From the NCBI GenBank assembly GCA_902547295.1, contig CACCNJ010000003.1, forward strand, positions 1-64,000: a stretch of DNA of 64,000 nucleotides, given 5' to 3'. This document shows, piece by piece, positions 1 through 64,000 of this stretch. The notes under the pieces were generated by a model that searched no databases, had not been told where the DNA came from, and saw nothing but the letters and a program-made list of their open reading frames with translations. The position numbers and the translations under genes were made by a program. Numbering within the stretch: the stretch's first letter is position 1; the number at the start of each line of letters is the position of its first letter. Source of the stretch: an uncultured SAR86 cluster bacterium. Its GTDB lineage: Bacteria; Pseudomonadota; Gammaproteobacteria; Magnimaribacterales; D2472.

Positions 1-735
1 GGAAGATACAGATTCAGCACCACTTGAGCTGGTAGTATTAAAATCAACAGTTGGGTTAGCTGCTCTGGTGATAACTCGAATATAGTCGCCTGGCTTACCA
101 TTTTTAGAGCCAAATCTTAATGTTCTTTTATCAGAGCCAATAGATACCCAATCGCCAGATGTTGTGGAACTGGTTGTACTGCTACCATAATGAACATGAT
201 CTTCTGTCTGCCTTGCACTGAAACCGCTATTACCTGAAGTTGGATAGGTTGCACCTAATTTATCTACGTAATCAAAATCCACTGTCATTGAGGGATCTGT
301 CCAGTATCCTAATATTTCATAATCAAATACTATTTCACCAATCATTGATGTTCGATCATCTCTGCTATTATGATTGTCATTAATGAAAACTAAGTAAGAA
401 TTAGCTAGTGTGTCTGCAAAAACAATCGAAGTTGCGCTTCCAGTTGGCACATAGCCAAGACCACTAAAGTTATATGTACTGTTACATGTAGAGTTGCTTA
501 GACCCTGACAAATATTTGTTCTTTCAGGAGCAATTATAAAATCGAAGCCCGAGGTAGATCTTTGTCCGTTATTGCTTTGTTTTCTGGCTCTAAAATCAGT
601 AGCACTTGATTTAATTTCTACATACGAATTTACGCTTGCTATACCATCTGAATGGACTAAGAATGATATAAATACAGTAAATACTAACAATACGCTAGTA
701 TAGAAATATCTAAAAGAATTCAATTTTTTGTTCAT
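1..735 (-). CDS. Secreted protein of unknown function, 3' end outside window
   Basis: An open reading frame runs from ATG at 735 to the window edge (245 codons, no stop), so the C-terminus is missing. The N-terminus is a signal peptide: a basic start (MNKKLNSFR) and a hydrophobic segment to about residue 30. The mature part is rich in Ser, Thr, Asn and Gly and has few Cys. The order of a WTDPSMTVDFDYVD stretch, a GATYPTSG stretch and a late GDYIRVITRA stretch recalls, from memory, secreted proteobacterial proteins that end in a PEP-CTERM sorting signal. That end is not visible, so this is only a suggestion. The gene lies downstream of tRNA-Ala on the same strand. The reading frame is well supported; the function is unknown. 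Confidence 0.7.
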   Translation of the reverse strand, partial: MNKKLNSFRYFYTSVLLVFTVFISFLVHSDGIASVNSYVEIKSSATDFRARKQSNNGQRSTSGFDFIIAPERTNICQGLSNSTCNSTYNFSGLGYVPTGSATSIVFADTLANSYLVFINDNHNSRDDRTSMIGEIVFDYEILGYWTDPSMTVDFDYVDKLGATYPTSGNSGFSARQTEDHVHYGSSTTSSTTSGDWVSIGSDKRTLRFGSKNGKPGDYIRVITRAANPTVDFNTTSSSGAESVSS

Positions 736-767
736 TTTTATTCTTTAAATCAATAATTCCCCAGAGA

Positions 768-793
768 ATAAAATTTTCCGAACGAAATTTTAT
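768..793. repeat. AT-rich inverted repeat in leader of the secreted-protein gene
   Basis: Two 9-bp arms, 768-776 and 785-793, are perfectly complementary around an 8-base loop, 33 bp upstream of the start at 735. It could be an operator or a leader hairpin. The rest of the 268-bp gap between 735 and tRNA-Ala shows nothing else I can name. Confidence 0.35.
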
Positions 794-1003
794 ATAAAAA
801 ATGGTGGTAGGTAAAATAAATTAAGGCTTAAAACCGCCTCATATGGCTTCTTTTATGGATTTATAGGAGCTTATAAAGAGAAAATTAAACTTATTATTTG
901 AAATTTCGATAACTACCAATGCAAATCAAAACAAGATGTAAAACTACCGCTAATATTAATAACAATTCATACATAAGATTTCTATAAAATTTTAATTCAA
1001 TTA

Positions 1004-1079
<76 letters not shown>

Positions 1080-1091
1080 ATTAAAAACGAT

Positions 1092-1121
1092 ATTGTACAT
1101 GATGAATAAAGAAGATGTATA
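1092..1121 (-). promoter_or_regulatory. Putative sigma-70 promoter for tRNA-Ala
   Basis: On the minus strand TATACA (1116-1121) and TACAAT (1092-1097) are separated by 18 bp, and the -10 box lies 12 bp before the mature tRNA 5' end. The match is moderate (4/6 and 5/6) but the position is right for a tRNA gene. Confidence 0.4.
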
Positions 1122-1139
1122 AGCAGATATTGTATTTAA

Positions 1140-2192
1140 CTATGTTTTGTTGGACGTGTCCTTTTCATCAATTTTTTTTAAAAGATAGTGTGAGACAGAA
1201 TATTCTTTGCCGTTATTTAGTGCAAAGAAAGCCTCGCAAGATAAAAAAAAGATTCTCCATCTGTTGTACCAAATTTGTGGTTTATCATAATGTTTTCTGA
1301 ATATGTCTAATATTTTTTTCTTATTTTTATAATGATTATTTAACCAAGCTTTGCAAGTCTTTGAATAATTATTTCCATTAATATTCCATTGATTGATAAT
1401 TACTAATTCATTCTCAAAATATTCAAAGATATCCATACTAGGCATAATTCCACCTTGAAAAAAATATTTTGTCATCCAATCAAGATTATTCTTCAACTCA
1501 TAGAAGTAAGTTAATTTTTTATGACAAAAAATATGAATAAATAATCTTCCATCGGGCTTTAATAAATTACTAAGAGAATTCAAGATAAATTTATAATTTC
1601 TAAGATGTTCAAACATTTCAATAGAAACTATACGATCAAATTGCTTATCTAAATCTAGGTTATTAACATCCATTTTAATCGCATTAATATTTAATAAGCC
1701 TCTTTTTTGAGCTTCATTTTTTATATAATTAACTTGATCACTAGAATTACTGATTGCTGTAATGTTTGTGTTTGGATATTTTTTTGCAACATATAATGAA
1801 AAACTGCCCCAACCACAACCAAGATCAAGAACTTCTTGACCCTCTTTAATTTGTGCTCTTTCAATATATAGCTTAAGCATAGAATTTTCAGCTTCGTCTA
1901 AAGAATTATCATTATCAAATAACGAGCAAGAATACTTTAAATTTGCACCAAGAACCTGATTAAAAAATTCAGGAGGAACTTCGTAATGTTGTTCGTTAGC
2001 ATCATATGTTTTTTCAGCAACAGCACCTTTAGAAAGCGCACTGATAATTGCATCCTTGTTATCATGATAAATCGTGTCGTTTAAGCGTCTAACGGAAATA
2101 TATTTAGCAGCAATTTTAATTAAGCTATCGGGAATAAAACCTGATTCTGCTAATGATAAGAGAAGTCTAGTTATATATTGAATAACATTCAT
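1140..2192 (-). CDS. CFA-synthase-like SAM-dependent methyltransferase
   Basis: This 350-residue protein belongs to the cyclopropane-fatty-acyl-phospholipid synthase / coclaurine N-methyltransferase-like group. The family signature NEQHYEVPPEFF is at residues 66-77, the SAM-binding motif VLDLGCGWGS at 121-130, and an acidic IEMFEHL motif follows near 190. It lacks most of the N-terminal lipid-binding domain of E. coli Cfa, so the substrate may be a lipid or a small amine. It starts 5 bp after the stop of the NAPE-PLD-like hydrolase gene and is probably cotranscribed with it, which favours a lipid-related role. Methyltransferase assignment is firm; cyclopropanation is not established. Confidence 0.85.
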   Translation of the reverse strand: MNVIQYITRLLLSLAESGFIPDSLIKIAAKYISVRRLNDTIYHDNKDAIISALSKGAVAEKTYDANEQHYEVPPEFFNQVLGANLKYSCSLFDNDNSLDEAENSMLKLYIERAQIKEGQEVLDLGCGWGSFSLYVAKKYPNTNITAISNSSDQVNYIKNEAQKRGLLNINAIKMDVNNLDLDKQFDRIVSIEMFEHLRNYKFILNSLSNLLKPDGRLFIHIFCHKKLTYFYELKNNLDWMTKYFFQGGIMPSMDIFEYFENELVIINQWNINGNNYSKTCKAWLNNHYKNKKKILDIFRKHYDKPQIWYNRWRIFFLSCEAFFALNNGKEYSVSHYLLKKIDEKDTSNKT

Positions 2193-2197
2193 AGTTT

Positions 2198-3160
2198 TTA
2201 ATTTAGATATATTACTTCGCCTGGAATGAGAATATCAAAATTTTCTAAATTACTATTTTGAAGAGCTTTTTTAAGTCGCTTTGGAGGTTCAAGTGTGTCC
2301 TCTGCAGTTAAAGTGAAAGTACCCCAATGCATTCCAAAACTTCTTTCAGCCTCCAAGTCCTCCATTATTTTAATTGCATCCTCTGGATTAACATGACTTT
2401 CAGACATAAACCATTCTGGATCATAGGCTCCTATTGGAATAAAAGCATATTTTGGTGGTCCAAGAGTATCTTTAGTTTTAATAAAATCATTTGAGTAGCC
2501 AGTATCTCCAGCATGAAATATTGAAAATTTATCCGTCTGAATAAACCAACCTCCCCATAAACTTTCATTTCTATCAAACAAACCTCTTGCGGACCAATGT
2601 TGTACTGGCGTGAAGGTAAAAGTAAATCTATCAATTTTAATATCATCCCACCACGAAAACTCTTTGACGTTTTTAATATTTCTTTTTCTAAAAATGTCTA
2701 TATCTCCCTCTGGAATTAAAAAAATTAATTCTGGATTTAGTTGTGATAGTTTTTTTAATGATCTTATATCTAAGTGATCATAGTGATTATGACTTATAGT
2801 TACTACATCAATTTTTGGTAGCTGCTCTAGACTAATACTGGGTGGAATCAATCTTTTTGGTCCCAGTCTCCTAAAAGGAGATGCTCTATTTGAAAAAACA
2901 GGATCTGTGAGGATTGTTAAATCGTCTAATTTTATTACAAATGTTGAGTGGCCAATCCAAATAGTATGATTTTCGCTTAAATCAGAGTTTCTCCATTCAT
3001 TGGATATGTCTATAGAAGCTAAAACTGGTTTTTTTTGATTTCTTTGCCATCGTATTAAATCTTTTATTGATTTATCAATAGCCTGGCCATTAGTATTTTT
3101 ATATTCTCCGAAAACAGTTAAAGGTATTAAAACTAATACTGTAAAGAAATATTTAAACAT
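2198..3160 (-). CDS. Exported metallo-beta-lactamase-fold hydrolase, NAPE-PLD-like
   Basis: The 320-residue protein has a hydrophobic signal-like N-terminus (about residues 3-18) and a metallo-beta-lactamase fold. The zinc-binding HxHxDH motif is SHNHYDHLD with histidines at 124, 126 and 129; later metal-ligand motifs FHAGDTGY and FGMHWGTF follow. The WIGHSTFVIK and LTDPVFSNRASPF stretches are typical of the UlaG/RomA/NAPE-hydrolysing phospholipase D-like branch. It is the first gene of a pair with the CFA-like methyltransferase (5-bp gap). It probably cleaves a phosphodiester or lipid amide outside the cytoplasm; the substrate is unknown. Confidence 0.85.
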   Translation of the reverse strand: MFKYFFTVLVLIPLTVFGEYKNTNGQAIDKSIKDLIRWQRNQKKPVLASIDISNEWRNSDLSENHTIWIGHSTFVIKLDDLTILTDPVFSNRASPFRRLGPKRLIPPSISLEQLPKIDVVTISHNHYDHLDIRSLKKLSQLNPELIFLIPEGDIDIFRKRNIKNVKEFSWWDDIKIDRFTFTFTPVQHWSARGLFDRNESLWGGWFIQTDKFSIFHAGDTGYSNDFIKTKDTLGPPKYAFIPIGAYDPEWFMSESHVNPEDAIKIMEDLEAERSFGMHWGTFTLTAEDTLEPPKRLKKALQNSNLENFDILIPGEVIYLN

Positions 3161-3312
3161 TATTTTTTGACTTGAGACTTTATATACAAATTCATTAAAA
3201 AGATAGAAAATTTAGAAATATAAGAAAATATAAATTTTACAAATGTAACTTTTAATGTTTTTAACTTATGTACCATATTTAGATTATATATTTTTTCTGA
3301 TAATTAGATAAA

Positions 3313-3339
3313 AAAAACCGGGGAAAATCCCCGGTTTTT
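3313..3339 (-). terminator. Rho-independent terminator of the first TonB receptor
   Basis: A stem CCGGGGA/TCCCCGG with a 3-base loop (3318-3334) is flanked by an A-run on one side and a T-run on the other, so it could work in both directions. It lies 18 bp past the stop of the receptor gene at 3358 and separates it from the hydrolase gene, which starts at 3160. The gap between 3161 and 3312 is A+T-rich and shows no other feature. Confidence 0.9.
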
Positions 3340-3357
3340 AAAAGTTTTAACAAAAAC

Positions 3358-6234
3358 TTAGAACACCATATCTAGTCTAAGATTCCAATACATACCTAGG
3401 TTGTCATAAAAACCACCCATAGTATTACCATAACCATTAGAAAGAACATCACCAACAATAGGTGGAGTTTCATCTAATAAGTTATTTATTGAAAGTGATA
3501 CACCGATATTGTCATTAATTGAGTATGCTGCGTTCATGTCTATTAGATAGTACATATCTTCGATTTCTGCTTGAGCAATCGTATCAGCTGCATAGTCAGT
3601 ATCAATACCTGACATTGTTCTTAGAGTACCTTGTACAGACCAGTCACCACCATTTGAAAAACCAACTTTTGTGTTAGTTCTAGTTTCAGGTGATGGGAAA
3701 CATTTGTTATTCCAAAGGCCTACACAATCTGTGACAGAAGATTCAACACCTGGTAAAAGAGTTGTTTCTTTTGTCATTAAGTGTGTAATAGTTGAGTTAA
3801 CTGACAAAGTTCCCATTCCAAGATCAAAATCTCCGGAAGCTACAACGTCAACACCTTCCCATACTTTTTCGGCAACATTTTGTACTTTGTCATCAACATA
3901 ACCACCGGCTAACCATAAGCTACCAGCAGCATTTCTGTTAATAGCGCTACAAAGAATGTTTAATGTTGCACAAACTTCAATAATAGTTTCTGCATCAACA
4001 CCTGAAATAGCTTTATCAATTTCAATTGACCAGTAGTCTATTGAAGCTGTAATTCCATTATCAAAAGTAAAAACAGCGCCAGCTGTTACAGTTTCAGCTT
4101 CCTCAGGAACTAAATCTAAGTTACCACCGCCTCTATTATAATATTGTGAAGCAGGGCTAAGCGTAACATTACCATATTGAGCTGCTGTCATACCTGTTCT
4201 TGCACACTGCTCAGCAGTATAAACAGGATCACTTCCAGCACAGTTATCAGTTCCTTCCCATAATCCTTGAGATGAAGGTATGAAGTAATCAGCAACTGTT
4301 GGAGCTCTTTCAGCAGTATTGAAACCAACTCTAAATTTAGCAACATCGTTCATTACATAAGATAAGCTTATACGTGATGTGTTGCTACTACCACTGATTT
4401 CATAGTCTGAACCCCTGTACGCAAAGTCAGATGTAAGTTTATCAGTTAAAGGAACAGCGGCCTCGATGTAATATTCGTCAACACTGATTGTTCCAGAAAC
4501 ACCTTTAACAGCTCCACCAAATCCGAGTAGCAATCCTTCAGCATAAGCAGAATCAGGAAGTCTGTCAAAAGTTCTATCGCTTTGCTCAACACCAACTACC
4601 ATACTTACTGGAGCTGGCGCACCAGGAACTTGAAGATCAGTAGTACCACTTATAGTGAAGTTAAATCCTTCAACTTCGTTAGTACCTTTCATAGAACCAA
4701 CAATACCAACACCAGCAGCTTGCTCAGGTGTTACACCTTGATAGGTAAATACGTTATAGTCTGTTTTAGCAGTTCCACCTTCAATAACGTCTTTTAGTTT
4801 TGATGCACTCATGTCGTTTTGATAGAAAGATGATGAGTTTGTCTTACCATAGAGATATGAAAAGTCATAATCCCAATCACCGATTCCAAGCTCGCCTTTA
4901 AGACCCATAACAAATCTTCCAGCATCAACTGAAATGTGATCTTGTCTTGGTCCACCTTCTACGTTTCTCTTACCAACATATGTTGCATAACCAACCCAGT
5001 TACCTGTTTGTCCACCGTAAGTATATGGACCATTTTTAGTCATACCACCAGCAGCATAGTTAGCTCCATTGATAAATGCATTGTCAACTGAAGCAATCCA
5101 TTCATCTGTTAATGATTCGTTATCAAATAATAATTGATACTCATCGTTGAAGAATGTACCTGATTGAGCAATACCTGCATTGGTATTAAATGTACTGTAG
5201 TTCATTTCCATGTATGCAGTACCAACTCCATCGATTTCAAACTCACCAAAAGCACCCATATTATCTCTTTTAGATGGATTTAACATTTGAGCAACAGCAG
5301 CGTAGTTATATCTAGTGCCATCGTCATTAATTAATGATCCGTCTGAGGTCATAATTGACCAGAATTCTTGATCATATGCTGTGATTGTAGAACCATCAGG
5401 CAACTCAAGAATTGGGTAAATATCAAAGTGAGGTATAGGTGTATTAGCAGAACCACCACATGATGTTCCTGATGTACTTAATCCGCAAGCAGCATAGTCA
5501 CGGTCAATATTAGCAACCATACCAACTTCAGCTCTACTTATATACATTGTAATATTACCAGCACCGCCCTGAACATCAGTACCCATGATCATTGAGAAAC
5601 TATCTGTGTCTCCATCATTAGCAGTACCTGATGGATAAGGGAAGTTTTTAGCTTTTAGTGGAGCGATAACAAGATTTTTATTATCGTTATCGTGTCTATA
5701 TCCACCTGTGCTAACTGATACCTCAACACCATTAACCTTTCTTGTAATAAAGTTAACAACACCAGCAACCGCATCAGAACCGTAAACCGCAGATGCACCA
5801 CCGGTTAGAACGTCAACTCTTTCAAGTAATTGAACTGGAATTTGACCAACGTCAGAATCCTCACTCCAAATACTTCCAGGCTGCATTCTTTTTCCATTTA
5901 GAAGAGTTAAAGTCCTTGAACCACCTAATCCTCTTAGATCAATACTAGCAGTACCAGTTTCACCACTTGGTTCAAAACTTGAGTTAGCTGTCTCAATCTG
6001 AGGCATTTGGTTAAGAACATCCTCTATTCTTGTTTGACCTGTTCTCTTAATGTTGTCTGCAGTAACAACTGTAACTGGACTTACAGCCTCAAAGCCATCG
6101 ACTTTAAGTCTTGTACCAGTAACAATTACTTCCTCAACATCGTCCGCAGACTCGTCTTGAGCTACAAGATTGGTATTAAGAACACCAAAAGTTAGAACAA
6201 GAACAGAGAACAAATAATTTTTATAATTAAACAT
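3358..6234 (-). CDS. TonB-dependent outer-membrane receptor (1)
   Basis: A 958-residue TonB-dependent receptor. A signal peptide (to about residue 25) is followed by a TonB-box-like acidic segment with VEEVIVTGTRL, a plug domain (about 50-165, with LRGLGGSRTLTLLNGKRM and GGASAVYGSDAVAGVVNFIT) and a 22-strand-type barrel ending in an aromatic C-terminus (RLDMVF), as outer-membrane beta-barrels do. This is the type common in marine gammaproteobacteria that take up peptides, glycans or lipids; the ligand cannot be read from sequence. A strong ribosome site AGGGGAA precedes ATG 6234. It is monocistronic, closed by the terminator at 3313. Confidence 0.95.
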   Translation of the reverse strand: MFNYKNYLFSVLVLTFGVLNTNLVAQDESADDVEEVIVTGTRLKVDGFEAVSPVTVVTADNIKRTGQTRIEDVLNQMPQIETANSSFEPSGETGTASIDLRGLGGSRTLTLLNGKRMQPGSIWSEDSDVGQIPVQLLERVDVLTGGASAVYGSDAVAGVVNFITRKVNGVEVSVSTGGYRHDNDNKNLVIAPLKAKNFPYPSGTANDGDTDSFSMIMGTDVQGGAGNITMYISRAEVGMVANIDRDYAACGLSTSGTSCGGSANTPIPHFDIYPILELPDGSTITAYDQEFWSIMTSDGSLINDDGTRYNYAAVAQMLNPSKRDNMGAFGEFEIDGVGTAYMEMNYSTFNTNAGIAQSGTFFNDEYQLLFDNESLTDEWIASVDNAFINGANYAAGGMTKNGPYTYGGQTGNWVGYATYVGKRNVEGGPRQDHISVDAGRFVMGLKGELGIGDWDYDFSYLYGKTNSSSFYQNDMSASKLKDVIEGGTAKTDYNVFTYQGVTPEQAAGVGIVGSMKGTNEVEGFNFTISGTTDLQVPGAPAPVSMVVGVEQSDRTFDRLPDSAYAEGLLLGFGGAVKGVSGTISVDEYYIEAAVPLTDKLTSDFAYRGSDYEISGSSNTSRISLSYVMNDVAKFRVGFNTAERAPTVADYFIPSSQGLWEGTDNCAGSDPVYTAEQCARTGMTAAQYGNVTLSPASQYYNRGGGNLDLVPEEAETVTAGAVFTFDNGITASIDYWSIEIDKAISGVDAETIIEVCATLNILCSAINRNAAGSLWLAGGYVDDKVQNVAEKVWEGVDVVASGDFDLGMGTLSVNSTITHLMTKETTLLPGVESSVTDCVGLWNNKCFPSPETRTNTKVGFSNGGDWSVQGTLRTMSGIDTDYAADTIAQAEIEDMYYLIDMNAAYSINDNIGVSLSINNLLDETPPIVGDVLSNGYGNTMGGFYDNLGMYWNLRLDMVF

Positions 6235-6272
6235 ACAATTCCCCTGTAGTTTTTGTTAAATTTGATGAAAAA

Positions 6273-6297
6273 CACGAATAAGCTCGTGATGTTCACG
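6273..6297 (-). repeat. Two overlapping, mutually exclusive hairpins in a TonB-receptor leader
   Basis: CACGA (6273-6277) can pair with TCGTG (6284-6288), while CGTGA (6285-6289) can pair with TCACG (6293-6297). The shared arm means only one hairpin forms at a time. The pair lies 39-63 nt upstream of the receptor start. Stems are only 5 bp, so a regulatory role is uncertain. Confidence 0.3.
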
Positions 6298-6363
6298 TTA
6301 TGGAGTTAATTGTTTCAGAGTTTTAGCTATAAATCTACATTTTTTTACATTTATTTATAATTT

Positions 6364-6377
6364 ATTATAAATAGAAT
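6364..6377 (-). promoter_or_regulatory. Candidate operator upstream of TonB receptor 1
   Basis: On the minus strand ATTCTATTTATAAT is a degenerate form (12 of 14 bases) of the perfect palindrome upstream of the second TonB receptor (17005-17018). It lies about 130 bp before the receptor start, in the 250-bp gap shared with fabI. The A+T richness makes a chance match possible. Confidence 0.3.
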
Positions 6378-6428
6378 ATATATCTATAAAAAAATCATAA
6401 AGCTTGAGTTTTAAACTTAATAGTAACT

Positions 6429-6457
6429 TTTAAACAATTTTTCTCTTACAATACAAT
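6429..6457 (+). promoter_or_regulatory. Possible promoter of the fabI operon
   Basis: TTTAAA (6429-6434) and TACAAT (6452-6457) are 17 bp apart, 28 bp before ATG 6485. The -10 matches consensus at 5 of 6, the -35 at 4 of 6. It is the best candidate in this gap, but support is modest. Confidence 0.3.
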
Positions 6458-6484
6458 CTAAGAAATATAAATAAAATAACGCAT

Positions 6485-7273
6485 ATGCTCTTAAAAGATA
6501 AAAAAATCTTAATTTCTGGTTTGGCTAACAAATATTCTATTGCTTCTGGTATAGCTTTAGCAATGCATCGCGAAGGTGCAGAGCTCGCTTTTACATATCA
6601 GAATGAAAGATTGCTTAAAAACTTAAAGCCTATAGCAGAAAAATGTAATTCAGATATTTTGTTAGAATGTGATGTTGCTGACGATGATTCCATAGCTGCT
6701 TCTTTTAGTGAATTATCTACAAAATGGGATAAGTTTGATGGTTTTGTCCATTCAATTGGTTACGCGCCGGCAGATCAACTAGAAGGAGACTTTTTAGAAG
6801 TTACCAATCGGGAAGGATTTAAAATAGCTCATGATATTAGTTCTTATAGCTTTACAGCAATGGCTAAAGAGGCAATGACAATGTTAAATGAAAATTCTGC
6901 CCTTTTAACACTTACTTACCTTGGATCAACTCAAACAATGCCAAATTACAATGTAATGGGTCTTGCTAAAGCAAGTTTAGAAGCAAATACAAGATTTTTA
7001 GCTGCATCTTTGGGTAAAGATAATATAAGAGTAAATGCTATTTCTGCTGGTCCAATTAAAACTCTAGCAGCATCAGGTGTCAAAAACTTTAGAAAAATGC
7101 TCTCTCAGCACTCTGATAGATCCCCTCTTGGAAGGACAGTAACTGCTGAAGAAGTTGGAAATGTTGCAGCTTTTTTATGCTCTGATTATGCAAGTGGTAT
7201 CACGGGAGAAATTACTTACGTTGATGCGGGATTTAATATTGCGGCTATGCCACTGAATTTTCATAATGATTAA
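6485..7273 (+). CDS. fabI: Enoyl-[acyl-carrier-protein] reductase FabI
   Basis: FabI reduces trans-2-enoyl-ACP with NADH in the last step of each fatty-acid elongation cycle. The 262-residue protein has the short-chain dehydrogenase fold: the FabI-type N-terminal cofactor loop [15 protein letters not shown] (10-24), catalytic Tyr145 and Tyr155 and Lys162 in the Y-x6-K arrangement, and the [10 protein letters not shown] substrate loop. Length matches E. coli FabI (262). The stop overlaps the following methyltransferase start by 8 bp, so the two are translationally coupled. Confidence 0.95.
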
Positions 7274-7889
7274 GAAATCATATGAAAAATATTTGTTACC
7301 AAAACTTTTAGATTGTTGTTGCTCAACCAAACCAATTAATTATCAAAGAAAAAAAATTATTCCAAATGCTAGTGGCAATATTTTGGAAATCGGAATAGGT
7401 TCAGGTTTAAATCTACCATTTTATGAAAAATCAAAAATAAATAACTTATATGGAATAGATCCATCGAGTAAATTATGCGATATGGCAAAAAAAACAGCAT
7501 CTGATAATGAAATAGATGTTAATTTATTAATAAATGGAGCTGAAGAAATTGAGTTGCCTAAAGATTCAATCGATACCGTTGTTATGACATACACCTTGTG
7601 TACTATTCCAAATCCAATGGATGCGCTCAAAGAAATTAAAAGAGTAATGAAAACTGACGCTAAAATGCTTTTTTGTGAACATGGAACTGCGCCAGATAAA
7701 AACATTATTAAATGGCAAAATAGAATTAATCCGATATGGGGAAAACTTTTTGGTGGATGTAATATTAATAGAGATATACCAAATATATTGAAAGAAAATG
7801 GTTTTAAGATTAATGTGCTCGATCAAATGTACCTTCCTAGTACACCTAAAATAGTTGGTTACAACTACTGGGGCGAAGCAACCAACTAA
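7266..7889 (+). CDS. Class I SAM-dependent methyltransferase, UbiE/METTL7-like
   Basis: This 207-residue Rossmann methyltransferase has the SAM motif [15 protein letters not shown] at 39-53 and the acidic GIDPSSKL motif after strand 2. The arrangement, including CEHGTAPD after the core and a Cys-rich LLDCCCS near the N-terminus, resembles small phospholipid- or thiol-acting methyltransferases of the METTL7/UbiE group. It overlaps fabI by 8 bp and precedes the thiolase-like gene by 4 bp, so it belongs to the same operon. The substrate is unknown; a link to lipid metabolism is an inference from fabI. Confidence 0.85.
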
Positions 7890-7893
7890 ACTC

Positions 7894-9339
7894 ATGAGCA
7901 ATAGACCTGTTGTGGTTGGATTAGGAACCATCCAGCAAAAAGGTAATTACAACGAACTTGATGAAGCTCTTTTCTTAATGGATAAGTCCTTTAAAAAAGC
8001 TATCATTGATTGCACTAATAGTAATATTACAGAATATATAGATGAAGTAAGGATTCCAAAAGGATTTTGGAGATATAGAGATCCTGGTAAGTGGGTTGCA
8101 GACAACAACAATATCAAATCTGTTAAAACAATCGTATCAAAAGTAGGAATACTTCAGCAAAATCTTATCAACACTGCATGCAATAAAATTAAAAATGGTG
8201 AAATTAAAGCTAGCTTAATTTTAGGTGGTGAATCTCGTTTTAAAATCCTTAGATCATCGATTGAAAATAAGGATTACATTGAAACACCTTTAAATACGAA
8301 TCCAGATATATACGAAAAATCACCTGAAAAACTTCAACTAGATGTTGAAGAAAAGGAATTAGGATCTATGGCTGTTGGTTATTATGCAATTTTGGAGAGC
8401 GCATTTAGATACATGTTGGAAAATAATCATGATGATCATCACAACTATTTATGTGATGTGTATTCAGGTTACTCAGAAATTGCTGCGAATAATAAAGATG
8501 GGTGGATTGAACAATCTATTGATAAAGAAGATATAAGAGTTGAATCAAAGAAGAATACAAGGCAAGCGTTTCCATACAATAAGTATCACTGCACAAGTTG
8601 GAATGTAAACCAAGCTTGCTCAATTATCATTTGTTCAGAGGGTGTGGCTGATAAGCTTGATATTCCATTAGACAAGAGAGTTTATCCTTTAGCATCGTCT
8701 GAAAATAACCATATGATATCTACTCTTCAAAGACCAAACTTAATTGAACCAGCTGGAATGCATCTTGCTGCAAAGTTTATTTTAGATATTTGTAGTAAAA
8801 ACAATTTGGTACCTAGTGTCTATGATTTATATAGCTGTTTTCCTGTTGCTATTCAAATGTTTGCAAAATCTTTAAATCTTAACAACATCAAAGATAAAAC
8901 TGTAACAGGAGCAATGCCATTTGCTGGAGGTCCTTTAAACAGTTATGTGCTACATTCAACAGCAAAATTAATAGAAAAACTAAGAGAAAATAATGGTATT
9001 GGAATAGTTACTGGAGTCTCAGGTATGATGACAAAACAATCGTATGCTTTATGGTCAAAGAATAAAGAAATTGATTTTATACATAAGGATGTTACTAAAG
9101 ATGCAGAAACTATTGAGAAAGCTCTTGAATTATCAGAATTTGAAGATGGAGAAGGTAAAATAGTAGGATATACAGTTATAAATAGAAAGGATATTAACAA
9201 AGCAATTATATATATAGAAACAATTGATAATAAAAGGAAATTGATTACATCATCCGATAAAACTATTATTGATTCAATGGAGAAAAACGAATGGGTTGGA
9301 AAAAAAATAAAATTCAAAGAAAACCAATTGGTTTCATAG
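7894..9339 (+). CDS. Thiolase-like protein (TLP1 type), probably lacking classic catalytic cysteines
   Basis: The protein is related to acetyl-CoA acetyltransferases of the SCP2-thiolase / thiolase-like protein 1 type and carries the extra C-terminal domain of that group (about the last 90 residues, OB-like). I chose ATG 7894 (MSNRPVVVGLGTIQ, 481 aa), 4 bp after the upstream stop, over an ATG at 7855 inside that gene. Where thiolases have the nucleophile Cys the sequence reads LILGGESRFK, and the C-terminal Cys-Gly-Gly region reads VTGVSGMMTK; a YSCFPVAIQ motif is kept. It may therefore bind CoA esters without thiolysis, or use another residue. Annotations of this family as acetyl-CoA acetyltransferase are largely by similarity. 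Confidence 0.8.
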   Translation: MSNRPVVVGLGTIQQKGNYNELDEALFLMDKSFKKAIIDCTNSNITEYIDEVRIPKGFWRYRDPGKWVADNNNIKSVKTIVSKVGILQQNLINTACNKIKNGEIKASLILGGESRFKILRSSIENKDYIETPLNTNPDIYEKSPEKLQLDVEEKELGSMAVGYYAILESAFRYMLENNHDDHHNYLCDVYSGYSEIAANNKDGWIEQSIDKEDIRVESKKNTRQAFPYNKYHCTSWNVNQACSIIICSEGVADKLDIPLDKRVYPLASSENNHMISTLQRPNLIEPAGMHLAAKFILDICSKNNLVPSVYDLYSCFPVAIQMFAKSLNLNNIKDKTVTGAMPFAGGPLNSYVLHSTAKLIEKLRENNGIGIVTGVSGMMTKQSYALWSKNKEIDFIHKDVTKDAETIEKALELSEFEDGEGKIVGYTVINRKDINKAIIYIETIDNKRKLITSSDKTIIDSMEKNEWVGKKIKFKENQLVS

Positions 9340-10736
9340 GCTTATTATTTATAAGCATTAATATTTATTCGGATTTTGTTTTAGAAAGCATTAATAATCA
9401 TAAGCAAAAGTTTGAAGACGTTGCAATGGAGATTTGGGATTATGCTGAGCTAGGGTACCAAGAAAATAGAAGTGCAGACTTGCTTGCGCAATCCTTACAA
9501 GATGAGGGATTTTCAATTAAAAAGAATTTGGCTGGTATACCTACTGCCTTCATTGCTGAATTCGAAAATGGTGGTCCAATAATAGGTATTCTTGGAGAAT
9601 TTGATGCCCTTCCAGGCTTGGCTCAATCTAATTCTCCATTTAAAGAAGTTGTTAATAATGATACTGGTGCTGGTCATGCATGTGGACATCATCTCTTTGG
9701 TGCAGCTTCGGCTTGGGCAGCAGTAACTATTAAAGATTGGTTAATTAAAAATAATATAAAAGGAACGATTAGATTTTATGGCACTCCAGCAGAAGAAGGC
9801 GGATCTGGAAAAGTATATATGGTTAGAGAGGGATTATTTGATGACGTAGACATAGTACTTCATTGGCATCCTGATGATTCAAATAGTGCTAATTCAAGAA
9901 CATCTAATGCAAATAAATCAGCAAAATTCACATTCAATGGTATTTCAGCTCATGCTGCAGGCTCACCGGAACAAGGTCGATCAGCGCTTGATGGAGTTGA
10001 AGCAATGAATCATATGGTAAACATGATGAGAGAGCATATACCTCAAGAATCTAGAATACATTATGTAATTACAAAAGGTGGTCTTGCTCCAAATGTAGTT
10101 CCCGATGTTGCTGAAGTTTATTATTACGTTAGACATCCAAAAATGTCAGTTGTTGAAGAACTTTTCAAAAGGGTAACCAAGGCTGCATCAGGTGCAGCAG
10201 TTGGAACTGATACTTCAATGTCATATGAGGTAATGCATGGAAATTTTTCATTACTTCCAAATGATACTATTCAGAAAATAGTTCATAAAAATTTAGATAA
10301 AATGGGTGGCATTTCATACAACAAAAAAGAAAATGATTTTGCTAAAGAAATATATAAAACTTTTTTTCAACCTGATAATGAAATTGGGACACAAGAATAT
10401 GTTCGACCATTTAAAACATCACACGGATATGGTTCGACAGATGTTGGAGATGTGAGTTGGAATGTTCCTACTGCAGGATTAAGAACTGCTACATGGGTAC
10501 CAGGAACTGCTTCACATTCATGGCAGGCTGTTGCATCAGGAGGAACGTCTATTGGGATCAAGGGAGCAGAACTTGCAGCAATAGTTCTCGCTAAAAGTGC
10601 AATTGAAATTTTTGATTCTCCATCAATTGTAGAAACGGCAAAAAAAGAACATCTTGAAAGAGTTGGTAAAAATTTTGAATATATACCTTTGTTAGGTGAC
10701 AGAAAGCCACCATTAGACTATAGAAAAATTAATTAG
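9291..10736 (+). CDS. Exported M20 amidohydrolase, AbgB-like
   Basis: A 481-residue zinc peptidase of family M20, closest in pattern to p-aminobenzoyl-glutamate hydrolase subunit B. Metal-binding motifs are GEFDALPG (102-109), HACGHH (129-134) and TPAEEGG (165-171); the dimerisation domain follows, and a late HSWQ motif is present. Unlike cytoplasmic AbgB it has a hydrophobic N-terminal segment (about 12-27), so it is likely periplasmic or anchored. The start overlaps the thiolase-like gene by 49 bp, but the signal segment supports ATG 9291. Its partner AbgA is not seen. It converges on the gamma-glutamyltransferase gene with an 8-bp overlap, which suggests removal of glutamate from imported amides. 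Confidence 0.88.
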   Translation: MGWKKNKIQRKPIGFIGLLFISINIYSDFVLESINNHKQKFEDVAMEIWDYAELGYQENRSADLLAQSLQDEGFSIKKNLAGIPTAFIAEFENGGPIIGILGEFDALPGLAQSNSPFKEVVNNDTGAGHACGHHLFGAASAWAAVTIKDWLIKNNIKGTIRFYGTPAEEGGSGKVYMVREGLFDDVDIVLHWHPDDSNSANSRTSNANKSAKFTFNGISAHAAGSPEQGRSALDGVEAMNHMVNMMREHIPQESRIHYVITKGGLAPNVVPDVAEVYYYVRHPKMSVVEELFKRVTKAASGAAVGTDTSMSYEVMHGNFSLLPNDTIQKIVHKNLDKMGGISYNKKENDFAKEIYKTFFQPDNEIGTQEYVRPFKTSHGYGSTDVGDVSWNVPTAGLRTATWVPGTASHSWQAVASGGTSIGIKGAELAAIVLAKSAIEIFDSPSIVETAKKEHLERVGKNFEYIPLLGDRKPPLDYRKIN

Positions 10737-12444
10737 TTTGTACTGAAACTCCAGCATTTGGTCTTCTTAAATCAGCAAAACCATAATTTGTTCCCTCAAA
10801 TACATGGATGCTTTGAGTGCTACCAATTGTGTTTTCATATTCCGTCTCATGACCCATACTATTGAGTCTTCTGACAATATCTCTACTAACTGCCCTTTCA
10901 TGCTCAAGTCCTTCATAAGGCCAGTCTTTGTGAATTCTTGGAAGCATAGTTGCTTCACCAATATCTAAATTAAAATCTATAACGCCTGTAATTACTCTAA
11001 GGATTGCGGCTGGAATGTCAGATCCACCTGGCGAACCAGTTATTAAAAATAAATCATCATTTTTATCAAATACAATGGTTGGTGCCATTGTGCTCATTGG
11101 TTTTTTTCCAGGTTCAAATCTATTTCCAGGGCTTGCACCTCTTCCTATGTCGTTTTTGTCACCGTATCTATAAGCAAAATTGTTCATTTGACTGTTCATT
11201 AATACTCCTGTTCCAGGAATTGTCACTCCAGAACCAAAAGATAGTCCAAGAGTATATGTATTTGATACTGCATTTCCCTCTTTATCAATTATTGAAAAAT
11301 GAGTTGTATCCTTGCTTTCTTTCAGTTTTTTAAAAGCTTTTACATCCTCTACTGGACTCGCTTTATTTGAATCGATTGAACTTATAAGCTCTTTAATTCT
11401 TTTAGATGATAATAAATCTGAAATAGGAACATCAAAATATTCAGGATCTCCAACAAAATGAGATCTATTATTATGGCCTCTTCTAAGCGATTCTGCTAAA
11501 AAGTGATATGTCTTAGTTGAGTCACTTTTATATTTATTAATATCAATATTATTGAGAATACTTAAAGATGTTAATAAAGTAATACCGCCTCCTGATGGAG
11601 GAGCTGCAGTAAAAACTTTATGACCTTTATAATTTATTGCAATTGGCATTCTAAAAAAAGATTTATAGTTTTTTAAATCTTCATGAGTTATTAATCCATT
11701 GTTTTGATTCATTGCATTGACGATCTTGTCAGCAATCTCGCCCTCATAAAAACCTTTAATACCATTATTTGAGATTTCCTTAAATGTATAAGCTAAGTCA
11801 GGCCTTCTCATAATTGAAAATTCTTCTAAAGGCTTATTATCTTTAAAATATATAGAATAAGATTCTGCATCGCTTTTAAGTTGCGGAGTTACACCAATGA
11901 CATAGCTTAAGTCACTAGAAACAGTTATACCTTCCTCAGCTTGAGCAATAACAGGTTTCATAATTTCTTGAAGATCTAATCTCCCAAAGTTTTTATGCGC
12001 CTCTAGTAATCCATAAACAGTTCCGGGAACTGCTGAGGCTAAATATGTATAATCCACCCTCTCCCATCTTTTTGAATTTCTCTCAGGTATTTTTTTTGTT
12101 CCAAGTAACTTTTCAATCGATGCATTTCTTGGTGATTTACTTCTATAGTCAATATAAAAAATTTCATCTTTTTCTTTTATGTAAATTAGCATAAAACCAC
12201 CGCCGCCCAAGTTACCTGCCCTAGGTAATGTGATGGCAAGAGAAAAACCTACAGCAACCGCAGCATCGACTGCATTACCTCCCATATCTAAGATTTCTAC
12301 ACCGATATCAGATGAAAGAATATTTTGGCTTACAACCATTCCACTCTTACTAGAAGTTGGATGAAATGGATGAGGATAATCTATATAGTCTTGACCAGAA
12401 TAAAGATAAGAGAAAAAGAAAATAAAACTTAACAATCTCATCAT
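10729..12444 (-). CDS. ggt: Gamma-glutamyltransferase, periplasmic
   Basis: GGT hydrolyses or transfers the gamma-glutamyl group of glutathione and related amides. The precursor (about 570 aa) has a signal segment, the GGNAVDAAVA motif, and the autoprocessing site before TTHFS, whose first Thr becomes the N-terminal nucleophile of the small subunit (about residue 380). The oxyanion motif GSPGG follows. At the position of E. coli Asn411 the sequence has Gly (TYTLG), a variation seen in some GGT-like subfamilies. An upstream in-frame GTG at 12450 overlaps the SLC13 stop (TAGTG), but ATG 12444 fits the signal peptide better. Coupled to the carrier gene. Confidence 0.92.
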   Translation of the reverse strand: MMRLLSFIFFFSYLYSGQDYIDYPHPFHPTSSKSGMVVSQNILSSDIGVEILDMGGNAVDAAVAVGFSLAITLPRAGNLGGGGFMLIYIKEKDEIFYIDYRSKSPRNASIEKLLGTKKIPERNSKRWERVDYTYLASAVPGTVYGLLEAHKNFGRLDLQEIMKPVIAQAEEGITVSSDLSYVIGVTPQLKSDAESYSIYFKDNKPLEEFSIMRRPDLAYTFKEISNNGIKGFYEGEIADKIVNAMNQNNGLITHEDLKNYKSFFRMPIAINYKGHKVFTAAPPSGGGITLLTSLSILNNIDINKYKSDSTKTYHFLAESLRRGHNNRSHFVGDPEYFDVPISDLLSSKRIKELISSIDSNKASPVEDVKAFKKLKESKDTTHFSIIDKEGNAVSNTYTLGLSFGSGVTIPGTGVLMNSQMNNFAYRYGDKNDIGRGASPGNRFEPGKKPMSTMAPTIVFDKNDDLFLITGSPGGSDIPAAILRVITGVIDFNLDIGEATMLPRIHKDWPYEGLEHERAVSRDIVRRLNSMGHETEYENTIGSTQSIHVFEGTNYGFADLRRPNAGVSVQTN

Positions 12445-12449
12445 AATCA

Positions 12450-13904
12450 CTAAAAAATAAGTGGAGCAAAATAGTAGGCAAAAATTGTTACAACTAAGAT
12501 TCCAACAATATTTAAGGCAAAACCAGCTCTCATCATGGTTGCAATTGTAAATTTATTAGAACCATAAACTATTGCATTTGGTGGAGTTGCTACTGGCAGC
12601 ATAAATGCGCAGCTTGCTGCTAAACATACCGGAACTGTTAGAGAAACAGGCAAAACTCCTATTGCGATAGCTAATGCGCCAAATACAGGCAAAAAGGTTG
12701 TTGTAGTTGTTACATTACTAGTTATTTCTGTTAGGAAAATTATCAAAGTTGCAACTGCTAAAATAAGAAGTATTGGTGGAACAGTACTCAATATTAAAAG
12801 ACTATTCCCTATCCAAATACCTAAACCACTTGAGCTTATTTGTGCAGCTAAAGATAAACCACCACCAAATAGTATCAAAAGCCCCCATGGCAAATCTTTT
12901 GATTTCTCCCATTGAAGTAGATCACCCTTTTTTGAGGCTGATGGAGTCATAAAAATAAGTATTGCAGCAATAATTGCTATACCGGCATCAGTTAAACCTG
13001 AGAGGAAATCAATTTTGTTAAGCAGTGTACGAAACACCCAGGCAAATACAGCTAATCCAAAAATAACAGAAATTCTTTTTTCATCCTTTGTAAAACTTCC
13101 CATACTTGCAAGCATTGACTTTAGTTTATTTCGAGCATCATTAGTGGCAACAAAATTAATTGGGAATACATATTTTGTTAATAGTATCCAAGCACCAAAT
13201 AACATTATTGTTGCTAATGGTACACCCAACATCATCCAATCAAACATTGAAATCTCAACACCGTAAGTATCTTGCATAAATGCACTAAAGACTATGTTTG
13301 GAGCAGTTCCGATTAATGTTGACATACCACCAATAGTAGCTGCATAGGCTATGCCTAATAATAGTGCTGTGTCAAAATTTGATTTATCTTTATCGGTTAT
13401 GCCTGGAATTGTTTCAGACATGACTCCACATACAGCCAATCCAATAGGTAAAAGCATTAGTGTTGTTGATGTATTCATGACCCACATACTTATGAGTGCA
13501 GCTACAAGCATGAAGCCCCCTACAAGCCTTCTTCCACTGGATCCAACTAATATAATCATCTTTAAAGCTATTCTTTTATGAAGACCAGAACTTTCTATGC
13601 CAAGTGCCAACATAAATCCACCTAAAAAAAGATATATGTTCTTATTAGCATATGGGACTGCTGCATCTTCAAACGAAGTAATACCTAATAGTGGGAAAAG
13701 TGCTAGAGGAAGTAAAGCCGTAATTGCAACGGGAACTGTTTCAGTTGCCCACCAAATTGCCATAAGAACAGCAACTGCTGCCACATCCCATCCAACTTCA
13801 CTAAGTCCGGACGGAGCTGGAGAGAGCATCATTATAAGAAATATTCCTATTCCAATGCTAAATCCTTTTTTCTTATATGCAGACATTAAATTATTATAAG
13901 ACAA
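12450..13904 (-). CDS. SLC13/DASS-family anion carrier
   Basis: A 484-residue integral membrane carrier of the divalent anion:Na+ symporter family, which imports dicarboxylates such as succinate, malate or 2-oxoglutarate. About a dozen membrane helices are visible, with both SNT-type hairpin motifs: MNTSTTLMLLP with GTAPNIVFS in the first half, and TSNVTTTTTF with ATPPNAIVYGS in the second. It is immediately upstream of, and overlapping, the gamma-glutamyltransferase gene, so the two probably form one transcript. A role in taking up carboxylates released in the periplasm is an inference. Confidence 0.9.
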   Translation of the reverse strand: MSYNNLMSAYKKKGFSIGIGIFLIMMLSPAPSGLSEVGWDVAAVAVLMAIWWATETVPVAITALLPLALFPLLGITSFEDAAVPYANKNIYLFLGGFMLALGIESSGLHKRIALKMIILVGSSGRRLVGGFMLVAALISMWVMNTSTTLMLLPIGLAVCGVMSETIPGITDKDKSNFDTALLLGIAYAATIGGMSTLIGTAPNIVFSAFMQDTYGVEISMFDWMMLGVPLATIMLFGAWILLTKYVFPINFVATNDARNKLKSMLASMGSFTKDEKRISVIFGLAVFAWVFRTLLNKIDFLSGLTDAGIAIIAAILIFMTPSASKKGDLLQWEKSKDLPWGLLILFGGGLSLAAQISSSGLGIWIGNSLLILSTVPPILLILAVATLIIFLTEITSNVTTTTTFLPVFGALAIAIGVLPVSLTVPVCLAASCAFMLPVATPPNAIVYGSNKFTIATMMRAGFALNIVGILVVTIFAYYFAPLIF

Positions 13905-13907
13905 AAA

Positions 13908-13930
13908 AAAGGGAGCTAGGCGCTCCCTTT
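13908..13930 (-). terminator. Rho-independent terminator of the second TonB receptor
   Basis: AAAGGGAGC (13908-13916) pairs with GCTCCCTTT (13922-13930) around a 5-base loop, and an A-run on the plus strand supplies the U-tract for minus-strand transcripts. It lies 14 bp past the receptor stop and just before the carrier gene start at 13904. Confidence 0.9.
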
Positions 13931-13944
13931 AAAATTTTTGATAA

Positions 13945-16929
13945 TTAGAATCTTACTCTTAATTCTAATTGATGAATCATTCCAAGATCTTGGTGAATAT
14001 CTGAGAAATATCCTTGATATCCATCTGCAAGAGGAGCTCTTTCATCTTCAAAGTTTTTAATAGTATATTTTACTCTGGCATCTTTTCCATCAAGGTCAAA
14101 TTTGCCCCATACAGCTAAATCCATAGTTGTCATCTCAGGAATGGTATAACCAACGCCATTGATAGTTCCAAATTTAGATTGAACAAAATCACCTTTGGTT
14201 AATCCAGTAATTGAAGCGCCCCACTCGCCAGCATTGAAATAAAGCTTGTAAGAGTGTTTTTCTTCAATGTTACCGTCTTTACCTAGAAGGTCTCCAAATC
14301 CCTGGAGTGGGATAGATTCTGGGATAGTTCCATTATCAGCAAGTGCTTGCATAGCAGCAAACTGAGATGTAGCTTCTTGATCAAATTCATCAGTAAATGA
14401 TCCACTGTATTTAAATGTAAAATCACCAATATTTGTATCAATTGTATAAACAATTGCTACGTCCATACCTTCTATAGTTCTTGTAGCTAAGTTTAGGTAC
14501 TCATCTGTAACCTGATTAACTTGTCCTCTTGGACAAATACCAGCAGCAGCAAATGCAGCATCTGCTGTCTGGTCTGGACCGCTTGCCATTTCAAGCTCAT
14601 CACTACCGTCATAATCATCTAAGCCTGTCAAAGCTGGATTTCCAACAAAAGATGAACAATTACTATTTCCAGCAAGAATTCTTAAAGCAAGATCATACAC
14701 TGTATGATTTTCTCTGCCGAATAAACCAATTGTATCTTCTTTCTCAATAGACCATAGATCGGCAGTAACTGTTAGCCCATCAACAAATGATGGCTGAATA
14801 ACAACACCAAAAGAAGAGTTTGTTGATTTTTCTGATTCAAGACCATCATCAACAGATTTAGCTTTACTATATCTTTGAACAGTTTGATCCCAATCATCTA
14901 CACCAATATATTTGTATACAAAATCTTCACGCGTAGCAACCCTTGTTACTTCTTGCTGATGGATTTGAATTAAGTTAGGTGCTCTTAGCGAGGTAGATAT
15001 TGAACCTCTTAAACGAATGCTATCTGAAATATCATAACCAACTGCAAACTTACCTACTGTAGTTGATCCAACATTCTCAACATCCTCATATCTTACTGCT
15101 GCTTGAGCGTTAATATTTTCTGTGATAGGAATCTGCATTTCCATAAATAATGAATCGGTATTTCTTTCACCGAATGTATCAGTAGATGGACTACTACCAA
15201 TAACTGCTGATACAAATGGATGTGTTAGTCCTTGATAGTTTGCAAATGGAACTGTTCCATCTAGCAGTGGATCTCTATCATCAGAGTAAGATTCGAATCT
15301 GTACTCACCACCAATCAACATTGCAACATCACCAGCTTTTGTTGAAAAAACATCTGGTTTTGAAAGTTTAAAGTCAAAGATTCTTAACTTACTTGTATCG
15401 TATCTATATACATCAACTAAAGCTCTCTCAATGTTATTATTAGTAACTGCAAAAGGATTGATAGCTGCTGAGGTTGTGTCATTTAACCCTTCATAAAGAG
15501 CATGTGCACTTATTCTGTTAGCTGTTACATCTTCTAACTCAGCCTTACTAACTACAATACCAGTATCCCAATCCCATCCTGAGTCTAGTTGCCCTCTGAA
15601 GCCTAAGACAAGTCTATATGTATCTTTATCAGCATTTACTTTTCTTTGTACATTATGTGGACGCCAACTATCAACTAACCAAGTTCTATTGACATCATGA
15701 CCAGTTTTATCTTCAATTTGTTGAGCCCAGTAGTTATTTCTCATGTACTCTTTTTGAACAGAGAATATTCCACCAGACTCTTTATTTTTCTTATATTCTG
15801 ATGTGTACCTTCCAATTTCAGCATACATTTCATTTCCACTTTGCATCTCATGATTAATAAAAATGAATAAATTATGCCGCTCAAGTTCCCCTCTTGCATC
15901 TCGATAAAGGTTTGGATTAATACGAGCACCAGTTCCATCACTTAGTGTATCTGGGTGGAAGCATGTTCCATAGTCAGTTTCTATAGTATTTGATGCTCCG
16001 TCACAACCAATTACAGCTTGACCTGTCATCGCATCAATTCCGTATTGAGGTAGTATTTGAGTTTCACCAGAACTATCTGTGAAAAAATCCCTACCACTTC
16101 TATCTAATTGAATATATTGAGTGGTATAACAATTTCTTAAATTATTATTATTAAGAAAATCCATATTATCAGGATTGCCGTATTTACCACCTTTAAGATT
16201 ACATGCATACCATTTTGGATCTTCTGAGGTTGGCAATCTATCTCTTTGATAGTAATCATAAGATACGCTCACATTTGTAGCGCCGCCATTAAAATCTTTA
16301 CCCCACTTAAAATTAAGTCTGTCACCAGCACCAGGATTGAAGTTATCAAATTCAGATGTTCTCACTCTTATTTCCATACCAACATAGTCAGTATCAAGAA
16401 CATTATTTACAACTCCAGCGACTGCATCAGCTCCGTATATAGCTGAAGCTCCATCTCTCAAAACCTCTACTCTGTCCAAGTTAAGAACAGGTATAGCTTG
16501 AGAATTGACTGTCATAGTCGGAATATAGTCTTCACCAATTAACTCTGTTTGATAACCAGCATTGTTGACTAACCTTCTTCCATTAAGTAATACCAAAGTA
16601 TTACCAACACCCATATTTCTTAAATTGTATGCTCCTACATCACCCCTCGCAGCGTTAACACCACCAGAAGTTTCTTCAGATTCATTAAAAAAGTTATTTC
16701 CTTGTTCAACCAAATTCTCAAGAAGCTCATCACCAGAATCAATGCCTAATACATCTACATCCTCAGCGCTGATAATAGATACAGGTAATACACCAGTAAT
16801 TTTCGCTCCTTTAATTTGAGAACCAACAACTACAACCTCTTCAACATCAGAAGAATCTGAGTCATCTTGAGCAATTAATGCAAAAGGCATTAATAGCATA
16901 AAAGATAGTAAATATTTAAATTTGTTCAT
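13945..16929 (-). CDS. TonB-dependent outer-membrane receptor (2)
   Basis: A 994-residue TonB-dependent receptor with signal peptide (to about residue 20), TonB-box region VEEVVVVGSQI, plug domain (about 40-170, with LRNMGVGNTLVLLNGRRLV and DGASAIYGADAVAGVVN), then a long barrel ending in LELRVRF. It differs markedly from receptor 1 in the plug entry and has a longer first extracellular part rich in Asn, Asp and paired Cys. The ligand is unknown; its position beside the SLC13 carrier, GGT and M20 amidohydrolase suggests a nitrogen-containing organic substrate. The ribosome site AGGGGAT resembles that of receptor 1. A clear promoter is at 16962-16991. Confidence 0.95.
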   Translation of the reverse strand: MNKFKYLLSFMLLMPFALIAQDDSDSSDVEEVVVVGSQIKGAKITGVLPVSIISAEDVDVLGIDSGDELLENLVEQGNNFFNESEETSGGVNAARGDVGAYNLRNMGVGNTLVLLNGRRLVNNAGYQTELIGEDYIPTMTVNSQAIPVLNLDRVEVLRDGASAIYGADAVAGVVNNVLDTDYVGMEIRVRTSEFDNFNPGAGDRLNFKWGKDFNGGATNVSVSYDYYQRDRLPTSEDPKWYACNLKGGKYGNPDNMDFLNNNNLRNCYTTQYIQLDRSGRDFFTDSSGETQILPQYGIDAMTGQAVIGCDGASNTIETDYGTCFHPDTLSDGTGARINPNLYRDARGELERHNLFIFINHEMQSGNEMYAEIGRYTSEYKKNKESGGIFSVQKEYMRNNYWAQQIEDKTGHDVNRTWLVDSWRPHNVQRKVNADKDTYRLVLGFRGQLDSGWDWDTGIVVSKAELEDVTANRISAHALYEGLNDTTSAAINPFAVTNNNIERALVDVYRYDTSKLRIFDFKLSKPDVFSTKAGDVAMLIGGEYRFESYSDDRDPLLDGTVPFANYQGLTHPFVSAVIGSSPSTDTFGERNTDSLFMEMQIPITENINAQAAVRYEDVENVGSTTVGKFAVGYDISDSIRLRGSISTSLRAPNLIQIHQQEVTRVATREDFVYKYIGVDDWDQTVQRYSKAKSVDDGLESEKSTNSSFGVVIQPSFVDGLTVTADLWSIEKEDTIGLFGRENHTVYDLALRILAGNSNCSSFVGNPALTGLDDYDGSDELEMASGPDQTADAAFAAAGICPRGQVNQVTDEYLNLATRTIEGMDVAIVYTIDTNIGDFTFKYSGSFTDEFDQEATSQFAAMQALADNGTIPESIPLQGFGDLLGKDGNIEEKHSYKLYFNAGEWGASITGLTKGDFVQSKFGTINGVGYTIPEMTTMDLAVWGKFDLDGKDARVKYTIKNFEDERAPLADGYQGYFSDIHQDLGMIHQLELRVRF

Positions 16930-16961
16930 AGATATCCCCTTTAAAATAAGCTATTTTCATA

Positions 16962-16991
16962 ATTATAGGCATTCTTAATCAAATGTGTCTA
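16962..16991 (-). promoter_or_regulatory. Sigma-70 promoter of TonB receptor 2
   Basis: On the minus strand TAGACA (16986-16991) and a perfect TATAAT (16962-16967) are separated by 18 bp. This predicts a start near 16955 and a leader of about 26 nt. It is the best sigma-70 match I found in the window. Confidence 0.65.
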
Positions 16992-17004
16992 CTTTTGTAT
17001 CTAA

Positions 17005-17018
17005 ATTCTATATAGAAT
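17005..17018. promoter_or_regulatory. Perfect 14-bp palindrome, candidate operator
   Basis: ATTCTATATAGAAT reads the same on both strands. Its centre is about 55 bp upstream of the predicted start of receptor 2, the position of an activator site. A degenerate copy lies upstream of receptor 1 (6364-6377). It also falls only 5 bp past the gltX stop, so it could instead be part of the gltX 3' end. Confidence 0.4.
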
Positions 17019-17022
17019 AGAT

Positions 17023-18414
17023 TTATTTATCACAAATTTTAATTAATTCTTCTATTCTTTTGATTGCTAACTTCTTACCAAATATTACTAGCGTTAGCCC
17101 TAAACCTGGAGACTTGGTTTTGCCTGTTAATGCTATTCTTATTGGTTGATTTACTTGAGGAACTTTAAGATTATTTTCATGCTGATATTTAGTTAACAAA
17201 TGATTGATGGATTCTTCGTTCCAATCCTCAAGATTTATTAGAATTTCTTTTAAATCATGCAAGATATTGTTGTTGCTTAAAAATTTTTTAATTGCATCAT
17301 AATCATAATCTTTAATATCTTTGTAATACGGAAAAAGTTGAGTCGCAATCCCAGACAAATTATTATCAGATGTTCTTAGGGAATCAATTAAAAGATCAAC
17401 ATTTTCGTGATCATTTATATTAATACCCATATTATTTAAAAATGGTTCGAGCAAATCTTTAAATTCGTCTAAATTGAGTTTTGAAAGGTGTTGTGAATTT
17501 AACCAATCAAGCTTGGTAATATCAAATATAGCTCCAGCTTTTTGGACATCCTTTATATTAAAATCTTTTATTAAATCATCAAGGTAAAAAACTTCATTTT
17601 CTCCTTGTGACCAACCCAATCTTGCCAGTGAATTCAAAATTGCAGAATCCAGGTATCCCTTATCTCGATATTCTTCAAGACTTGTTGCTGCATTTCGTTT
17701 TGATAGTCTTTTTTTATCTGTTCCAAGTACCAGAGGTAAATGAGCGTACTCTAATTCTGGATAACCTAATGCATTTTGAATGTGTATTTGTCTTGGAGTA
17801 TTACTTATATGATCTTCTCCTCTAATCACAGTTGTGACCTTTTGTTCATAATCATCAACAACATTGCATAAATGATATGTTGGAGAACCATCGCTTCTTA
17901 GCAATATAAGATCATCCAATTCATTGTTATTAAATTTAATTTCTCCTCTTATTAGGTCATTTACAATAATTTCACCATTTTCAGGAGTTGCTAACCTTAA
18001 AACAGTCTTATTAGATCTTTCTAATCCAAGATTTCTACTTCTACCGTCATACATTGGTTTTTTGCCAGCTGCAGTTTGTTCCCTCCTCATTTCTTCAAGT
18101 TCATCTTGAGAGCAATCACACCAATATGCATTGCCAGACTGAAATATTTTTTCAGCAGCTTTCAAATATATAGCATTTCTTTCAGATTGATTGATTGGAT
18201 CCTCATCAGGCTGAAGTCCAATAGAAGTAAGATTATCTAGTATATTTTTTTCAAATTCTTTTGTGGATCTTTCTGTGTCAGTATCTTCAATCCTTATTAA
18301 AAATTTTCCATTATTTTGTTTTGCATATACATAATTAAATAATGCGGTCCTCAAACCCCCAATGTGGAGAGCGCCGGTTGGGCTTGGAGCAAATCTTGTA
18401 ACGATAGGTTTCAT
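17023..18414 (-). CDS. gltX: Glutamyl-tRNA synthetase
   Basis: GltX charges tRNA-Glu. The 463-residue class I synthetase has the HIGH signature as HIGG (17-20) and the KMSKS motif as KRLSKR (235-240), with the anticodon-binding helical domain after about residue 320. Length is close to E. coli GltX (471). The zinc-site region keeps CDC (99-101), but the second pair of ligands (CxH in E. coli) reads RSRN, so zinc binding is probably lost. The start overlaps the end of dnaQ by 4 bp, forming an rnhA-dnaQ-gltX unit. Confidence 0.95.
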   Translation of the reverse strand: MKPIVTRFAPSPTGALHIGGLRTALFNYVYAKQNNGKFLIRIEDTDTERSTKEFEKNILDNLTSIGLQPDEDPINQSERNAIYLKAAEKIFQSGNAYWCDCSQDELEEMRREQTAAGKKPMYDGRSRNLGLERSNKTVLRLATPENGEIIVNDLIRGEIKFNNNELDDLILLRSDGSPTYHLCNVVDDYEQKVTTVIRGEDHISNTPRQIHIQNALGYPELEYAHLPLVLGTDKKRLSKRNAATSLEEYRDKGYLDSAILNSLARLGWSQGENEVFYLDDLIKDFNIKDVQKAGAIFDITKLDWLNSQHLSKLNLDEFKDLLEPFLNNMGININDHENVDLLIDSLRTSDNNLSGIATQLFPYYKDIKDYDYDAIKKFLSNNNILHDLKEILINLEDWNEESINHLLTKYQHENNLKVPQVNQPIRIALTGKTKSPGLGLTLVIFGKKLAIKRIEELIKICDK

Positions 18415-19130
18415 TTAAAACTTCTCCATATTGTTTTATTAGAATATTTTTTTTCAATTTCACTAATTCTTTTTTCATGCTCTTTGAGATCTGATTTTGA
18501 GGCACTAATTGAAGGCAAGTCATCAATTTGGTCAATAATAAAATTTTTGGAGTCAATATTTTGATCTGATAAAGTATTTCCCTTTGATATGAATTCAAAT
18601 TTACTTTGTCCACCAGTTAGTTGCATATAAACATCTGCCAAAATGTTTGCATCAAGTAAAGCACCATGAAATGTTCTGTCATAACCAGATACGTTATATC
18701 TGCTTGCTAAAGCATCTAAGGAATTTCTTTGTCCTGGAAATTTATCTCGTGCAATTATTAATGAGTCTTCTACTTCACATATTTCTTCAATGCTAGGATA
18801 ATTAGTTGAGGCAAGCTGCAATTCATTATTTAAAAACCCAAGGTCAAAAGGAGCATTGTGTATAACGAGAGTTGAGCCTTCAATAAAATTTATAAACTCT
18901 TCAGCTATTTCATCAAAAAAAGGTTTATCTTCTAAATCAAAATTAGTAATACCATGGACTTTTGATGCCTCTTCGTCAATTAATCTTGAGGGATTTAAGT
19001 AACTGTGAAAATGTTCTTCTGATTTTTTTCGGTCATTTAACAGAACAGCGCCAATTTCAATAACACGATGGCCTTGCTTTACCTCAAGCCCAGTAGTTTC
19101 AGTATCTAAAACAATGTATTTTTTTGCCAT
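18411..19130 (-). CDS. dnaQ: DNA polymerase III epsilon subunit (3'-5' proofreading exonuclease)
   Basis: The 239-residue protein has the DEDDh exonuclease motifs: ExoI DTETTG (9-14), ExoII HNAPFDLGFL (about 91-100) and ExoIII with HGALLDA (about 154-160). The C-terminal tail, which should contact the beta clamp and alpha subunit, ends with a Lys/Glu-rich stretch. It lies 2 bp after rnhA and overlaps gltX. The rnhA-dnaQ pairing, divergent from gloB-mltD, is a typical gammaproteobacterial arrangement. Confidence 0.93.
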   Translation of the reverse strand: MAKKYIVLDTETTGLEVKQGHRVIEIGAVLLNDRKKSEEHFHSYLNPSRLIDEEASKVHGITNFDLEDKPFFDEIAEEFINFIEGSTLVIHNAPFDLGFLNNELQLASTNYPSIEEICEVEDSLIIARDKFPGQRNSLDALASRYNVSGYDRTFHGALLDANILADVYMQLTGGQSKFEFISKGNTLSDQNIDSKNFIIDQIDDLPSISASKSDLKEHEKRISEIEKKYSNKTIWRSFK

Positions 19131-19132
19131 CT

Positions 19133-19564
19133 TTATAAATTATCTATTCCTTTATTAGCAAGTGCGTCTGCTATTTCATTTTTTTCATGACCGGAATGAC
19201 CTTTTACCCAATTCCATTTTACATTGTGTTTGGTTGTTAATTTATCCAATTCAATCCAAAGATCTTTATTTTTAACATCTTTTTTTGATGCGTTTTTCCA
19301 GTTATTTTTTTTCCAATTTTCTATCCATGAAGTAATTCCATCCATTACATATTTAGAATCAGTAGTAATATTCACGTCGCAAGATTCTTTTAAGATACTT
19401 AAACCATAAATAGCAGCCTTTAACTCCATTTTATTATTAGTTGTATTTTTTTCACCACCGAAATATTCTTTTGAAATATTTTCATATTCAATAAGCACGC
19501 CCCATCCACCATCTCCTGGATTTCCTCTACATGCACCATCTGTATAAATATTTACTGTTTTCAT
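19133..19564 (-). CDS. rnhA: Ribonuclease HI
   Basis: RNase HI degrades the RNA strand of RNA:DNA hybrids. The 143-residue protein shows the catalytic set: Asp9 in YTDGACRGNPG, Glu in NKMELKAAI, Asp in TTDSKYVMDG and the late Asp in NEIADALA, plus the basic protrusion (KKNNWKNASKKDVKN) that grips the hybrid. Length is close to E. coli RnhA (155). It begins an rnhA-dnaQ-gltX unit and is divergent from gloB with only about 20 bp between starts. Confidence 0.95.
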   Translation of the reverse strand: MKTVNIYTDGACRGNPGDGGWGVLIEYENISKEYFGGEKNTTNNKMELKAAIYGLSILKESCDVNITTDSKYVMDGITSWIENWKKNNWKNASKKDVKNKDLWIELDKLTTKHNVKWNWVKGHSGHEKNEIADALANKGIDNL

Positions 19565-19586
19565 AAATTTAAACTAGAATTTGCAT

Positions 19587-20348
19587 ATGTTAAGTGTAGA
19601 GCCGATAAAAGCATATACAGATAATTATATTTGGTTAGTATCAACTAATGAAGGGTCAATAGTTGTTGATCCAGGAGAATCAAAAGAAATTCTTAATCTT
19701 GTTGATACTAATGAGATTGATTTGAAAGGAGTTTTAATAACTCATCATCATTACGATCATACTAATGGACTTCTTGATCTAACTAATAGGATGAATCTTG
19801 AAGTATATGGACCTGAAAAAATTGAAGGAATAAACAATATAGTTAACGAATCTGATAAGTTTTCCCTAATAGGTATTGATTTTGAGGTTATTGAGATTCC
19901 AGGTCATACCTTGGATCATCTTGCTTTTTACTCTTCTAATAATGAAGATCCAATACTTTTTTGTGGAGATACTTTGTTTGCCGGTGGTTGTGGTCGTGTT
20001 TTTGAAGGTACATTTGAACAGATGTTTAAGTCATTAAAGAAAATTTCAAAATATCCAAAAGAAACAAAAGTTTTTTGTGGTCATGAATACACTCTTTCTA
20101 ATTTAAAATTTGCACTAGAAGTTGATAAAGATAATAAAAATCTTGCGAATGAATTTAACAATATTGAAAAGTTAATTTCTTCAGATATTCCCTCTTTACC
20201 AACTAATTTAGATAAAGAACTTAAATTAAATCCATTTTTAAGATGTCATGATACTGATATAAAAAATAAAGTTATTGAGAAATTCGATATCATAGATGAT
20301 GAATTAGAAATATTTACTGCTTTGAGAAAATGGAAAGACAATTTCTAA
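19587..20348 (+). CDS. gloB: Hydroxyacylglutathione hydrolase (glyoxalase II)
   Basis: GloB hydrolyses S-lactoylglutathione to lactate and glutathione. The protein (253 aa from ATG 19587; a TTG at 19581 is also in frame) has the metallo-beta-lactamase zinc motif THHHYDHTNG, the IPGHTLDH and FCGDTLFAGGCGRVFEGT motifs, and the C-terminal substrate domain with the CGHEYTLSN signature. It overlaps the mltD start by 19 bp, so translation is coupled. Its presence with GGT and a GST indicates glutathione metabolism. Confidence 0.95.
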   Translation: MLSVEPIKAYTDNYIWLVSTNEGSIVVDPGESKEILNLVDTNEIDLKGVLITHHHYDHTNGLLDLTNRMNLEVYGPEKIEGINNIVNESDKFSLIGIDFEVIEIPGHTLDHLAFYSSNNEDPILFCGDTLFAGGCGRVFEGTFEQMFKSLKKISKYPKETKVFCGHEYTLSNLKFALEVDKDNKNLANEFNNIEKLISSDIPSLPTNLDKELKLNPFLRCHDTDIKNKVIEKFDIIDDELEIFTALRKWKDNF

Positions 20349-21802
20349 GAATATTCTTTTTATTGTTTTTTCTTGTTGGATGTCAGCAAGTTGAAATTAA
20401 TAAATTAGAAACAACTGCAAAAGAGAAAAATTTAGATTCTTTTGAAAATTCTGTTTATAAAAATAATGAAGATAAAAGTATCTGGACTTATATCCAAGAT
20501 AATAACAACTCAAACGATAATTTAGTAATTGACAATCAGATCTTGTCATATATGAATATGCACTTGAAAGATCTTGATAAATTTAAAGAGTATCTGAACG
20601 ATTCATATTATTTTATATATTTTGTTGTAAATGAATTAGAAAAAAATAATCTGCCTATAGAATTAGCAATCCTTCCATATATAGAAAGTAATTATGATCC
20701 TTTTTCAATTTCATCATCTGGCGCTGTTGGTATTTGGCAATTTATGCCAAGAACAGGAAGGCTTTATGAGCTCAATAAATCATGGTGGTATGAGGATAGA
20801 CATGATCCTTATAAGTCAACTGAAGCAGCTGTAAGATATTTAAAATATTTATATAAAAGATTTGACAAAGATATTTACCTTACAATTGCTTCATATAATG
20901 CTGGCCCATCTCTAGTTGATAGAAGAATAAATCAAAATAAAAGACGTGGAGAGGATACAGATTTTTGGTCACTCAATCTTCCTTCTCAAACAAAAAATTA
21001 TGTTCCTAAATATATAGCTCTAAGGGAATTAATTCTTAATTCAGAAAGATATGGGCTAAAGATGCCACACATTCCATATGATGCTGTTGTAAAAAAAATA
21101 AATATTCCAGGTCAAGTAGAAATATTAGCCCTGAGTGAATTTCTAGATATCAAACCTGAGCTTTTGTATAAACTAAATGCTGGATATACCAAATGGGCAT
21201 CCGCTCCAAAAGATGAAAGTATTTTTTATATTCCTAAAGATAAGTACTTATTATTCAATAGTGAAACAAATCCATTTAATAAAACTAATAATATCAATTG
21301 GATTTCTCATATTGTCAAAAGAGGAGATAACCTTTGGGACTTATCAGTCAAATACGACACCGAAGTCAAAATTATTAAAGAGATAAATTATTTAGATAAT
21401 AATCTTTTGTCAATAAATGATACTTTGTTGATTCCGTTGGGGAAAAGTAAATCAAATAGTTTCATACCATATGAAATGTATATTGTTTCTGAGGGAGATA
21501 CTTTATGGGGAATAGCAAAAAAATATAATTTAGATGTTCGTGATCTTGCCAGAATGAATTCACTCAATGAAGATGAATATCTTCAACTCGGCCAACAACT
21601 TTCAATTGGAAATAAAAATATTCATAGGAATATAGAATCAAAAAAAAGAACAATTCTTTACTCAGTTAAACAAGGTGACAATTTATACAAAATATCTGAA
21701 TTATTTGATGTAACTATAAAAAGTATAGAAGAGATCAATGATTTTAATGAATCAACTTTAATGCCAGGTCAAATTATTAAGATTGCTATAAGAGCTTTTT
21801 AA
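20330..21802 (+). CDS. mltD: Membrane-bound lytic murein transglycosylase D with three LysM domains
   Basis: This 490-residue lipoprotein cleaves peptidoglycan glycan strands. A lipobox ends at Cys18 (FLVGC). The SLT catalytic domain holds Glu119 in LPYIESNYDP, followed by SSSGAVGIWQFMP and ASYNAGP. Three LysM peptidoglycan-binding repeats lie near 325-367 (KRGDNLWDLS), 380-423 (SEGDTLWGIAKKY) and 445-488 (KQGDNLYKIS). It overlaps gloB by 19 bp and converges on oppC with a 4-bp overlap. Confidence 0.95.
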   Translation: MERQFLRIFFLLFFLVGCQQVEINKLETTAKEKNLDSFENSVYKNNEDKSIWTYIQDNNNSNDNLVIDNQILSYMNMHLKDLDKFKEYLNDSYYFIYFVVNELEKNNLPIELAILPYIESNYDPFSISSSGAVGIWQFMPRTGRLYELNKSWWYEDRHDPYKSTEAAVRYLKYLYKRFDKDIYLTIASYNAGPSLVDRRINQNKRRGEDTDFWSLNLPSQTKNYVPKYIALRELILNSERYGLKMPHIPYDAVVKKINIPGQVEILALSEFLDIKPELLYKLNAGYTKWASAPKDESIFYIPKDKYLLFNSETNPFNKTNNINWISHIVKRGDNLWDLSVKYDTEVKIIKEINYLDNNLLSINDTLLIPLGKSKSNSFIPYEMYIVSEGDTLWGIAKKYNLDVRDLARMNSLNEDEYLQLGQQLSIGNKNIHRNIESKKRTILYSVKQGDNLYKISELFDVTIKSIEEINDFNESTLMPGQIIKIAIRAF

Positions 21803-22647
21803 TTATCAGATGTTTTTGGATCAAGAGCATCTCTGAGACCGTCTCCAAAAAAATTTAAAGCAAATAAAGTAATAGTAAATGTTATCCCTGGATAAATAAG
21901 TAGCCAACTAAATTCTTCCATGGACTCAACCCCATCTTTGATTAATGTCCCCCAACTACTCATAGGCGGTTGTATACCTAATCCAAGAAAACTCAAAAAA
22001 CCTTCCAATAGCATTACTTGAGGGATGGTTAATGTTGCATAAACCGCTATTGGTCCGAGTATATTTGGAAGCAAATGTCTTCTAAACATTGATATATTAG
22101 AAACACCCATAGCTTTTGCTGCCATTACAAATTCTTGATTTTTTAATCCAATAACTTGTCCTCTAACAATCCTTGCCATTGTAAGCCACTCTACGGCCCC
22201 AATTGCACCAAATAACAACCATAAATTTCTTCCAAAAATTACCATTAATAAAATTATAAAAATTATGAATGGTAGTCCATATAAGATATCCACGATCCTC
22301 ATCATAATTGAATCAACTCTTCCGCCAATATATCCTGCAATAATTCCCCATGAGACTCCTATGATTAAAGCTACTCCTGTAGCAACAAAACCAACCAACA
22401 ATGAAATTCTTGCTCCATAAAGTATCCTACTCAACAGATCTCTACCTAAAACATCAGTTCCTAGTATATGGTCTGCTGAAGGAGGACTAGCACCCAAACT
22501 TAGATTTTGATACGAATAAGAATAAGGAGCAATCCATGGTGCAAGAGCAGCACAAATTATTAGTAAAATTAATATAAATCCACCAAACATTGCTGCTCTA
22601 TTTTTAGAGAGTCTAAATAAAGCGTCAGACCATAATGAATTATTCAT
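21799..22647 (-). CDS. oppC: Oligopeptide ABC transporter permease, OppC type
   Basis: A 282-residue inner-membrane permease with an N-terminal helix, a periplasmic loop containing HILGTDVLGRDLLSRILYG, and the permease core with the EAA-type loop VMAAKAMGVSN that docks the ATPase. It overlaps oppB by 4 bp. The OppD and OppF ATPases are not in this operon, so it must use subunits encoded elsewhere. It could equally be a dipeptide (DppC) or murein-peptide permease. Confidence 0.88.
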   Translation of the reverse strand: MNNSLWSDALFRLSKNRAAMFGGFILILLIICAALAPWIAPYSYSYQNLSLGASPPSADHILGTDVLGRDLLSRILYGARISLLVGFVATGVALIIGVSWGIIAGYIGGRVDSIMMRIVDILYGLPFIIFIILLMVIFGRNLWLLFGAIGAVEWLTMARIVRGQVIGLKNQEFVMAAKAMGVSNISMFRRHLLPNILGPIAVYATLTIPQVMLLEGFLSFLGLGIQPPMSSWGTLIKDGVESMEEFSWLLIYPGITFTITLFALNFFGDGLRDALDPKTSDN

Positions 22648-23567
22648 GATACATCTCTAGATCTAGGATTTAACCAAAGTGCCGCTAAGTCAGACATCAA
22701 GTTAAAAAATACAATCATTGCTGAGAAAAATATTGTTGTCCCCAAAATCATTGTGTAATCTCTATTGAAAGCAGCTTCAACATAAAATCTTCCAAGTCCT
22801 GGTATTTGAAAAATGGTTTCAACTACAAATGATCCTGCTAATAGCCCTGCAATTGCTGGTCCAAGAAAAGAAACAACAGGAATTAATCCACCTTGCATTG
22901 CATGCTTAATAACAACCATTCTTTCAGTTAGCCCTTTTGCTCTAGCAGTTCTAATGAAATCTTGGTTAAGAACTTCTAACATCCCGCCTCTGCTGAGTCG
23001 GGCAATATATGCAGCATAGGCAAATCCCAAGGTTAACGATGGCAAAATTTTATCGCCAGGTAATTGCCCCCAACCTGAAACTGGAAGTATCTCAAGATTT
23101 ATTCCAAATATAAGAACTAATAAAGGCCCCATAAGAAAAGTTGGGACACATATTCCGATCATTGCTACTGCCATTGGAATAAAATCAAGAAAAGTATTTC
23201 TTTTTAAGGCAGCTAAAACTCCAGAAAATATACCCATAACAAGAGCAATTAAAATTGCATAAAAAGCTAACTCAAATGTTACTGGCAATCCAGTTGCAAT
23301 CATCTCAGTTACGGAACGTCCTGGAAACCTAAAAGATGGTCCTAAATCGCCTCTAAGTAAACCAGACATATAATCAACATACTGCTCCCAATTAGATGCA
23401 TCTAAATTATATGCCTCATTTAAATTTTTGAGTACTTGAGGCGAGACAGCCTTATCTGCATCAAATGGACCACCAGGGGCAATCTTTATTAAAAAAAAAG
23501 TTATGCTAGCTACTGCTAACAAAACAGGAATTGCAACTAAAATTCTTCTAAAGAAAATCGCTATCAT
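22644..23567 (-). CDS. oppB: Oligopeptide ABC transporter permease, OppB type
   Basis: A 307-residue permease with the OppB/DppB N-terminus (FFRRILVAIPVLLAVASITF), a periplasmic region including APGGPFD, and the EAA-like loop FIRTARAKGLTERMV. It lies between oppA (6-bp gap) and oppC (4-bp overlap), and pairs with OppC to form the channel. Confidence 0.9.
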   Translation of the reverse strand: MIAIFFRRILVAIPVLLAVASITFFLIKIAPGGPFDADKAVSPQVLKNLNEAYNLDASNWEQYVDYMSGLLRGDLGPSFRFPGRSVTEMIATGLPVTFELAFYAILIALVMGIFSGVLAALKRNTFLDFIPMAVAMIGICVPTFLMGPLLVLIFGINLEILPVSGWGQLPGDKILPSLTLGFAYAAYIARLSRGGMLEVLNQDFIRTARAKGLTERMVVIKHAMQGGLIPVVSFLGPAIAGLLAGSFVVETIFQIPGLGRFYVEAAFNRDYTMILGTTIFFSAMIVFFNLMSDLAALWLNPRSRDVS

Positions 23568-23573
23568 GCGAAA

Positions 23574-25193
23574 TTAATCTCTTTCTAAATAAATAAATTT
23601 AGGGTGATGGTGATCAAGAATATGTGGATTAAATCCCTTAACGTCTGGAGATAATTGATAAACCCTTACATAAGTATATAGAGGAATTATTGGCATATTA
23701 TCAATTAATATTTTCTCTGCTTTATTAAGTAACTCATACCTTTTTTCTTGATTATTAATTGTATTTGCCTCTTCAACCAATGCATCAAAATCCATATTCT
23801 CCCAACCAGTTTTATTATTTCCTCTATTAGGTCTCATCAAATCTAAGAAAGTATTTGGATCTTCATAATCTCCAATCCAACCAGCTCTTGATATTTGGAA
23901 ATCTCCAACCATTTCTCTACTTAAGTAGACTTTCCAATCTTGATTAACAAGCTCTACTTCAATACCAAGTTCATTTTGCCACATTTGCTGAATTGCTAGG
24001 GCAACCTTTCGATGACCCTCATTGGTGTTAAAAAGAATTTCTAATTTAGGAAATGGATTATCTGAAGAGTATCCAGCCTCAGCTAATAATTGTTTTGCTA
24101 AAACAGGATCATATGGTATTTCGGTTGATGGTTGATAGCCATTTGAACCTGGAGGCGTAAAAGAATATGCAGGAATTTGACCACACTGTGTTACCTTTTC
24201 AACTAAAAGTTGTCTATCAATTGAATATGCTAATGCTTTTCTTACTCTTACATCACTTAGTGTCTCATTTTCAGTATTAATCCTATAAAAATATGTCCCC
24301 ATATAAGGATCAATCTTTAAATTCGGGTTTTTTTCTTCTATATAAATTGGGCATTTTTGAGTTGGCATACTTGAAGTTAAATGTAATTGTCCAGCTCTAA
24401 ACATTCTATCTTCAGTCATAACATTTGAAACTGGATAATAATGAATTTCATTAAGGCGTACCATTGAAGCATCATAATAATGAGGATTCTTTTCTACAAC
24501 AATCTTATTATTAAGCTCCCATGTTTTAAGTTGAAAAGGACCATTGCATACAAAGTTGCCTGGTCTTGTCCATTCTCCATTCCTATCATCAATATCGCCA
24601 TGCTTTAAAACAGTTTCTTTGTGAACAGGCCATGTACTGTAATGACTTAAAAGACCAATGAAGAAAGGTGTTGGATTTTTTAAATTAACCTTTAGTGTGT
24701 TTGAGTCAAGCGCCTTTACGCCTACTTCGTCAAAATTATCTATTTCTCCATTATGATACTCATATGCACCTACTAAATAATAAAGCATGTCAGGATATTG
24801 CGAGCCAAGACTAGCAGTTAGAATTCTTTTCCATGACCAAACAAAATCATCTGCTGTAACAGGATCACCGTTCGACCATTTTGCATTTTTGTTTAATTTA
24901 AAAATATATTCCTTTCCATCATCACTAATAGTCCATGATTCTGCAGTTCCAGGAATATATCCATCAGAACCTGTGGGATTTGGATTTGGAATAGTTAAGC
25001 CTTCACATAAGCTAATAAGAATGTGATGTTCAGGAACGCCCGTGACAATGTGCGGATCTATTCCTTGAGGCTCAGAGCCATTTCCATGGTGGTATATTTG
25101 TTGCTCAAGGCCAGAATCAACTGGTGTAATATTCTCTGAACATCCAATTAAAAATATTAAGGTTATAGAAAGTATGTTTATTTTCTTAGTCAT
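23574..25193 (-). CDS. oppA: Peptide ABC transporter substrate-binding lipoprotein, OppA family
   Basis: A 539-residue solute-binding protein of family 5. A lipobox ends at Cys18 (FLIGC), so it is membrane-anchored in the periplasm. Family motifs include HHILISLCEGLT, AESWTISDDGKEYIFKL, WSNGDPVTADDFVWSWKR and VRKALAYSIDR. It begins the operon oppA-oppB-oppC, 10 bp downstream of the ppiD stop, so transcription may continue from ppiD. Substrate is probably oligopeptides; the exact size range is unknown. Confidence 0.92.
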   Translation of the reverse strand: MTKKINILSITLIFLIGCSENITPVDSGLEQQIYHHGNGSEPQGIDPHIVTGVPEHHILISLCEGLTIPNPNPTGSDGYIPGTAESWTISDDGKEYIFKLNKNAKWSNGDPVTADDFVWSWKRILTASLGSQYPDMLYYLVGAYEYHNGEIDNFDEVGVKALDSNTLKVNLKNPTPFFIGLLSHYSTWPVHKETVLKHGDIDDRNGEWTRPGNFVCNGPFQLKTWELNNKIVVEKNPHYYDASMVRLNEIHYYPVSNVMTEDRMFRAGQLHLTSSMPTQKCPIYIEEKNPNLKIDPYMGTYFYRINTENETLSDVRVRKALAYSIDRQLLVEKVTQCGQIPAYSFTPPGSNGYQPSTEIPYDPVLAKQLLAEAGYSSDNPFPKLEILFNTNEGHRKVALAIQQMWQNELGIEVELVNQDWKVYLSREMVGDFQISRAGWIGDYEDPNTFLDLMRPNRGNNKTGWENMDFDALVEEANTINNQEKRYELLNKAEKILIDNMPIIPLYTYVRVYQLSPDVKGFNPHILDHHHPKFIYLERD

Positions 25194-25203
25194 AATAAAA
25201 TCC

Positions 25204-27078
25204 TTATAGAGCCAAATTGCTCAAATTTACCCTGGCTTTGTCAAAAATATCCTCATTAAATATTTGGGACATTTTTGTCATTAAAACATTCTCACTAAAA
25301 GAAGTATATTCATTTAATATATCTTCAATTTCTGAATCATTTGGAGGATTGAATTTAGTAATATCAATTATATATTTATCTCCATTACTGGCAGTAGTAA
25401 TAATCTCAGAACCACTTTTGCTATTAAATACTTCTGTTAAAATTTCTCTCGGCATTAGTGATGAATATCTTTTAACACCAACGAAAGACTCTTCCGATAC
25501 ATAATTGTATGTATTAATAAATTTTTGTTTATCATCTAAATTTTCAATTAAATTTAATTCATTACTTAAAAGACTAACTTTTTCTGTTGCCTTGAGATTA
25601 GAAAGCTTTTTGTTCACCTCATCTTCAACAGAATCATAATTCTGAAGTTCAGGTTCTTTAATCATATTCACTGACATAATTATTACTCTATCAGATAACT
25701 CAATTGTATAAGGGTTACCAATATTAGCTTCTGAGGAAAATAGATAATCTCTAATTTCAGGATCTGTTAACTCAAACTCATATGTAAGAGTCGAATAGAG
25801 ATCTGTGCTATTAATTTTTTTATCAAGAACTTTTGAAATATCACTAAGCGAACTATTTTCTAAAATTAAATCTTCAATTTCATTTAAATCATCTTGCATT
25901 AATGCAAAAGATTCAGTTTCAATTAGCTCATTCATGAGGTTTTCTTTAATCTCATCTTCTGTCATAGGCTCTTGAAATGTTTTTTCAGTAACTTTTAAGA
26001 TATGAAAAGTTTCATCAAGTTCTACTATGCCACTTATTTCATTTAATTCTAAGTTTGATAATGCTTCATCAAATTGGCGAGGAAAAATATCTTTTTCAAA
26101 ATACTCTAGATCGCCGCCAATATCTTTGGTAACAATATCTTCACTATAATCTTTAGCAATGCTAGAAAATTCATTACCCTCATTAAGGAGGTTTTGTACA
26201 TTTTCAATTGAAGATAGTGCTTCTTCCCTAGAATCATAGTTAATCTTTTCAATCATGATGTGAGAAATTCTTATTTGTGCGCTATTTTCAAAATTTGTTA
26301 AGTATTGATTATATGAGTTAGTGAGGTAATCATTTGGAACTTGAACCGAATCTGCATAATCGGATTGTAACAATGTAATATATTCAAAACTTCTTTGTTC
26401 ATCAGAATAGAAAAGTATTTCATTCTCACTGTAGTAATCTAATAGTTCTGATGAAGTATTGGTGATTGCATCTTCAAGACCAGCGAAATCAATTTTAATA
26501 AAATTTAAATCTGCTGATTTTTCAAATAGCTCTGCTAAAGTTTGCAGTTCTTTTTGTGTCACAAAGCTTACAGTATTAAGAGATCCTCTATACAAATCTG
26601 ATGCAGTAAAATCTGTCATGACATCTATATAACCTTCTTTTGTGAAACCATTAGAATTTACTTGAGCCTCATACACTCCTTCGTCAAAAACTCCATCTAT
26701 TTGAAAAATGGGGCTTTGAACAATTTCTTTTTTAGTTTCGTTTCTTGTTGATTCATTAATAAATCCTAATGATCTAGCTTCTGCTAATAAAACTTTTTGT
26801 ATTATTAGTTCTTGTTTGATACTTTGATTTTTAAAATCCTCATCAAGTAAATTAAAATCAAAGTCTTCACCATATATGCTTTGGAACCTTTGAACAGCTG
26901 AACTAGACGCCAATGCAACATCTGTTTCAGTAACATCTTCACCATTGATACTTCCAAAAGATCCTGTAAATCCTGTTCCAAGAGAACCTGTTCCTAAAAA
27001 AACAAAGGGAAGACCAAGTAACAGTATTACAAGTATGCCTGTTGGGCCTGATAAAAAATTTCTTAGTGAGTCCATCAT
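25204..27078 (-). CDS. ppiD: Membrane-anchored periplasmic chaperone PpiD
   Basis: A 624-residue SurA/PpiD-type folding factor. One N-terminal transmembrane helix (about 12-36) anchors it; a SurA_N-like helical domain follows, then a parvulin domain (about residues 265-365, with RISHIMIEK, GGDLEYFEK and FHILKVTEK), and a C-terminal helical part. E. coli PpiD is 623 residues, the same length. Its place after hupB is the standard gammaproteobacterial order. A terminator separates it from hupB, so it probably has its own promoter. Confidence 0.92.
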   Translation of the reverse strand: MMDSLRNFLSGPTGILVILLLGLPFVFLGTGSLGTGFTGSFGSINGEDVTETDVALASSSAVQRFQSIYGEDFDFNLLDEDFKNQSIKQELIIQKVLLAEARSLGFINESTRNETKKEIVQSPIFQIDGVFDEGVYEAQVNSNGFTKEGYIDVMTDFTASDLYRGSLNTVSFVTQKELQTLAELFEKSADLNFIKIDFAGLEDAITNTSSELLDYYSENEILFYSDEQRSFEYITLLQSDYADSVQVPNDYLTNSYNQYLTNFENSAQIRISHIMIEKINYDSREEALSSIENVQNLLNEGNEFSSIAKDYSEDIVTKDIGGDLEYFEKDIFPRQFDEALSNLELNEISGIVELDETFHILKVTEKTFQEPMTEDEIKENLMNELIETESFALMQDDLNEIEDLILENSSLSDISKVLDKKINSTDLYSTLTYEFELTDPEIRDYLFSSEANIGNPYTIELSDRVIIMSVNMIKEPELQNYDSVEDEVNKKLSNLKATEKVSLLSNELNLIENLDDKQKFINTYNYVSEESFVGVKRYSSLMPREILTEVFNSKSGSEIITTASNGDKYIIDITKFNPPNDSEIEDILNEYTSFSENVLMTKMSQIFNEDIFDKARVNLSNLAL

Positions 27079-27100
27079 AGTGCCGATATTATAGAATAAA

Positions 27101-27125
27101 AAAAGGGTGCGTAAGCACCCTTTTT
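27101..27125 (-). terminator. Rho-independent terminator after hupB
   Basis: GGGTGC (27105-27110) and GCACCC (27115-27120) form a 6-bp GC stem with loop GTAA, extended by A/T pairs to AAAA/TTTT. It sits 16 bp past the hupB stop and 23 bp before ppiD. The flanking A and T runs fit termination in the minus direction. Confidence 0.9.
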
Positions 27126-27141
27126 AAAGTAAAAAAATTTT

Positions 27142-27420
27142 TTAACTATTTTTTACCATGTCTTTTAAACCTTTACCTGCTTTAAAGCCTGGGACTTTAG
27201 ATGCTGGAATGTGCATTGCAGCACCAGTTTGTGGATTTCTTCCTTCTCTAGCAGCTCTATGTCTTACCGAAAATGTTCCAAAACCTACAAGCGCCACTGA
27301 ATCCCCTCTGCCTAAAGCACCTGATATTCCATCTAAAACAGCATCAACAGCACGACCTGCTTCAGCTTTTGACATATCTGCACTTCCTGCAACTGCATCA
27401 ACTAAATCTGATTTATTCAT
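27142..27420 (-). CDS. hupB: DNA-binding protein HU, beta-like
   Basis: A 92-residue HU/IHF-family architectural DNA-binding protein: helical dimerisation part [17 protein letters not shown], the [25 protein letters not shown] arm region (cited in part; arm spans about 44-75) and the family signature within it. A strong ribosome site (AGAGGAGT) precedes the start. Its C+G-richer codons suggest high expression. The location after lon identifies it as hupB rather than hupA. Confidence 0.95.
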
Positions 27421-27465
27421 ATTTATGTACTCCTCTGTGATAATTTATTTAATAAATACATACCT

Positions 27466-27494
27466 ATGAAAAGCTTTTTACATCTAAAAGTCAA
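27466..27494 (-). promoter_or_regulatory. Putative sigma-70 promoter of hupB
   Basis: TTGACT (27489-27494) and TTTCAT (27466-27471) on the minus strand are 17 bp apart, giving a leader of about 39 nt before the hupB start at 27420. The -35 matches at 5 of 6, the -10 at 4 of 6. The 88-bp gap after lon is large for this operon, in line with a separate hupB promoter. Confidence 0.45.
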
Positions 27495-27508
27495 GCAAAT
27501 AAAGGGTT

Positions 27509-29905
27509 TTAGTGAGCTTGTTTACTTTCAGATTTTCTAGAAGTTTTAGATTTTTGACCCTTAATTTTTTTAGTATTAGGAGTTGGCTCCTCAACTAAAG
27601 CTGCTGAAATAACTTCATCAATCCATTCTACTGGGATGATGTTGAGTGATTTTGTAATTTGTTTAGGAATCTCTTGAAGATCAGGCTCATTCTCTTTAGG
27701 TATAATTACATTTTTAATGCCACCTCTTTTTGCAGCAAGTAATTTTTCTTTTAATCCACCAATTTTTAATATTTGGCCTCTTAAGGTTATTTCACCAGTC
27801 ATTGCAGTATCTGCTCTTACCGGAATACCTGTAAAGATTGAAATTAAAGAGATAGCCATTGCACCACCAGCACTTGGACCGTCTTTTGGAGTGGCTCCCT
27901 CAGGTACATGAATATGTACATCATATTTTTCATAAAAATTTGGTTGAATTCCAAGAGATTCTGCTCTTGAACGGACTACTGTAAGTGCTGCTTGTATTGA
28001 TTCCTGCATTACATCACCTAAAGAACCAGTTTTAATAACTCTTCCTTTACCATCAATATTTGAGGCTTCAATAGTTAGAAGTTCGCCCCCTACTTCAGTC
28101 CAAGCTAGGCCAGTGACTTGTCCCACAGCATTATCTTTTTCTGCAACTCCATATTTGAATTTCTTGACTCCAGAATATTTTTCAAGATTTTTAGATGAAA
28201 TAGACGTAGGTTTTTGTTTTGTCGAACTATCTACCAACCTTTCCTTGACAACCTTTCTCAAAATCCTTGCTATTTGCCTTTCTAGACCTCTAACACCAGC
28301 CTCTCGAGTATAGTATCTAATCAATGAAAGAATTACATTTTTGTTTAATTTAATCTCTTCATCTTTCAACCCGTTTCGTTTCATTTGCTTAGGCAATAAA
28401 TACTTTTCTGCAATATTAATTTTTTCATCTTCTATGTAACCAGGAATTCTGATAATTTCCATTCTGTCTAAAAGAGGTGTTGGAATGTTCAAGCTATTGG
28501 CCGTACAAACAAACATGACTTCTGACAAGTCATAATCAACTTCTAGATAGTGATCACTAAAAGTATTGTTTTGTTCGGGATCAAGAACTTCCAACAATGC
28601 AGATGCAGGGTCCCCTCTATGATCCATGCCAATTTTATCAATTTCATCTAAAAGAAATAATGGATTTTTTACACCCACTTTTGAGAGTTTTTGAATAATT
28701 TTTCCAGGCATTGAACCTATATAAGTTCTTCTATGTCCCCTAATCTCAGACTCATCTCTCACACCACCAAGAGACATCCTTACAAACTTTCTATTAGTTG
28801 CCCTAGCAATAGACTCACCTAATGATGTTTTACCTACGCCTGGAGGGCCAACAAGACATAAGACAGGAGCTTTCATTGACTTAACTCTTTTTTGAACAGC
28901 TAAATACTCTACAATCCTTTCTTTGACCTCTTCAAGACCATAGTGGTCTTCTTCAAGAATTTCTATCGAAGCTTTTATATCAGTTTTAACCTTGGACTTC
29001 TTTTTCCATGGTACATCTACCAAACAATCGAGGTAAGTTCTTACAACTGAAGCCTCAGCTGAAGAAGGTGCCATATGTTTAAATTTTGCAAGCTCACTCT
29101 TTGCTTTTTTTAAGGCTTCTTTTGTCATGCCTACTTCGTGAATTTTTTTCTCAAGATTCTCTAGTTCATCACCCTCTTCACCTATTTCACCGAGCTCTTT
29201 TTGTGCAGCTTTTATTTGCTCATTGAGATAGTATTCTCTTTGTGATTTTTCCATTTGCTTTTTGACTCTGTCTCGAACCTTTTTTTCAACATCAACTACA
29301 TCTAGCTGTGATTCTATAAAAGTTAAAACTCTCTCAGCTCTTTCTTTGAGATCAACTATTTCTAGAATCTCTTGTTTTTTTGAGGTTTCAATTGGAAGAT
29401 GTCCAGTAATTGTATCCATTAATCTTGATAATTCATCTAATGAATCTACTGTTGAAACTATTTCAGGAGGAATTCTTTTTGTAACACTAATGTAGTCTTC
29501 GAATTTTGCTTTAATTAATCTAACTAAATTCTTAGACTCATTTTCTTTTAAAGGAAGATCATCCTCTTCAGTAACTCTTGCAATAGTGTATGAATCTTTT
29601 TCAATAATCTTATCAATAGAACATCTTTTATAGCCTTCTACTAGAACTTTCATAGTGCCATCAGGAAGTTTGATTAGCTGTAATAAGTTACTTATGGAAG
29701 CATACTGATAAATATCTTCAACTTTAGGATCTTCATTTCCCGCATCTTTTTGACTTACTAATACCAATTTTTTGTTGGAAGTCATAGCAATATTTAAAGC
29801 TTCTACAGACTTTGCTCTTCCAACAAAAAGTGTTGTTACTATTCCAGGGAAAACTACAACATCTCTTAGGGGTATTAAAGGCAAATCGGATTTAATCTTA
29901 CTCAT
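27509..29905 (-). CDS. lon: ATP-dependent protease Lon
   Basis: Lon degrades misfolded and regulatory proteins. The 798-residue protein has the N-terminal substrate domain (LIPLRDVVVFPG), a coiled-coil linker, the AAA+ module with Walker A GPPGVGKTSL and Walker B LFLLDEIDK, and the C-terminal Ser-Lys protease domain with PKDGPSAGGAMA. Length is like E. coli Lon (784). The C-terminus has a Lys/Ser-rich tail. It follows clpX by 30 bp, probably in the same transcript; no separate heat-shock promoter is obvious in that gap. Confidence 0.97.
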   Translation of the reverse strand: MSKIKSDLPLIPLRDVVVFPGIVTTLFVGRAKSVEALNIAMTSNKKLVLVSQKDAGNEDPKVEDIYQYASISNLLQLIKLPDGTMKVLVEGYKRCSIDKIIEKDSYTIARVTEEDDLPLKENESKNLVRLIKAKFEDYISVTKRIPPEIVSTVDSLDELSRLMDTITGHLPIETSKKQEILEIVDLKERAERVLTFIESQLDVVDVEKKVRDRVKKQMEKSQREYYLNEQIKAAQKELGEIGEEGDELENLEKKIHEVGMTKEALKKAKSELAKFKHMAPSSAEASVVRTYLDCLVDVPWKKKSKVKTDIKASIEILEEDHYGLEEVKERIVEYLAVQKRVKSMKAPVLCLVGPPGVGKTSLGESIARATNRKFVRMSLGGVRDESEIRGHRRTYIGSMPGKIIQKLSKVGVKNPLFLLDEIDKIGMDHRGDPASALLEVLDPEQNNTFSDHYLEVDYDLSEVMFVCTANSLNIPTPLLDRMEIIRIPGYIEDEKINIAEKYLLPKQMKRNGLKDEEIKLNKNVILSLIRYYTREAGVRGLERQIARILRKVVKERLVDSSTKQKPTSISSKNLEKYSGVKKFKYGVAEKDNAVGQVTGLAWTEVGGELLTIEASNIDGKGRVIKTGSLGDVMQESIQAALTVVRSRAESLGIQPNFYEKYDVHIHVPEGATPKDGPSAGGAMAISLISIFTGIPVRADTAMTGEITLRGQILKIGGLKEKLLAAKRGGIKNVIIPKENEPDLQEIPKQITKSLNIIPVEWIDEVISAALVEEPTPNTKKIKGQKSKTSRKSESKQAH

Positions 29906-29935
29906 AGATTAAATATAGGGATAATTAAGTAAATA

Positions 29936-31192
29936 TCAATTACCTGAAGAGGTTTTTTTTGATTTAGTTTTTAATAATTTTATAGGTTCAGATCTATTAA
30001 GAACTGCTTTTTCGTCAATAATAACTTTCTCCAAGTCATCATTAGGAAGATCGAACATAGTATCCATTAATATATCTTCCATAATTGACCGAAGTCCTCT
30101 TGCACCTGTTTTTCTTTTAATAGCTTGTTTTGCAATTTCTTTAAGTGCTTCATCTCGGAATGATAATTCAACATCATCAATTTCAAATAAGTGACTATAT
30201 TGATTAACCAATGCATTTTTAGGCTCTTTAAGAATTCTTACAAGAGCATCTTCATCTAGTTCATGAAGATTAGATATTACTGGCAACCTGCCAACAAATT
30301 CTGGAATTAGGCCATATTTTACAAGATCTTCTGGCTCAAGATTATCAATGTTTTTTCCTATCTTGCTTACATTTGATTGAGTATCTAAATCAGCACTAAA
30401 ACCAATACCTGTTTTATTTGTTCTTTGTTCTATAACTTTATTTAGGCCAGAAAAAGCTCCACCACAAATAAATAGAATATTAGATGTATTGATTTGAATA
30501 AACTCTTGCTGAGGATGTTTTCTTCCTCCTTGAGGAGGAATTGATGCCACAGTTCCTTCTATTAATTTAAGAAGAGCTTGCTGAACACCTTCCCCTGAAA
30601 CATCTCTTGTAATGGATGGATTATCTGATTTTCGTGCAATTTTATCTATCTCATCTATGTAAACAATTCCTAACTCAGCTTTTTCTGGATCGTAGTCAGC
30701 TTTTTGAAGTAGTTTTTGAATAATATTTTCGACATCCTCACCAACATAACCGGCTTCAGTCAATGTAGTAGCATCTGCAATAGTGAAAGGAACATTAAGT
30801 ATTTTTGCTAAAGTTTGAGCTAATAATGTTTTACCACTTCCTGTAGGCCCTAGAAGGAGGACATTACTTTTTTGAAGTTCAACATTATCTTTAGATTTTC
30901 TTTTTCTTAACCTCTTATAATGATTATATACAGCTACCGATAAAACCTTTTTTGCTTTTTCTTGACCAATAACATACTCATCAAGTTGGTTGTATATCTC
31001 AAGAGGTGAAAGAGATTGATCATATGGTGACTCTTCATCATTTTTAATTTCTTCTTCAATGATGTCATTACAAAGATCTACACATTCATTACAAATATAT
31101 ACACTCGGTCCAGCAATTAATTTTTTTACCTCATCTTGAACCTTTCCACAAAAAGAGCAATTTAATTTATCGGTTTGTGTTTCGTTACTCAT
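29936..31192 (-). CDS. clpX: ATP-dependent Clp protease ATPase subunit ClpX
   Basis: ClpX unfolds substrates for ClpP. The 418-residue protein has the N-terminal zinc-binding domain (CSFCGKVQ...CNEC, about 12-38), Walker A GPTGSGKT, Walker [11 protein letters not shown], the pore loop GYVGEDVE, and an IGF-type ClpP-contact loop as KTGIGFSAD. It starts 4 bp after clpP, in a tig-clpP-clpX-lon operon. Confidence 0.97.
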
Positions 31193-31196
31193 TGTC

Positions 31197-31796
31197 TTAT
31201 TTTCTTTCCTCTAGTATTTTATCAACAATACCATATGCTTTTGCAGCATTTGCATCTAGGAAATTGTCTCTGTCAGTATCTTTTTCAATTTTCTTTATAG
31301 TTTGCCCCGTATGTTTTGCTAATATTTCATTAACTATTTTTTTCATATGCAAAATTTCCTTTGCATGAATTTCAAAGTCAGATGCTTGACCTTGAAATCC
31401 GCCTAAAGGTTGGTGAATCATTATTCTTGAATTAGGTAAGGCAAACCTTTTTTTATTATCGCCTCCTGCTAGCAACAATGCTCCCATGCTTGCAGCCTGT
31501 CCAATGCACATCGTAGAGATTGATGGAGTAACAAATTGCATGGTGTCATATATTGCAAGCCCTGCAGAAATACTTCCACCAGGTGAATTAATATATATGG
31601 ATATATCTTTCTCTGGATTCTCTGACTCCAAAAATAATAATTGAGCAACAACCAAATTAGAGATGTAGTCATCAATAGGCCCAGACAGAAATATGACTCT
31701 TTCTTTTAAAAGACGTGAATAAATATCAAACGACCTCTCACCTCTAGGAGTCTGTTCAATTACCATTGGTATTAGTGCTGATTTAATATCTTCCAT
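31197..31796 (-). CDS. clpP: ATP-dependent Clp protease proteolytic subunit ClpP
   Basis: A 199-residue serine peptidase forming the tetradecameric chamber. The catalytic Ser103 is in [11 protein letters not shown] and His128 in [10 protein letters not shown]; Asp lies later near DRDNF. The N-terminal [20 protein letters not shown] segment is typical. It is 6 bp downstream of tig and 4 bp upstream of clpX. Confidence 0.97.
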
Positions 31797-31802
31797 ATAA
31801 AA

Positions 31803-33098
31803 TTATCTATTTGCTAATTCTGAAAATTTTATCACTTTCTTCTTTGATTTAAGAACATTTTCTAATTTTTCAACTAATTGTTTTTCTAACACAATCATTT
31901 TAAATTGCTCTAATTGCTGGGGTTGACCAGTTATCCATTTTTTATATTGTTCAGGATCCTTATATCTTTTTGACTCCTCATCAATAAAATCATCAATATG
32001 CTGTTTTTCTACTTTTATATCAAAGTGATTTACTAATTCAGCAAATAGTAAGTCAAGTTTTACTCTTTTTTCAGCTTTTTCCATAAAGCTCTCTATAGGA
32101 AAAAGATCATCACCAGCATTATCTTCGCTATGTCCAATTCTCATCAACGCATCTTTGCGCATTAAATCTGCTTGTTCATTAACTGTAGCATTAGGAATTT
32201 TAAAGTTATTTGTTTTTAAAAGTGTTTCATACATTGACTCTTTAGTGAGTTCTTTCTCTTGAGTTGCAACCTCATTTTTCATTCGAGATGTGATTTCATT
32301 CTTGAATTCTGATTTGTCATTGATTTCCATTTGAAGTTTATCAAAAAGATCTTTATCAATATTTGCCTCTGTCATTTCTTGAACATTTTTAAGATTAATT
32401 TCAAATTCAGCCTTTACGCCTGCTAAATCTTTTTTAAAATAGTCTTCAGGAAAGGTACATTCTATTGAAAACTTAGATGGTTTTTTCCCAACAATGCTAT
32501 CTTCAAATCCTGGGATCATTGATTTACTTCCTAATACTAACTTAAAGTCATTTGCAGTATTACCTTCAAATTCTTTACCATCAATTTTTCCTGTGAAATC
32601 AATTACAACCTGATCATCTAATCTTGCTTCTCTTTGCACATCATTCCAATCTCCATATCTCTTTTTGATATCATCTATTGCAAGATTTATGTCATCCTCT
32701 TCTATCTCGATTTCAAACTCTTCATAATTTGTCCACCTTGATAGCTTAGGTTTAATTTCGGGAAAGACTTCTATAATTGCTGAATAAGTTAATGGTTTTT
32801 TTGGATCTTCAGAATCAATTGAAACCTGAGGTGATGATGCAGGTCTTATATTATTTTCTGATATTACCTTTGGATATGTCTCTTGAATGAGTTCGTTAAT
32901 AACTTCATTATGAATAGAGGCTCCATACTTCTGTTCTAAAACATCATTTGGCACATTGCCCTTCCTAAATCCATCAACCTTAGCTTTAGTTCTAATGTTT
33001 TTTAATTTTGTAGAAAATTTTGATTCATATTCATCAACTGGAATTGTAACTAAAACCTTCCTTTCAAGATCTTTTAATTTTTTAATACTTACTTTCAT
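31803..33098 (-). CDS. tig: Trigger factor
   Basis: Trigger factor is the ribosome-bound chaperone and prolyl isomerase. From ATG 33098 (MKVSIKKLKDLER) the protein is 431 residues, the usual length. The ribosome-binding loop GFRKGNVP (about 43-50) is present, then the FKBP-type domain (about 150-240, DQVVIDFTGKIDGKEFEG cited in part) and the C-terminal arms. A longer frame starting at 33161 was rejected because it runs through tRNA-His. The start is only 18 bp after the tRNA-His 3' end, so both are likely transcribed together. Confidence 0.95.
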   Translation of the reverse strand: MKVSIKKLKDLERKVLVTIPVDEYESKFSTKLKNIRTKAKVDGFRKGNVPNDVLEQKYGASIHNEVINELIQETYPKVISENNIRPASSPQVSIDSEDPKKPLTYSAIIEVFPEIKPKLSRWTNYEEFEIEIEEDDINLAIDDIKKRYGDWNDVQREARLDDQVVIDFTGKIDGKEFEGNTANDFKLVLGSKSMIPGFEDSIVGKKPSKFSIECTFPEDYFKKDLAGVKAEFEINLKNVQEMTEANIDKDLFDKLQMEINDKSEFKNEITSRMKNEVATQEKELTKESMYETLLKTNNFKIPNATVNEQADLMRKDALMRIGHSEDNAGDDLFPIESFMEKAEKRVKLDLLFAELVNHFDIKVEKQHIDDFIDEESKRYKDPEQYKKWITGQPQQLEQFKMIVLEKQLVEKLENVLKSKKKVIKFSELANR

Positions 33099-33116
33099 TA
33101 TTTTTTCTCTCAAAAC

Positions 33117-33194
33117 TGGGGCGAGCGATGGGGTTCGAACCCACGGCCTCCGGAGCCACAATCCAGCGCTCTAACCAACTGAGCTACGCCCGCC
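33117..33194 (-). tRNA. tRNA-His (anticodon GTG)
   Basis: The minus-strand cloverleaf has the extra 5' G at position -1 opposite C73, the hallmark of bacterial tRNA-His. The acceptor GCGGGCG pairs with CGCTCGC, the anticodon loop is TTGTGGC and a 3' CCA is encoded. It is the first gene of the tRNA-His-tig-clpP-clpX-lon transcript. Confidence 0.96.
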
Positions 33195-33206
33195 ACAAGA
33201 CTCGGT

Positions 33207-33234
33207 ATTATAGTTTAAATAAAATTATTATCTA
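33207..33234 (-). promoter_or_regulatory. Putative promoter of the tRNA-His-tig operon
   Basis: On the minus strand TAGATA (33229-33234) and a perfect TATAAT (33207-33212) are 16 bp apart. The -10 box ends 12 bp before the tRNA-His 5' end, leaving a short G/C-containing leader, as expected for a stable-RNA promoter. Confidence 0.5.
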
Positions 33235-33248
33235 TTTTTAAAATTCTT

Positions 33249-33890
33249 TTAGGGAAAAAATTGAGGTTCAGCATTTTCTTCCCAAACATCATATTTGTAC
33301 ATTACTTCTTTAAATAAGTTTGAATCAAGAAAATTAAATAAAATTTTTTGGATTCCTTTAATTGTATTTTGCTTATCAAACCATTCAATGTCTGCAATTC
33401 TAAACTGTCTAATAAAAGGTAAGATTGATATATCTAATTTGTTTATTTTGCTTCCAAGAATCCATCCCTCGTTTGAGATTACATTTTCTAAATTAATTAA
33501 AATCTCTAAACACTCCTTCTTATGTTTGTCTTTATTAATATTTTCATATCTAGTCGCGTACTTATATCTATCAAGATTATATTTAAATTTAGAATCAAAT
33601 AGCTCAATTAAATTGTTTGTTAAATCTATTTGATCATGATCTATGTTTCCCTCAAATATATTGTTTGACCTTAGAGCCCATTCAATTATGTCATTACTCT
33701 CATCAATTACTTCTTTCTGAAGGACTAAAACTGGGACGGTTCCTTTAGGAGATTTGTCTATCATGTGCTTCGGCTTATTGTTCAGCCTTACTTCTCTTAT
33801 TTCACATTTTGTATTTGTAAGCTTTAATGCCATTCTTGCTCTCATTGCATATGGGCATCTGATAAATGAATATAAAATTGGATATTCCAT
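33249..33890 (-). CDS. Glutathione S-transferase family protein
   Basis: A 213-residue protein with an N-terminal thioredoxin-fold GST domain (residues 1-75) that begins YPILYSFIRCPYAMRARMAL. The SxxRCPY segment has a single candidate active Cys, as in omega/beta-type or glutaredoxin-2-like GSTs; GTVPVLV with the cis-proline and IDESNDIIEW are the glutathione-binding motifs. A helical C-terminal domain follows. It sits 5 bp after trhO on the same strand. The exact reaction (dehalogenation, thiol transfer or peroxide reduction) cannot be told. Confidence 0.85.
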   Translation of the reverse strand: MEYPILYSFIRCPYAMRARMALKLTNTKCEIREVRLNNKPKHMIDKSPKGTVPVLVLQKEVIDESNDIIEWALRSNNIFEGNIDHDQIDLTNNLIELFDSKFKYNLDRYKYATRYENINKDKHKKECLEILINLENVISNEGWILGSKINKLDISILPFIRQFRIADIEWFDKQNTIKGIQKILFNFLDSNLFKEVMYKYDVWEENAEPQFFP

Positions 33891-33895
33891 AGAAA

Positions 33896-34828
33896 TTAAT
33901 TAAATACTTCCTCTTTAGGTCCAATATGGCGTTGATTTCTTTTTTTTGCTAAGTCTACTTGTCTTTGTCTACTCATATATCTCGATTTTTGTTCTTCACT
34001 TGTTTTATCAAAACAATTTGAACAAGATACGCCTTTGATATATTTTTTTGAGGTTTTATCTTTTTCAGTAATAGGCATTCTGCATCCATGACACATATCA
34101 TATGTTCCTTCAGATAAGTCATGTTGTACTGATACTCTATCATCAAAAACAAAGCACTCTCCTTGCCACATACTTTCCTTCTTAGGAACGGACTCAAGAT
34201 ACTTAAGTATTCCTCCTTTTAGTTGATATATATTTTTAAAACCTTCTTTTTTCATTAATGATGAAGCTTTTTCACATCTAATACCACCGGTACAGAACAT
34301 AGCAATTTTCTTATTTTCTTTATCTTTATCTGAAAACTTTTGTTCTTTTAGCCATTTTGGAAATTGTCTAAATTTTTCAGTCTTTGGATTGATTGCTCCT
34401 TTAAATGTTCCAATTGCACATTCATATTTATTTCTAGCATCAATAACCATTACATCTTCTTTTTTTATTAAAGAATTCCAATCAGAAGCAAAAATATAAT
34501 CTCCTGCAGTTTCATTTGGATTAATTGTGTTGTCGCCAATTGTAACTATTTCATTCTTGAGCTTTACTTTTAATCTGATAAAAGGATCTATCTTTGAGTA
34601 TGAATATTTAATATCAATATCATCAAATCCTTTTATTGATTTGATATATTTAATTGCATTTTTTAGGTTTCTAGTTTTTTTTGAAGAAATTGTTCCATTT
34701 ATTCCCTCTTTTGAAACTAGGATTGTTCCTTTTATTGATAATTTTTCCAAAACATTTTTTAATTTTTTTTGTAAAATTGATGGGCTGTCAATTTTAGAAA
34801 ATTTATAAAGTGCTGATATTTGAAACAT
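33896..34828 (-). CDS. trhO: tRNA uridine(34) hydroxylase TrhO (YceA), rhodanese family
   Basis: TrhO makes 5-hydroxyuridine at the wobble position of some tRNAs in an oxygen-dependent reaction. The 310-residue protein has the N-terminal ferredoxin-like domain (with KGTILVSKEGINGT), the rhodanese domain with active-site loop FCTGGIRCEKAS, and a C-terminal Cys-rich part (CHGCRMP and CSNCFD) that probably binds zinc. E. coli YceA is 350 residues. It is followed by a GST gene at 5 bp. Confidence 0.92.
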   Translation of the reverse strand: MFQISALYKFSKIDSPSILQKKLKNVLEKLSIKGTILVSKEGINGTISSKKTRNLKNAIKYIKSIKGFDDIDIKYSYSKIDPFIRLKVKLKNEIVTIGDNTINPNETAGDYIFASDWNSLIKKEDVMVIDARNKYECAIGTFKGAINPKTEKFRQFPKWLKEQKFSDKDKENKKIAMFCTGGIRCEKASSLMKKEGFKNIYQLKGGILKYLESVPKKESMWQGECFVFDDRVSVQHDLSEGTYDMCHGCRMPITEKDKTSKKYIKGVSCSNCFDKTSEEQKSRYMSRQRQVDLAKKRNQRHIGPKEEVFN

Positions 34829-34867
34829 GTCTATAATGATAAATGTTTAAAGTAATAATTTTAATAT

Positions 34868-35965
34868 ATGTCAGCTCTTGAAAGTAAATTTCACATCAAC
34901 AATATAAATGATTTTAATGATAAAAATCTTAGGTATGTAAAAAAAGATCTAAGAAATATCAAGCATTCTCCAAATCTTTTTCCATACAAAATAGATTTAA
35001 AGAAAAATAAAATTTATTTTGTAAAAATGAATAAAAAAAAATACAAAGAGAGTTTTTTTGTTCTTTCTCCTGGTGAGGGTCCTGGATATCTTAAAGGTAA
35101 ATATTGTTTCTCAATAAACTTATCAGAATTAAATAAAATTTTTTCAGGTAATGAGCCAATAAATAATGCTGCAATTATTTATAATCATGGATTTTGTTGT
35201 TCAACACTTTTTTGTAGGGTTTTTGAAGAATATTTCAATATCTTGTCGTTGAAAGAACCACCCTTGTTACACCAAATTTCAAATTCTATTAAAGAAGATA
35301 TTGAAAATGATAATTTATCCAACATCATCTTATATCTTCATAGTAGAACTTATTCAAACAAACAAAGTGTTCTAATCAAGCCAAGTGATTATGCTTTTGA
35401 TATGATATCAATCACAGAAAACTTAAATATTCCCACATTGTTTTTATATTCACCATTGGATGAATATATTGCATCTTGTTCAGAAGGAAAAAGGCCAAGC
35501 TGGATTAAAAATAGATTTAATGCTGCAAATATAAATCAAAGACTGCTGAATTTTCTTAAAGTAAGTGATAAAGATCTTGATTTAAAAAAAACATCAATAC
35601 AATCATCACTATATTGGTGTTACTTCATAAAAAAAATAAAAAAATATCAACTCTGCAATAAAAATATAATTACAGTTAATTGCAATACTTTTCTTGACGA
35701 TCCATCAATTATTTCTAATCTTGGACAATATCTAAAATTAAATAAAAAAATTAATCTTATGAAAAATAAAAATATTAGTAGGCTTCTTAATAAATATGCA
35801 AAAACAGATGATTACTTTTACAACAAAGAAATTAGAAGATCTAATCTTTCAGCTATAATCAAAAAAAACATAGAAGATATCAAAGAAGCAGAAAGTATTG
35901 CTGAGAATATTCTTAAAGTAAATATAGAAAAATTTAAGTTTAGTAATGAGTATGGGAAGCTGTAA
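34868..35965 (+). CDS. P-loop sulfotransferase-like protein (A)
   Basis: This 365-residue protein has a P-loop-like motif NHGFCCSTLFCR at 106-117, preceded by a hydrophobic strand (NNAAIIY). That is the pattern of a sulfotransferase-like family often found with HT-type FCCSTLLARxL motifs. A second region, TLFLYSPLDEYIASC, matches the place of the PAPS 3'-phosphate loop. There are no membrane helices or signal, so it is cytoplasmic. It opens a three-gene cassette and overlaps the next gene by 20 bp. No Shine-Dalgarno is evident. Very A+T-rich, with high Lys, Asn and Ile. The sulfotransferase link is from motif memory and needs a profile search; the acceptor is unknown. Confidence 0.65.
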   Translation: MSALESKFHINNINDFNDKNLRYVKKDLRNIKHSPNLFPYKIDLKKNKIYFVKMNKKKYKESFFVLSPGEGPGYLKGKYCFSINLSELNKIFSGNEPINNAAIIYNHGFCCSTLFCRVFEEYFNILSLKEPPLLHQISNSIKEDIENDNLSNIILYLHSRTYSNKQSVLIKPSDYAFDMISITENLNIPTLFLYSPLDEYIASCSEGKRPSWIKNRFNAANINQRLLNFLKVSDKDLDLKKTSIQSSLYWCYFIKKIKKYQLCNKNIITVNCNTFLDDPSIISNLGQYLKLNKKINLMKNKNISRLLNKYAKTDDYFYNKEIRRSNLSAIIKKNIEDIKEAESIAENILKVNIEKFKFSNEYGKL

Positions 35966-36605
35966 ATTTAAAGGATTTAAAATTTTCGGTGAGCGTCACA
36001 CTGGTACAAATGCTATCACTTCATTTTTAGAACGAAATTTTAATCTTGAAAGAAAGGAATATGAATATCTTGGATGGAAACACAGGCTTGTGCCTGATCT
36101 AAAGGAAATGTCAAAAAATAAAATAGAATCAAACATTTTTGTAATAACTTTGAGAAATCCATACAGTTGGTTTCATGCAATGCATAGAAATCCATATAGC
36201 AATCGCGACCCTTCCATGAAAGAACTTAAATTTACAGATTTTCTTGAATATCCATTTGAAGATTATGAAAATCTTATAGTTATGTGGAATAAAAAAACAA
36301 AAGCTTATATTGAGTTTATAAATAATTTTAGTAACGCGATTGCTGTTAAAATCGAGGTTTTTAATCACAATCAAGAAAGATTTTATAAAAAACTATTAAA
36401 TGAATTCGAATTAAATAAAGTATCTAATAATTTTGTTAAAGAAGAGAGATATCTTGGCGGAGATGGTGAGAAACTTAAATATAATATTAATAAATCATTA
36501 ATTGTTCCAGACTATAGCGCTAAAGAATTATCAATAATTAATAAGTACATTGATAAAAATATTTTAAATGATGCAGGATATCTTGATCTAGATATTAAAA
36601 AATAA
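35946..36605 (+). CDS. P-loop sulfotransferase-like protein (B)
   Basis: A 219-residue protein with an N-terminal P-loop GERHTGTN (15-22), the pattern of the GERxSGTN group of putative sulfotransferases, and a second motif TLRNPYSWFHAMHRNPY (68-84) that fits the 3'-phosphosulfate-binding RxPxxxxxS-type loop. It is unrelated in sequence to protein A beyond the fold. It overlaps A by 20 bp and precedes the DUF5672 gene by 4 bp, so the three are translated as a unit. Likely acts in the cytoplasm on a glycan or lipid precursor; no substrate can be named. Confidence 0.7.
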   Translation: MSMGSCKFKGFKIFGERHTGTNAITSFLERNFNLERKEYEYLGWKHRLVPDLKEMSKNKIESNIFVITLRNPYSWFHAMHRNPYSNRDPSMKELKFTDFLEYPFEDYENLIVMWNKKTKAYIEFINNFSNAIAVKIEVFNHNQERFYKKLLNEFELNKVSNNFVKEERYLGGDGEKLKYNINKSLIVPDYSAKELSIINKYIDKNILNDAGYLDLDIKK

Positions 36606-36609
36606 TGAT

Positions 36610-37488
36610 ATGAAATATTTGTCAGCAGCAGATATTCTTGATGAATTCGATTCAGATGATCTATCAAATATAAAGGATTTTCTCTCAACGCTGTATCCAA
36701 AACTTAATCAAATAAATCCTATTGAAGAAAGTAAAAAAAATTTTGTGTTCAAAAATTTTAAAAAAATTAATATTAATAAAGAGGATTATTTTTTTGGTCT
36801 AATTGTTGAAACGAGGAAAGTAAGCTCATTTCATATAGTTTTAAAAAATTTCCTAGAAATTACTGATTTAAAAGTCTTAATAATATGTAGCGATAAAAAC
36901 GAAAGTTTTATAAGGACTAGTTACGTAGAAGATTTAATAAAATCAAAAAAGATATTTTTATGGAACATGGGTGATATAGAAGACCTTATATCATGCGATT
37001 ATAATAAATTGTTATTATCAAGGGAGCTTTGGTCACTTCTGCCAGATACAAAAAAAATATTTATTTTTCAGACTGATTCATTTTTATGTAAAAAGTCTCA
37101 ATTAAAGATCTCAGATTTTAAAAATTTTGACTACATTGGATCACCATGGGATATTGATAGACCGGTTGGTTTAAAAATTAATGGTGGTTCAGGCGGTCTT
37201 TCTATTAGGGATATAGAACTTTCTAGAAAAGCTATTGAATTTTTTGATGTATTAAATTGGCCAGGCGGTGAAGATGGTTTTTTTGCATTTCATATTGAAC
37301 TTTTAAAAGGTAAAGTTGCTTCATTAAATGAAGCCTCAAAGTTTTCAACGCAACAACATTTTTATTACAAAAGTTATGGGTGTCATAAGGTCTCTTTGTT
37401 ACAAAAAAAATATCGCGAAAATTTTTATGAGTATTGTCCAGAGTCAACTCAAATAGAGAATCCTTTAATAATTGATATTTTTGATTAA
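36610..37488 (+). CDS. DUF5672-type putative glycosyltransferase
   Basis: The 292-residue protein matches the DUF5672 pattern in order: NKLLLSRELW (132-141), a hydrophobic strand with FIFQTDSFLC (151-160), FDYIGSPW (173-180), NGGSGGLSIR (191-200) and EDGFFAFH (221-228). In this family the Q-T-D motif stands where GT-A glycosyltransferases have the metal-binding DxD, hence the prediction. No membrane helices or signal are seen. It ends the sulfotransferase cassette, and its stop lies 6 bp from the 3' end of tRNA-Arg, which is on the other strand. Family assignment is from memory. Confidence 0.72.
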   Translation: MKYLSAADILDEFDSDDLSNIKDFLSTLYPKLNQINPIEESKKNFVFKNFKKININKEDYFFGLIVETRKVSSFHIVLKNFLEITDLKVLIICSDKNESFIRTSYVEDLIKSKKIFLWNMGDIEDLISCDYNKLLLSRELWSLLPDTKKIFIFQTDSFLCKKSQLKISDFKNFDYIGSPWDIDRPVGLKINGGSGGLSIRDIELSRKAIEFFDVLNWPGGEDGFFAFHIELLKGKVASLNEASKFSTQQHFYYKSYGCHKVSLLQKKYRENFYEYCPESTQIENPLIIDIFD

Positions 37489-37493
37489 AAAAA

Positions 37494-37570
<77 letters not shown>

Positions 37571-37571
37571 T

Positions 37572-37648
37572 TGGTCGGGGTAGTAAGATTCGAACTTACG
37601 ACCACTCGCTCCCAAAGCGAGTGCGCTACCAGACTGCGCTATACCCCG
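37572..37648 (-). tRNA. tRNA-Pro (anticodon TGG)
   Basis: A 77-nt minus-strand cloverleaf: acceptor CGGGGTA, anticodon stem CTCGC/GCGAG around loop TTTGGGA, T-arm AAGTTCGAATCTT, encoded CCA. The C1-G72-type acceptor start is usual for tRNA-Pro. Cotranscribed with tRNA-Arg. Confidence 0.96.
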
Positions 37649-37657
37649 AGGATGCAA

Positions 37658-37686
37658 ATATTAAAGTTAATATTAATAATAAGCAA
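37658..37686 (-). promoter_or_regulatory. Possible promoter of the tRNA-Pro/tRNA-Arg pair
   Basis: TTGCTT (37681-37686) and TAATAT (37658-37663) on the minus strand are 17 bp apart, 9 bp before tRNA-Pro. Both boxes are moderate matches. The gap is shared with the divergent folD gene. Confidence 0.3.
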
Positions 37687-37727
37687 TCTTCATGGGCATA
37701 AATATCAATTAATGAGATAATAATATC

Positions 37728-38567
37728 ATGTCTGCAATAGTATTGGATGGTAAAGAACTCTCAAGAATTTCTGAAGAATCTATAAAGAAAAAGGTTCAGG
37801 AATTATCTTCAAAAAATATAAAGCCAACTTTAGCAACTATTCTTGTTGGTAATGATCCCGCTTCTGAAACCTATGTGAAAATGAAAAGAAATACATGTGC
37901 GAGAGTCGGTATGGAATCTATAGCTGTTGAATTATCTGGAGATACAACTACAGAAGAGCTTTTAGAAAAAATTAGAAGTTTAAATAATGATGAGAATGTA
38001 CATGGCATTTTGCTTCAACATCCAGTTCCATCTCAAATTGATGAAAGATTGTGTTTTGATGAAATAGATATTAATAAAGATGTAGATGGGGTGACCTGCC
38101 TGGGTTTTGGAAACATGTCGATGGGGCTTGATGCTTATGGCTCATGTACACCTGCTGGTATTATGAGATTAATTAATCATCATAATATTAAGGTAGAAGG
38201 CTTAAATGCTGTCGTTGTAGGCAGGAGTCCAATTTTAGGCAAGCCAATGGCAATGATGCTCTTAAATATGAATGCTACAGTGACAATATGTCATTCAAGA
38301 ACTACAAATCTAGATTTAATAATTAAAAATGCAGATATAATTGTTGGGGCCGTTGGAATACCTAAATTTATAAAATCTGATTGGATTAAAAAAGGTGCAG
38401 TCGTTATCGATGCTGGTTACCATCCAGAAAAATGCGGAGATATTGATCTTGATAATATTGAAAAAATCGCAAGCGCATATACTCCAGTGCCTGGAGGAGT
38501 AGGACCAATGACAATTAATACGCTGATACTTCAAACACTTCAATCAGCTGAGAGAGCGTCTAATTAA
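37728..38567 (+). CDS. folD: Bifunctional methylenetetrahydrofolate dehydrogenase/cyclohydrolase FolD
   Basis: FolD interconverts 5,10-methylene- and 10-formyl-tetrahydrofolate, which supplies purN in this window with formyl-folate. The 279-residue protein has the N-terminal active-site region with catalytic Lys in [21 protein letters not shown], the [13 protein letters not shown] segment, the NADP fold with [16 protein letters not shown], and the C-terminal [10 protein letters not shown]. Length matches E. coli FolD (288). It converges on the DUF4389 gene with a 4-bp overlap. Confidence 0.96.
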
Positions 38568-38902
38568 TCAGTTCCCTGCTTTGAGGATGAGTCTTCTATT
38601 TCTTCCACTTCAATTTCAACCTCTTCTTCTGAATTATTTTTAAAAGGAAAAGGTTTTTCTTCAGTTTGAAACAATAAGAATGATAAAGAATCTTCAAAAA
38701 ACTCAATAACATATGAATTTACATTAGCTATTGATGGATTTACTTTTGATGTAAAAAGAACAAATAAAAACTGAATAACTGATAGCCCAATACATATTGG
38801 TAAAGCAAAATTTAATGCAAATGCATATAGAACCATAAATATGAATCTAATCCACTTACTTGATTTTAAAATTTCGTCTTTGTTAATAGTTTCCATACTC
38901 AA
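38564..38902 (-). CDS. DUF4389 membrane protein
   Basis: A 112-residue protein with two hydrophobic helices (about 15-50), the family's [12 protein letters not shown]-like amphipathic part and an [13 protein letters not shown] motif that is characteristic of DUF4389. The C-terminal tail is very acidic (a run of Glu). The start overlaps the gpsA stop by 4 bp, so it is coupled to gpsA. Function unknown; the link with gpsA suggests a role around the inner membrane or phospholipids. Confidence 0.8.
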
Positions 38903-39909
38903 TAGTTAAATTCTACATCAATCTCATTAGGATTATTAATTAAATCATCAATAAGAGTGTTTGGTGATGCATTATTGTAAATTATATTATACAAAGATTC
39001 GACCAACGGCATTTTAATATTCAATTTTGATGATTCTTTTAAAACAACTTCAAGAGTCCTTACTCCCTCAGCAACTTGGCCAACGCTTTCCTTTGCCTTT
39101 GATAAAGACATGCCGGATCCAATATTAAATCCAAGTTGATAATTCCTTGATAAAGTTGACATGCATGTTGCAACTAAATCGCCCATTCCCGATAATCCTA
39201 AAAATGTTATAGGATTTGCACCTTTTGCAACAGCAAACCTACTCATCTCAGCCATACTTCTAGTTAATATAAGTCCTATAGCATTTTCGCCAACCTTAAG
39301 TGATTCAGCCATTCCACATATTACTGCATAAATATTTTTTAATGCGCCAGCCATTTCAACTCCTTGCAAGTCTTTACTTGAATAAATTTTAAAAGTTTCA
39401 GAAGACAAAACTGATTTAACTATATTTATTAATCTTTCATCTGGACTAGCTATGACTGTACCAGCTATTTTTTCATCCGCTATTTCTTTTGCTAAGTTTG
39501 GACCGCTCAGAACACCAATAGTATTTTTAAGTTTCGATGAAATTGTCTCTGATAATGGTCTAAATGGATCATCAAGAATACCTTTTGTACAGGAAACCAA
39601 ATATGGTTTTTCATCTATGTAATCGGAAACTCTGATTACAATTTGCTCAAACACAATACTTGGTGTTGCAATGAAAATTATAGATTTATTATTTAATACT
39701 TCTCTTAAGTTATCGGATGCAATTATGTTTTTAGATAATTTTAATTCAGGATGATATGTGGTGTTAGCTCCCTCAGAATTTATTCTTAAAGCTTGTTCAG
39801 AATCTCTCACCCACAACGAAACATTATATCCATTTGATGCTGCTAAATTTGCTAAAACTGTCCCGAAACTTCCTCCTCCGAGAACTGCAACACTTTCAGA
39901 ATTTCCCAT
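38899..39909 (-). CDS. gpsA: Glycerol-3-phosphate dehydrogenase [NAD(P)+]
   Basis: GpsA makes sn-glycerol-3-phosphate from dihydroxyacetone phosphate for phospholipid synthesis. The 336-residue protein has the N-terminal Rossmann motif VLGGGSFGTVLA, the VSCTKGI and SGPNLAKEI segments, catalytic Lys in GALKNIYAV, and the GLSGMGDLVATC motif. It lies 3 bp after the DUF4149 gene and overlaps DUF4389. Confidence 0.96.
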   Translation of the reverse strand: MGNSESVAVLGGGSFGTVLANLAASNGYNVSLWVRDSEQALRINSEGANTTYHPELKLSKNIIASDNLREVLNNKSIIFIATPSIVFEQIVIRVSDYIDEKPYLVSCTKGILDDPFRPLSETISSKLKNTIGVLSGPNLAKEIADEKIAGTVIASPDERLINIVKSVLSSETFKIYSSKDLQGVEMAGALKNIYAVICGMAESLKVGENAIGLILTRSMAEMSRFAVAKGANPITFLGLSGMGDLVATCMSTLSRNYQLGFNIGSGMSLSKAKESVGQVAEGVRTLEVVLKESSKLNIKMPLVESLYNIIYNNASPNTLIDDLINNPNEIDVEFNY

Positions 39910-39912
39910 GAA

Positions 39913-40320
39913 TTAAAGAGTTGTTGCTCTAAAGATTTGTACTATAGCTATGGCCATTATTACAAATGTATTAAATACACTCAGATTATGTAACCATTTG
40001 AAAAGATTATCCCAACCTCTATCTCTGGCACTATTTGTTAGAGGAATAATTATGTACCCAAAGAAAGAAAAAAATACAGCTACAAGTGCAATATAAATAT
40101 CGAATATCTCAAAAAATAAATAAGATATTAGCAAAGCAAGTAAAGTAATTAATAACAGTAGCAAGTAGTAGCGAGGAAAAATTTTTCTCAAGAATTTAGA
40201 TGCGTTTTGATCATCTAATACCTTAAATACCACTGGAGCTGTAAGAAGCACTTGTGCAAAAATAATTCCAAGCACCAAGGAGTAGCAAAGTATTAAAAGG
40301 CTTATGATTAAAGTATCCAT
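39913..40320 (-). CDS. DUF4149 (TMEM205-like) membrane protein
   Basis: A 135-residue protein with four hydrophobic helices. The segment APVVFKVLDDQNASKFLRKIFPRYY (cited as APVVFKVL and FPRYY at about 29-52) is the DUF4149 signature. It starts only 11 bp after the 3' end of tRNA-Asp, and no Shine-Dalgarno fits in that gap. It is followed by gpsA at 3 bp. Function unknown. Confidence 0.82.
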   Translation of the reverse strand: MDTLIISLLILCYSLVLGIIFAQVLLTAPVVFKVLDDQNASKFLRKIFPRYYLLLLLITLLALLISYLFFEIFDIYIALVAVFFSFFGYIIIPLTNSARDRGWDNLFKWLHNLSVFNTFVIMAIAIVQIFRATTL

Positions 40321-40331
40321 AATAAATTCAG

Positions 40332-40406
40332 TGGCGGTCCGACGGGGAATCGAACCCCGAACGCCGCCGTGACAGGGCGGAATTATAACCGTTTAACTAC
40401 CGGACC
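40332..40406 (-). tRNA. tRNA-Asp (anticodon GTC)
   Basis: A minus-strand cloverleaf: acceptor GGTCCGG, anticodon stem CCGCC/GGCGG around loop CTGTCAC, T-arm GGGGTTCGATTCCCC, encoded CCA. It lies between tRNA-Val and the DUF4149 gene on the same strand. Confidence 0.96.
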
Positions 40407-40453
40407 ACATAAAGGTTGCATATTATATGTTATTAACAAAAGTTCAACCTAAA

Positions 40454-40530
40454 TGGTGGGTGATGACAGGTTCGAACTGCCGACCCTCTCGGTGTAAACG
40501 AGATGCTCTACCAAACTGAGCTAATCACCC
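40454..40530 (-). tRNA. tRNA-Val (anticodon TAC)
   Basis: A 77-nt minus-strand cloverleaf: acceptor GGGTGAT/ATCACCC, anticodon stem TCTCG/CGAGA around loop TTTACAC, encoded CCA. It is the first gene of the tRNA-Val-tRNA-Asp-DUF4149-gpsA-DUF4389 run. Confidence 0.96.
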
Positions 40531-40596
40531 TAACCTTCTTAATTAATAATTAAGGGTGCTAATAATACTATTAATAGAAAAAAATAACATTATTTG

Positions 40597-41493
40597 TTAG
40601 GTTTGTTTTTGTTGATTTCCAGTTAGATTTATTCTAGCTAAATAGATACCAAAAAGTGCAACAAATACAAATATTATTTGAGTTATATTTAAAATTTCAC
40701 CAAATATAAATGCAGCTAAAATAGTTGCTGTAATGGGTTGCATTAAAAGCCCTATAGATCCTTCTGAGGCAGAAATTTTTCCAATTCCATGAGTGATTAA
40801 ATATTGGCCTCCAAATTGGCATAGAACTGCTAGTAATAATAAGTTTATCCATTCAAATGAAGATGTCGGCATCATATTTCCACCTTGAATAAGCATTGGA
40901 ATTATTGAAAATAAACAACAAAATAATGTTGTGTAAAAAATTATGTTTAAAGAATTTTCTTTACCTAATTTTGCGACTATCAACAAATACACTCCATAAA
41001 AAAAAGCTGCAATCAAACATAGTATGTCACCAACAACTCTTCCAGTAGCATAATTATTTGAAAAATAAATTAATCCCAGTATTCCAACATAAGTAATTAA
41101 GAAAGATACAACAAAACTCCTTGAAAGTTTTTCCCTAAAAAATATATAGCCAAGAATAGCTACAAAGATAGGAGAAGAATTAACTATTATAGTTGCATTG
41201 GATATGGACGTTATATTCATACTGTAATGCCAAATAGTTAAATCAGTTGTAAAAGCTATAGATGCAAGTGCAGCAAAAAAAATTGTTTTTCTATCATTTA
41301 CAGTGAACTTAAATTTTTTATTTAATCTTAAGTTTAGTAAAAATAAAAAAGGTATCGCCAGCAACATCCTATAAAAACTAATTGCTGACGAGGATAACGT
41401 GCTCCATTTAACAAAAATTGGTGCAAAGCCAATTAGCACAGCTCCAAGTGTGAGGATAAGAAAGTGATTTGATCGCTGAAAATTAGTTTTCAT
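40597..41493 (-). CDS. EamA-family (DMT superfamily) transporter
   Basis: A 298-residue protein with ten predicted membrane helices in two EamA repeats; the repeat motifs are APIFVKWS near the N-terminus and NATIIVNSSPIFVAILGYIFFRE and SIGLLMQPITATILAAFIFGE (cited in part) at the ends of the repeats. Such carriers usually export amino acids or other metabolites. Divergent from xseA with 17 bp between starts. Substrate unknown. Confidence 0.88.
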   Translation of the reverse strand: MKTNFQRSNHFLILTLGAVLIGFAPIFVKWSTLSSSAISFYRMLLAIPFLFLLNLRLNKKFKFTVNDRKTIFFAALASIAFTTDLTIWHYSMNITSISNATIIVNSSPIFVAILGYIFFREKLSRSFVVSFLITYVGILGLIYFSNNYATGRVVGDILCLIAAFFYGVYLLIVAKLGKENSLNIIFYTTLFCCLFSIIPMLIQGGNMMPTSSFEWINLLLLAVLCQFGGQYLITHGIGKISASEGSIGLLMQPITATILAAFIFGEILNITQIIFVFVALFGIYLARINLTGNQQKQT

Positions 41494-41510
41494 AAAGTTA
41501 TACTTTCAAT

Positions 41511-42875
41511 ATGACTAGTAACATTGTAGTGCAGAACGATGAAATTATCTCAGTAGGCGAACTAAATAAATCCGCAAAATATTTATTAGAAAATAACTTC
41601 AACAATGTATCTGTTGTTGGTGAAATATCAAACCTTTCAAGACCCAGTTCAGGGCATATCTACTTCACATTAAAGGATGAGGAAGGAGCAATAAGATGTG
41701 CGATGTTCAAAAATCAAAACATGAAATTAAATTTTTCACCTGAAAATGGAGATCAGTGTGTGCTTAAAGGTCAAGTAAGTATTTATGCCCCGCGAGGTGA
41801 CTATCAATTAATCGTAAAAACTATTGAGCCTGCAGGCGCAGGAAATTTAATGCAACAATTTGAAAAGCTAAAGAATAAATTAGAAAACGAGGGATTATTT
41901 AGTTTGGATAATAAAGTAGATATACCCCGTTCACCTAATCACATTGGAATTGTAACTTCATCATCAACTGCTGCATTTCAAGACATTATTTCGACTTTTA
42001 AAAGAAGAGCACCAAATTCTAAAATTTCATTAAGTGATGCCACGGTTCAGGGTGACAATGCCCACGTCAGTATTATTAACGCACTGAATAGAATAATTTT
42101 GCATAATGAAAAAAATCCTACTGACAAAATTGATGTTGTCATTCTAGCTAGAGGTGGAGGTTCAATAGAGGATCTTTGGTGCTTTAATAATGAAGATTTA
42201 GCGAGAGAAATTTTTTCATATCCAATTCCAACTATATCTGGAGTTGGTCATGAGATTGATTTTACTATTTGTGACTTTGTTTGCGATATACGAGTTCCTA
42301 CTCCGACAGCATCTGCAGAGCTTGTCAGTGAATTTAATTTTAAACTTTCAGATAAGTTAGATGAATTCAAATTAAGAATTAATAAAAATATAAGAAGTTT
42401 TATTGAAGACTTAAGACGAAATCTAGATTTTAATCGATCAAAATTAAAAGATCCTCTGTCCTTATTAAGGGAGAAAAATCAATATTTAGATAGTTTGGAC
42501 CTAAGAATGCAGAAACAACAAAAATCAATAATTAGCGACAAAAAGAATCAAATTGAAAAAATTGATTCTCAGATTAGTTTTAACAATCCAATTAGAAAAT
42601 TAGATCTTATTAAAAATAAATTAATTCAAGTCCATGAAAGACTTTATAGAAATATCAATGAAAAAATTATGCTAAATAAAAATTTAGTTGGCAAATTACT
42701 CAAAAATATAGAAATACTAAGTCCGCTATCAATACTAGATAGAGGATATGCGATCGTTACTAATACCAAAGGAGAAGCAATAAAGTCTTTCACAGATGTC
42801 AGCAAAGGAGAAATTTTAAAAGCTAGATTAAATAAAGGATCGCTTGATGTTGAAGTAATAAAAAATGAAAAATAA
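41511..42875 (+). CDS. xseA: Exodeoxyribonuclease VII large subunit
   Basis: XseA is the catalytic subunit of exonuclease VII, which degrades single-stranded DNA. The 454-residue protein has the N-terminal OB fold (SVVGEISNLSRPSSGHIYFTLKD, cited in part; residues about 38-60), the catalytic domain with IGIVTSSSTAAFQDI, LARGGGSIEDLW and SGVGHEIDFTICD, and a long C-terminal coiled coil. Length equals E. coli XseA (456). The small subunit gene xseB is not adjacent. It overlaps the LytM gene by 11 bp. Confidence 0.95.
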   Translation: MTSNIVVQNDEIISVGELNKSAKYLLENNFNNVSVVGEISNLSRPSSGHIYFTLKDEEGAIRCAMFKNQNMKLNFSPENGDQCVLKGQVSIYAPRGDYQLIVKTIEPAGAGNLMQQFEKLKNKLENEGLFSLDNKVDIPRSPNHIGIVTSSSTAAFQDIISTFKRRAPNSKISLSDATVQGDNAHVSIINALNRIILHNEKNPTDKIDVVILARGGGSIEDLWCFNNEDLAREIFSYPIPTISGVGHEIDFTICDFVCDIRVPTPTASAELVSEFNFKLSDKLDEFKLRINKNIRSFIEDLRRNLDFNRSKLKDPLSLLREKNQYLDSLDLRMQKQQKSIISDKKNQIEKIDSQISFNNPIRKLDLIKNKLIQVHERLYRNINEKIMLNKNLVGKLLKNIEILSPLSILDRGYAIVTNTKGEAIKSFTDVSKGEILKARLNKGSLDVEVIKNEK

Positions 42876-43650
42876 GCTTAAAAATTTTGGTCTTTGTTAT
42901 ATATGTTTGATTTGTTTTTTCATAAATGCAGAAAGATTTGGAGATCCTGGAGAAATAATCGCTATAAAAGCTTCAAGTGATGATATTGATAAATATTTGA
43001 CAGTCAAAATCAATGAGTCTCTTTATAAATTAATACCACTTCCATTCGAAAAACAAAATGAATCAATATATGTTGATGATGAAAAAATAAATATTAATCA
43101 AAAAGACTTTGGTGAATCTAGAATTACTATTGAAAATAATTCAATGGTTAATCTAAGTAAAAAAGATTCTGATAGGGCTTATAAAGAATCAAAAATTATA
43201 CAAAAAGCACTCAATAACTATTCAAAATTTTTAGTGCCTGACTTAAATTTTATGAATCCGGTAGAAGGTATTATTTCAAGCAGATATGGTAAAAAAAGAT
43301 ATATAAATAACCAACCTAGATCGCCACATTTATCTTTGGATATTGCTGCAGCTGAGGGAACAAAAATTGTATCTCCTTCAAAAGGTAAAGTAATTTTAGT
43401 AGGCAATTTCTTTTATGCTGGAAATTACATTGTAATAGATCATGGATTTGGTCTGATAAGTTCATACAGTCATTTATCATCGGTCTTGGTTGATGAAAAT
43501 GAATTAATTGAAAAAGGACAAAAAATTGGAGAAGTTGGTTCAACTGGAAGAGTTACAGGACCCCATTTACATTGGACAGTATATTTAAATAAAGTAAGGA
43601 TTAATCCTGAATCAATTATTCAAGAAAACTTTTTAGAAAGCCTGCTTTAA
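42865..43650 (+). CDS. Exported M23/LytM-domain peptidase
   Basis: A 261-residue periplasmic protein with a signal peptide (to about residue 22) and a C-terminal LytM domain (about 135-250). The zinc-binding motifs are HLSLD (HxxxD) and HLHW (HxH), with SRYGKKR and GNYIVIDHG between. A full ligand set suggests an active peptidoglycan endopeptidase rather than a degenerate EnvC-type activator. It overlaps xseA by 11 bp and converges on the TlpA-like gene with an 18-bp overlap. Confidence 0.9.
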   Translation: MKNKLKNFGLCYICLICFFINAERFGDPGEIIAIKASSDDIDKYLTVKINESLYKLIPLPFEKQNESIYVDDEKININQKDFGESRITIENNSMVNLSKKDSDRAYKESKIIQKALNNYSKFLVPDLNFMNPVEGIISSRYGKKRYINNQPRSPHLSLDIAAAEGTKIVSPSKGKVILVGNFFYAGNYIVIDHGFGLISSYSHLSSVLVDENELIEKGQKIGEVGSTGRVTGPHLHWTVYLNKVRINPESIIQENFLESLL

Positions 43651-44094
43651 ATCTAATAAGATACTGTTGAGTGCGTCTTTTGTTTGTGGTCTAAATAACG
43701 AAAGCGATAATTCGCCATTAGGATTGATAAAAAAAGTAGCTGGAACTGCTGGAGGTGTTTGAATGCCCCAAATATCTCGAGGATGAGTTACCAACGAGGG
43801 AACTTCTATATTAAATTTTTTTGCAACTGGAGCTAAATCTTCTTGATCGAGTTGATCAAAGTTAAAAGTGAATACAAATATATCTTTATTTTCGTGCGCA
43901 AACTCATTAAGTTCTGGAATTTCTTTTATGCAAGGTGCACACCAGTCAGCCCAATAATTTATTACAACCCAGCTGCCTTCAAGCTTGGAAAGATTAGTAT
44001 TTGATCCGTTAAATACTTCAATGTCATTCTTTTGACAAGCAAAAAGTAGTAACAAACAGAAAAGTTGTATAATTTTAGACTTCATCGCGTACAT
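43633..44094 (-). CDS. TlpA-like thiol-disulfide oxidoreductase lipoprotein
   Basis: A 153-residue thioredoxin-fold protein. The N-terminus carries a lipobox ending at Cys20 (LLLFAC); an ATG at 44085 also fits as a start. The active site is WADWCAPC with Cys52 and Cys55, and the cis-Pro loop is VPATFFI. It probably reduces disulfides in the periplasm, perhaps for cytochrome maturation, and could be served by the DsbD/ScsB protein later in this window. It is divergent from wrbA and overlaps the LytM gene end. Confidence 0.88.
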   Translation of the reverse strand: MYAMKSKIIQLFCLLLLFACQKNDIEVFNGSNTNLSKLEGSWVVINYWADWCAPCIKEIPELNEFAHENKDIFVFTFNFDQLDQEDLAPVAKKFNIEVPSLVTHPRDIWGIQTPPAVPATFFINPNGELSLSLFRPQTKDALNSILLDLKQAF

Positions 44095-44121
44095 AATATA
44101 ATTAAAACTTTAAATGTAAAC

Positions 44122-44718
44122 ATGGAAAAGAATTTTTTATTAGTATTATTTTATTCTGCATCTGGATCAGTTAAAAATTTAGCGCATGCTATTGCAGATG
44201 GTGTTGAGGATATTGGTTTAGATGTTCGCCTAAGAACAGTTCCAAAAATATCATCAAATGTTGAAAAAGTTGAAAGCGATATTCCAGAATCTGGCGAAAT
44301 TTATTGTACTAAGGATGACCTAATTAATTGCAGCGGTCTTGCTTTAGGTTCTCCAACAAGGTTTGGTTCAATTTCATCACCATTAAAGTATTTTTTGGAC
44401 TCTACAGGTGATTTGTGGGCTACAAATGCATTAGAAAATAAACCAGGCATAGCATTTACATCTACAGGCTCTATGCACGGTGGTCAAGAGACAACTCTTT
44501 TTAGTTTAATTACTTTCATGTTACATCATGGAATGGTTGTAGCTGGAACGCCCTATTCTATTGATGAACTAAATAAAACAAAGTCAGGCGGAACACCATA
44601 CGGCCCCTCTCATGTTGAAAATTTTAATTCCTCAAGTGATTTAACAAAAGATGAATATGAAATTGCAAAAAAAACCGGATCAAGGCTTGGCAAATTAGTA
44701 ATGAAAATTAATGATTAG
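44122..44718 (+). CDS. wrbA: NAD(P)H:quinone oxidoreductase WrbA
   Basis: WrbA is an FMN-dependent quinone reductase that protects against redox stress. From ATG 44122 (MEKNFLLVLFYSASGS) it is 198 residues, the family length; a frame start at 44065 overlaps the divergent gene and was not used. Motifs: flavodoxin loop FYSASGSVKNLA, LGSPTRFGSISSPLKYFLD (cited in part) and STGSMHGGQETTLFS. The stop overlaps the DUF2069 gene by 8 bp, a pairing known in gammaproteobacteria. Confidence 0.93.
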   Translation: MEKNFLLVLFYSASGSVKNLAHAIADGVEDIGLDVRLRTVPKISSNVEKVESDIPESGEIYCTKDDLINCSGLALGSPTRFGSISSPLKYFLDSTGDLWATNALENKPGIAFTSTGSMHGGQETTLFSLITFMLHHGMVVAGTPYSIDELNKTKSGGTPYGPSHVENFNSSSDLTKDEYEIAKKTGSRLGKLVMKIND

Positions 44719-45043
44719 TATTTCTAATTACAAACTCCTGTTAAATTTAATCTTTATATGTTTGTTTATTTCAAAATTTTTCAATGTTATTCAACAAAGA
44801 ATTGATATATTTATGTACATCTTTTGGGCACTACCTATATTAATTTTTTACATCTTTATAAATAAATTAATAATTAAAGCCTATCAATGGTTTTGTTTTT
44901 TGTTGATCATATACTTTCTATCGTGCTCATTGAGAGTTTTTGGAACAGCCGCATACTGGTTAGATATTTTTGAATTATTTCTTATATGCTCATTATTTAT
45001 TAGCACCATGTATGGACCAAGAATTATAAATAATATGAACTAA
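44711..45043 (+). CDS. DUF2069 small membrane protein
   Basis: A 110-residue protein with four hydrophobic helices and short loops. The pattern and its place directly after wrbA (8-bp overlap) fit DUF2069. Function unknown. A 58-bp gap follows before sppA. Confidence 0.75.
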   Translation: MISISNYKLLLNLIFICLFISKFFNVIQQRIDIFMYIFWALPILIFYIFINKLIIKAYQWFCFLLIIYFLSCSLRVFGTAAYWLDIFELFLICSLFISTMYGPRIINNMN

Positions 45044-45101
45044 AATGCGTTTACTTAGTCCTATATATGTCATATCATCATAATCTTTTTTGGAGTAATA
45101 A

Positions 45102-46940
45102 ATGAGCAAAGTTCAATCGGTATGGTCAAAAGCGGATAAATTTTTATCTTTATCAAGAAAACTAATTGTCAATACATTTACTGTAATTGTTCTTATAGTT
45201 ATAACTTTTACAATAATTGGTGGTATTAGTTCATTTTTTACTAGCGAAGAAAAAATTGAGACTGATGGAAAAATTTTATGGTTTAAACCAATTGGCGTTG
45301 TCGTTGATTCATCTATCGACTCAACTCCATCATTTGATGCTCTGGTTATAGGTGGTACAACTGTCAAACAGCATGAACTAGGCGATCTCATAAAAGTTTT
45401 AAATTCAGCTGCTAAAGATGAAAATCTTTCAGCTGTATATCTAAATGTATCAGAATTAGGTATGTACTATTCATCTGCATTCGAAATTGCTAATGCTGTT
45501 AAAAATATTAGAGATAGTGGAAAAGAAGTAATAGCTTATGCAGAAACTTATGGAAATACTTCATATTTAATAAGTTCTCAGGCTAGTAAAGTTATGATTA
45601 ATGAGTATGGCATGGTTAACGCTGTAGGTTTCTCTAGGAAAAGAGAATTTTACAAAGATCTCTATGAAAATATAAATCTTAACTTCAATATTTTTGTTGC
45701 AGGCGACTTTAAAAGCGGCCCAGAACCCTTTACAAGAAATTCTATGTCAGATGAAGATAAGTTAGCATGGAATGATTTTGCTAATCCTTTGTGGTTAAAA
45801 ATGACTAGTATGATGGAATCTGGTAGAGACTTGCCAATAGGCACTATGCAAAAATATGGTGACACACTTTGGGAGATGACTATAGAAAATCCTGAAACTG
45901 CTGAAATTGCTCTTGAACTTGATTTAGTAGATATGGTTGTTACTAGAGAAGAACTTAGACAATGGATGTTCGAGAAATTTCCTAACGAAGAAAATGATAA
46001 AAATAAATTTCCTGATTCAATCTCAATATACAAATATTTATCAACTATAGAAGATGTTGAATCGGATTCACAAAATAAAATCGCAATTGTTAATGTTGAA
46101 GGCACTATTGTTACTGGAGAAGCAGCATATAATGTTGCTGGTTCTGACACGATTGTAAAAAATATTAGAAATGCCATAAAAGATGACTCTGTTAAAGCTT
46201 TGGTGTTAAGAGTAAATAGTCCAGGTGGTGATGTTTGGGCTAGTGAATTAATAACGAATGCCTTAAGTGAATTTAAATCATCTGGCAGACCAATAGTTAC
46301 TTCAATGGGAGATATTGCAGCTTCTGGTGGAGTATGGGTAACAACCCTATCTGATGAAATATTGGCAAAAGAAGAAACAATAACTGGATCAATTGGTGTT
46401 TATGGAATAATTCCTACTCTAGACGGTATTTATGAGTGGGCAGGCATTCAAGTTGATGGAGTTTCATCAACAAAGGCAGGAGAATGGGATGAAAGATTGC
46501 CAATGCCAGAATATGTTACTCAAAGCATCCAAGCTAGTGTTGATAATATATATGATAAATTTGTTTCAAAGGTTTCTGATAATAGAGGTATGTCATATAG
46601 AGAAGTACTATCAATAGCTGGGGGAAGAATTTGGTCTGGTGAAAAAGCATTAAAATTAGGATTAGTAGATAAAATTGGTGATCTTGATGACGCTATAAAA
46701 TCAGCGGCTTCTTTTGCAGATCTTGATGATTATAAAGTTGTCACATACTCAAAAGAAATGGATCCCTTTGAGAAATTATTAAGTGAACTAATTGATAATT
46801 TTGGTGGGAAATTAAAACTAAGCAATGAGGCAAGAGTTTTTTCTAGAATTGTTAATTCTCAATACAAATTTATAAATCCTGATAAGAAAATTAATACTGC
46901 AATATATTGTTTTGAGTGTGAATATTTTAATACTAAATAA
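45102..46940 (+). CDS. sppA: Signal peptide peptidase SppA, long (67 kDa) form
   Basis: SppA degrades cleaved signal peptides in the inner membrane. The 612-residue protein has one N-terminal membrane helix (about 25-47) and two tandem S49 domains. The catalytic Lys204 is in GDFKSGPEPFTRN of the first half and Ser408 in SMGDIAASGG of the second, equivalent to E. coli Lys209 and Ser409. A Shine-Dalgarno GGAG is 8 bp before the start. It converges on hda with an 8-bp overlap. Confidence 0.95.
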   Translation: MSKVQSVWSKADKFLSLSRKLIVNTFTVIVLIVITFTIIGGISSFFTSEEKIETDGKILWFKPIGVVVDSSIDSTPSFDALVIGGTTVKQHELGDLIKVLNSAAKDENLSAVYLNVSELGMYYSSAFEIANAVKNIRDSGKEVIAYAETYGNTSYLISSQASKVMINEYGMVNAVGFSRKREFYKDLYENINLNFNIFVAGDFKSGPEPFTRNSMSDEDKLAWNDFANPLWLKMTSMMESGRDLPIGTMQKYGDTLWEMTIENPETAEIALELDLVDMVVTREELRQWMFEKFPNEENDKNKFPDSISIYKYLSTIEDVESDSQNKIAIVNVEGTIVTGEAAYNVAGSDTIVKNIRNAIKDDSVKALVLRVNSPGGDVWASELITNALSEFKSSGRPIVTSMGDIAASGGVWVTTLSDEILAKEETITGSIGVYGIIPTLDGIYEWAGIQVDGVSSTKAGEWDERLPMPEYVTQSIQASVDNIYDKFVSKVSDNRGMSYREVLSIAGGRIWSGEKALKLGLVDKIGDLDDAIKSAASFADLDDYKVVTYSKEMDPFEKLLSELIDNFGGKLKLSNEARVFSRIVNSQYKFINPDKKINTAIYCFECEYFNTK

Positions 46941-47610
46941 ATTCTTTTATTAACGGTACTGTTATTTTTCTTTTTAACTCCATCGAAAGCTGATCTAGTT
47001 TACTAATAGCTTCAATAAGATCTGACATATTTCTTTTTGAATATGTAACAAGATAATTAATTTCTTTATCTCCCAAATTAATTGATCTGATTTGAGAAAT
47101 AAATTTTATTGCTTCTGGCAAGTTTGCATCACTAATTGGATAAAGTTCAATATGGTCAATTTTTTTTATTCGTGATCTTAAGTCGTCTAAATCAAAATTA
47201 ATTGATGATGGATTTTTGCATGAAGAAAAAATTAGTCGACAATTTGATGAAAAACAGTCATTTATGAGATTAAAAATTCCAACTTCCCAATCTTTATTTG
47301 ATGCAATTAAATCGATATCATCAAGACATATAAGATCCAGTCCCTCCAATGAATCTATAAAATCAGTTCCATGCTTCATTGCTTCAGAAATTGGTATATA
47401 AACCGAAGATTTATTATCAGATGCATAATAATTACATGTAGATTGAAGTAAGAATGACTTTCCAGAGCCTTCAGCTCCATACAAAAAAACATCCTCATTA
47501 TTTTGCAAAGCTAATTTAACTTCTTCATTAGGTGAATCAAAGAAAAAATCATCAAATGTGAATTTATTTTGTTTACTCCATGGAAATGTTAATTGTTGCG
47601 GCTTATTCAT
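46933..47610 (-). CDS. hda: Hda, regulator of replication initiation
   Basis: Hda with the beta clamp stimulates ATP hydrolysis by DnaA (RIDA) and so prevents re-initiation. The 225-residue AAA+ protein has a clamp-binding motif near the N-terminus (QLTFPW, 6-11; E. coli has QLSLPL), Walker A GAEGSGKS and Walker B ICLDDIDLI. It lacks the DnaA DNA-binding domain. It overlaps the upstream phosphatidyltransferase gene by 8 bp. Confidence 0.92.
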   Translation of the reverse strand: MNKPQQLTFPWSKQNKFTFDDFFFDSPNEEVKLALQNNEDVFLYGAEGSGKSFLLQSTCNYYASDNKSSVYIPISEAMKHGTDFIDSLEGLDLICLDDIDLIASNKDWEVGIFNLINDCFSSNCRLIFSSCKNPSSINFDLDDLRSRIKKIDHIELYPISDANLPEAIKFISQIRSINLGDKEINYLVTYSKRNMSDLIEAISKLDQLSMELKRKITVPLIKEFI

Positions 47611-48154
47611 TATGATAAGTCCTAAGATCTCGAACCCAATTATATGCGTATACAGCTAAACTCAATATAGTTACAAGAATTATTAATATATCAAGAGGAA
47701 ACAATCCAAGATTTAACTCAATAATTTCTTTAAGGAAAATAATAGCAATATAGATTATTTGCAAAGTGGTAGTTAACTTCCCGAGAAAATTTGGTGTTGG
47801 TGTATCAGATTCAATAACTGTCATTCTTATGGCAGCTCCTAAAAGAATGGCAACATCTCTGCTAAAAAAAATAACAAAGATATAAAATGGAATATATTGA
47901 TTAAGCCATAAAATAAAGATAGATCCAGATAGAAGAATTTTGTCTGCAACTGGATCTAAAAGAGTTCCAAGCTCAGTTTGCCAATTCATTTTTCTAGCAA
48001 TAAATCCGTCCAAACCATCAGTAACTGAGGCGACAACAAAATAAATAATACTAATTTCAAAATTTCCTAAATAAATATTATTTAAGATTGGATAAACCAA
48101 AGCTATTCTAACTATAGTTAGTAAGTTAGGAATAAATATAAAAAACTTTTTCAT
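47603..48154 (-). CDS. CDP-alcohol phosphatidyltransferase, PgsA-like
   Basis: A 183-residue integral membrane enzyme. The family signature D-G-x2-A-R-x8-G-x3-D-x3-D is complete: DGFIARKMNWQTELGTLLDPVAD (cited as DGFIAR and GTLLDPVAD). The length and start fit phosphatidylglycerophosphate synthase, but cardiolipin-type synthases of this fold look alike. It lies between the DUF2066 gene (4-bp overlap) and hda (8-bp overlap). In many gammaproteobacteria a second pgsA sits by uvrC, so this may be a paralogue. Confidence 0.85.
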   Translation of the reverse strand: MKKFFIFIPNLLTIVRIALVYPILNNIYLGNFEISIIYFVVASVTDGLDGFIARKMNWQTELGTLLDPVADKILLSGSIFILWLNQYIPFYIFVIFFSRDVAILLGAAIRMTVIESDTPTPNFLGKLTTTLQIIYIAIIFLKEIIELNLGLFPLDILIILVTILSLAVYAYNWVRDLRTYHNE

Positions 48155-49170
48155 CTAACAAAACTAATATTTATCTCAGAGCTATCTTTGTATTGACTAT
48201 TAATCTCAAGAAAATTACTTTCAGAAATTTCTTTTACAATTGAATCAAAGTCCCCAAATATATCCAATCTATAAAAAATAGTATCTACATGAAATCTACT
48301 GATGTCTATGTCTTTTAATCCTACTAGATTCTCCAGAACCTTCCGAGATTTTTCATAATCTTGAAAAGAATTAATATTTGAAACAGAAATATTAATTACT
48401 CCTTTTTTTGAAGTATTTATAAGATTTTTCTTGAGTATTTTATTAATTATAGAATTAGTATGTTCTTTAAATTTTTCTATAAAAGGACTAATAAAATCTT
48501 TATTATCCACGGTCATATTTATATCACCGCTAATTGACCATTCATCAATACCCGTTTTAGATACATTGATTTTAATTAATTCATCAAAAATATATTTTTC
48601 GATAATAATATCTTCATAATTAATAAGTCTTTCATAGTTTCTTAATTGATTGACATCAAACAAATCTGGCTCAGGGAGTTCAAGAAAAATTCCTCTTGAA
48701 GTTGATTCATTTTTTAAATAGTCTTTTAAAGACTCATCTAATACAGAGTTGTTTTGAGAATTTGTTAAATAATAAGGTTCTTCTGTCCCAGAATCAATTT
48801 CAATAAGAAATAATACAATAGGCCTAGAATTGCTTAAAATTGGAATAGAAAGCCTATTAAAAACTTCAATCAACAAATCTTTTTCAAAATTTACCTCTAG
48901 ATAACTTTTGTTATTAATATTCTTTATAGAATAACTTTTTATAAAATTTTTTCGTTCATTACCAGCATTGATGATTTTCCATATATTTGAAGGAGAATCA
49001 CTGCCGCTTAATCTATAAATCATAGTATTAAATGTATTATTTATTGATTTCTCAATTTGCGATACGCTATCAATTGGTTCTAAAACTACAAAAAGTTTGT
49101 CAAACTCCTTTCCAAAGCATGTATTAGAAAAGATAATAAGGCTTAATAAAGTATGTTTTAAAAATCTCAT
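48151..49170 (-). CDS. DUF2066 exported protein
   Basis: A 339-residue protein with a signal peptide (to about residue 20). Sequence similarity is weak, but the YRLSGSDSPSN part, the VLFLIEIDSG strand and its position divergent from purM are those of DUF2066. It is probably periplasmic; the function is unknown. It is the first gene of a DUF2066-phosphatidyltransferase-hda unit with overlapping ends. Confidence 0.72.
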   Translation of the reverse strand: MRFLKHTLLSLIIFSNTCFGKEFDKLFVVLEPIDSVSQIEKSINNTFNTMIYRLSGSDSPSNIWKIINAGNERKNFIKSYSIKNINNKSYLEVNFEKDLLIEVFNRLSIPILSNSRPIVLFLIEIDSGTEEPYYLTNSQNNSVLDESLKDYLKNESTSRGIFLELPEPDLFDVNQLRNYERLINYEDIIIEKYIFDELIKINVSKTGIDEWSISGDINMTVDNKDFISPFIEKFKEHTNSIINKILKKNLINTSKKGVINISVSNINSFQDYEKSRKVLENLVGLKDIDISRFHVDTIFYRLDIFGDFDSIVKEISESNFLEINSQYKDSSEINISFVR

Positions 49171-49197
49171 ATTTTTTAGTATATGAAGGTATTTTAA

Positions 49198-50229
49198 ATG
49201 ACAAAAGAAATTATAGAAAATGATCCATACAAATTAGCTGGAGTTGATATTGATGCTGGTAACAGCTTAGTTGATCAAATTAAAAAGAGTGTTGCCGCCT
49301 CTCATAATAAGAATGTCTTAGATAATATTGGAGGCTTTGCAGGAATGTACGAGCTAGATAAAGATATTAAGAATCCAGTTTTAGTTGCATGTACAGATGG
49401 AGTTGGAACAAAAGTTTCGCTTGCTCAACAGTACAACGATTTATCAGGCATTGGTCAAGATCTTGTAGCCATGTGTGTTAATGATTTAATTGTATGCGGT
49501 GCAAAGCCTCTATTTTTTTTGGATTATTATGCATCTTCAAAGCTAGATGTTAATGAAGCTACTACCGTTGTAAAAAGTATTGCAGATGCATGCGTCAAAT
49601 CTGACTGTGCGCTTTTAGGCGGTGAAACTGCTGAGATGCCTGGTCATTATATTGATAATAATTTCGATCTTGCTGGATTCTCAGTTGGATGCGTTAGCAA
49701 AGATAAGATAATTAAAAATGATAATGTCATGTGCGGTAATGTCTTGATAGGAATAGAATCAAGTGGTCCCCATTCAAATGGATTTTCTTTAATAAGAAAA
49801 ATCATTAAAGAATCTAAGGTAAATGAAGAAGAAAAAAATATAATAGCTAAAAGATGTCTTGAGCCAACCTTGCTTTATCCCAAATTGATTATGGAGTTAA
49901 TTTCAAATTATAAGATTAATTCTCTTTCACATATTACGGGAGGTGGTCTTACAGAAAATCTACCAAGATCTATACCAGATAATCTCTGCGTAGAAATAGA
50001 TACTGACTCGTGGGAAATGCCAAATATTTTTAAATGGTTAAAAGAAAATGGAAATATTTCTGATGATGATATGTATAGAATATTTAATTGTGGAATAGGC
50101 ATGGTGCTTTTTGTTGATGAAGATGAAGAGTTAAATATTTCTTCGAGAATAAAAGAATTAAAAATGAATAGTTTCGTCATTGGGAAAGTCAAAAATAAAA
50201 AGGAAGAATCTTCTGTAATATTTGTCTAA
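49198..50229 (+). CDS. purM: Phosphoribosylformylglycinamidine cyclo-ligase
   Basis: PurM closes the imidazole ring in step 5 of purine synthesis (FGAM to AIR, with ATP). The 343-residue protein starts YKLAGVDIDAGNSLV and has CTDGVGTKVSLA, MCVNDLIVCGAKPLFFLDY (cited in part), GGETAEMPGHY and HITGGGLTENLPR. It is followed by purN after 9 bp. The gap to DUF2066 is 27 bp, too short for a riboswitch. Confidence 0.97.
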   Translation: MTKEIIENDPYKLAGVDIDAGNSLVDQIKKSVAASHNKNVLDNIGGFAGMYELDKDIKNPVLVACTDGVGTKVSLAQQYNDLSGIGQDLVAMCVNDLIVCGAKPLFFLDYYASSKLDVNEATTVVKSIADACVKSDCALLGGETAEMPGHYIDNNFDLAGFSVGCVSKDKIIKNDNVMCGNVLIGIESSGPHSNGFSLIRKIIKESKVNEEEKNIIAKRCLEPTLLYPKLIMELISNYKINSLSHITGGGLTENLPRSIPDNLCVEIDTDSWEMPNIFKWLKENGNISDDDMYRIFNCGIGMVLFVDEDEELNISSRIKELKMNSFVIGKVKNKKEESSVIFV

Positions 50230-50238
50230 ATAATTAAA

Positions 50239-50889
50239 ATGAAAAAAATCGTAGTCTTGATATCAGGCAGTGGTTCTAACTTGGAAGCAATTATAGAATC
50301 ATGCGCTGCCAAAAAGATTAATGGGAGAGTTATTCATGTAATGTCTAATAATCCAGATGCTTATGGGCTAATCAGGGCAGCAAAGTTTAATATTCCATCA
50401 ACAATTATTGATCATAAAAAGTTTTCATCAAGAATTGATTTTGAAAATTCATTAGAAGATTGCCTAGATACGCTCAGTCCAGATTTAATTGTTTTGGCAG
50501 GTTTCATGAGAATACTTGGTACTAAAATTACATCTAAATTTTCCAATAAAATGATCAATCTTCACCCTTCTCTTCTTCCTATGTATCCAGGATTGCATAC
50601 TCATGAAAAAGTTCTTGAAAATAAAGATACTCATCATGGTATTTCAATACATTATGTTTCATCTGAATTAGATGCTGGTCCATTAATTGCTCAAGGGTTT
50701 ATAGATATAAGTAAAGATGAAACTTTGGAAAATATAATTAAACGCATCCATAAGATTGAACACTTATTGCTACCAGAAATTATCAATGAGATTTGCAATG
50801 AAAATATTTATCTAGATAATAACGAAGTTAAATATCGTAATATTAATTTACACAACCATAAGCTAATTAAAAGAAGTTATGAAATATAA
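50239..50889 (+). CDS. purN: Phosphoribosylglycinamide formyltransferase (PurN)
   Basis: PurN transfers formyl from 10-formyl-tetrahydrofolate to GAR in step 3 of purine synthesis. The 216-residue protein has VLISGSGSNLEAII at the N-terminus, the ILAGFMRIL-like segment, the catalytic motif MINLHPSLLPMYPG with Asn and His, and the late Asp in SELDAGPLIAQ. It overlaps the DUF3108 gene by 11 bp. Confidence 0.96.
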   Translation: MKKIVVLISGSGSNLEAIIESCAAKKINGRVIHVMSNNPDAYGLIRAAKFNIPSTIIDHKKFSSRIDFENSLEDCLDTLSPDLIVLAGFMRILGTKITSKFSNKMINLHPSLLPMYPGLHTHEKVLENKDTHHGISIHYVSSELDAGPLIAQGFIDISKDETLENIIKRIHKIEHLLLPEIINEICNENIYLDNNEVKYRNINLHNHKLIKRSYEI

Positions 50890-51565
50890 AGTTATAAATT
50901 TTTTGTTGATAATTTTTTTATCAATCAATGTGGTTTCGTCTGAAATACCTCCCTATTCAGCAAAATATAATTTTGAATCAGAAGAAATATCAATCTCTGG
51001 AATAAGAGAATTCTATAAAACTGAAAATGGCTTTGAAATGAGATTCAAGGCATCAAATCTTTTTGCTAGTTTATTTTTTTTATCTAAGTTTGAAATTAAA
51101 AATAGCAAAGTTATTTCAGATTCGTATGAAATAAAAATCAGACCAAAATTTCTAGATAGAGATCAATACTTAAATTTTGATTATGAGGCTATGGAGGTTC
51201 GCTCTGAAGGCATAAACAAGTGGGTTGCATCTTTAATAGATGATTTAGTATATGATCCTTTAAATGTTCAAATTATGATAAGAACAAACGTAAAACATGG
51301 TCTAAAAAATTTCAAAATTAATATTGTGGACATGGAAGAAGGAGGATCGAAATCTTACGAATTTAATGTTGTTGGACTTGAAGAATATATCTTCAATGGA
51401 GAAACATTAAAATGCGTAATACTTGAAAGATCAAGATTAAATAGCGATAGAAAGGTAACTTATTATCTTGCTGAAGAGCTCGAATACATGTTCATTAAAA
51501 TAATTGATGCTAGTCCTGAAAGGACTAATACATTAAAGCTTCTAGAGGTTTTAAGTCTTGGGTAA
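50879..51565 (+). CDS. DUF3108 exported protein
   Basis: A 228-residue protein with a signal peptide (about 1-20) and a beta-rich body that starts [10 protein letters not shown]. The arrangement after purN is that of DUF3108 proteins in gammaproteobacteria. It probably acts in the periplasm; no activity is known to me. It converges on dcd with a 15-bp overlap. Confidence 0.75.
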
Positions 51566-52120
51566 AGTAACCCCGGTTTGTCCTTGATATTTTCCATCAC
51601 GATCTTTGTAACTTATCTCACACTCTTCATCTGATTCAAAAAACAGCATTTGAGCAACTCCCTCTCCGGCATAAATTTTTGCAGGAAGATTCGTTGTATT
51701 TGAGAACTCAAGAGTAACATGACCCTCCCACTCAGGTTCAAGTGGAGTTACGTTTACAATAATTCCACATCTTGCATATGTTGATTTTCCTAAACATACA
51801 GTGAGAATATTCCTGGGAATTTTAAAATACTCAACGGTTCTAGCTAATGCAAAAGAGTTTGGAGGAATAATACAAACATCTGAATTAATATCCACAAAAC
51901 TTTTTTCATCAAATGACTTGGGATCGACTATCGCAGAATGAATGTTTGTAAAAACTTTAAATTCATTTGAGCATCTGACGTCATATCCATAACTAGACAC
52001 TCCGTAAGAAATTAGTTTATTGCCATCATTATCAAGCCTAACTTGATTCTTTGAAAATGGATCAATCATATTATGCTCTTGAGACATTTTTTGAATCCAT
52101 TTATCTGATTTAATCGACAT
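51551..52120 (-). CDS. dcd: dCTP deaminase
   Basis: Dcd converts dCTP to dUTP for thymidylate synthesis. The 189-residue protein has [18 protein letters not shown] near the N-terminus, the substrate loop [12 protein letters not shown] with the catalytic Arg/Ser set, and [18 protein letters not shown] (cited in part). Length equals E. coli Dcd (193). It overlaps the recR stop by 11 bp. Confidence 0.95.
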
Positions 52121-52706
52121 CTATTTCTATCCTTCCCTCTATTGCCCGAGCAATTGTAGTTCCATCAACATACTCTAACTCTCCTCCAATTGGAATACCA
52201 TAAGAAATTCTTGAAACCTTAGCATTTTTTATATGATCTTTTATAAATATTGCTGTTGCATCACCTTCCACAGTGCTACTAGTTGCAAGTATTACTTCTT
52301 TTACTTCATCATTATTAGTAATGTTTAAGAGGTCATCAATACCCAAATCTTCAGGTCCAATACCATCAATTGGCGAAAGCCTTCCTAATAAAACAAAATA
52401 TCTGCCTCTGAAGCCACCAGTTGATTCAATAGCTAATACATCAGATGGGCTCTCAACAACACAAATGCTTTTTTTGTCTCTTGTTGAGTCAGAGCAAACT
52501 CCACATAAATTATTAGATGTAAGCATTCTGCAATTTGAGCATCTTTGAATGCTTTCGATGGCATTAGATAGAGTATTTGCTAATATACTAGCTCCATCTT
52601 TATTCCTATCAAGTAAATATAATGCCATTCTTTGAGCAGATTTTTTGCCAACTCCAGGCAGGATTGTCAATGCATTTATGAGTTCATTTAATAGATCTTG
52701 GTTCAT
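52110..52706 (-). CDS. recR: Recombination protein RecR
   Basis: RecR works with RecO and RecF in gap repair. The 198-residue protein has the helix-hairpin-helix [17 protein letters not shown] (13-29), the zinc finger [16 protein letters not shown] (about 57-72) and a Toprim domain with [12 protein letters not shown]. It starts 3 bp after dnaX. The ybaB gene that usually separates dnaX and recR is absent. Confidence 0.95.
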
Positions 52707-52709
52707 TTT

Positions 52710-54290
52710 TTACTTTGAGGGTTTAATGGTTTCTGGTTTTATCTTTCCATTAAATTTTTCAACGAAATCTTGTATTTCTTTATCTTTGCTAATTTGATCT
52801 TTTGCCAAGTTTTCTTCTTCTTCTATTTTACTTTCATTTAATTGTATTGGAGAATTAATTACATCTCCTTTCTCGATTTTAATATTAATTTTATTTAAAA
52901 ATATACTTTCCACGGTAGTCATAAATTCCGACATAATATTCTCAGGGACTTCACCTAAATTCAAATCTGCTTTTAAAATCATGCCTTCATCGTTGTGCGA
53001 AAATAACGACATATTTCCAAAATAATTTCTTGCAAAGGGGCTTAATTCTAGAGAGTTAAATAATTTCACCCAATCTTCATTATTGTTAAGGTACTTTTTT
53101 TCACTTGATTCTTCAGACGAGGAACTATTATCTCTTTTTATCTCTTCATCAACTTTTTTGAGACTTTTTTTTTCTGAATTACCTGGATTAGTGTCTTGGT
53201 TATTTTCTGAAAGTTTCTGAAGAGGATTGAAAGTAAGCATTCTTAATAAACAAATTTCTAGGCATTCTTTGGGGCTTGGATGTACAGAAAATCTAGTAAA
53301 AGAATTCATGCCGATTTCGTATAAAAGTTGACAAAACTCTTTGTCGATTTTCTTTGATATGCTTTTTATATTTTCACTTTCTGAATTATTTAGTACCTGT
53401 TCAAGTGAAACTTGATGAAGAATGCTTATCAAATCTCGAAGAATAACATCATATTCTGGTAATAACTGTTCAATTTCAGCAAGCTTATCAAAAACTTTCT
53501 TACCATCTCCATCGACTACACCTTCCAGAAGCTCAAATAAAAGTGAATCATCAATTGTTCCCAACAGTTTTTTTACTTCATTGCTATTAAGCTCGCCATT
53601 ACCATGCGCTATTGCTTGATCAAGAATTGTCAAAGCATCTCTTACGGATCCATTTGCAGATTTTGATATTAATTCAGTACTCTCATCATCATGTTTGATT
53701 TTTTCTTTTTTTAATATCTGATTTAAGTGGTTGTTCAGCATTTCTTCATTAACTGTTTTAAGGTTTAGCTGCAAGCACCTTGATTGAACTGTCTTTGGGA
53801 TTTTTTCTGGATTGGTTGTTGCAAAAATAAATACAACATGAGGCGGTGGTTCTTCTAAGGTCTTTAAAAGAGCATTGAAACTTGCAGTTGAAAGCATATG
53901 AACTTCATCGATGAGAAAAATCTTATATCTACTTTTAGCGGGTTTATATTCAACTGTTTCTATTAAGTCTCTTATTTTCTCAACTTGAGTGTTAGATGCA
54001 GCATCAATTTCTAGAAAGTCAACGCTTCTTCCGGCAGTTATTTCAATAGTATTAGAACATTTGTTACACGGTACTGATGTTGGTTTGGTGTTACTCTCAC
54101 AGTTTAAACATTTTGCTAAAATTCTTGCAATAGTAGTCTTGCCAACTCCTCTTGTGCCTGAAAATATATATGCTTGATGAATTTTTTCAGACTCAATACT
54201 GTTTACCAAAGCCCTCACGACATGCTCTTGACCAATAACTTCTTCAAAGCATGATGGTCTATATTTTCTAGCTAAAACCTCATAAGACAT
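52710..54290 (-). CDS. dnaX: DNA polymerase III tau/gamma subunit
   Basis: DnaX is the clamp-loader ATPase. The full-length tau form is 526 residues: Walker A GTRGVGKT (45-52), zinc site with Cys61/64/75/78, DEVHMLS Walker B, and SRC motif QSRCLQL. After the clamp-loader domains (about 365 residues) a Ser/Glu/Lys-rich linker leads to the tau C-terminus. In the linker lies an in-frame slippery heptamer (minus strand, 53095-53101) that predicts a -1 frameshift to a 401-residue gamma form. It forms dnaX-recR-dcd with tight spacing. Confidence 0.95.
   Translation of the reverse strand: MSYEVLARKYRPSCFEEVIGQEHVVRALVNSIESEKIHQAYIFSGTRGVGKTTIARILAKCLNCESNTKPTSVPCNKCSNTIEITAGRSVDFLEIDAASNTQVEKIRDLIETVEYKPAKSRYKIFLIDEVHMLSTASFNALLKTLEEPPPHVVFIFATTNPEKIPKTVQSRCLQLNLKTVNEEMLNNHLNQILKKEKIKHDDESTELISKSANGSVRDALTILDQAIAHGNGELNSNEVKKLLGTIDDSLLFELLEGVVDGDGKKVFDKLAEIEQLLPEYDVILRDLISILHQVSLEQVLNNSESENIKSISKKIDKEFCQLLYEIGMNSFTRFSVHPSPKECLEICLLRMLTFNPLQKLSENNQDTNPGNSEKKSLKKVDEEIKRDNSSSSEESSEKKYLNNNEDWVKLFNSLELSPFARNYFGNMSLFSHNDEGMILKADLNLGEVPENIMSEFMTTVESIFLNKINIKIEKGDVINSPIQLNESKIEEEENLAKDQISKDKEIQDFVEKFNGKIKPETIKPSK
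53086..53101 (-). promoter_or_regulatory. Predicted -1 programmed frameshift site in dnaX
   Basis: On the minus strand codons GAA AAA AAG contain A AAA AAG in the reading phase that favours tandem slippage, the same heptamer as E. coli dnaX. After a -1 shift the ribosome reads GTA CCT TAA, so it stops after two codons (TAA at 53086-53088). A weak A/U stem could form just downstream. The phase and the near stop are seen directly; use is predicted. Confidence 0.65.
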
Positions 54291-54299
54291 AGCATTGAA

Positions 54300-54752
54300 T
54301 CATAACATGTCATTACCAAAAACTGATTCGATTTCTTTAAATCTGAAACCTCTATTTTGTAAAAAACTTTTTTGTTTTAATTTTTCTTTGATATCAGGAC
54401 TTGGGCCATCTTTGAATTTTTTTGAAAAAGCTAATTTAGCAGCCGATTCCCAATCGCCCTCTTCAATGATTACGCTATTTGTTATCGATTCATCAACACC
54501 TTTCGATGACAATTCAAAAGCAATCTTTTTAGGTCCAAATCCTTTTCTTTTTCTAGACAATACATAAGCTTCAGCATATCGCTTATTATTTACTAAGTTA
54601 TTATCACTAAGTTTTTGAATAACAGAATCTATTATTTCTTTATTTTCAAAGCGTGAGGATAGCTTTTCTTTAATTTCTTTAAACGAATGTTCTCTTCTTG
54701 ATAATAAATCTAGAGATTTGTTATATATAATATTGAATATTTCATCTGACAT
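54300..54752 (-). CDS. recX: Regulatory protein RecX
   Basis: RecX limits RecA filament activity. The 150-residue protein has three-helix repeats typical of RecX, with SRREHSFKEIKEKL, DNNLVNNKRYAEAYVLSRKRKGFGP (cited in part) and ELSSKGV. recA is not next to it, so it is unlinked here. It overlaps the glycine-zipper gene by 1 bp and ends 9 bp before dnaX. Confidence 0.85.
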   Translation of the reverse strand: MSDEIFNIIYNKSLDLLSRREHSFKEIKEKLSSRFENKEIIDSVIQKLSDNNLVNNKRYAEAYVLSRKRKGFGPKKIAFELSSKGVDESITNSVIIEEGDWESAAKLAFSKKFKDGPSPDIKEKLKQKSFLQNRGFRFKEIESVFGNDML

Positions 54753-55207
54753 TATTCAAAAGGAATAACTCTTGATTTTCCATTTCTTTTTATTATTCTT
54801 ACTTTTTGACCGGTAGTGTATGAAAAATTACTAACCTCTTGAATGATGGAGACAAAGCTACCAGATTCGGTCTCTATCAATAATTCTACTCCATCTTTCT
54901 TTGTTACTGCTGAACCAATCTCAGATCCAAGAGCTGAACCTACCAAGCCTCCTAAAACTGCAGCAATATCAGATTCTGGTTCTGAATCTGTTGTATTTTT
55001 GCCAACAGCTGCTCCAATAGCCGCTCCAGCAGCAGCACCAACTTCTCTATCACCTTCAATTGTTACCATTGAAATATCTCTTATTGTTCCAAAAACCACA
55101 TATTGCTGTTTTTGAGCATCTGATCTTGAAACAACATCTGGCTGCAATGAATTATTTACACATGAGGATGTGGTGAAAATAAGTGCTATTAAGAAAAAAT
55201 TTTTCAA
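54752..55207 (-). CDS. Glycine-zipper outer-membrane lipoprotein, SlyB-like
   Basis: A 151-residue lipoprotein: signal with lipobox TTSSC at Cys16, then a glycine zipper from about residue 58 (GAAAGAAIGAAVG and ALGSEIGSAV), then a beta-rich tail with a basic end. This layout is that of SlyB/Pcp-type lipoproteins (about 155 residues). It overlaps the next upstream gene by 4 bp and recX by 1 bp. Confidence 0.85.
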   Translation of the reverse strand: MKNFFLIALIFTTSSCVNNSLQPDVVSRSDAQKQQYVVFGTIRDISMVTIEGDREVGAAAGAAIGAAVGKNTTDSEPESDIAAVLGGLVGSALGSEIGSAVTKKDGVELLIETESGSFVSIIQEVSNFSYTTGQKVRIIKRNGKSRVIPFE

Positions 55208-55608
55208 GATTCTTCACCTTTAGATAATTTATAGTGTCTTATAAGATCATCTTTTATAACATAATATTTTCTATTTTTCTCAAAACCGTCTAAAAGCTTA
55301 ACTTCATATATTTTTTCAAAATGTTTGGAGTTTAAAATTTCAATCCTGTCTCCTTTATTTAATCTAACTAAGTTTCTTGAATCTATGATAGAAAACCTAT
55401 CCCAATCTGAAAATATTCTTGCCTGATAAGTGTTATATGCATCATTTGAAAAAAAATACAAAACCTTGCTACTTGAAGGAGTCAGTTTGTTGCTTATTGA
55501 TTCTAGATACCATGTTTGACCCTGTTCAATAGATGGTAATGTTTCTTTTGCATTAAAAAAAGCAGTAAAAGAAAATATAAGTGTTAACAAAAATAATTTG
55601 GTTTTCAT
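55204..55608 (-). CDS. Small exported protein of unknown function
   Basis: A 134-residue protein with a signal peptide (to about residue 20), then a beta-rich body with a KGDRIEILNSKHFEKIYEVKLLDG segment that could be SH3-like (cited as KGDRIEIL and YEVKLLDG). I do not recognise it. It is coupled to the glycine-zipper lipoprotein gene by a 4-bp overlap, so the two may act together in the envelope. Confidence 0.7.
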   Translation of the reverse strand: MKTKLFLLTLIFSFTAFFNAKETLPSIEQGQTWYLESISNKLTPSSSKVLYFFSNDAYNTYQARIFSDWDRFSIIDSRNLVRLNKGDRIEILNSKHFEKIYEVKLLDGFEKNRKYYVIKDDLIRHYKLSKGEES

Positions 55609-55678
55609 AATAATTTTGACAATTGATTTAAAAAAAAGTTCTTATATAAGGATATTTTAAAATTACAAAAAAATAAAG

Positions 55679-55706
55679 GTTGAAAAACTTAATAATGGCT
55701 ATAAAT
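55679..55706 (+). promoter_or_regulatory. Possible heat-shock promoter of hsp20
   Basis: GTTGAAA (55679-55685) matches the sigma-32 -35 box CTTGAAA at 6 of 7, and TATAAAT (55700-55706) follows after 14 bp. The downstream box is more sigma-70-like than sigma-32-like. A start near 55712 would give a leader of about 90 nt that contains the thermometer. Confidence 0.4.
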
Positions 55707-55711
55707 ATTAG

Positions 55712-55801
55712 TTGATGAAGATGCCATAATGGATCTTCGCGTTAACAAGTGTATGCTTTTTTAGATACACATTTATAAAGTCGCTTTTAAGGAGGACTAT
55801 T
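55712..55801 (+). promoter_or_regulatory. ROSE-like RNA thermometer in the hsp20 leader
   Basis: Three hairpins are predicted in order. First, GAAGAT/ATCTTC with an inner CCA/TGG (55717-55738). Second, GTGTAT/ATACAC (55749-55770). Third, a hairpin from 55779 to 55798 in which AGTC pairs with GACT and the TCGCT motif (55781-55785) lies opposite the Shine-Dalgarno GGAGGA (55791-55796). U(U/C)GCU opposite the SD is the conserved mark of ROSE thermometers, which precede small heat-shock genes. The 5' end is an estimate. Confidence 0.65.
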
Positions 55802-56254
55802 ATGATACTTAACTTTACAGACCCATTTTTCACAACACGTGTACTAGGGTTCGAACCTTTGTTTGATAGATTGCAAAGACTATCTGAGTCTAACGATAGA
55901 TCATCAAGCTATCCACCATATAACATTAGCAAAGATGGTAATTATTTTGCCATTGAGATTGCTGTTGCTGGATTGTCAAAAGATGATATCCAGATAGAGC
56001 TCGCTGAAGGAGTTCTTTCAGTAAGCTACGATGGGCCAACTACTGAAGTTGTTAATGGTGAAAATAAGGTTGTTTATCAAGGAATTGCTCAAAGAGCATT
56101 TAAACAGCAATTTACCCTTTCTGAGGATGTTGTTGTTCAAGGCGCAGAAATAGTTAATGGTTTATTAACTATTAGTCTTGAGAAAATTATTCCTGATGAA
56201 AAGAAACCTAGGATGATTGAGATCAAATCACCAAAAAGAATCTCAAGTAAATAA
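55802..56254 (+). CDS. ibpA: Small heat-shock protein Hsp20, IbpA-like
   Basis: A 150-residue alpha-crystallin-domain chaperone that holds denatured proteins in a refoldable state. IbpA-type features: GFEPLFDRLQ near the N-terminus, YPPYNISKDG leading into the alpha-crystallin domain (about 38-130), and the AFKQQFTLSEDV strand. An I-x-I-like IEIKS motif lies near the C-terminus. A strong Shine-Dalgarno GGAGG is 6 nt before ATG. Translation is likely held back at low temperature by the leader. Confidence 0.95.
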   Translation: MILNFTDPFFTTRVLGFEPLFDRLQRLSESNDRSSSYPPYNISKDGNYFAIEIAVAGLSKDDIQIELAEGVLSVSYDGPTTEVVNGENKVVYQGIAQRAFKQQFTLSEDVVVQGAEIVNGLLTISLEKIIPDEKKPRMIEIKSPKRISSK

Positions 56255-56270
56255 CTTTTATAATGTGAAA

Positions 56271-56291
56271 TGGGGTGCATAATGCACCCCA
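56271..56291 (+). terminator. GC-rich hairpin after hsp20, no clear U-tract
   Basis: TGGGGTGCA (56271-56279) and TGCACCCCA (56283-56291) pair perfectly around a 3-base loop. It lies 17 bp past the hsp20 stop and 29 bp before the dsbD start. No run of T follows, so it may terminate weakly, protect the hsp20 mRNA end, or affect dsbD expression. Confidence 0.5.
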
Positions 56292-56319
56292 AATGTTAAA
56301 TAGGATAAAATTATATTTA

Positions 56320-58299
56320 ATGAAATTTCTTAAGATATCCTTTCTATTATTATTTTGCTTAGCAATAAATGCGGTGACTGTTGATACCGGTCATGCAAAT
56401 GTCTCGTTGGTAAAGTTTGAAAATGTAGACGAAGCTCAAAGCCAAACTCTAATTGGTATTAGAATGGATATGCAAGAGAATTGGCATACCTACTGGAAAA
56501 ATCCTGGTGACTCAGGAGGCCCAATAAAAGTTAAATGGTCTCATGACGACAGTATTTCAATAAGTGAGTTATATTGGCCAACCCCAACTTTAATCCCATA
56601 TGAGCCACTTATGACATATGGATATAAGAATTTTGTAATTTTTCCTTTTGAAATTAACAATTCCAGCAATGTGAATTCACATATTGAGGCAAATATTGAT
56701 TTTTTAATATGTGATGATATTTGTGTCCCAGAAAAAGCATTTATCAAAACAAATCTTAATGAAATTAAAAACGATGCTTCGCTGTATAATTGGTTTTTAA
56801 AAGTTCCATCTCAGACACTTCCTGTGAAGGCATCAGTTGATAGTGAGTTTATAGATATAAGATTTTCTTGGCCTTTTGATGTTAGTTCTGCGATATTTTT
56901 TATCGACAATCAAGATATCGCTGAACATGCTGCAGATCAAAATCTTATTAAAGAAGAAAATAATTATCTGCTTAAGATTAAAAAATTAGATGATGTTAAA
57001 TCTCTTGAATATTTATCAGGAGTATTATCTATTAACGATAACGAGAGTTTTATAATTGATGCTGAAATTGAAAATGCTACTCAAAACTCTCTAAATATTT
57101 CATTTTTACAAGCTTTAATTTTTGCGTTTGTAGGTGGCTTAATTTTAAATTTAATGCCATGCGTTTTTCCAATAATTTCATTAAAAGTTCTAAGTTTTGT
57201 TTCAATGAGCAACCAATCTCCATCAAAAATTAGAGCTCATGCCTTATCATTTTGCGCTGGAGTGATTATTTCATTTCTGCTTATTGGATTTGCAATGATT
57301 TTTCTTAAACAAGCTGGTTTATATTTGGGCTGGGGATTTCAATTACAGTCACCGCTTATAGTTGGATTACTCAGTTTGTTAATGTTTGTAATTGGTTTAG
57401 TGCTTCTAAGCGATATAAATATAGGTTCATCATTAACTAGACTTGGAGGTATAGGAACCAGCGGAAGTTTAGTTAGCTCCTTTTCTACAGGTATTTTAGC
57501 TGTTATTGTTGCCTCACCATGCACAGCACCATTTATGGGCGCAGCACTTGGTTATGCATTAATTCAACCCTCTGGAATTACATTACCAGTCTTTTCTGCA
57601 CTAGGTCTAGGTTTTGCTTTTCCTTATTTTGTATTATCAGCCTCACCAAGTTTAATAAATTATCTACCGAAACCGGGAAATTGGATGGTTGCTTTGAAAG
57701 AATTTTTTGCATTTCCCATGTTTGCCACATCCATATGGTTGATATGGGTGTTTAGCGTTCAAACATCTTCTAACGAAGTGATTTTTCTTTTAATGACGAT
57801 TCTAATGATTTCGTTGTTAATATGGATTTCTACAAAGCTTAATAAATCAAGCTATAGATTTGTTATTTTTGTTATTGCAGCTTTTGTAATTTTCTTTCAA
57901 TTCAGGGATATTCCTTCAAACGAAATACAATCTACAAATGCCTTAAAACTTGAAAGTTACGATTATGTTCAATGGAATAAAAATATAGAAAATGAATATA
58001 AAGACAAAAATCAAGCTTATTTAATTAATTTTACTGCTGCGTGGTGTATAACATGCCAAACAAATGACAAAATTGCCTTATCAAGACCAAATGTTAAAGA
58101 ATACATTTATGAAAATAACATCCAATATATTGTTGCTGATTGGACTAACAAAAATGATGAAATTCTAAAAACTCTTGAATCCTATGATAGAAATGGAGTT
58201 CCATTATATATTTTTTGGAAACCAGGAATGAGCGAGTCAAAAATTTTACCTGCAATTTTAACAGAGAAGATTTTGTTAGAAAGTTTCAACAACTCTTAA
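56320..58299 (+). CDS. Protein-disulfide reductase, DsbD/ScsB type
   Basis: This enzyme passes electrons from cytoplasmic thioredoxin to periplasmic thiol proteins. From ATG 56320 it is 659 residues; the longer frame from GTG 56275 starts inside the hairpin. Order: signal peptide; ScsB-like N-terminal domain with paired Cys (CDDICVP); eight-helix membrane part with NLMPCVFP and ASPCTAPFMGAALG; C-terminal thioredoxin domain with FTAAWCITCQ. The N-terminal domain is ScsB-like rather than the classical DsbD alpha. It could reduce the TlpA-like lipoprotein at 43633. Not operonic with hsp20 for certain. Confidence 0.9.
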   Translation: MKFLKISFLLLFCLAINAVTVDTGHANVSLVKFENVDEAQSQTLIGIRMDMQENWHTYWKNPGDSGGPIKVKWSHDDSISISELYWPTPTLIPYEPLMTYGYKNFVIFPFEINNSSNVNSHIEANIDFLICDDICVPEKAFIKTNLNEIKNDASLYNWFLKVPSQTLPVKASVDSEFIDIRFSWPFDVSSAIFFIDNQDIAEHAADQNLIKEENNYLLKIKKLDDVKSLEYLSGVLSINDNESFIIDAEIENATQNSLNISFLQALIFAFVGGLILNLMPCVFPIISLKVLSFVSMSNQSPSKIRAHALSFCAGVIISFLLIGFAMIFLKQAGLYLGWGFQLQSPLIVGLLSLLMFVIGLVLLSDINIGSSLTRLGGIGTSGSLVSSFSTGILAVIVASPCTAPFMGAALGYALIQPSGITLPVFSALGLGFAFPYFVLSASPSLINYLPKPGNWMVALKEFFAFPMFATSIWLIWVFSVQTSSNEVIFLLMTILMISLLIWISTKLNKSSYRFVIFVIAAFVIFFQFRDIPSNEIQSTNALKLESYDYVQWNKNIENEYKDKNQAYLINFTAAWCITCQTNDKIALSRPNVKEYIYENNIQYIVADWTNKNDEILKTLESYDRNGVPLYIFWKPGMSESKILPAILTEKILLESFNNS

Positions 58300-58341
58300 A
58301 TAATAATATAATTCGAATTTATAAATTTAACAGGGAATAAT

Positions 58342-59043
58342 ATGTTTGGTTCACCTTTTGAAATATTTGGCACAGTTCACCTTATAACAATATTTTCAGT
58401 GATTATAGTCTCAGTATTTTTACCAAAATTTTATAAAAATAAGTCTGAAAGTGATAAATCACTTATGAGCAAAATAATCGCAGGAATAATAGCTGCACAT
58501 GTCATTATTTCACCATATAAAGATCTTTATCTATTGGCAAATCCCTATGATTGGAGAGAAACAATTCCACTTCATATGTGCGATCTCTCAGAAATATTTC
58601 TAATTTGGTTTTTATTAGGTGGGCCGAGGATTCTATATCTGTGTGCATTTTTTTGGGGCTTGGGTGGAGCATCTATGGCAATTCTTACACCAGACATAAG
58701 TCATCATGATTTAGATTACATATTTTTTATGATTGGTCATGGAATGATTATTGTTGGAATAATGTATGCAACAGTTTCTCTTGGTAATAGACCTTATGCA
58801 AAAGATATATTAAAAGTGTCAGCAATAACTGCTTTTATATTATTGCCAATAGTCTATGTGATTAATTTGATGTTAGGTGATCCTGCAAATTTTTGGTATT
58901 TGATGGCTAAACCAGATGGTGCTTCTCTAATGGATGTATTTCCAGAACCGCCATTGCATTTGTTAGTTACAACGCCGCTAGCAATTGCAGTTTTTTACTT
59001 AATATATTTACCTTATTTTATAAAAGATAAAGCTGTAAGATAA
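58342..59043 (+). CDS. YwaF/TIGR02206-type membrane protein
   Basis: A 233-residue protein with six to seven hydrophobic helices. The PLHMCDLSEIFLIW motif and NFWYLMAKPDG in the later part are typical of the YwaF/TMEM164-like family (TIGR02206). A conserved His-Cys-Asp in a membrane helix hints at catalysis on lipids, known for eukaryotic TMEM164, but no function is shown for the bacterial proteins. A GGGAAT Shine-Dalgarno precedes the start. Confidence 0.8.
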   Translation: MFGSPFEIFGTVHLITIFSVIIVSVFLPKFYKNKSESDKSLMSKIIAGIIAAHVIISPYKDLYLLANPYDWRETIPLHMCDLSEIFLIWFLLGGPRILYLCAFFWGLGGASMAILTPDISHHDLDYIFFMIGHGMIIVGIMYATVSLGNRPYAKDILKVSAITAFILLPIVYVINLMLGDPANFWYLMAKPDGASLMDVFPEPPLHLLVTTPLAIAVFYLIYLPYFIKDKAVR

Positions 59044-59094
59044 CTCATAATTTTGCTTAAATTTATAAAATGAACATAAAATAACAACATTATT

Positions 59095-60180
59095 ATGGAA
59101 AATTTTATAAATCTTATCTCTGAAGTCTGGAATACAGGATTCTTAGGTATTGATCTAGGATCAATAATTTCTTCTTTGTTGGTTATTTTAATAGCGTTTC
59201 TTTTTAGAGGTTTTATTATTTCAATAATTCTTAATTCTCTTGAAAGGCTGGCCAGTAAAACAAAATCAAAGATAGATGACGAAATTCTTAATGCATTAAG
59301 AAGGCCAATTGGATTAGTGCCTATCACAATTGCTTTGTATATTTGCACTTTAATATTACCTCTATCGGGTTTAATTGGTGACATAGCAACAAATATAGTA
59401 AAAGCCTTTGTCATTTTTACTATTTTCAGCGCCCTTGCAAATAGTGTAAAACCAATATTCGCTGCCCTATCCACAAGCTCATGGCTTACAGCATCAATGC
59501 AAATGTGGCTTGAAAGAGCTTCAAAATTTATTGTGTGGGTAATTGGAGCAGCAATAATATTAGATATATTTGGTATTCAAATTGGTCCACTCGTTGCTGG
59601 TTTGGGATTGTTTTCTGTGGCAGTAGCATTAGGTGCACAAGATTTCTTCAAAAATCTAATCTCAGGAATATTAATAATTGGTGAACATAGATTTCAGCCA
59701 GGTGACAGAATTGAGGTAAGTGGACAGCTCCATGGAATTGTAGAAAGTATTGGTTTTAGATCAACTGTCATTAGAACTTTTGATACTGCACCAATGGTTA
59801 TACCTAATAAAGATTTATCTGACGTTAAAGTAATTAACCATGGTGAAATGATTAATAGAAGAATCAATTGGAAAATTAATCTTATTTACTCAACAAGTGT
59901 TGAACAGCTTGAGTCGATAAGAAATGAAATAAAAGATTACATAATTAAAAGTAATGACTTTACTACAGAGGGCGATTTAGATCCTGTTGTAAGAATTGTT
60001 GAATTGGGTGGTAGCTCTATTGATTTAATGATTGTTGCTTATGCTGATCCAATGGGATTTGCTGCATTTAACGAAGTAAAAGAAAACCTGATTTTCAATA
60101 TAATGAAAATTGTAAAGAGTAATAAATCTGAATTTGCCTACCCTTCAACTTCTCTATATGTTGAATCCATGCCAAAATAA
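59095..60180 (+). CDS. MscS-family mechanosensitive channel
   Basis: A 361-residue membrane protein. Four to five helices are followed by the pore-lining TM3 with Ala/Gly packing (VAGLGLFSVAVALGAQDFFKN, cited as GLGLFSVAVALGAQ, about 168-181) and the beta domain with RFQPGDRIEV and the GIVESIGFRST strand. MscS channels open under membrane tension and release osmolytes on hypo-osmotic shock. It is followed by the SLC13-RCK gene at 12 bp, suggesting cotranscription. Confidence 0.92.
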   Translation: MENFINLISEVWNTGFLGIDLGSIISSLLVILIAFLFRGFIISIILNSLERLASKTKSKIDDEILNALRRPIGLVPITIALYICTLILPLSGLIGDIATNIVKAFVIFTIFSALANSVKPIFAALSTSSWLTASMQMWLERASKFIVWVIGAAIILDIFGIQIGPLVAGLGLFSVAVALGAQDFFKNLISGILIIGEHRFQPGDRIEVSGQLHGIVESIGFRSTVIRTFDTAPMVIPNKDLSDVKVINHGEMINRRINWKINLIYSTSVEQLESIRNEIKDYIIKSNDFTTEGDLDPVVRIVELGGSSIDLMIVAYADPMGFAAFNEVKENLIFNIMKIVKSNKSEFAYPSTSLYVESMPK

Positions 60181-60192
60181 AATTGATGAATT

Positions 60193-61959
60193 ATGAACGA
60201 TCAAATCATATTATCCTCAACTTTGATTGCTCTTCTGTGTTTATTTATATGGGGAAAGATCAGATATGATGCGCTAGCCGTTGGTGCATTATTTGTTTTA
60301 GTAGTTCTTGAAATAATACCTGCCAATGAGGCTTTTGCTGGATTTGCTCATCCTGCTGTTATTACAGTCGCACTTGTTCTTATAATTAGTCAAGGTTTAA
60401 GTAATTCAGGTATAGCAGGTCTTGTAGGTAAGCTTATTGGAGGTAGGGAGTTTACAGAGATCCAATTTATGATTTCTCTCCTATTAATAGCTGCTGTTTT
60501 GTCGTCATTTATAAATAATATAGGTGCATTAGCAATTCTCTTACCCATAACACTTAATATATGTCAAAAGATGGAATGGCATCCCTCTAAGTACCTAATG
60601 CCCTTAGCCTTTGCTTGTATTTTAGGTGGAATGAATACCGCAATTGGAACTCCACCAAATATAATAATATCTGAATACAAGGCATCTATATCAAGCTCTG
60701 GGTTTAATTTTTTTGATTTTTCGTATGTTGGTCTAGTAGTAACAATAATTTGCGTTCTTTTCATTGCTTTTATTGGAAATAGGTTAATTTTTTTAAGAAA
60801 AGAGATGCCTTCAACTGAGCATTTAATTGATCTTAAAGGGTACTTATTTGAGGTGCTCGTAAATGAAAAAAGCTCTTCAATTGGCATGACTTTATATGCA
60901 TTTAAAACACAAGCTGGAGAAGATACAGAAATCCTCGGAATAGTATCCGAAAATGGCTCAATCAAGAAAGTCCAAAATAATATGAGAATTAAAGCAGGAC
61001 AAATATTGGTTATTAAGACTCCTCCCGATGATCTTGCAAATATTTTAGATATTTTTGATTTTTCCATTCCAAAAGAACTTCATTCATTTGACGAAGATGA
61101 TCTTGAAGAAATTGAAGTCATGATCACTCCCGGTTCTAGATTGATTGGAAGAAAGTATGATTTTTTTCAAAAGCTCGCTTTTGAAGAGTTAAATCTTCTT
61201 GGACTATGGAGAAAGGGTTCAAAATATAGAACCAGACTTACTAGAGAACAATTTAGAGCCGGTGATGTATTACTACTAGGAGTTAGAGATCTCGCTGAAG
61301 AAGATGTCTCTAATAAAATTAAACATTTAGGTTTAATGCCCCTAAGACAAAGAGAACTTCAAACAATACCAAGTAGAAGTAGACTTATTAAAGGGCTGTT
61401 ATTCTTTTTGTTATCAATCTTTTTAGTCTCATTCAACTATTTAAGTGCGGCACCAGCATTTTTATTGTGTGTTTTAGCTTTTGCAAGAATTAAAATTATT
61501 GACAGTGATTTTTACAGAAAAATAGATTGGCCAATCATTGTTATGTTAGCTGCAATGATACCAATCGGAACTGCGCTTCAAACAACAGGAGTGAGTAGCT
61601 TAATTGCAACTTCAATATCCACGTATGCATCAAGCCTGAGTTTATTTTGGATACTCCTCATTATCTTAATTGTTACCATGGTAACAACCGATATTATCAA
61701 TAATGCAGCAACAGCTGTAATTATGGCTCCAATATCAACTGGAATAGCACTAGAATTGGGGTATGCCCTTGAGCCTTTTTTAATGGTCGTCGCAGTTGGG
61801 GCAAGTTGTGCATTTTTAACTCCAATAGGACATCAATGTAATACTGTTGTAATGGGTCCAGGTAATTATAAATTTACTGATTACTGGCGTATGGGCTTAC
61901 CTATGGATATTTTAATAATATTGGCGTCTATACCAATGATATTATTTGTATGGACTTGA
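60193..61959 (+). CDS. SLC13-family permease with cytoplasmic RCK_C (TrkA-C) domains
   Basis: A 588-residue protein of the type often named sodium/sulfate symporter or YfbS-like. Membrane helices in the first half contain NNIGALAILLPI and GTPPNIIISEY; in the middle (about 205-375) lie two RCK_C-type regulatory domains, with MTLYAFKTQAGEDT and MITPGSRLIGRKYDF; helices resume with NNAATAVIMAPI and TPIGHQCNTVVMGPG. The anion is unknown (sulfate or a dicarboxylate are the family possibilities). It is distinct from the SLC13 protein at 12450, which lacks RCK domains. Confidence 0.9.
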   Translation: MNDQIILSSTLIALLCLFIWGKIRYDALAVGALFVLVVLEIIPANEAFAGFAHPAVITVALVLIISQGLSNSGIAGLVGKLIGGREFTEIQFMISLLLIAAVLSSFINNIGALAILLPITLNICQKMEWHPSKYLMPLAFACILGGMNTAIGTPPNIIISEYKASISSSGFNFFDFSYVGLVVTIICVLFIAFIGNRLIFLRKEMPSTEHLIDLKGYLFEVLVNEKSSSIGMTLYAFKTQAGEDTEILGIVSENGSIKKVQNNMRIKAGQILVIKTPPDDLANILDIFDFSIPKELHSFDEDDLEEIEVMITPGSRLIGRKYDFFQKLAFEELNLLGLWRKGSKYRTRLTREQFRAGDVLLLGVRDLAEEDVSNKIKHLGLMPLRQRELQTIPSRSRLIKGLLFFLLSIFLVSFNYLSAAPAFLLCVLAFARIKIIDSDFYRKIDWPIIVMLAAMIPIGTALQTTGVSSLIATSISTYASSLSLFWILLIILIVTMVTTDIINNAATAVIMAPISTGIALELGYALEPFLMVVAVGASCAFLTPIGHQCNTVVMGPGNYKFTDYWRMGLPMDILIILASIPMILFVWT

Positions 61960-61962
61960 TAA

Positions 61963-62178
61963 ATGGATAATAGATATAAAAGATTAAATAGTGCAACTGG
62001 AGAGCCATTTCAAGCAGGCTATAAAGATGAAACTGGAAGAATTTTTCTTAGGTATCTAAATAAACAAGGTAATGATGGGTATTATCTTGAAGAATGGAAA
62101 AAAGACATTAATAGTTTTATAAACAAAGCTGATGAATTAAATATTAGTTACGACTTAAATCAGCAATTGAATCAATAA
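61963..62178 (+). CDS. Small uncharacterised protein
   Basis: A 71-residue frame starts 3 bp after the SLC13-RCK stop. The segment LNSATGEPFQAGYKDETGRIF (cited as NSATGEPF and GYKDETGRIF) resembles small proteins annotated as unknown in marine bacteria, and the frame has no rare bias. It is hydrophilic, with no membrane helix. It overlaps the serine hydrolase gene (opposite strand) by 35 bp. Likely a real gene; function unknown. Confidence 0.6.
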   Translation: MDNRYKRLNSATGEPFQAGYKDETGRIFLRYLNKQGNDGYYLEEWKKDINSFINKADELNISYDLNQQLNQ

Positions 62179-63349
62179 TTTCAGGATATTTTACATAGAA
62201 TTCGTAAGATTCTCCCTTCTCATCTGTGAAAGGAGTAATCACATCTGATCCAGACTCTATAGTTCCTGAAGCTATCAACATCCTGCCAATAGCAATAGCA
62301 TTATCGATGCCTGCCCATCTAAGATATTTCATTATGCCCCACTTCTGAGTAGAACCATTGTCTTGTTCTGCATATTTAGAGATTCTTGTTACAACAATAT
62401 CATTTTCTCTGTCTACAAAAGTATACTGTCCGAACTTTCCACTGGTATTAAATATTTTTGATTCTTCATCATACTTTGAGACCCACCAGTGCAGAGAATA
62501 GTAACGTTTATAATCTGTAAATCTGCTTGGTGTCTCCCATACTACCTGAAAAGTTTCATCTACAAATTCTTTTGACACAATTTGTTCTTCATTCCACTTA
62601 CCGTCTCGAGCAAATAATAAACCTAACTTAGAATAATCTCTTGCTGACATATCAACGCAACAATATGTCATCACATTTCCTTTTTCGTCTTTCCATAACT
62701 TATAGTCAGTTATACCAAGAGGTTCTAAGATTCTTTCTTCAAAAAGTACATCAGCTTTTTTACCAGTTGCTTGAAATAAAATATCACCTAATAGCATCGA
62801 ATTGACATTGTTATATTCAAATTTTTCACCAGCATCTTTTTCAACACCAACGTTTTTTGCATATTGAAGATGGTCTACTTGAAAAAACATTTTTTCATGC
62901 TCGTGGGTTGGAAAATCAAGACCACTAGACATATCGAGAAGATCTCTTAAAGTGATATCTGACCTTTCGTCATCAAAATAATCTAGATAATCTGAAACTT
63001 TATCATCAAGACTATTAATCTCACCACGATCAAGCGAAATTCCAATTAATGCAGCATAATAGCTTTTAGCCATTGACCAAGATGTACCATGAGAATCAAG
63101 ATCATATCCATCAGCATATTTTTCTGAAATTATTTTGCCATTTTTAATCACAACAACTGCTTGAGTTGCATCATCTGAAAATGATAAATCCATTAATTTA
63201 TCAATTTTATTGGGACTTACACCCTCTGCTTCAGGTGATGAAATATCCCAATTTTCTTTATTTGGGAAGTAATCTGCCAATACATTTAATGCAAACGGAG
63301 ATAACAGTATTAATATTAAAAAAAACCTAATATGATTTATTAATTTCAT
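62144..63349 (-). CDS. Exported serine hydrolase, class C beta-lactamase family
   Basis: A 401-residue protein with a signal peptide (to about residue 25). It shows the S-x-x-K active site as SMAK (Ser92, Lys95) and a Y-x-N-type motif in FEYNNVNS; a later basic/HxG-like motif is not obvious. The overall pattern (GTSWSMAKSYYAALIG, DLLDMSSGLDFP) resembles 6-aminohexanoate-dimer hydrolase and esterase-type members rather than true beta-lactamases. Substrate may be an ester or amide in the periplasm. Divergent from pseudoazurin. Confidence 0.88.
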   Translation of the reverse strand: MKLINHIRFFLILILLSPFALNVLADYFPNKENWDISSPEAEGVSPNKIDKLMDLSFSDDATQAVVVIKNGKIISEKYADGYDLDSHGTSWSMAKSYYAALIGISLDRGEINSLDDKVSDYLDYFDDERSDITLRDLLDMSSGLDFPTHEHEKMFFQVDHLQYAKNVGVEKDAGEKFEYNNVNSMLLGDILFQATGKKADVLFEERILEPLGITDYKLWKDEKGNVMTYCCVDMSARDYSKLGLLFARDGKWNEEQIVSKEFVDETFQVVWETPSRFTDYKRYYSLHWWVSKYDEESKIFNTSGKFGQYTFVDRENDIVVTRISKYAEQDNGSTQKWGIMKYLRWAGIDNAIAIGRMLIASGTIESGSDVITPFTDEKGESYEFYVKYPEIIDSIADLSRN

Positions 63350-63434
63350 AGTAAAAATTTAAAAAATATAGAAAATATATGTTTAATATAATCATTTTTA
63401 TATTTAAAGCAAATGATTGATAATATAAATTATA

Positions 63435-63462
63435 TTGATATTTAATTATAAATAAATATAAT
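63435..63462 (+). promoter_or_regulatory. Promoter-like boxes immediately before pseudoazurin
   Basis: TTGATA (63435-63440) and a perfect TATAAT (63457-63462) are 16 bp apart. Transcription would begin at about 63469, the A of the start codon, so a leaderless mRNA is possible. No Shine-Dalgarno is seen. The region is so A+T-rich that chance boxes are likely, and a second TTGATA lies at 63417. Confidence 0.35.
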
Positions 63463-63468
63463 AATGTA

Positions 63469-63924
63469 ATGGGCACTATATCAAAAAACTTAATCATTTC
63501 TTTAATAATTTCTTTTGCATGTTTGGATCTATATTCAGAAACTCATACTGTTAAGATGCTTAATCAAGGCGCTACTGGTGTAATGGTTTTTGAGCCTGCA
63601 TTTTTAAAAATTAATGTTGGTGATACCGTTACATTTGAGTCTACTGATGCTGCTCATAATTCTGCATCTATACCTGGTATGATTCCATCTGGTGCTTCAC
63701 CTTGGAACGGACAATTAAGTAGAGATATTTCAGTAACCTTTGAAATTCCTGGTGTTTATGGATATCAATGCACACCTCATGCAATGATGGCTATGGTTGG
63801 TGTAATACAAGTAGGTGATGATAATTCTAATTTAGAAACTTCTAAAAATGTTGCAGTACAATTTAAGTCTACATTTGTAATGAATCAAACAAGACTTGAT
63901 GAGTATCTTGCAAAAATTAATTAA
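63469..63924 (+). CDS. Pseudoazurin (type 1 copper protein)
   Basis: A 151-residue periplasmic blue-copper electron carrier. A signal peptide (to about residue 23) is followed by the cupredoxin fold with copper ligands His63 (AAHNS), Cys101, His104 and Met109 (YQCTPHAMMAMVG). In other bacteria pseudoazurin feeds electrons to nitrite reductase or other periplasmic oxidoreductases; none is in this window. The C-terminal 25 residues, with a basic-poor tail, are longer than in classical pseudoazurin (about 123 mature residues). Confidence 0.92.
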   Translation: MGTISKNLIISLIISFACLDLYSETHTVKMLNQGATGVMVFEPAFLKINVGDTVTFESTDAAHNSASIPGMIPSGASPWNGQLSRDISVTFEIPGVYGYQCTPHAMMAMVGVIQVGDDNSNLETSKNVAVQFKSTFVMNQTRLDEYLAKIN

Positions 63925-63966
63925 TATTATTTAATAAATTTTTTGTGTAAAATTACTCCTCTTTAA

Positions 63967-64000
63967 GGGCGAGTAACTCAGTTGGTTAGAGTGTCTGCTC
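63967..64000 (+). tRNA. tRNA, 5' part only (window edge)
   Basis: The sequence GGGCGAG-TA-ACTCAGTTGGTTAGAGT (63967 onward) is a tRNA acceptor strand and D-arm with ACTC/GAGT pairing, cut in the anticodon stem. The anticodon is not in the window, so the isotype cannot be assigned. A TAAAAT box at 63948-63953 may be its -10. Confidence 0.85.

Follow-up and report, generated by a model that had tools for sequence, protein, structure and literature searches.

The leader of a SAR86-cluster gene for a small heat-shock protein is very probably a ROSE-like RNA thermometer, that is, a 5' untranslated region in which a helix over the Shine-Dalgarno sequence would open on warming and let translation proceed. 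The leader is structured, conserved and covarying among relatives, and it is constantly linked to hsp20. It lies in the window analysed here, a stretch of 64,000 nucleotides from an incomplete 1.05 Mb genome whose closest named relatives belong to the SAR86 cluster, with HSP20 identities of up to 99%. The original prediction had supposed the DNA to come from an A+T-rich marine gammaproteobacterium.

In the mechanism that we propose, a sigma-32-type promoter would make the hsp20 mRNA, and in the cool state the AGUC-(bulged G)-CU arm of the third hairpin would pair with AGGACU, hiding the 3' half of the Shine-Dalgarno sequence along with some of the initiation region. With its G bulged out, this helix would be weak enough to open gradually on warming, upon which ribosomes could start, while hairpins 1 and 2 would serve as conserved structured modules in front that help folding or bind a factor.

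Architecture of the hsp20 leader

The gene itself (55802-56254, forward strand like all features below, with its ATG at 55802) encodes an IbpA-like HSP20 protein that scores 52.3 bits with PF00011, above the cut-off, and matches the IbpA model with E=2e-28, yet stays under the IbpA equivalog cut-off. A PF00011 search detected this single HSP20 copy in the 1.05 Mb assembly. Upstream, a sigma-32-like heat-shock promoter can be read from the sequence at 55680-55707, with a -35 element TTGAAA at 55680-55685, the element TATAAATA at 55700 downstream of it, and a -10 region GGCTATAAATA ending at 55707. A loose version of this pattern (TTGA[AT]-N13-18-YY..A) occurs in 73 of 80 SAR86 leaders, which is a raw count without a chance level, and rpoH is present in the genome with a score above its curated cut-off. 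Transcription is predicted to start at about 55712, which would give a leader of about 90 nt.

The minimum free energy (MFE) fold of 55712-55804 (-20.2 kcal/mol) contains three hairpins, each with a bulged G in its 5' arm. Hairpin 1 (55717-55738, GAAGAU[G]CC-auaau-GGAUCUUC, bulged G at 55723) and hairpin 2 (55749-55770, GUGUAU[G]CU-uuuuu-AGAUACAC, bulged G at 55755) precede hairpin 3 (55779-55798, AGUC[G]CU-uuuaagg-AGGACU, bulged G at 55783), the predicted thermosensing hairpin that holds the Shine-Dalgarno sequence. The latter, UAAGGAGGA, is read directly at 55788-55796 (position 55788 being U in the RNA) and includes GGAGGA at 55791-55796; according to the fold, the 3' part AGGA (55793-55796) is paired and the 5' part is left in the loop. 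Opposite stands UCGCU (55781-55785), likewise read directly, a ROSE-type anti-Shine-Dalgarno motif that is conserved as UYGCU in SAR86 and pairs with the AGGA around one bulged G. The original prediction of three successive hairpins, the last with UCGCU opposite the Shine-Dalgarno sequence, is thus borne out, and the coordinates that it gave for the element (55712-55801) are correct to within a few bases. Four of the 67 open reading frames of at least 100 amino acids in the window have U[UC]GCU at -32 to -8, and by eye only that of hsp20 faces a Shine-Dalgarno sequence. The fold energy by itself lends the structure modest support (z = -2.2, with 2 of 200 shuffles equally low).

Covariation and conservation of the hairpins

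Unlike the fold energy, the evolutionary evidence for the leader structure is decisive. We aligned 29 leaders of the same genus without reference to structure, and separately a set of 29 leaders from other genera of the same family; counts were kept to these two alignments because a single alignment of all genera (A1) misplaces one arm of hairpin 1. Within the genus, 98.1% of cells are paired as named, a share that drops to 37-52% once the partners are shifted by 1-3 columns, and there are 47 double-sided compensatory cells as against 12.6 in shuffles. The other genera give much the same picture (97.0% of cells paired, 39 double-sided changes as against 9.9 in shuffles).

The bulk of this covariation sits in hairpins 1 and 2. 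Double-sided changes affect six of the eight pairs of hairpin 1 within the genus (99.6% of cells paired) and five of eight in the other genera (100% paired); for hairpin 2 they affect two of eight pairs in the genus and three of six in the other genera. Hairpin 3 hardly varies in the family, where a single A-U pair is turned into U-A and all members of the genus keep the pairs, but its arms change in concert from clade to clade: AGUC/GACU in the window's family and in family f4, ACUU/GAGU in families f2 and f3, and UAUU/GAUA, CAUU/GAUG and others in further gammaproteobacteria. Of distinct combinations, 92% form the first three pairs when each sequence keeps its own arms and 24% do so when arms are swapped, in a count that chose the register per sequence, which favours own arms, and that took hairpin 2 instead of the Shine-Dalgarno hairpin in seven leaders because the same UGCU/AG motif occurs there.

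The families also differ in layout. The anti-Shine-Dalgarno arm pairs with the first AGGAG of AAGGAGGA in f2 and f3 and with the second AGGA in f1 and f4, a shift of the sensing helix on the Shine-Dalgarno sequence by three bases, and the Shine-Dalgarno hairpin is preceded by two hairpins in f1 and f3 and by one in f2 and f4.

Distribution and relationship to known ROSE elements

A covariance model, R1, was built solely from genera other than that of the window. Searched against the 1.05 Mb genome, it has 55706-55804 as its sole significant match (E=3e-10); the next match in that genome (E=9) is attributable to chance. Of 203 genomes from the order, R1 matches 131 at E<=0.01, among them genomes of f2, f3 and f4, so that the ROSE-like element is likely to be order-wide in SAR86. 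Among 369 genomes spread over the class, it has five matches outside the order, all of them immediately upstream of HSP20 genes and none detected by the Rfam ROSE models. Three second matches of R1 in genus g9 (L142-L144) were dismissed as chance, lying antisense to the start of another gene at about 28 bits.

The Rfam ROSE models RF00435, RF01832 and RF02523, which had been suggested as a check of the original prediction, give no match on the window leader even at E<=10, and RF02523 finds nothing above its cut-off in the whole genome. E. coli ibpA, as a positive control, scores 100 bits with RF01832 (ROSE_2). The hsp20 leader L128 from a related SAR86 family of the same order passes RF02523 (ROSE_3) with 44.1 bits against a cut-off of 43, and leaders L124 and L125 reach 30-31 bits. 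Since R1 also matches genomes of f2, f3 and f4, the window leader and L128 appear to form a single homologous set. The original prediction was to be given up if the leader had neither a ROSE covariance score nor covariation in hairpin 3 among relatives; only the score is absent and the arms of hairpin 3 covary across families, so that the prediction is not refuted, and the features of the leader, this covariation and the ROSE_3 score of L128 all support the proposed ROSE-like thermometer.

The failed score is a detection limit and not a trait of the class, although it leaves the leader outside these Rfam entries as they stand. RF02523 exceeds its cut-off in none of 229 sampled gammaproteobacterial genomes, and UYGCU is found in the Shine-Dalgarno region of 23 of 27 inspected gammaproteobacterial hsp20 leaders, two of the four exceptions resembling wrongly called starts. 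The Rfam ROSE models therefore appear too narrow, and the families may need rebuilding. Most of the inspected gammaproteobacterial IbpA-type genes (L137-L141, L150-L177) carry a ROSE-like Shine-Dalgarno hairpin.

Judged by the features that define ROSE-like elements in PMC3669281 and PMC12857270, the leader is a 5' UTR with an IbpA-like small heat-shock gene (PF00011) directly downstream, has U(U/C)GCU imperfectly paired to the Shine-Dalgarno sequence in its 3'-proximal hairpin with a bulged or G.G-paired G, and contains three hairpins, all supported by covariation, where two to four are expected. ROSE-G elements, which lie upstream of ABC transporter genes, have a CUGCU whose bulged G faces another bulged G in the Shine-Dalgarno sequence (PMC12857270); we rejected this assignment for the window leader, whose motif is UCGCU/UUGCU and whose gene is hsp20.

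The closest known system is ibpA of E. coli, a ROSE thermometer proven by experiment. Its leader (RF01832) and that of the window share a sigma-32-type promoter, three hairpins before an IbpA-type gene, a UCGCU motif that contains a bulged G and faces the Shine-Dalgarno sequence, and bulged Gs in the upstream hairpins too. The window leader differs in a sequence too distant for a ROSE_2 score, in its A+T-rich stems and in an anti-Shine-Dalgarno arm that pairs with the second AGGA of AAGGAGGA, and its genome has a single hsp20 found and no ibpB. The RF02523 model likewise consists of a GGAUGCC..GGGUCC hairpin with a bulged G followed by a Shine-Dalgarno hairpin with a bulged G (ACUcGCU in the model), but the window leader has one hairpin more and no score. 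Rhizobial ROSE elements (RF00435), such as ROSE1 of B. japonicum hspA, place UUGCU opposite the Shine-Dalgarno sequence and show bulged Gs in the model's first and last hairpins, whereas their hairpins are arranged differently and the best SAR86 score is 25.7 against a cut-off of 45. The short ROSE-like elements of Pseudomonas ibpA (PMC3669281) share the ROSE motif in the 3' hairpin, the sigma-32 promoter and a stable 5' hairpin; they comprise two hairpins in about 62 nt as against three in about 90 nt in the window, though two hairpins are also found in SAR86 families f2 and f4.

SAR86 ranks among the most common uncultured bacterial groups of the surface ocean, and among open papers we found none that mentions it together with RNA thermometers. 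Its leader adds a candidate to a known kind of ROSE-like thermometer, one that Rfam misses, and points to an apparently order-wide heat-shock control in SAR86 that is mostly unseen by current Rfam models.

Repeated bulged-G hairpins and possible protein feedback

While the existence of the element will hardly surprise a specialist, the repetition of its bulged-G module is the more interesting lead. Hairpins 1 and 2 of the window (55717-55770) repeat the 5' bulged G of the sensing hairpin, and in plain MFE folds of 80 distinct SAR86 leaders G accounts for 169 of 196 single 5' bulges, usually as U[G]C or C[G]C. Two or three bulged-G hairpins occur in 63 of these 80 leaders, compared with even one in 2% of shuffled leaders, and at least one lies upstream of the Shine-Dalgarno hairpin in 68 of the 80 and in 14 of 27 leaders from other gammaproteobacteria. 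All three Rfam ROSE consensus structures have a bulged G in a 5' hairpin and in the Shine-Dalgarno hairpin. The upstream module was observed across leaders L092-L131, L137-L141 and L150-L177. We found no statement on the bulged G of upstream ROSE hairpins in the accessible literature, which did not extend to Nocker 2001 and Chowdhury 2006. The function of ROSE 5' hairpins is not fully understood (Krajewski et al., PMC3669281), and it is on this question that covarying upstream hairpins with a repeated bulged G bear.

One reading of these hairpins is that the leader is chiefly a protein-binding operator, to which HSP20 binds in order to repress its own translation until it is titrated away by aggregated proteins, with temperature as a secondary effect. 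We consider it possible, if on balance doubtful, that such feedback exists at all. The IbpA proteins of E. coli, C. neteri and V. harveyi bind the 5' UTR and repress their own translation, and in E. coli this self-repression has an irreplaceable R93 and needs an aromatic residue at Y34 (PMC10474464). In our alignment, Y37 and R98 of the window HSP20 correspond to these residues, and both are conserved in 60 of 60 aligned sequences, where E. coli IbpB has Q and F; the upstream hairpins, moreover, covary strongly and repeat the bulged-G motif as a binding site would. However, the conservation of R93 and Y34 may have other causes, and most SAR86 proteins carry Q in place of both R97 and K98, which E. 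coli also requires, and have K where E. coli has E96.

These comparisons nonetheless make feedback by the protein on this RNA plausible; it would be compatible with a thermometer and could explain the retention of hairpins 1 and 2. A broader and rather improbable proposal, which we offer tentatively, is that ROSE leaders, instead of comprising a lone sensing hairpin and filler, are tandem arrays of a hairpin module with a 5' bulged G (the bulge lying two to four pairs below the loop) in lineage-variable copy number, and that the upstream copies are kept because HSP20 binds them via its conserved Arg and Tyr, such that one RNA would read both temperature and free chaperone. As a separate observation on the protein, the charge beside the RNA-binding arginine is shifted in most SAR86 proteins, with Lys at position 96 and Gln at 97 and 98, where E. 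coli IbpA has Arg and Lys (E. coli IbpA numbering).

Predicted temperature behavior

Nearest-neighbor folding of the window leader predicts a shallow opening, with an unpaired fraction of the Shine-Dalgarno sequence of 0.05 at 15 C and 0.19 at 40 C, while the same method gives a still shallower rise from 0.01 to 0.11 for E. coli ibpA; several relatives are predicted to have the first half of their Shine-Dalgarno sequence open regardless of temperature. In silico, the hairpin at 25 C gains 4 kcal/mol in stability once the bulged G is removed, an effect that agrees with the role of this base in ROSE elements according to published work (summarized in PMC9450479). Extrapolated melting points are 63 C for hairpin 3 of the window alone and a median of 68 C for its family, as compared with 69 C for E. 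coli ibpA and a median of 63 C for other gammaproteobacteria. We had considered a lowered melting point in SAR86, but no trend emerges from these values, and the method is too coarse for the purpose; the idea of a melting point tuned to a narrow marine temperature range finds no support in nearest-neighbor folding, itself a weak test.

The small and gradual opening, together with an extrapolated melting point of about 63 C that lies far above sea-surface temperatures, could also mean that the hairpins are real and conserved yet do not act as a thermometer at the temperatures of the organism, instead keeping translation low and constant or protecting the mRNA. We regard this as unlikely: the same calculation gives 69 C for the experimentally proven E. 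coli ibpA thermometer, which leaves the absolute values without weight, and the bulged G that weakens the helix is kept while the helix covaries around it.

That the leader is instead a fourU-type thermometer, in which UUUU at 55785-55788 pairs with the Shine-Dalgarno sequence, is very improbable even though this run follows the UCGC and forms two U.G pairs with GG in the MFE fold, since relatives do not conserve it, having UUA, AUA or a loop of AAGG only, but do keep AGUC-G-CU. Assignment to the fourU class, with four consecutive U paired to the Shine-Dalgarno sequence, was rejected because the pairing runs via AGUC-G-CU. Chance hairpins in an A+T-rich leader, which a fold-energy z of only -2.2 would allow, are vanishingly improbable given compensatory changes far above those in shuffles and slid pairings and the R1 match at E=3e-10.

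Sequence downstream of hsp20

Just past the hsp20 stop codon lies an inverted repeat, GGGGTGCATAATGCACCCC (56272-56290), which may be a terminator that lacks a T run. At its 5' end, the longest reading frame of the following gene (56275-58299, starting with GTG) overlaps with this repeat; the true start of that gene is probably further on, at an ATG near 56320.
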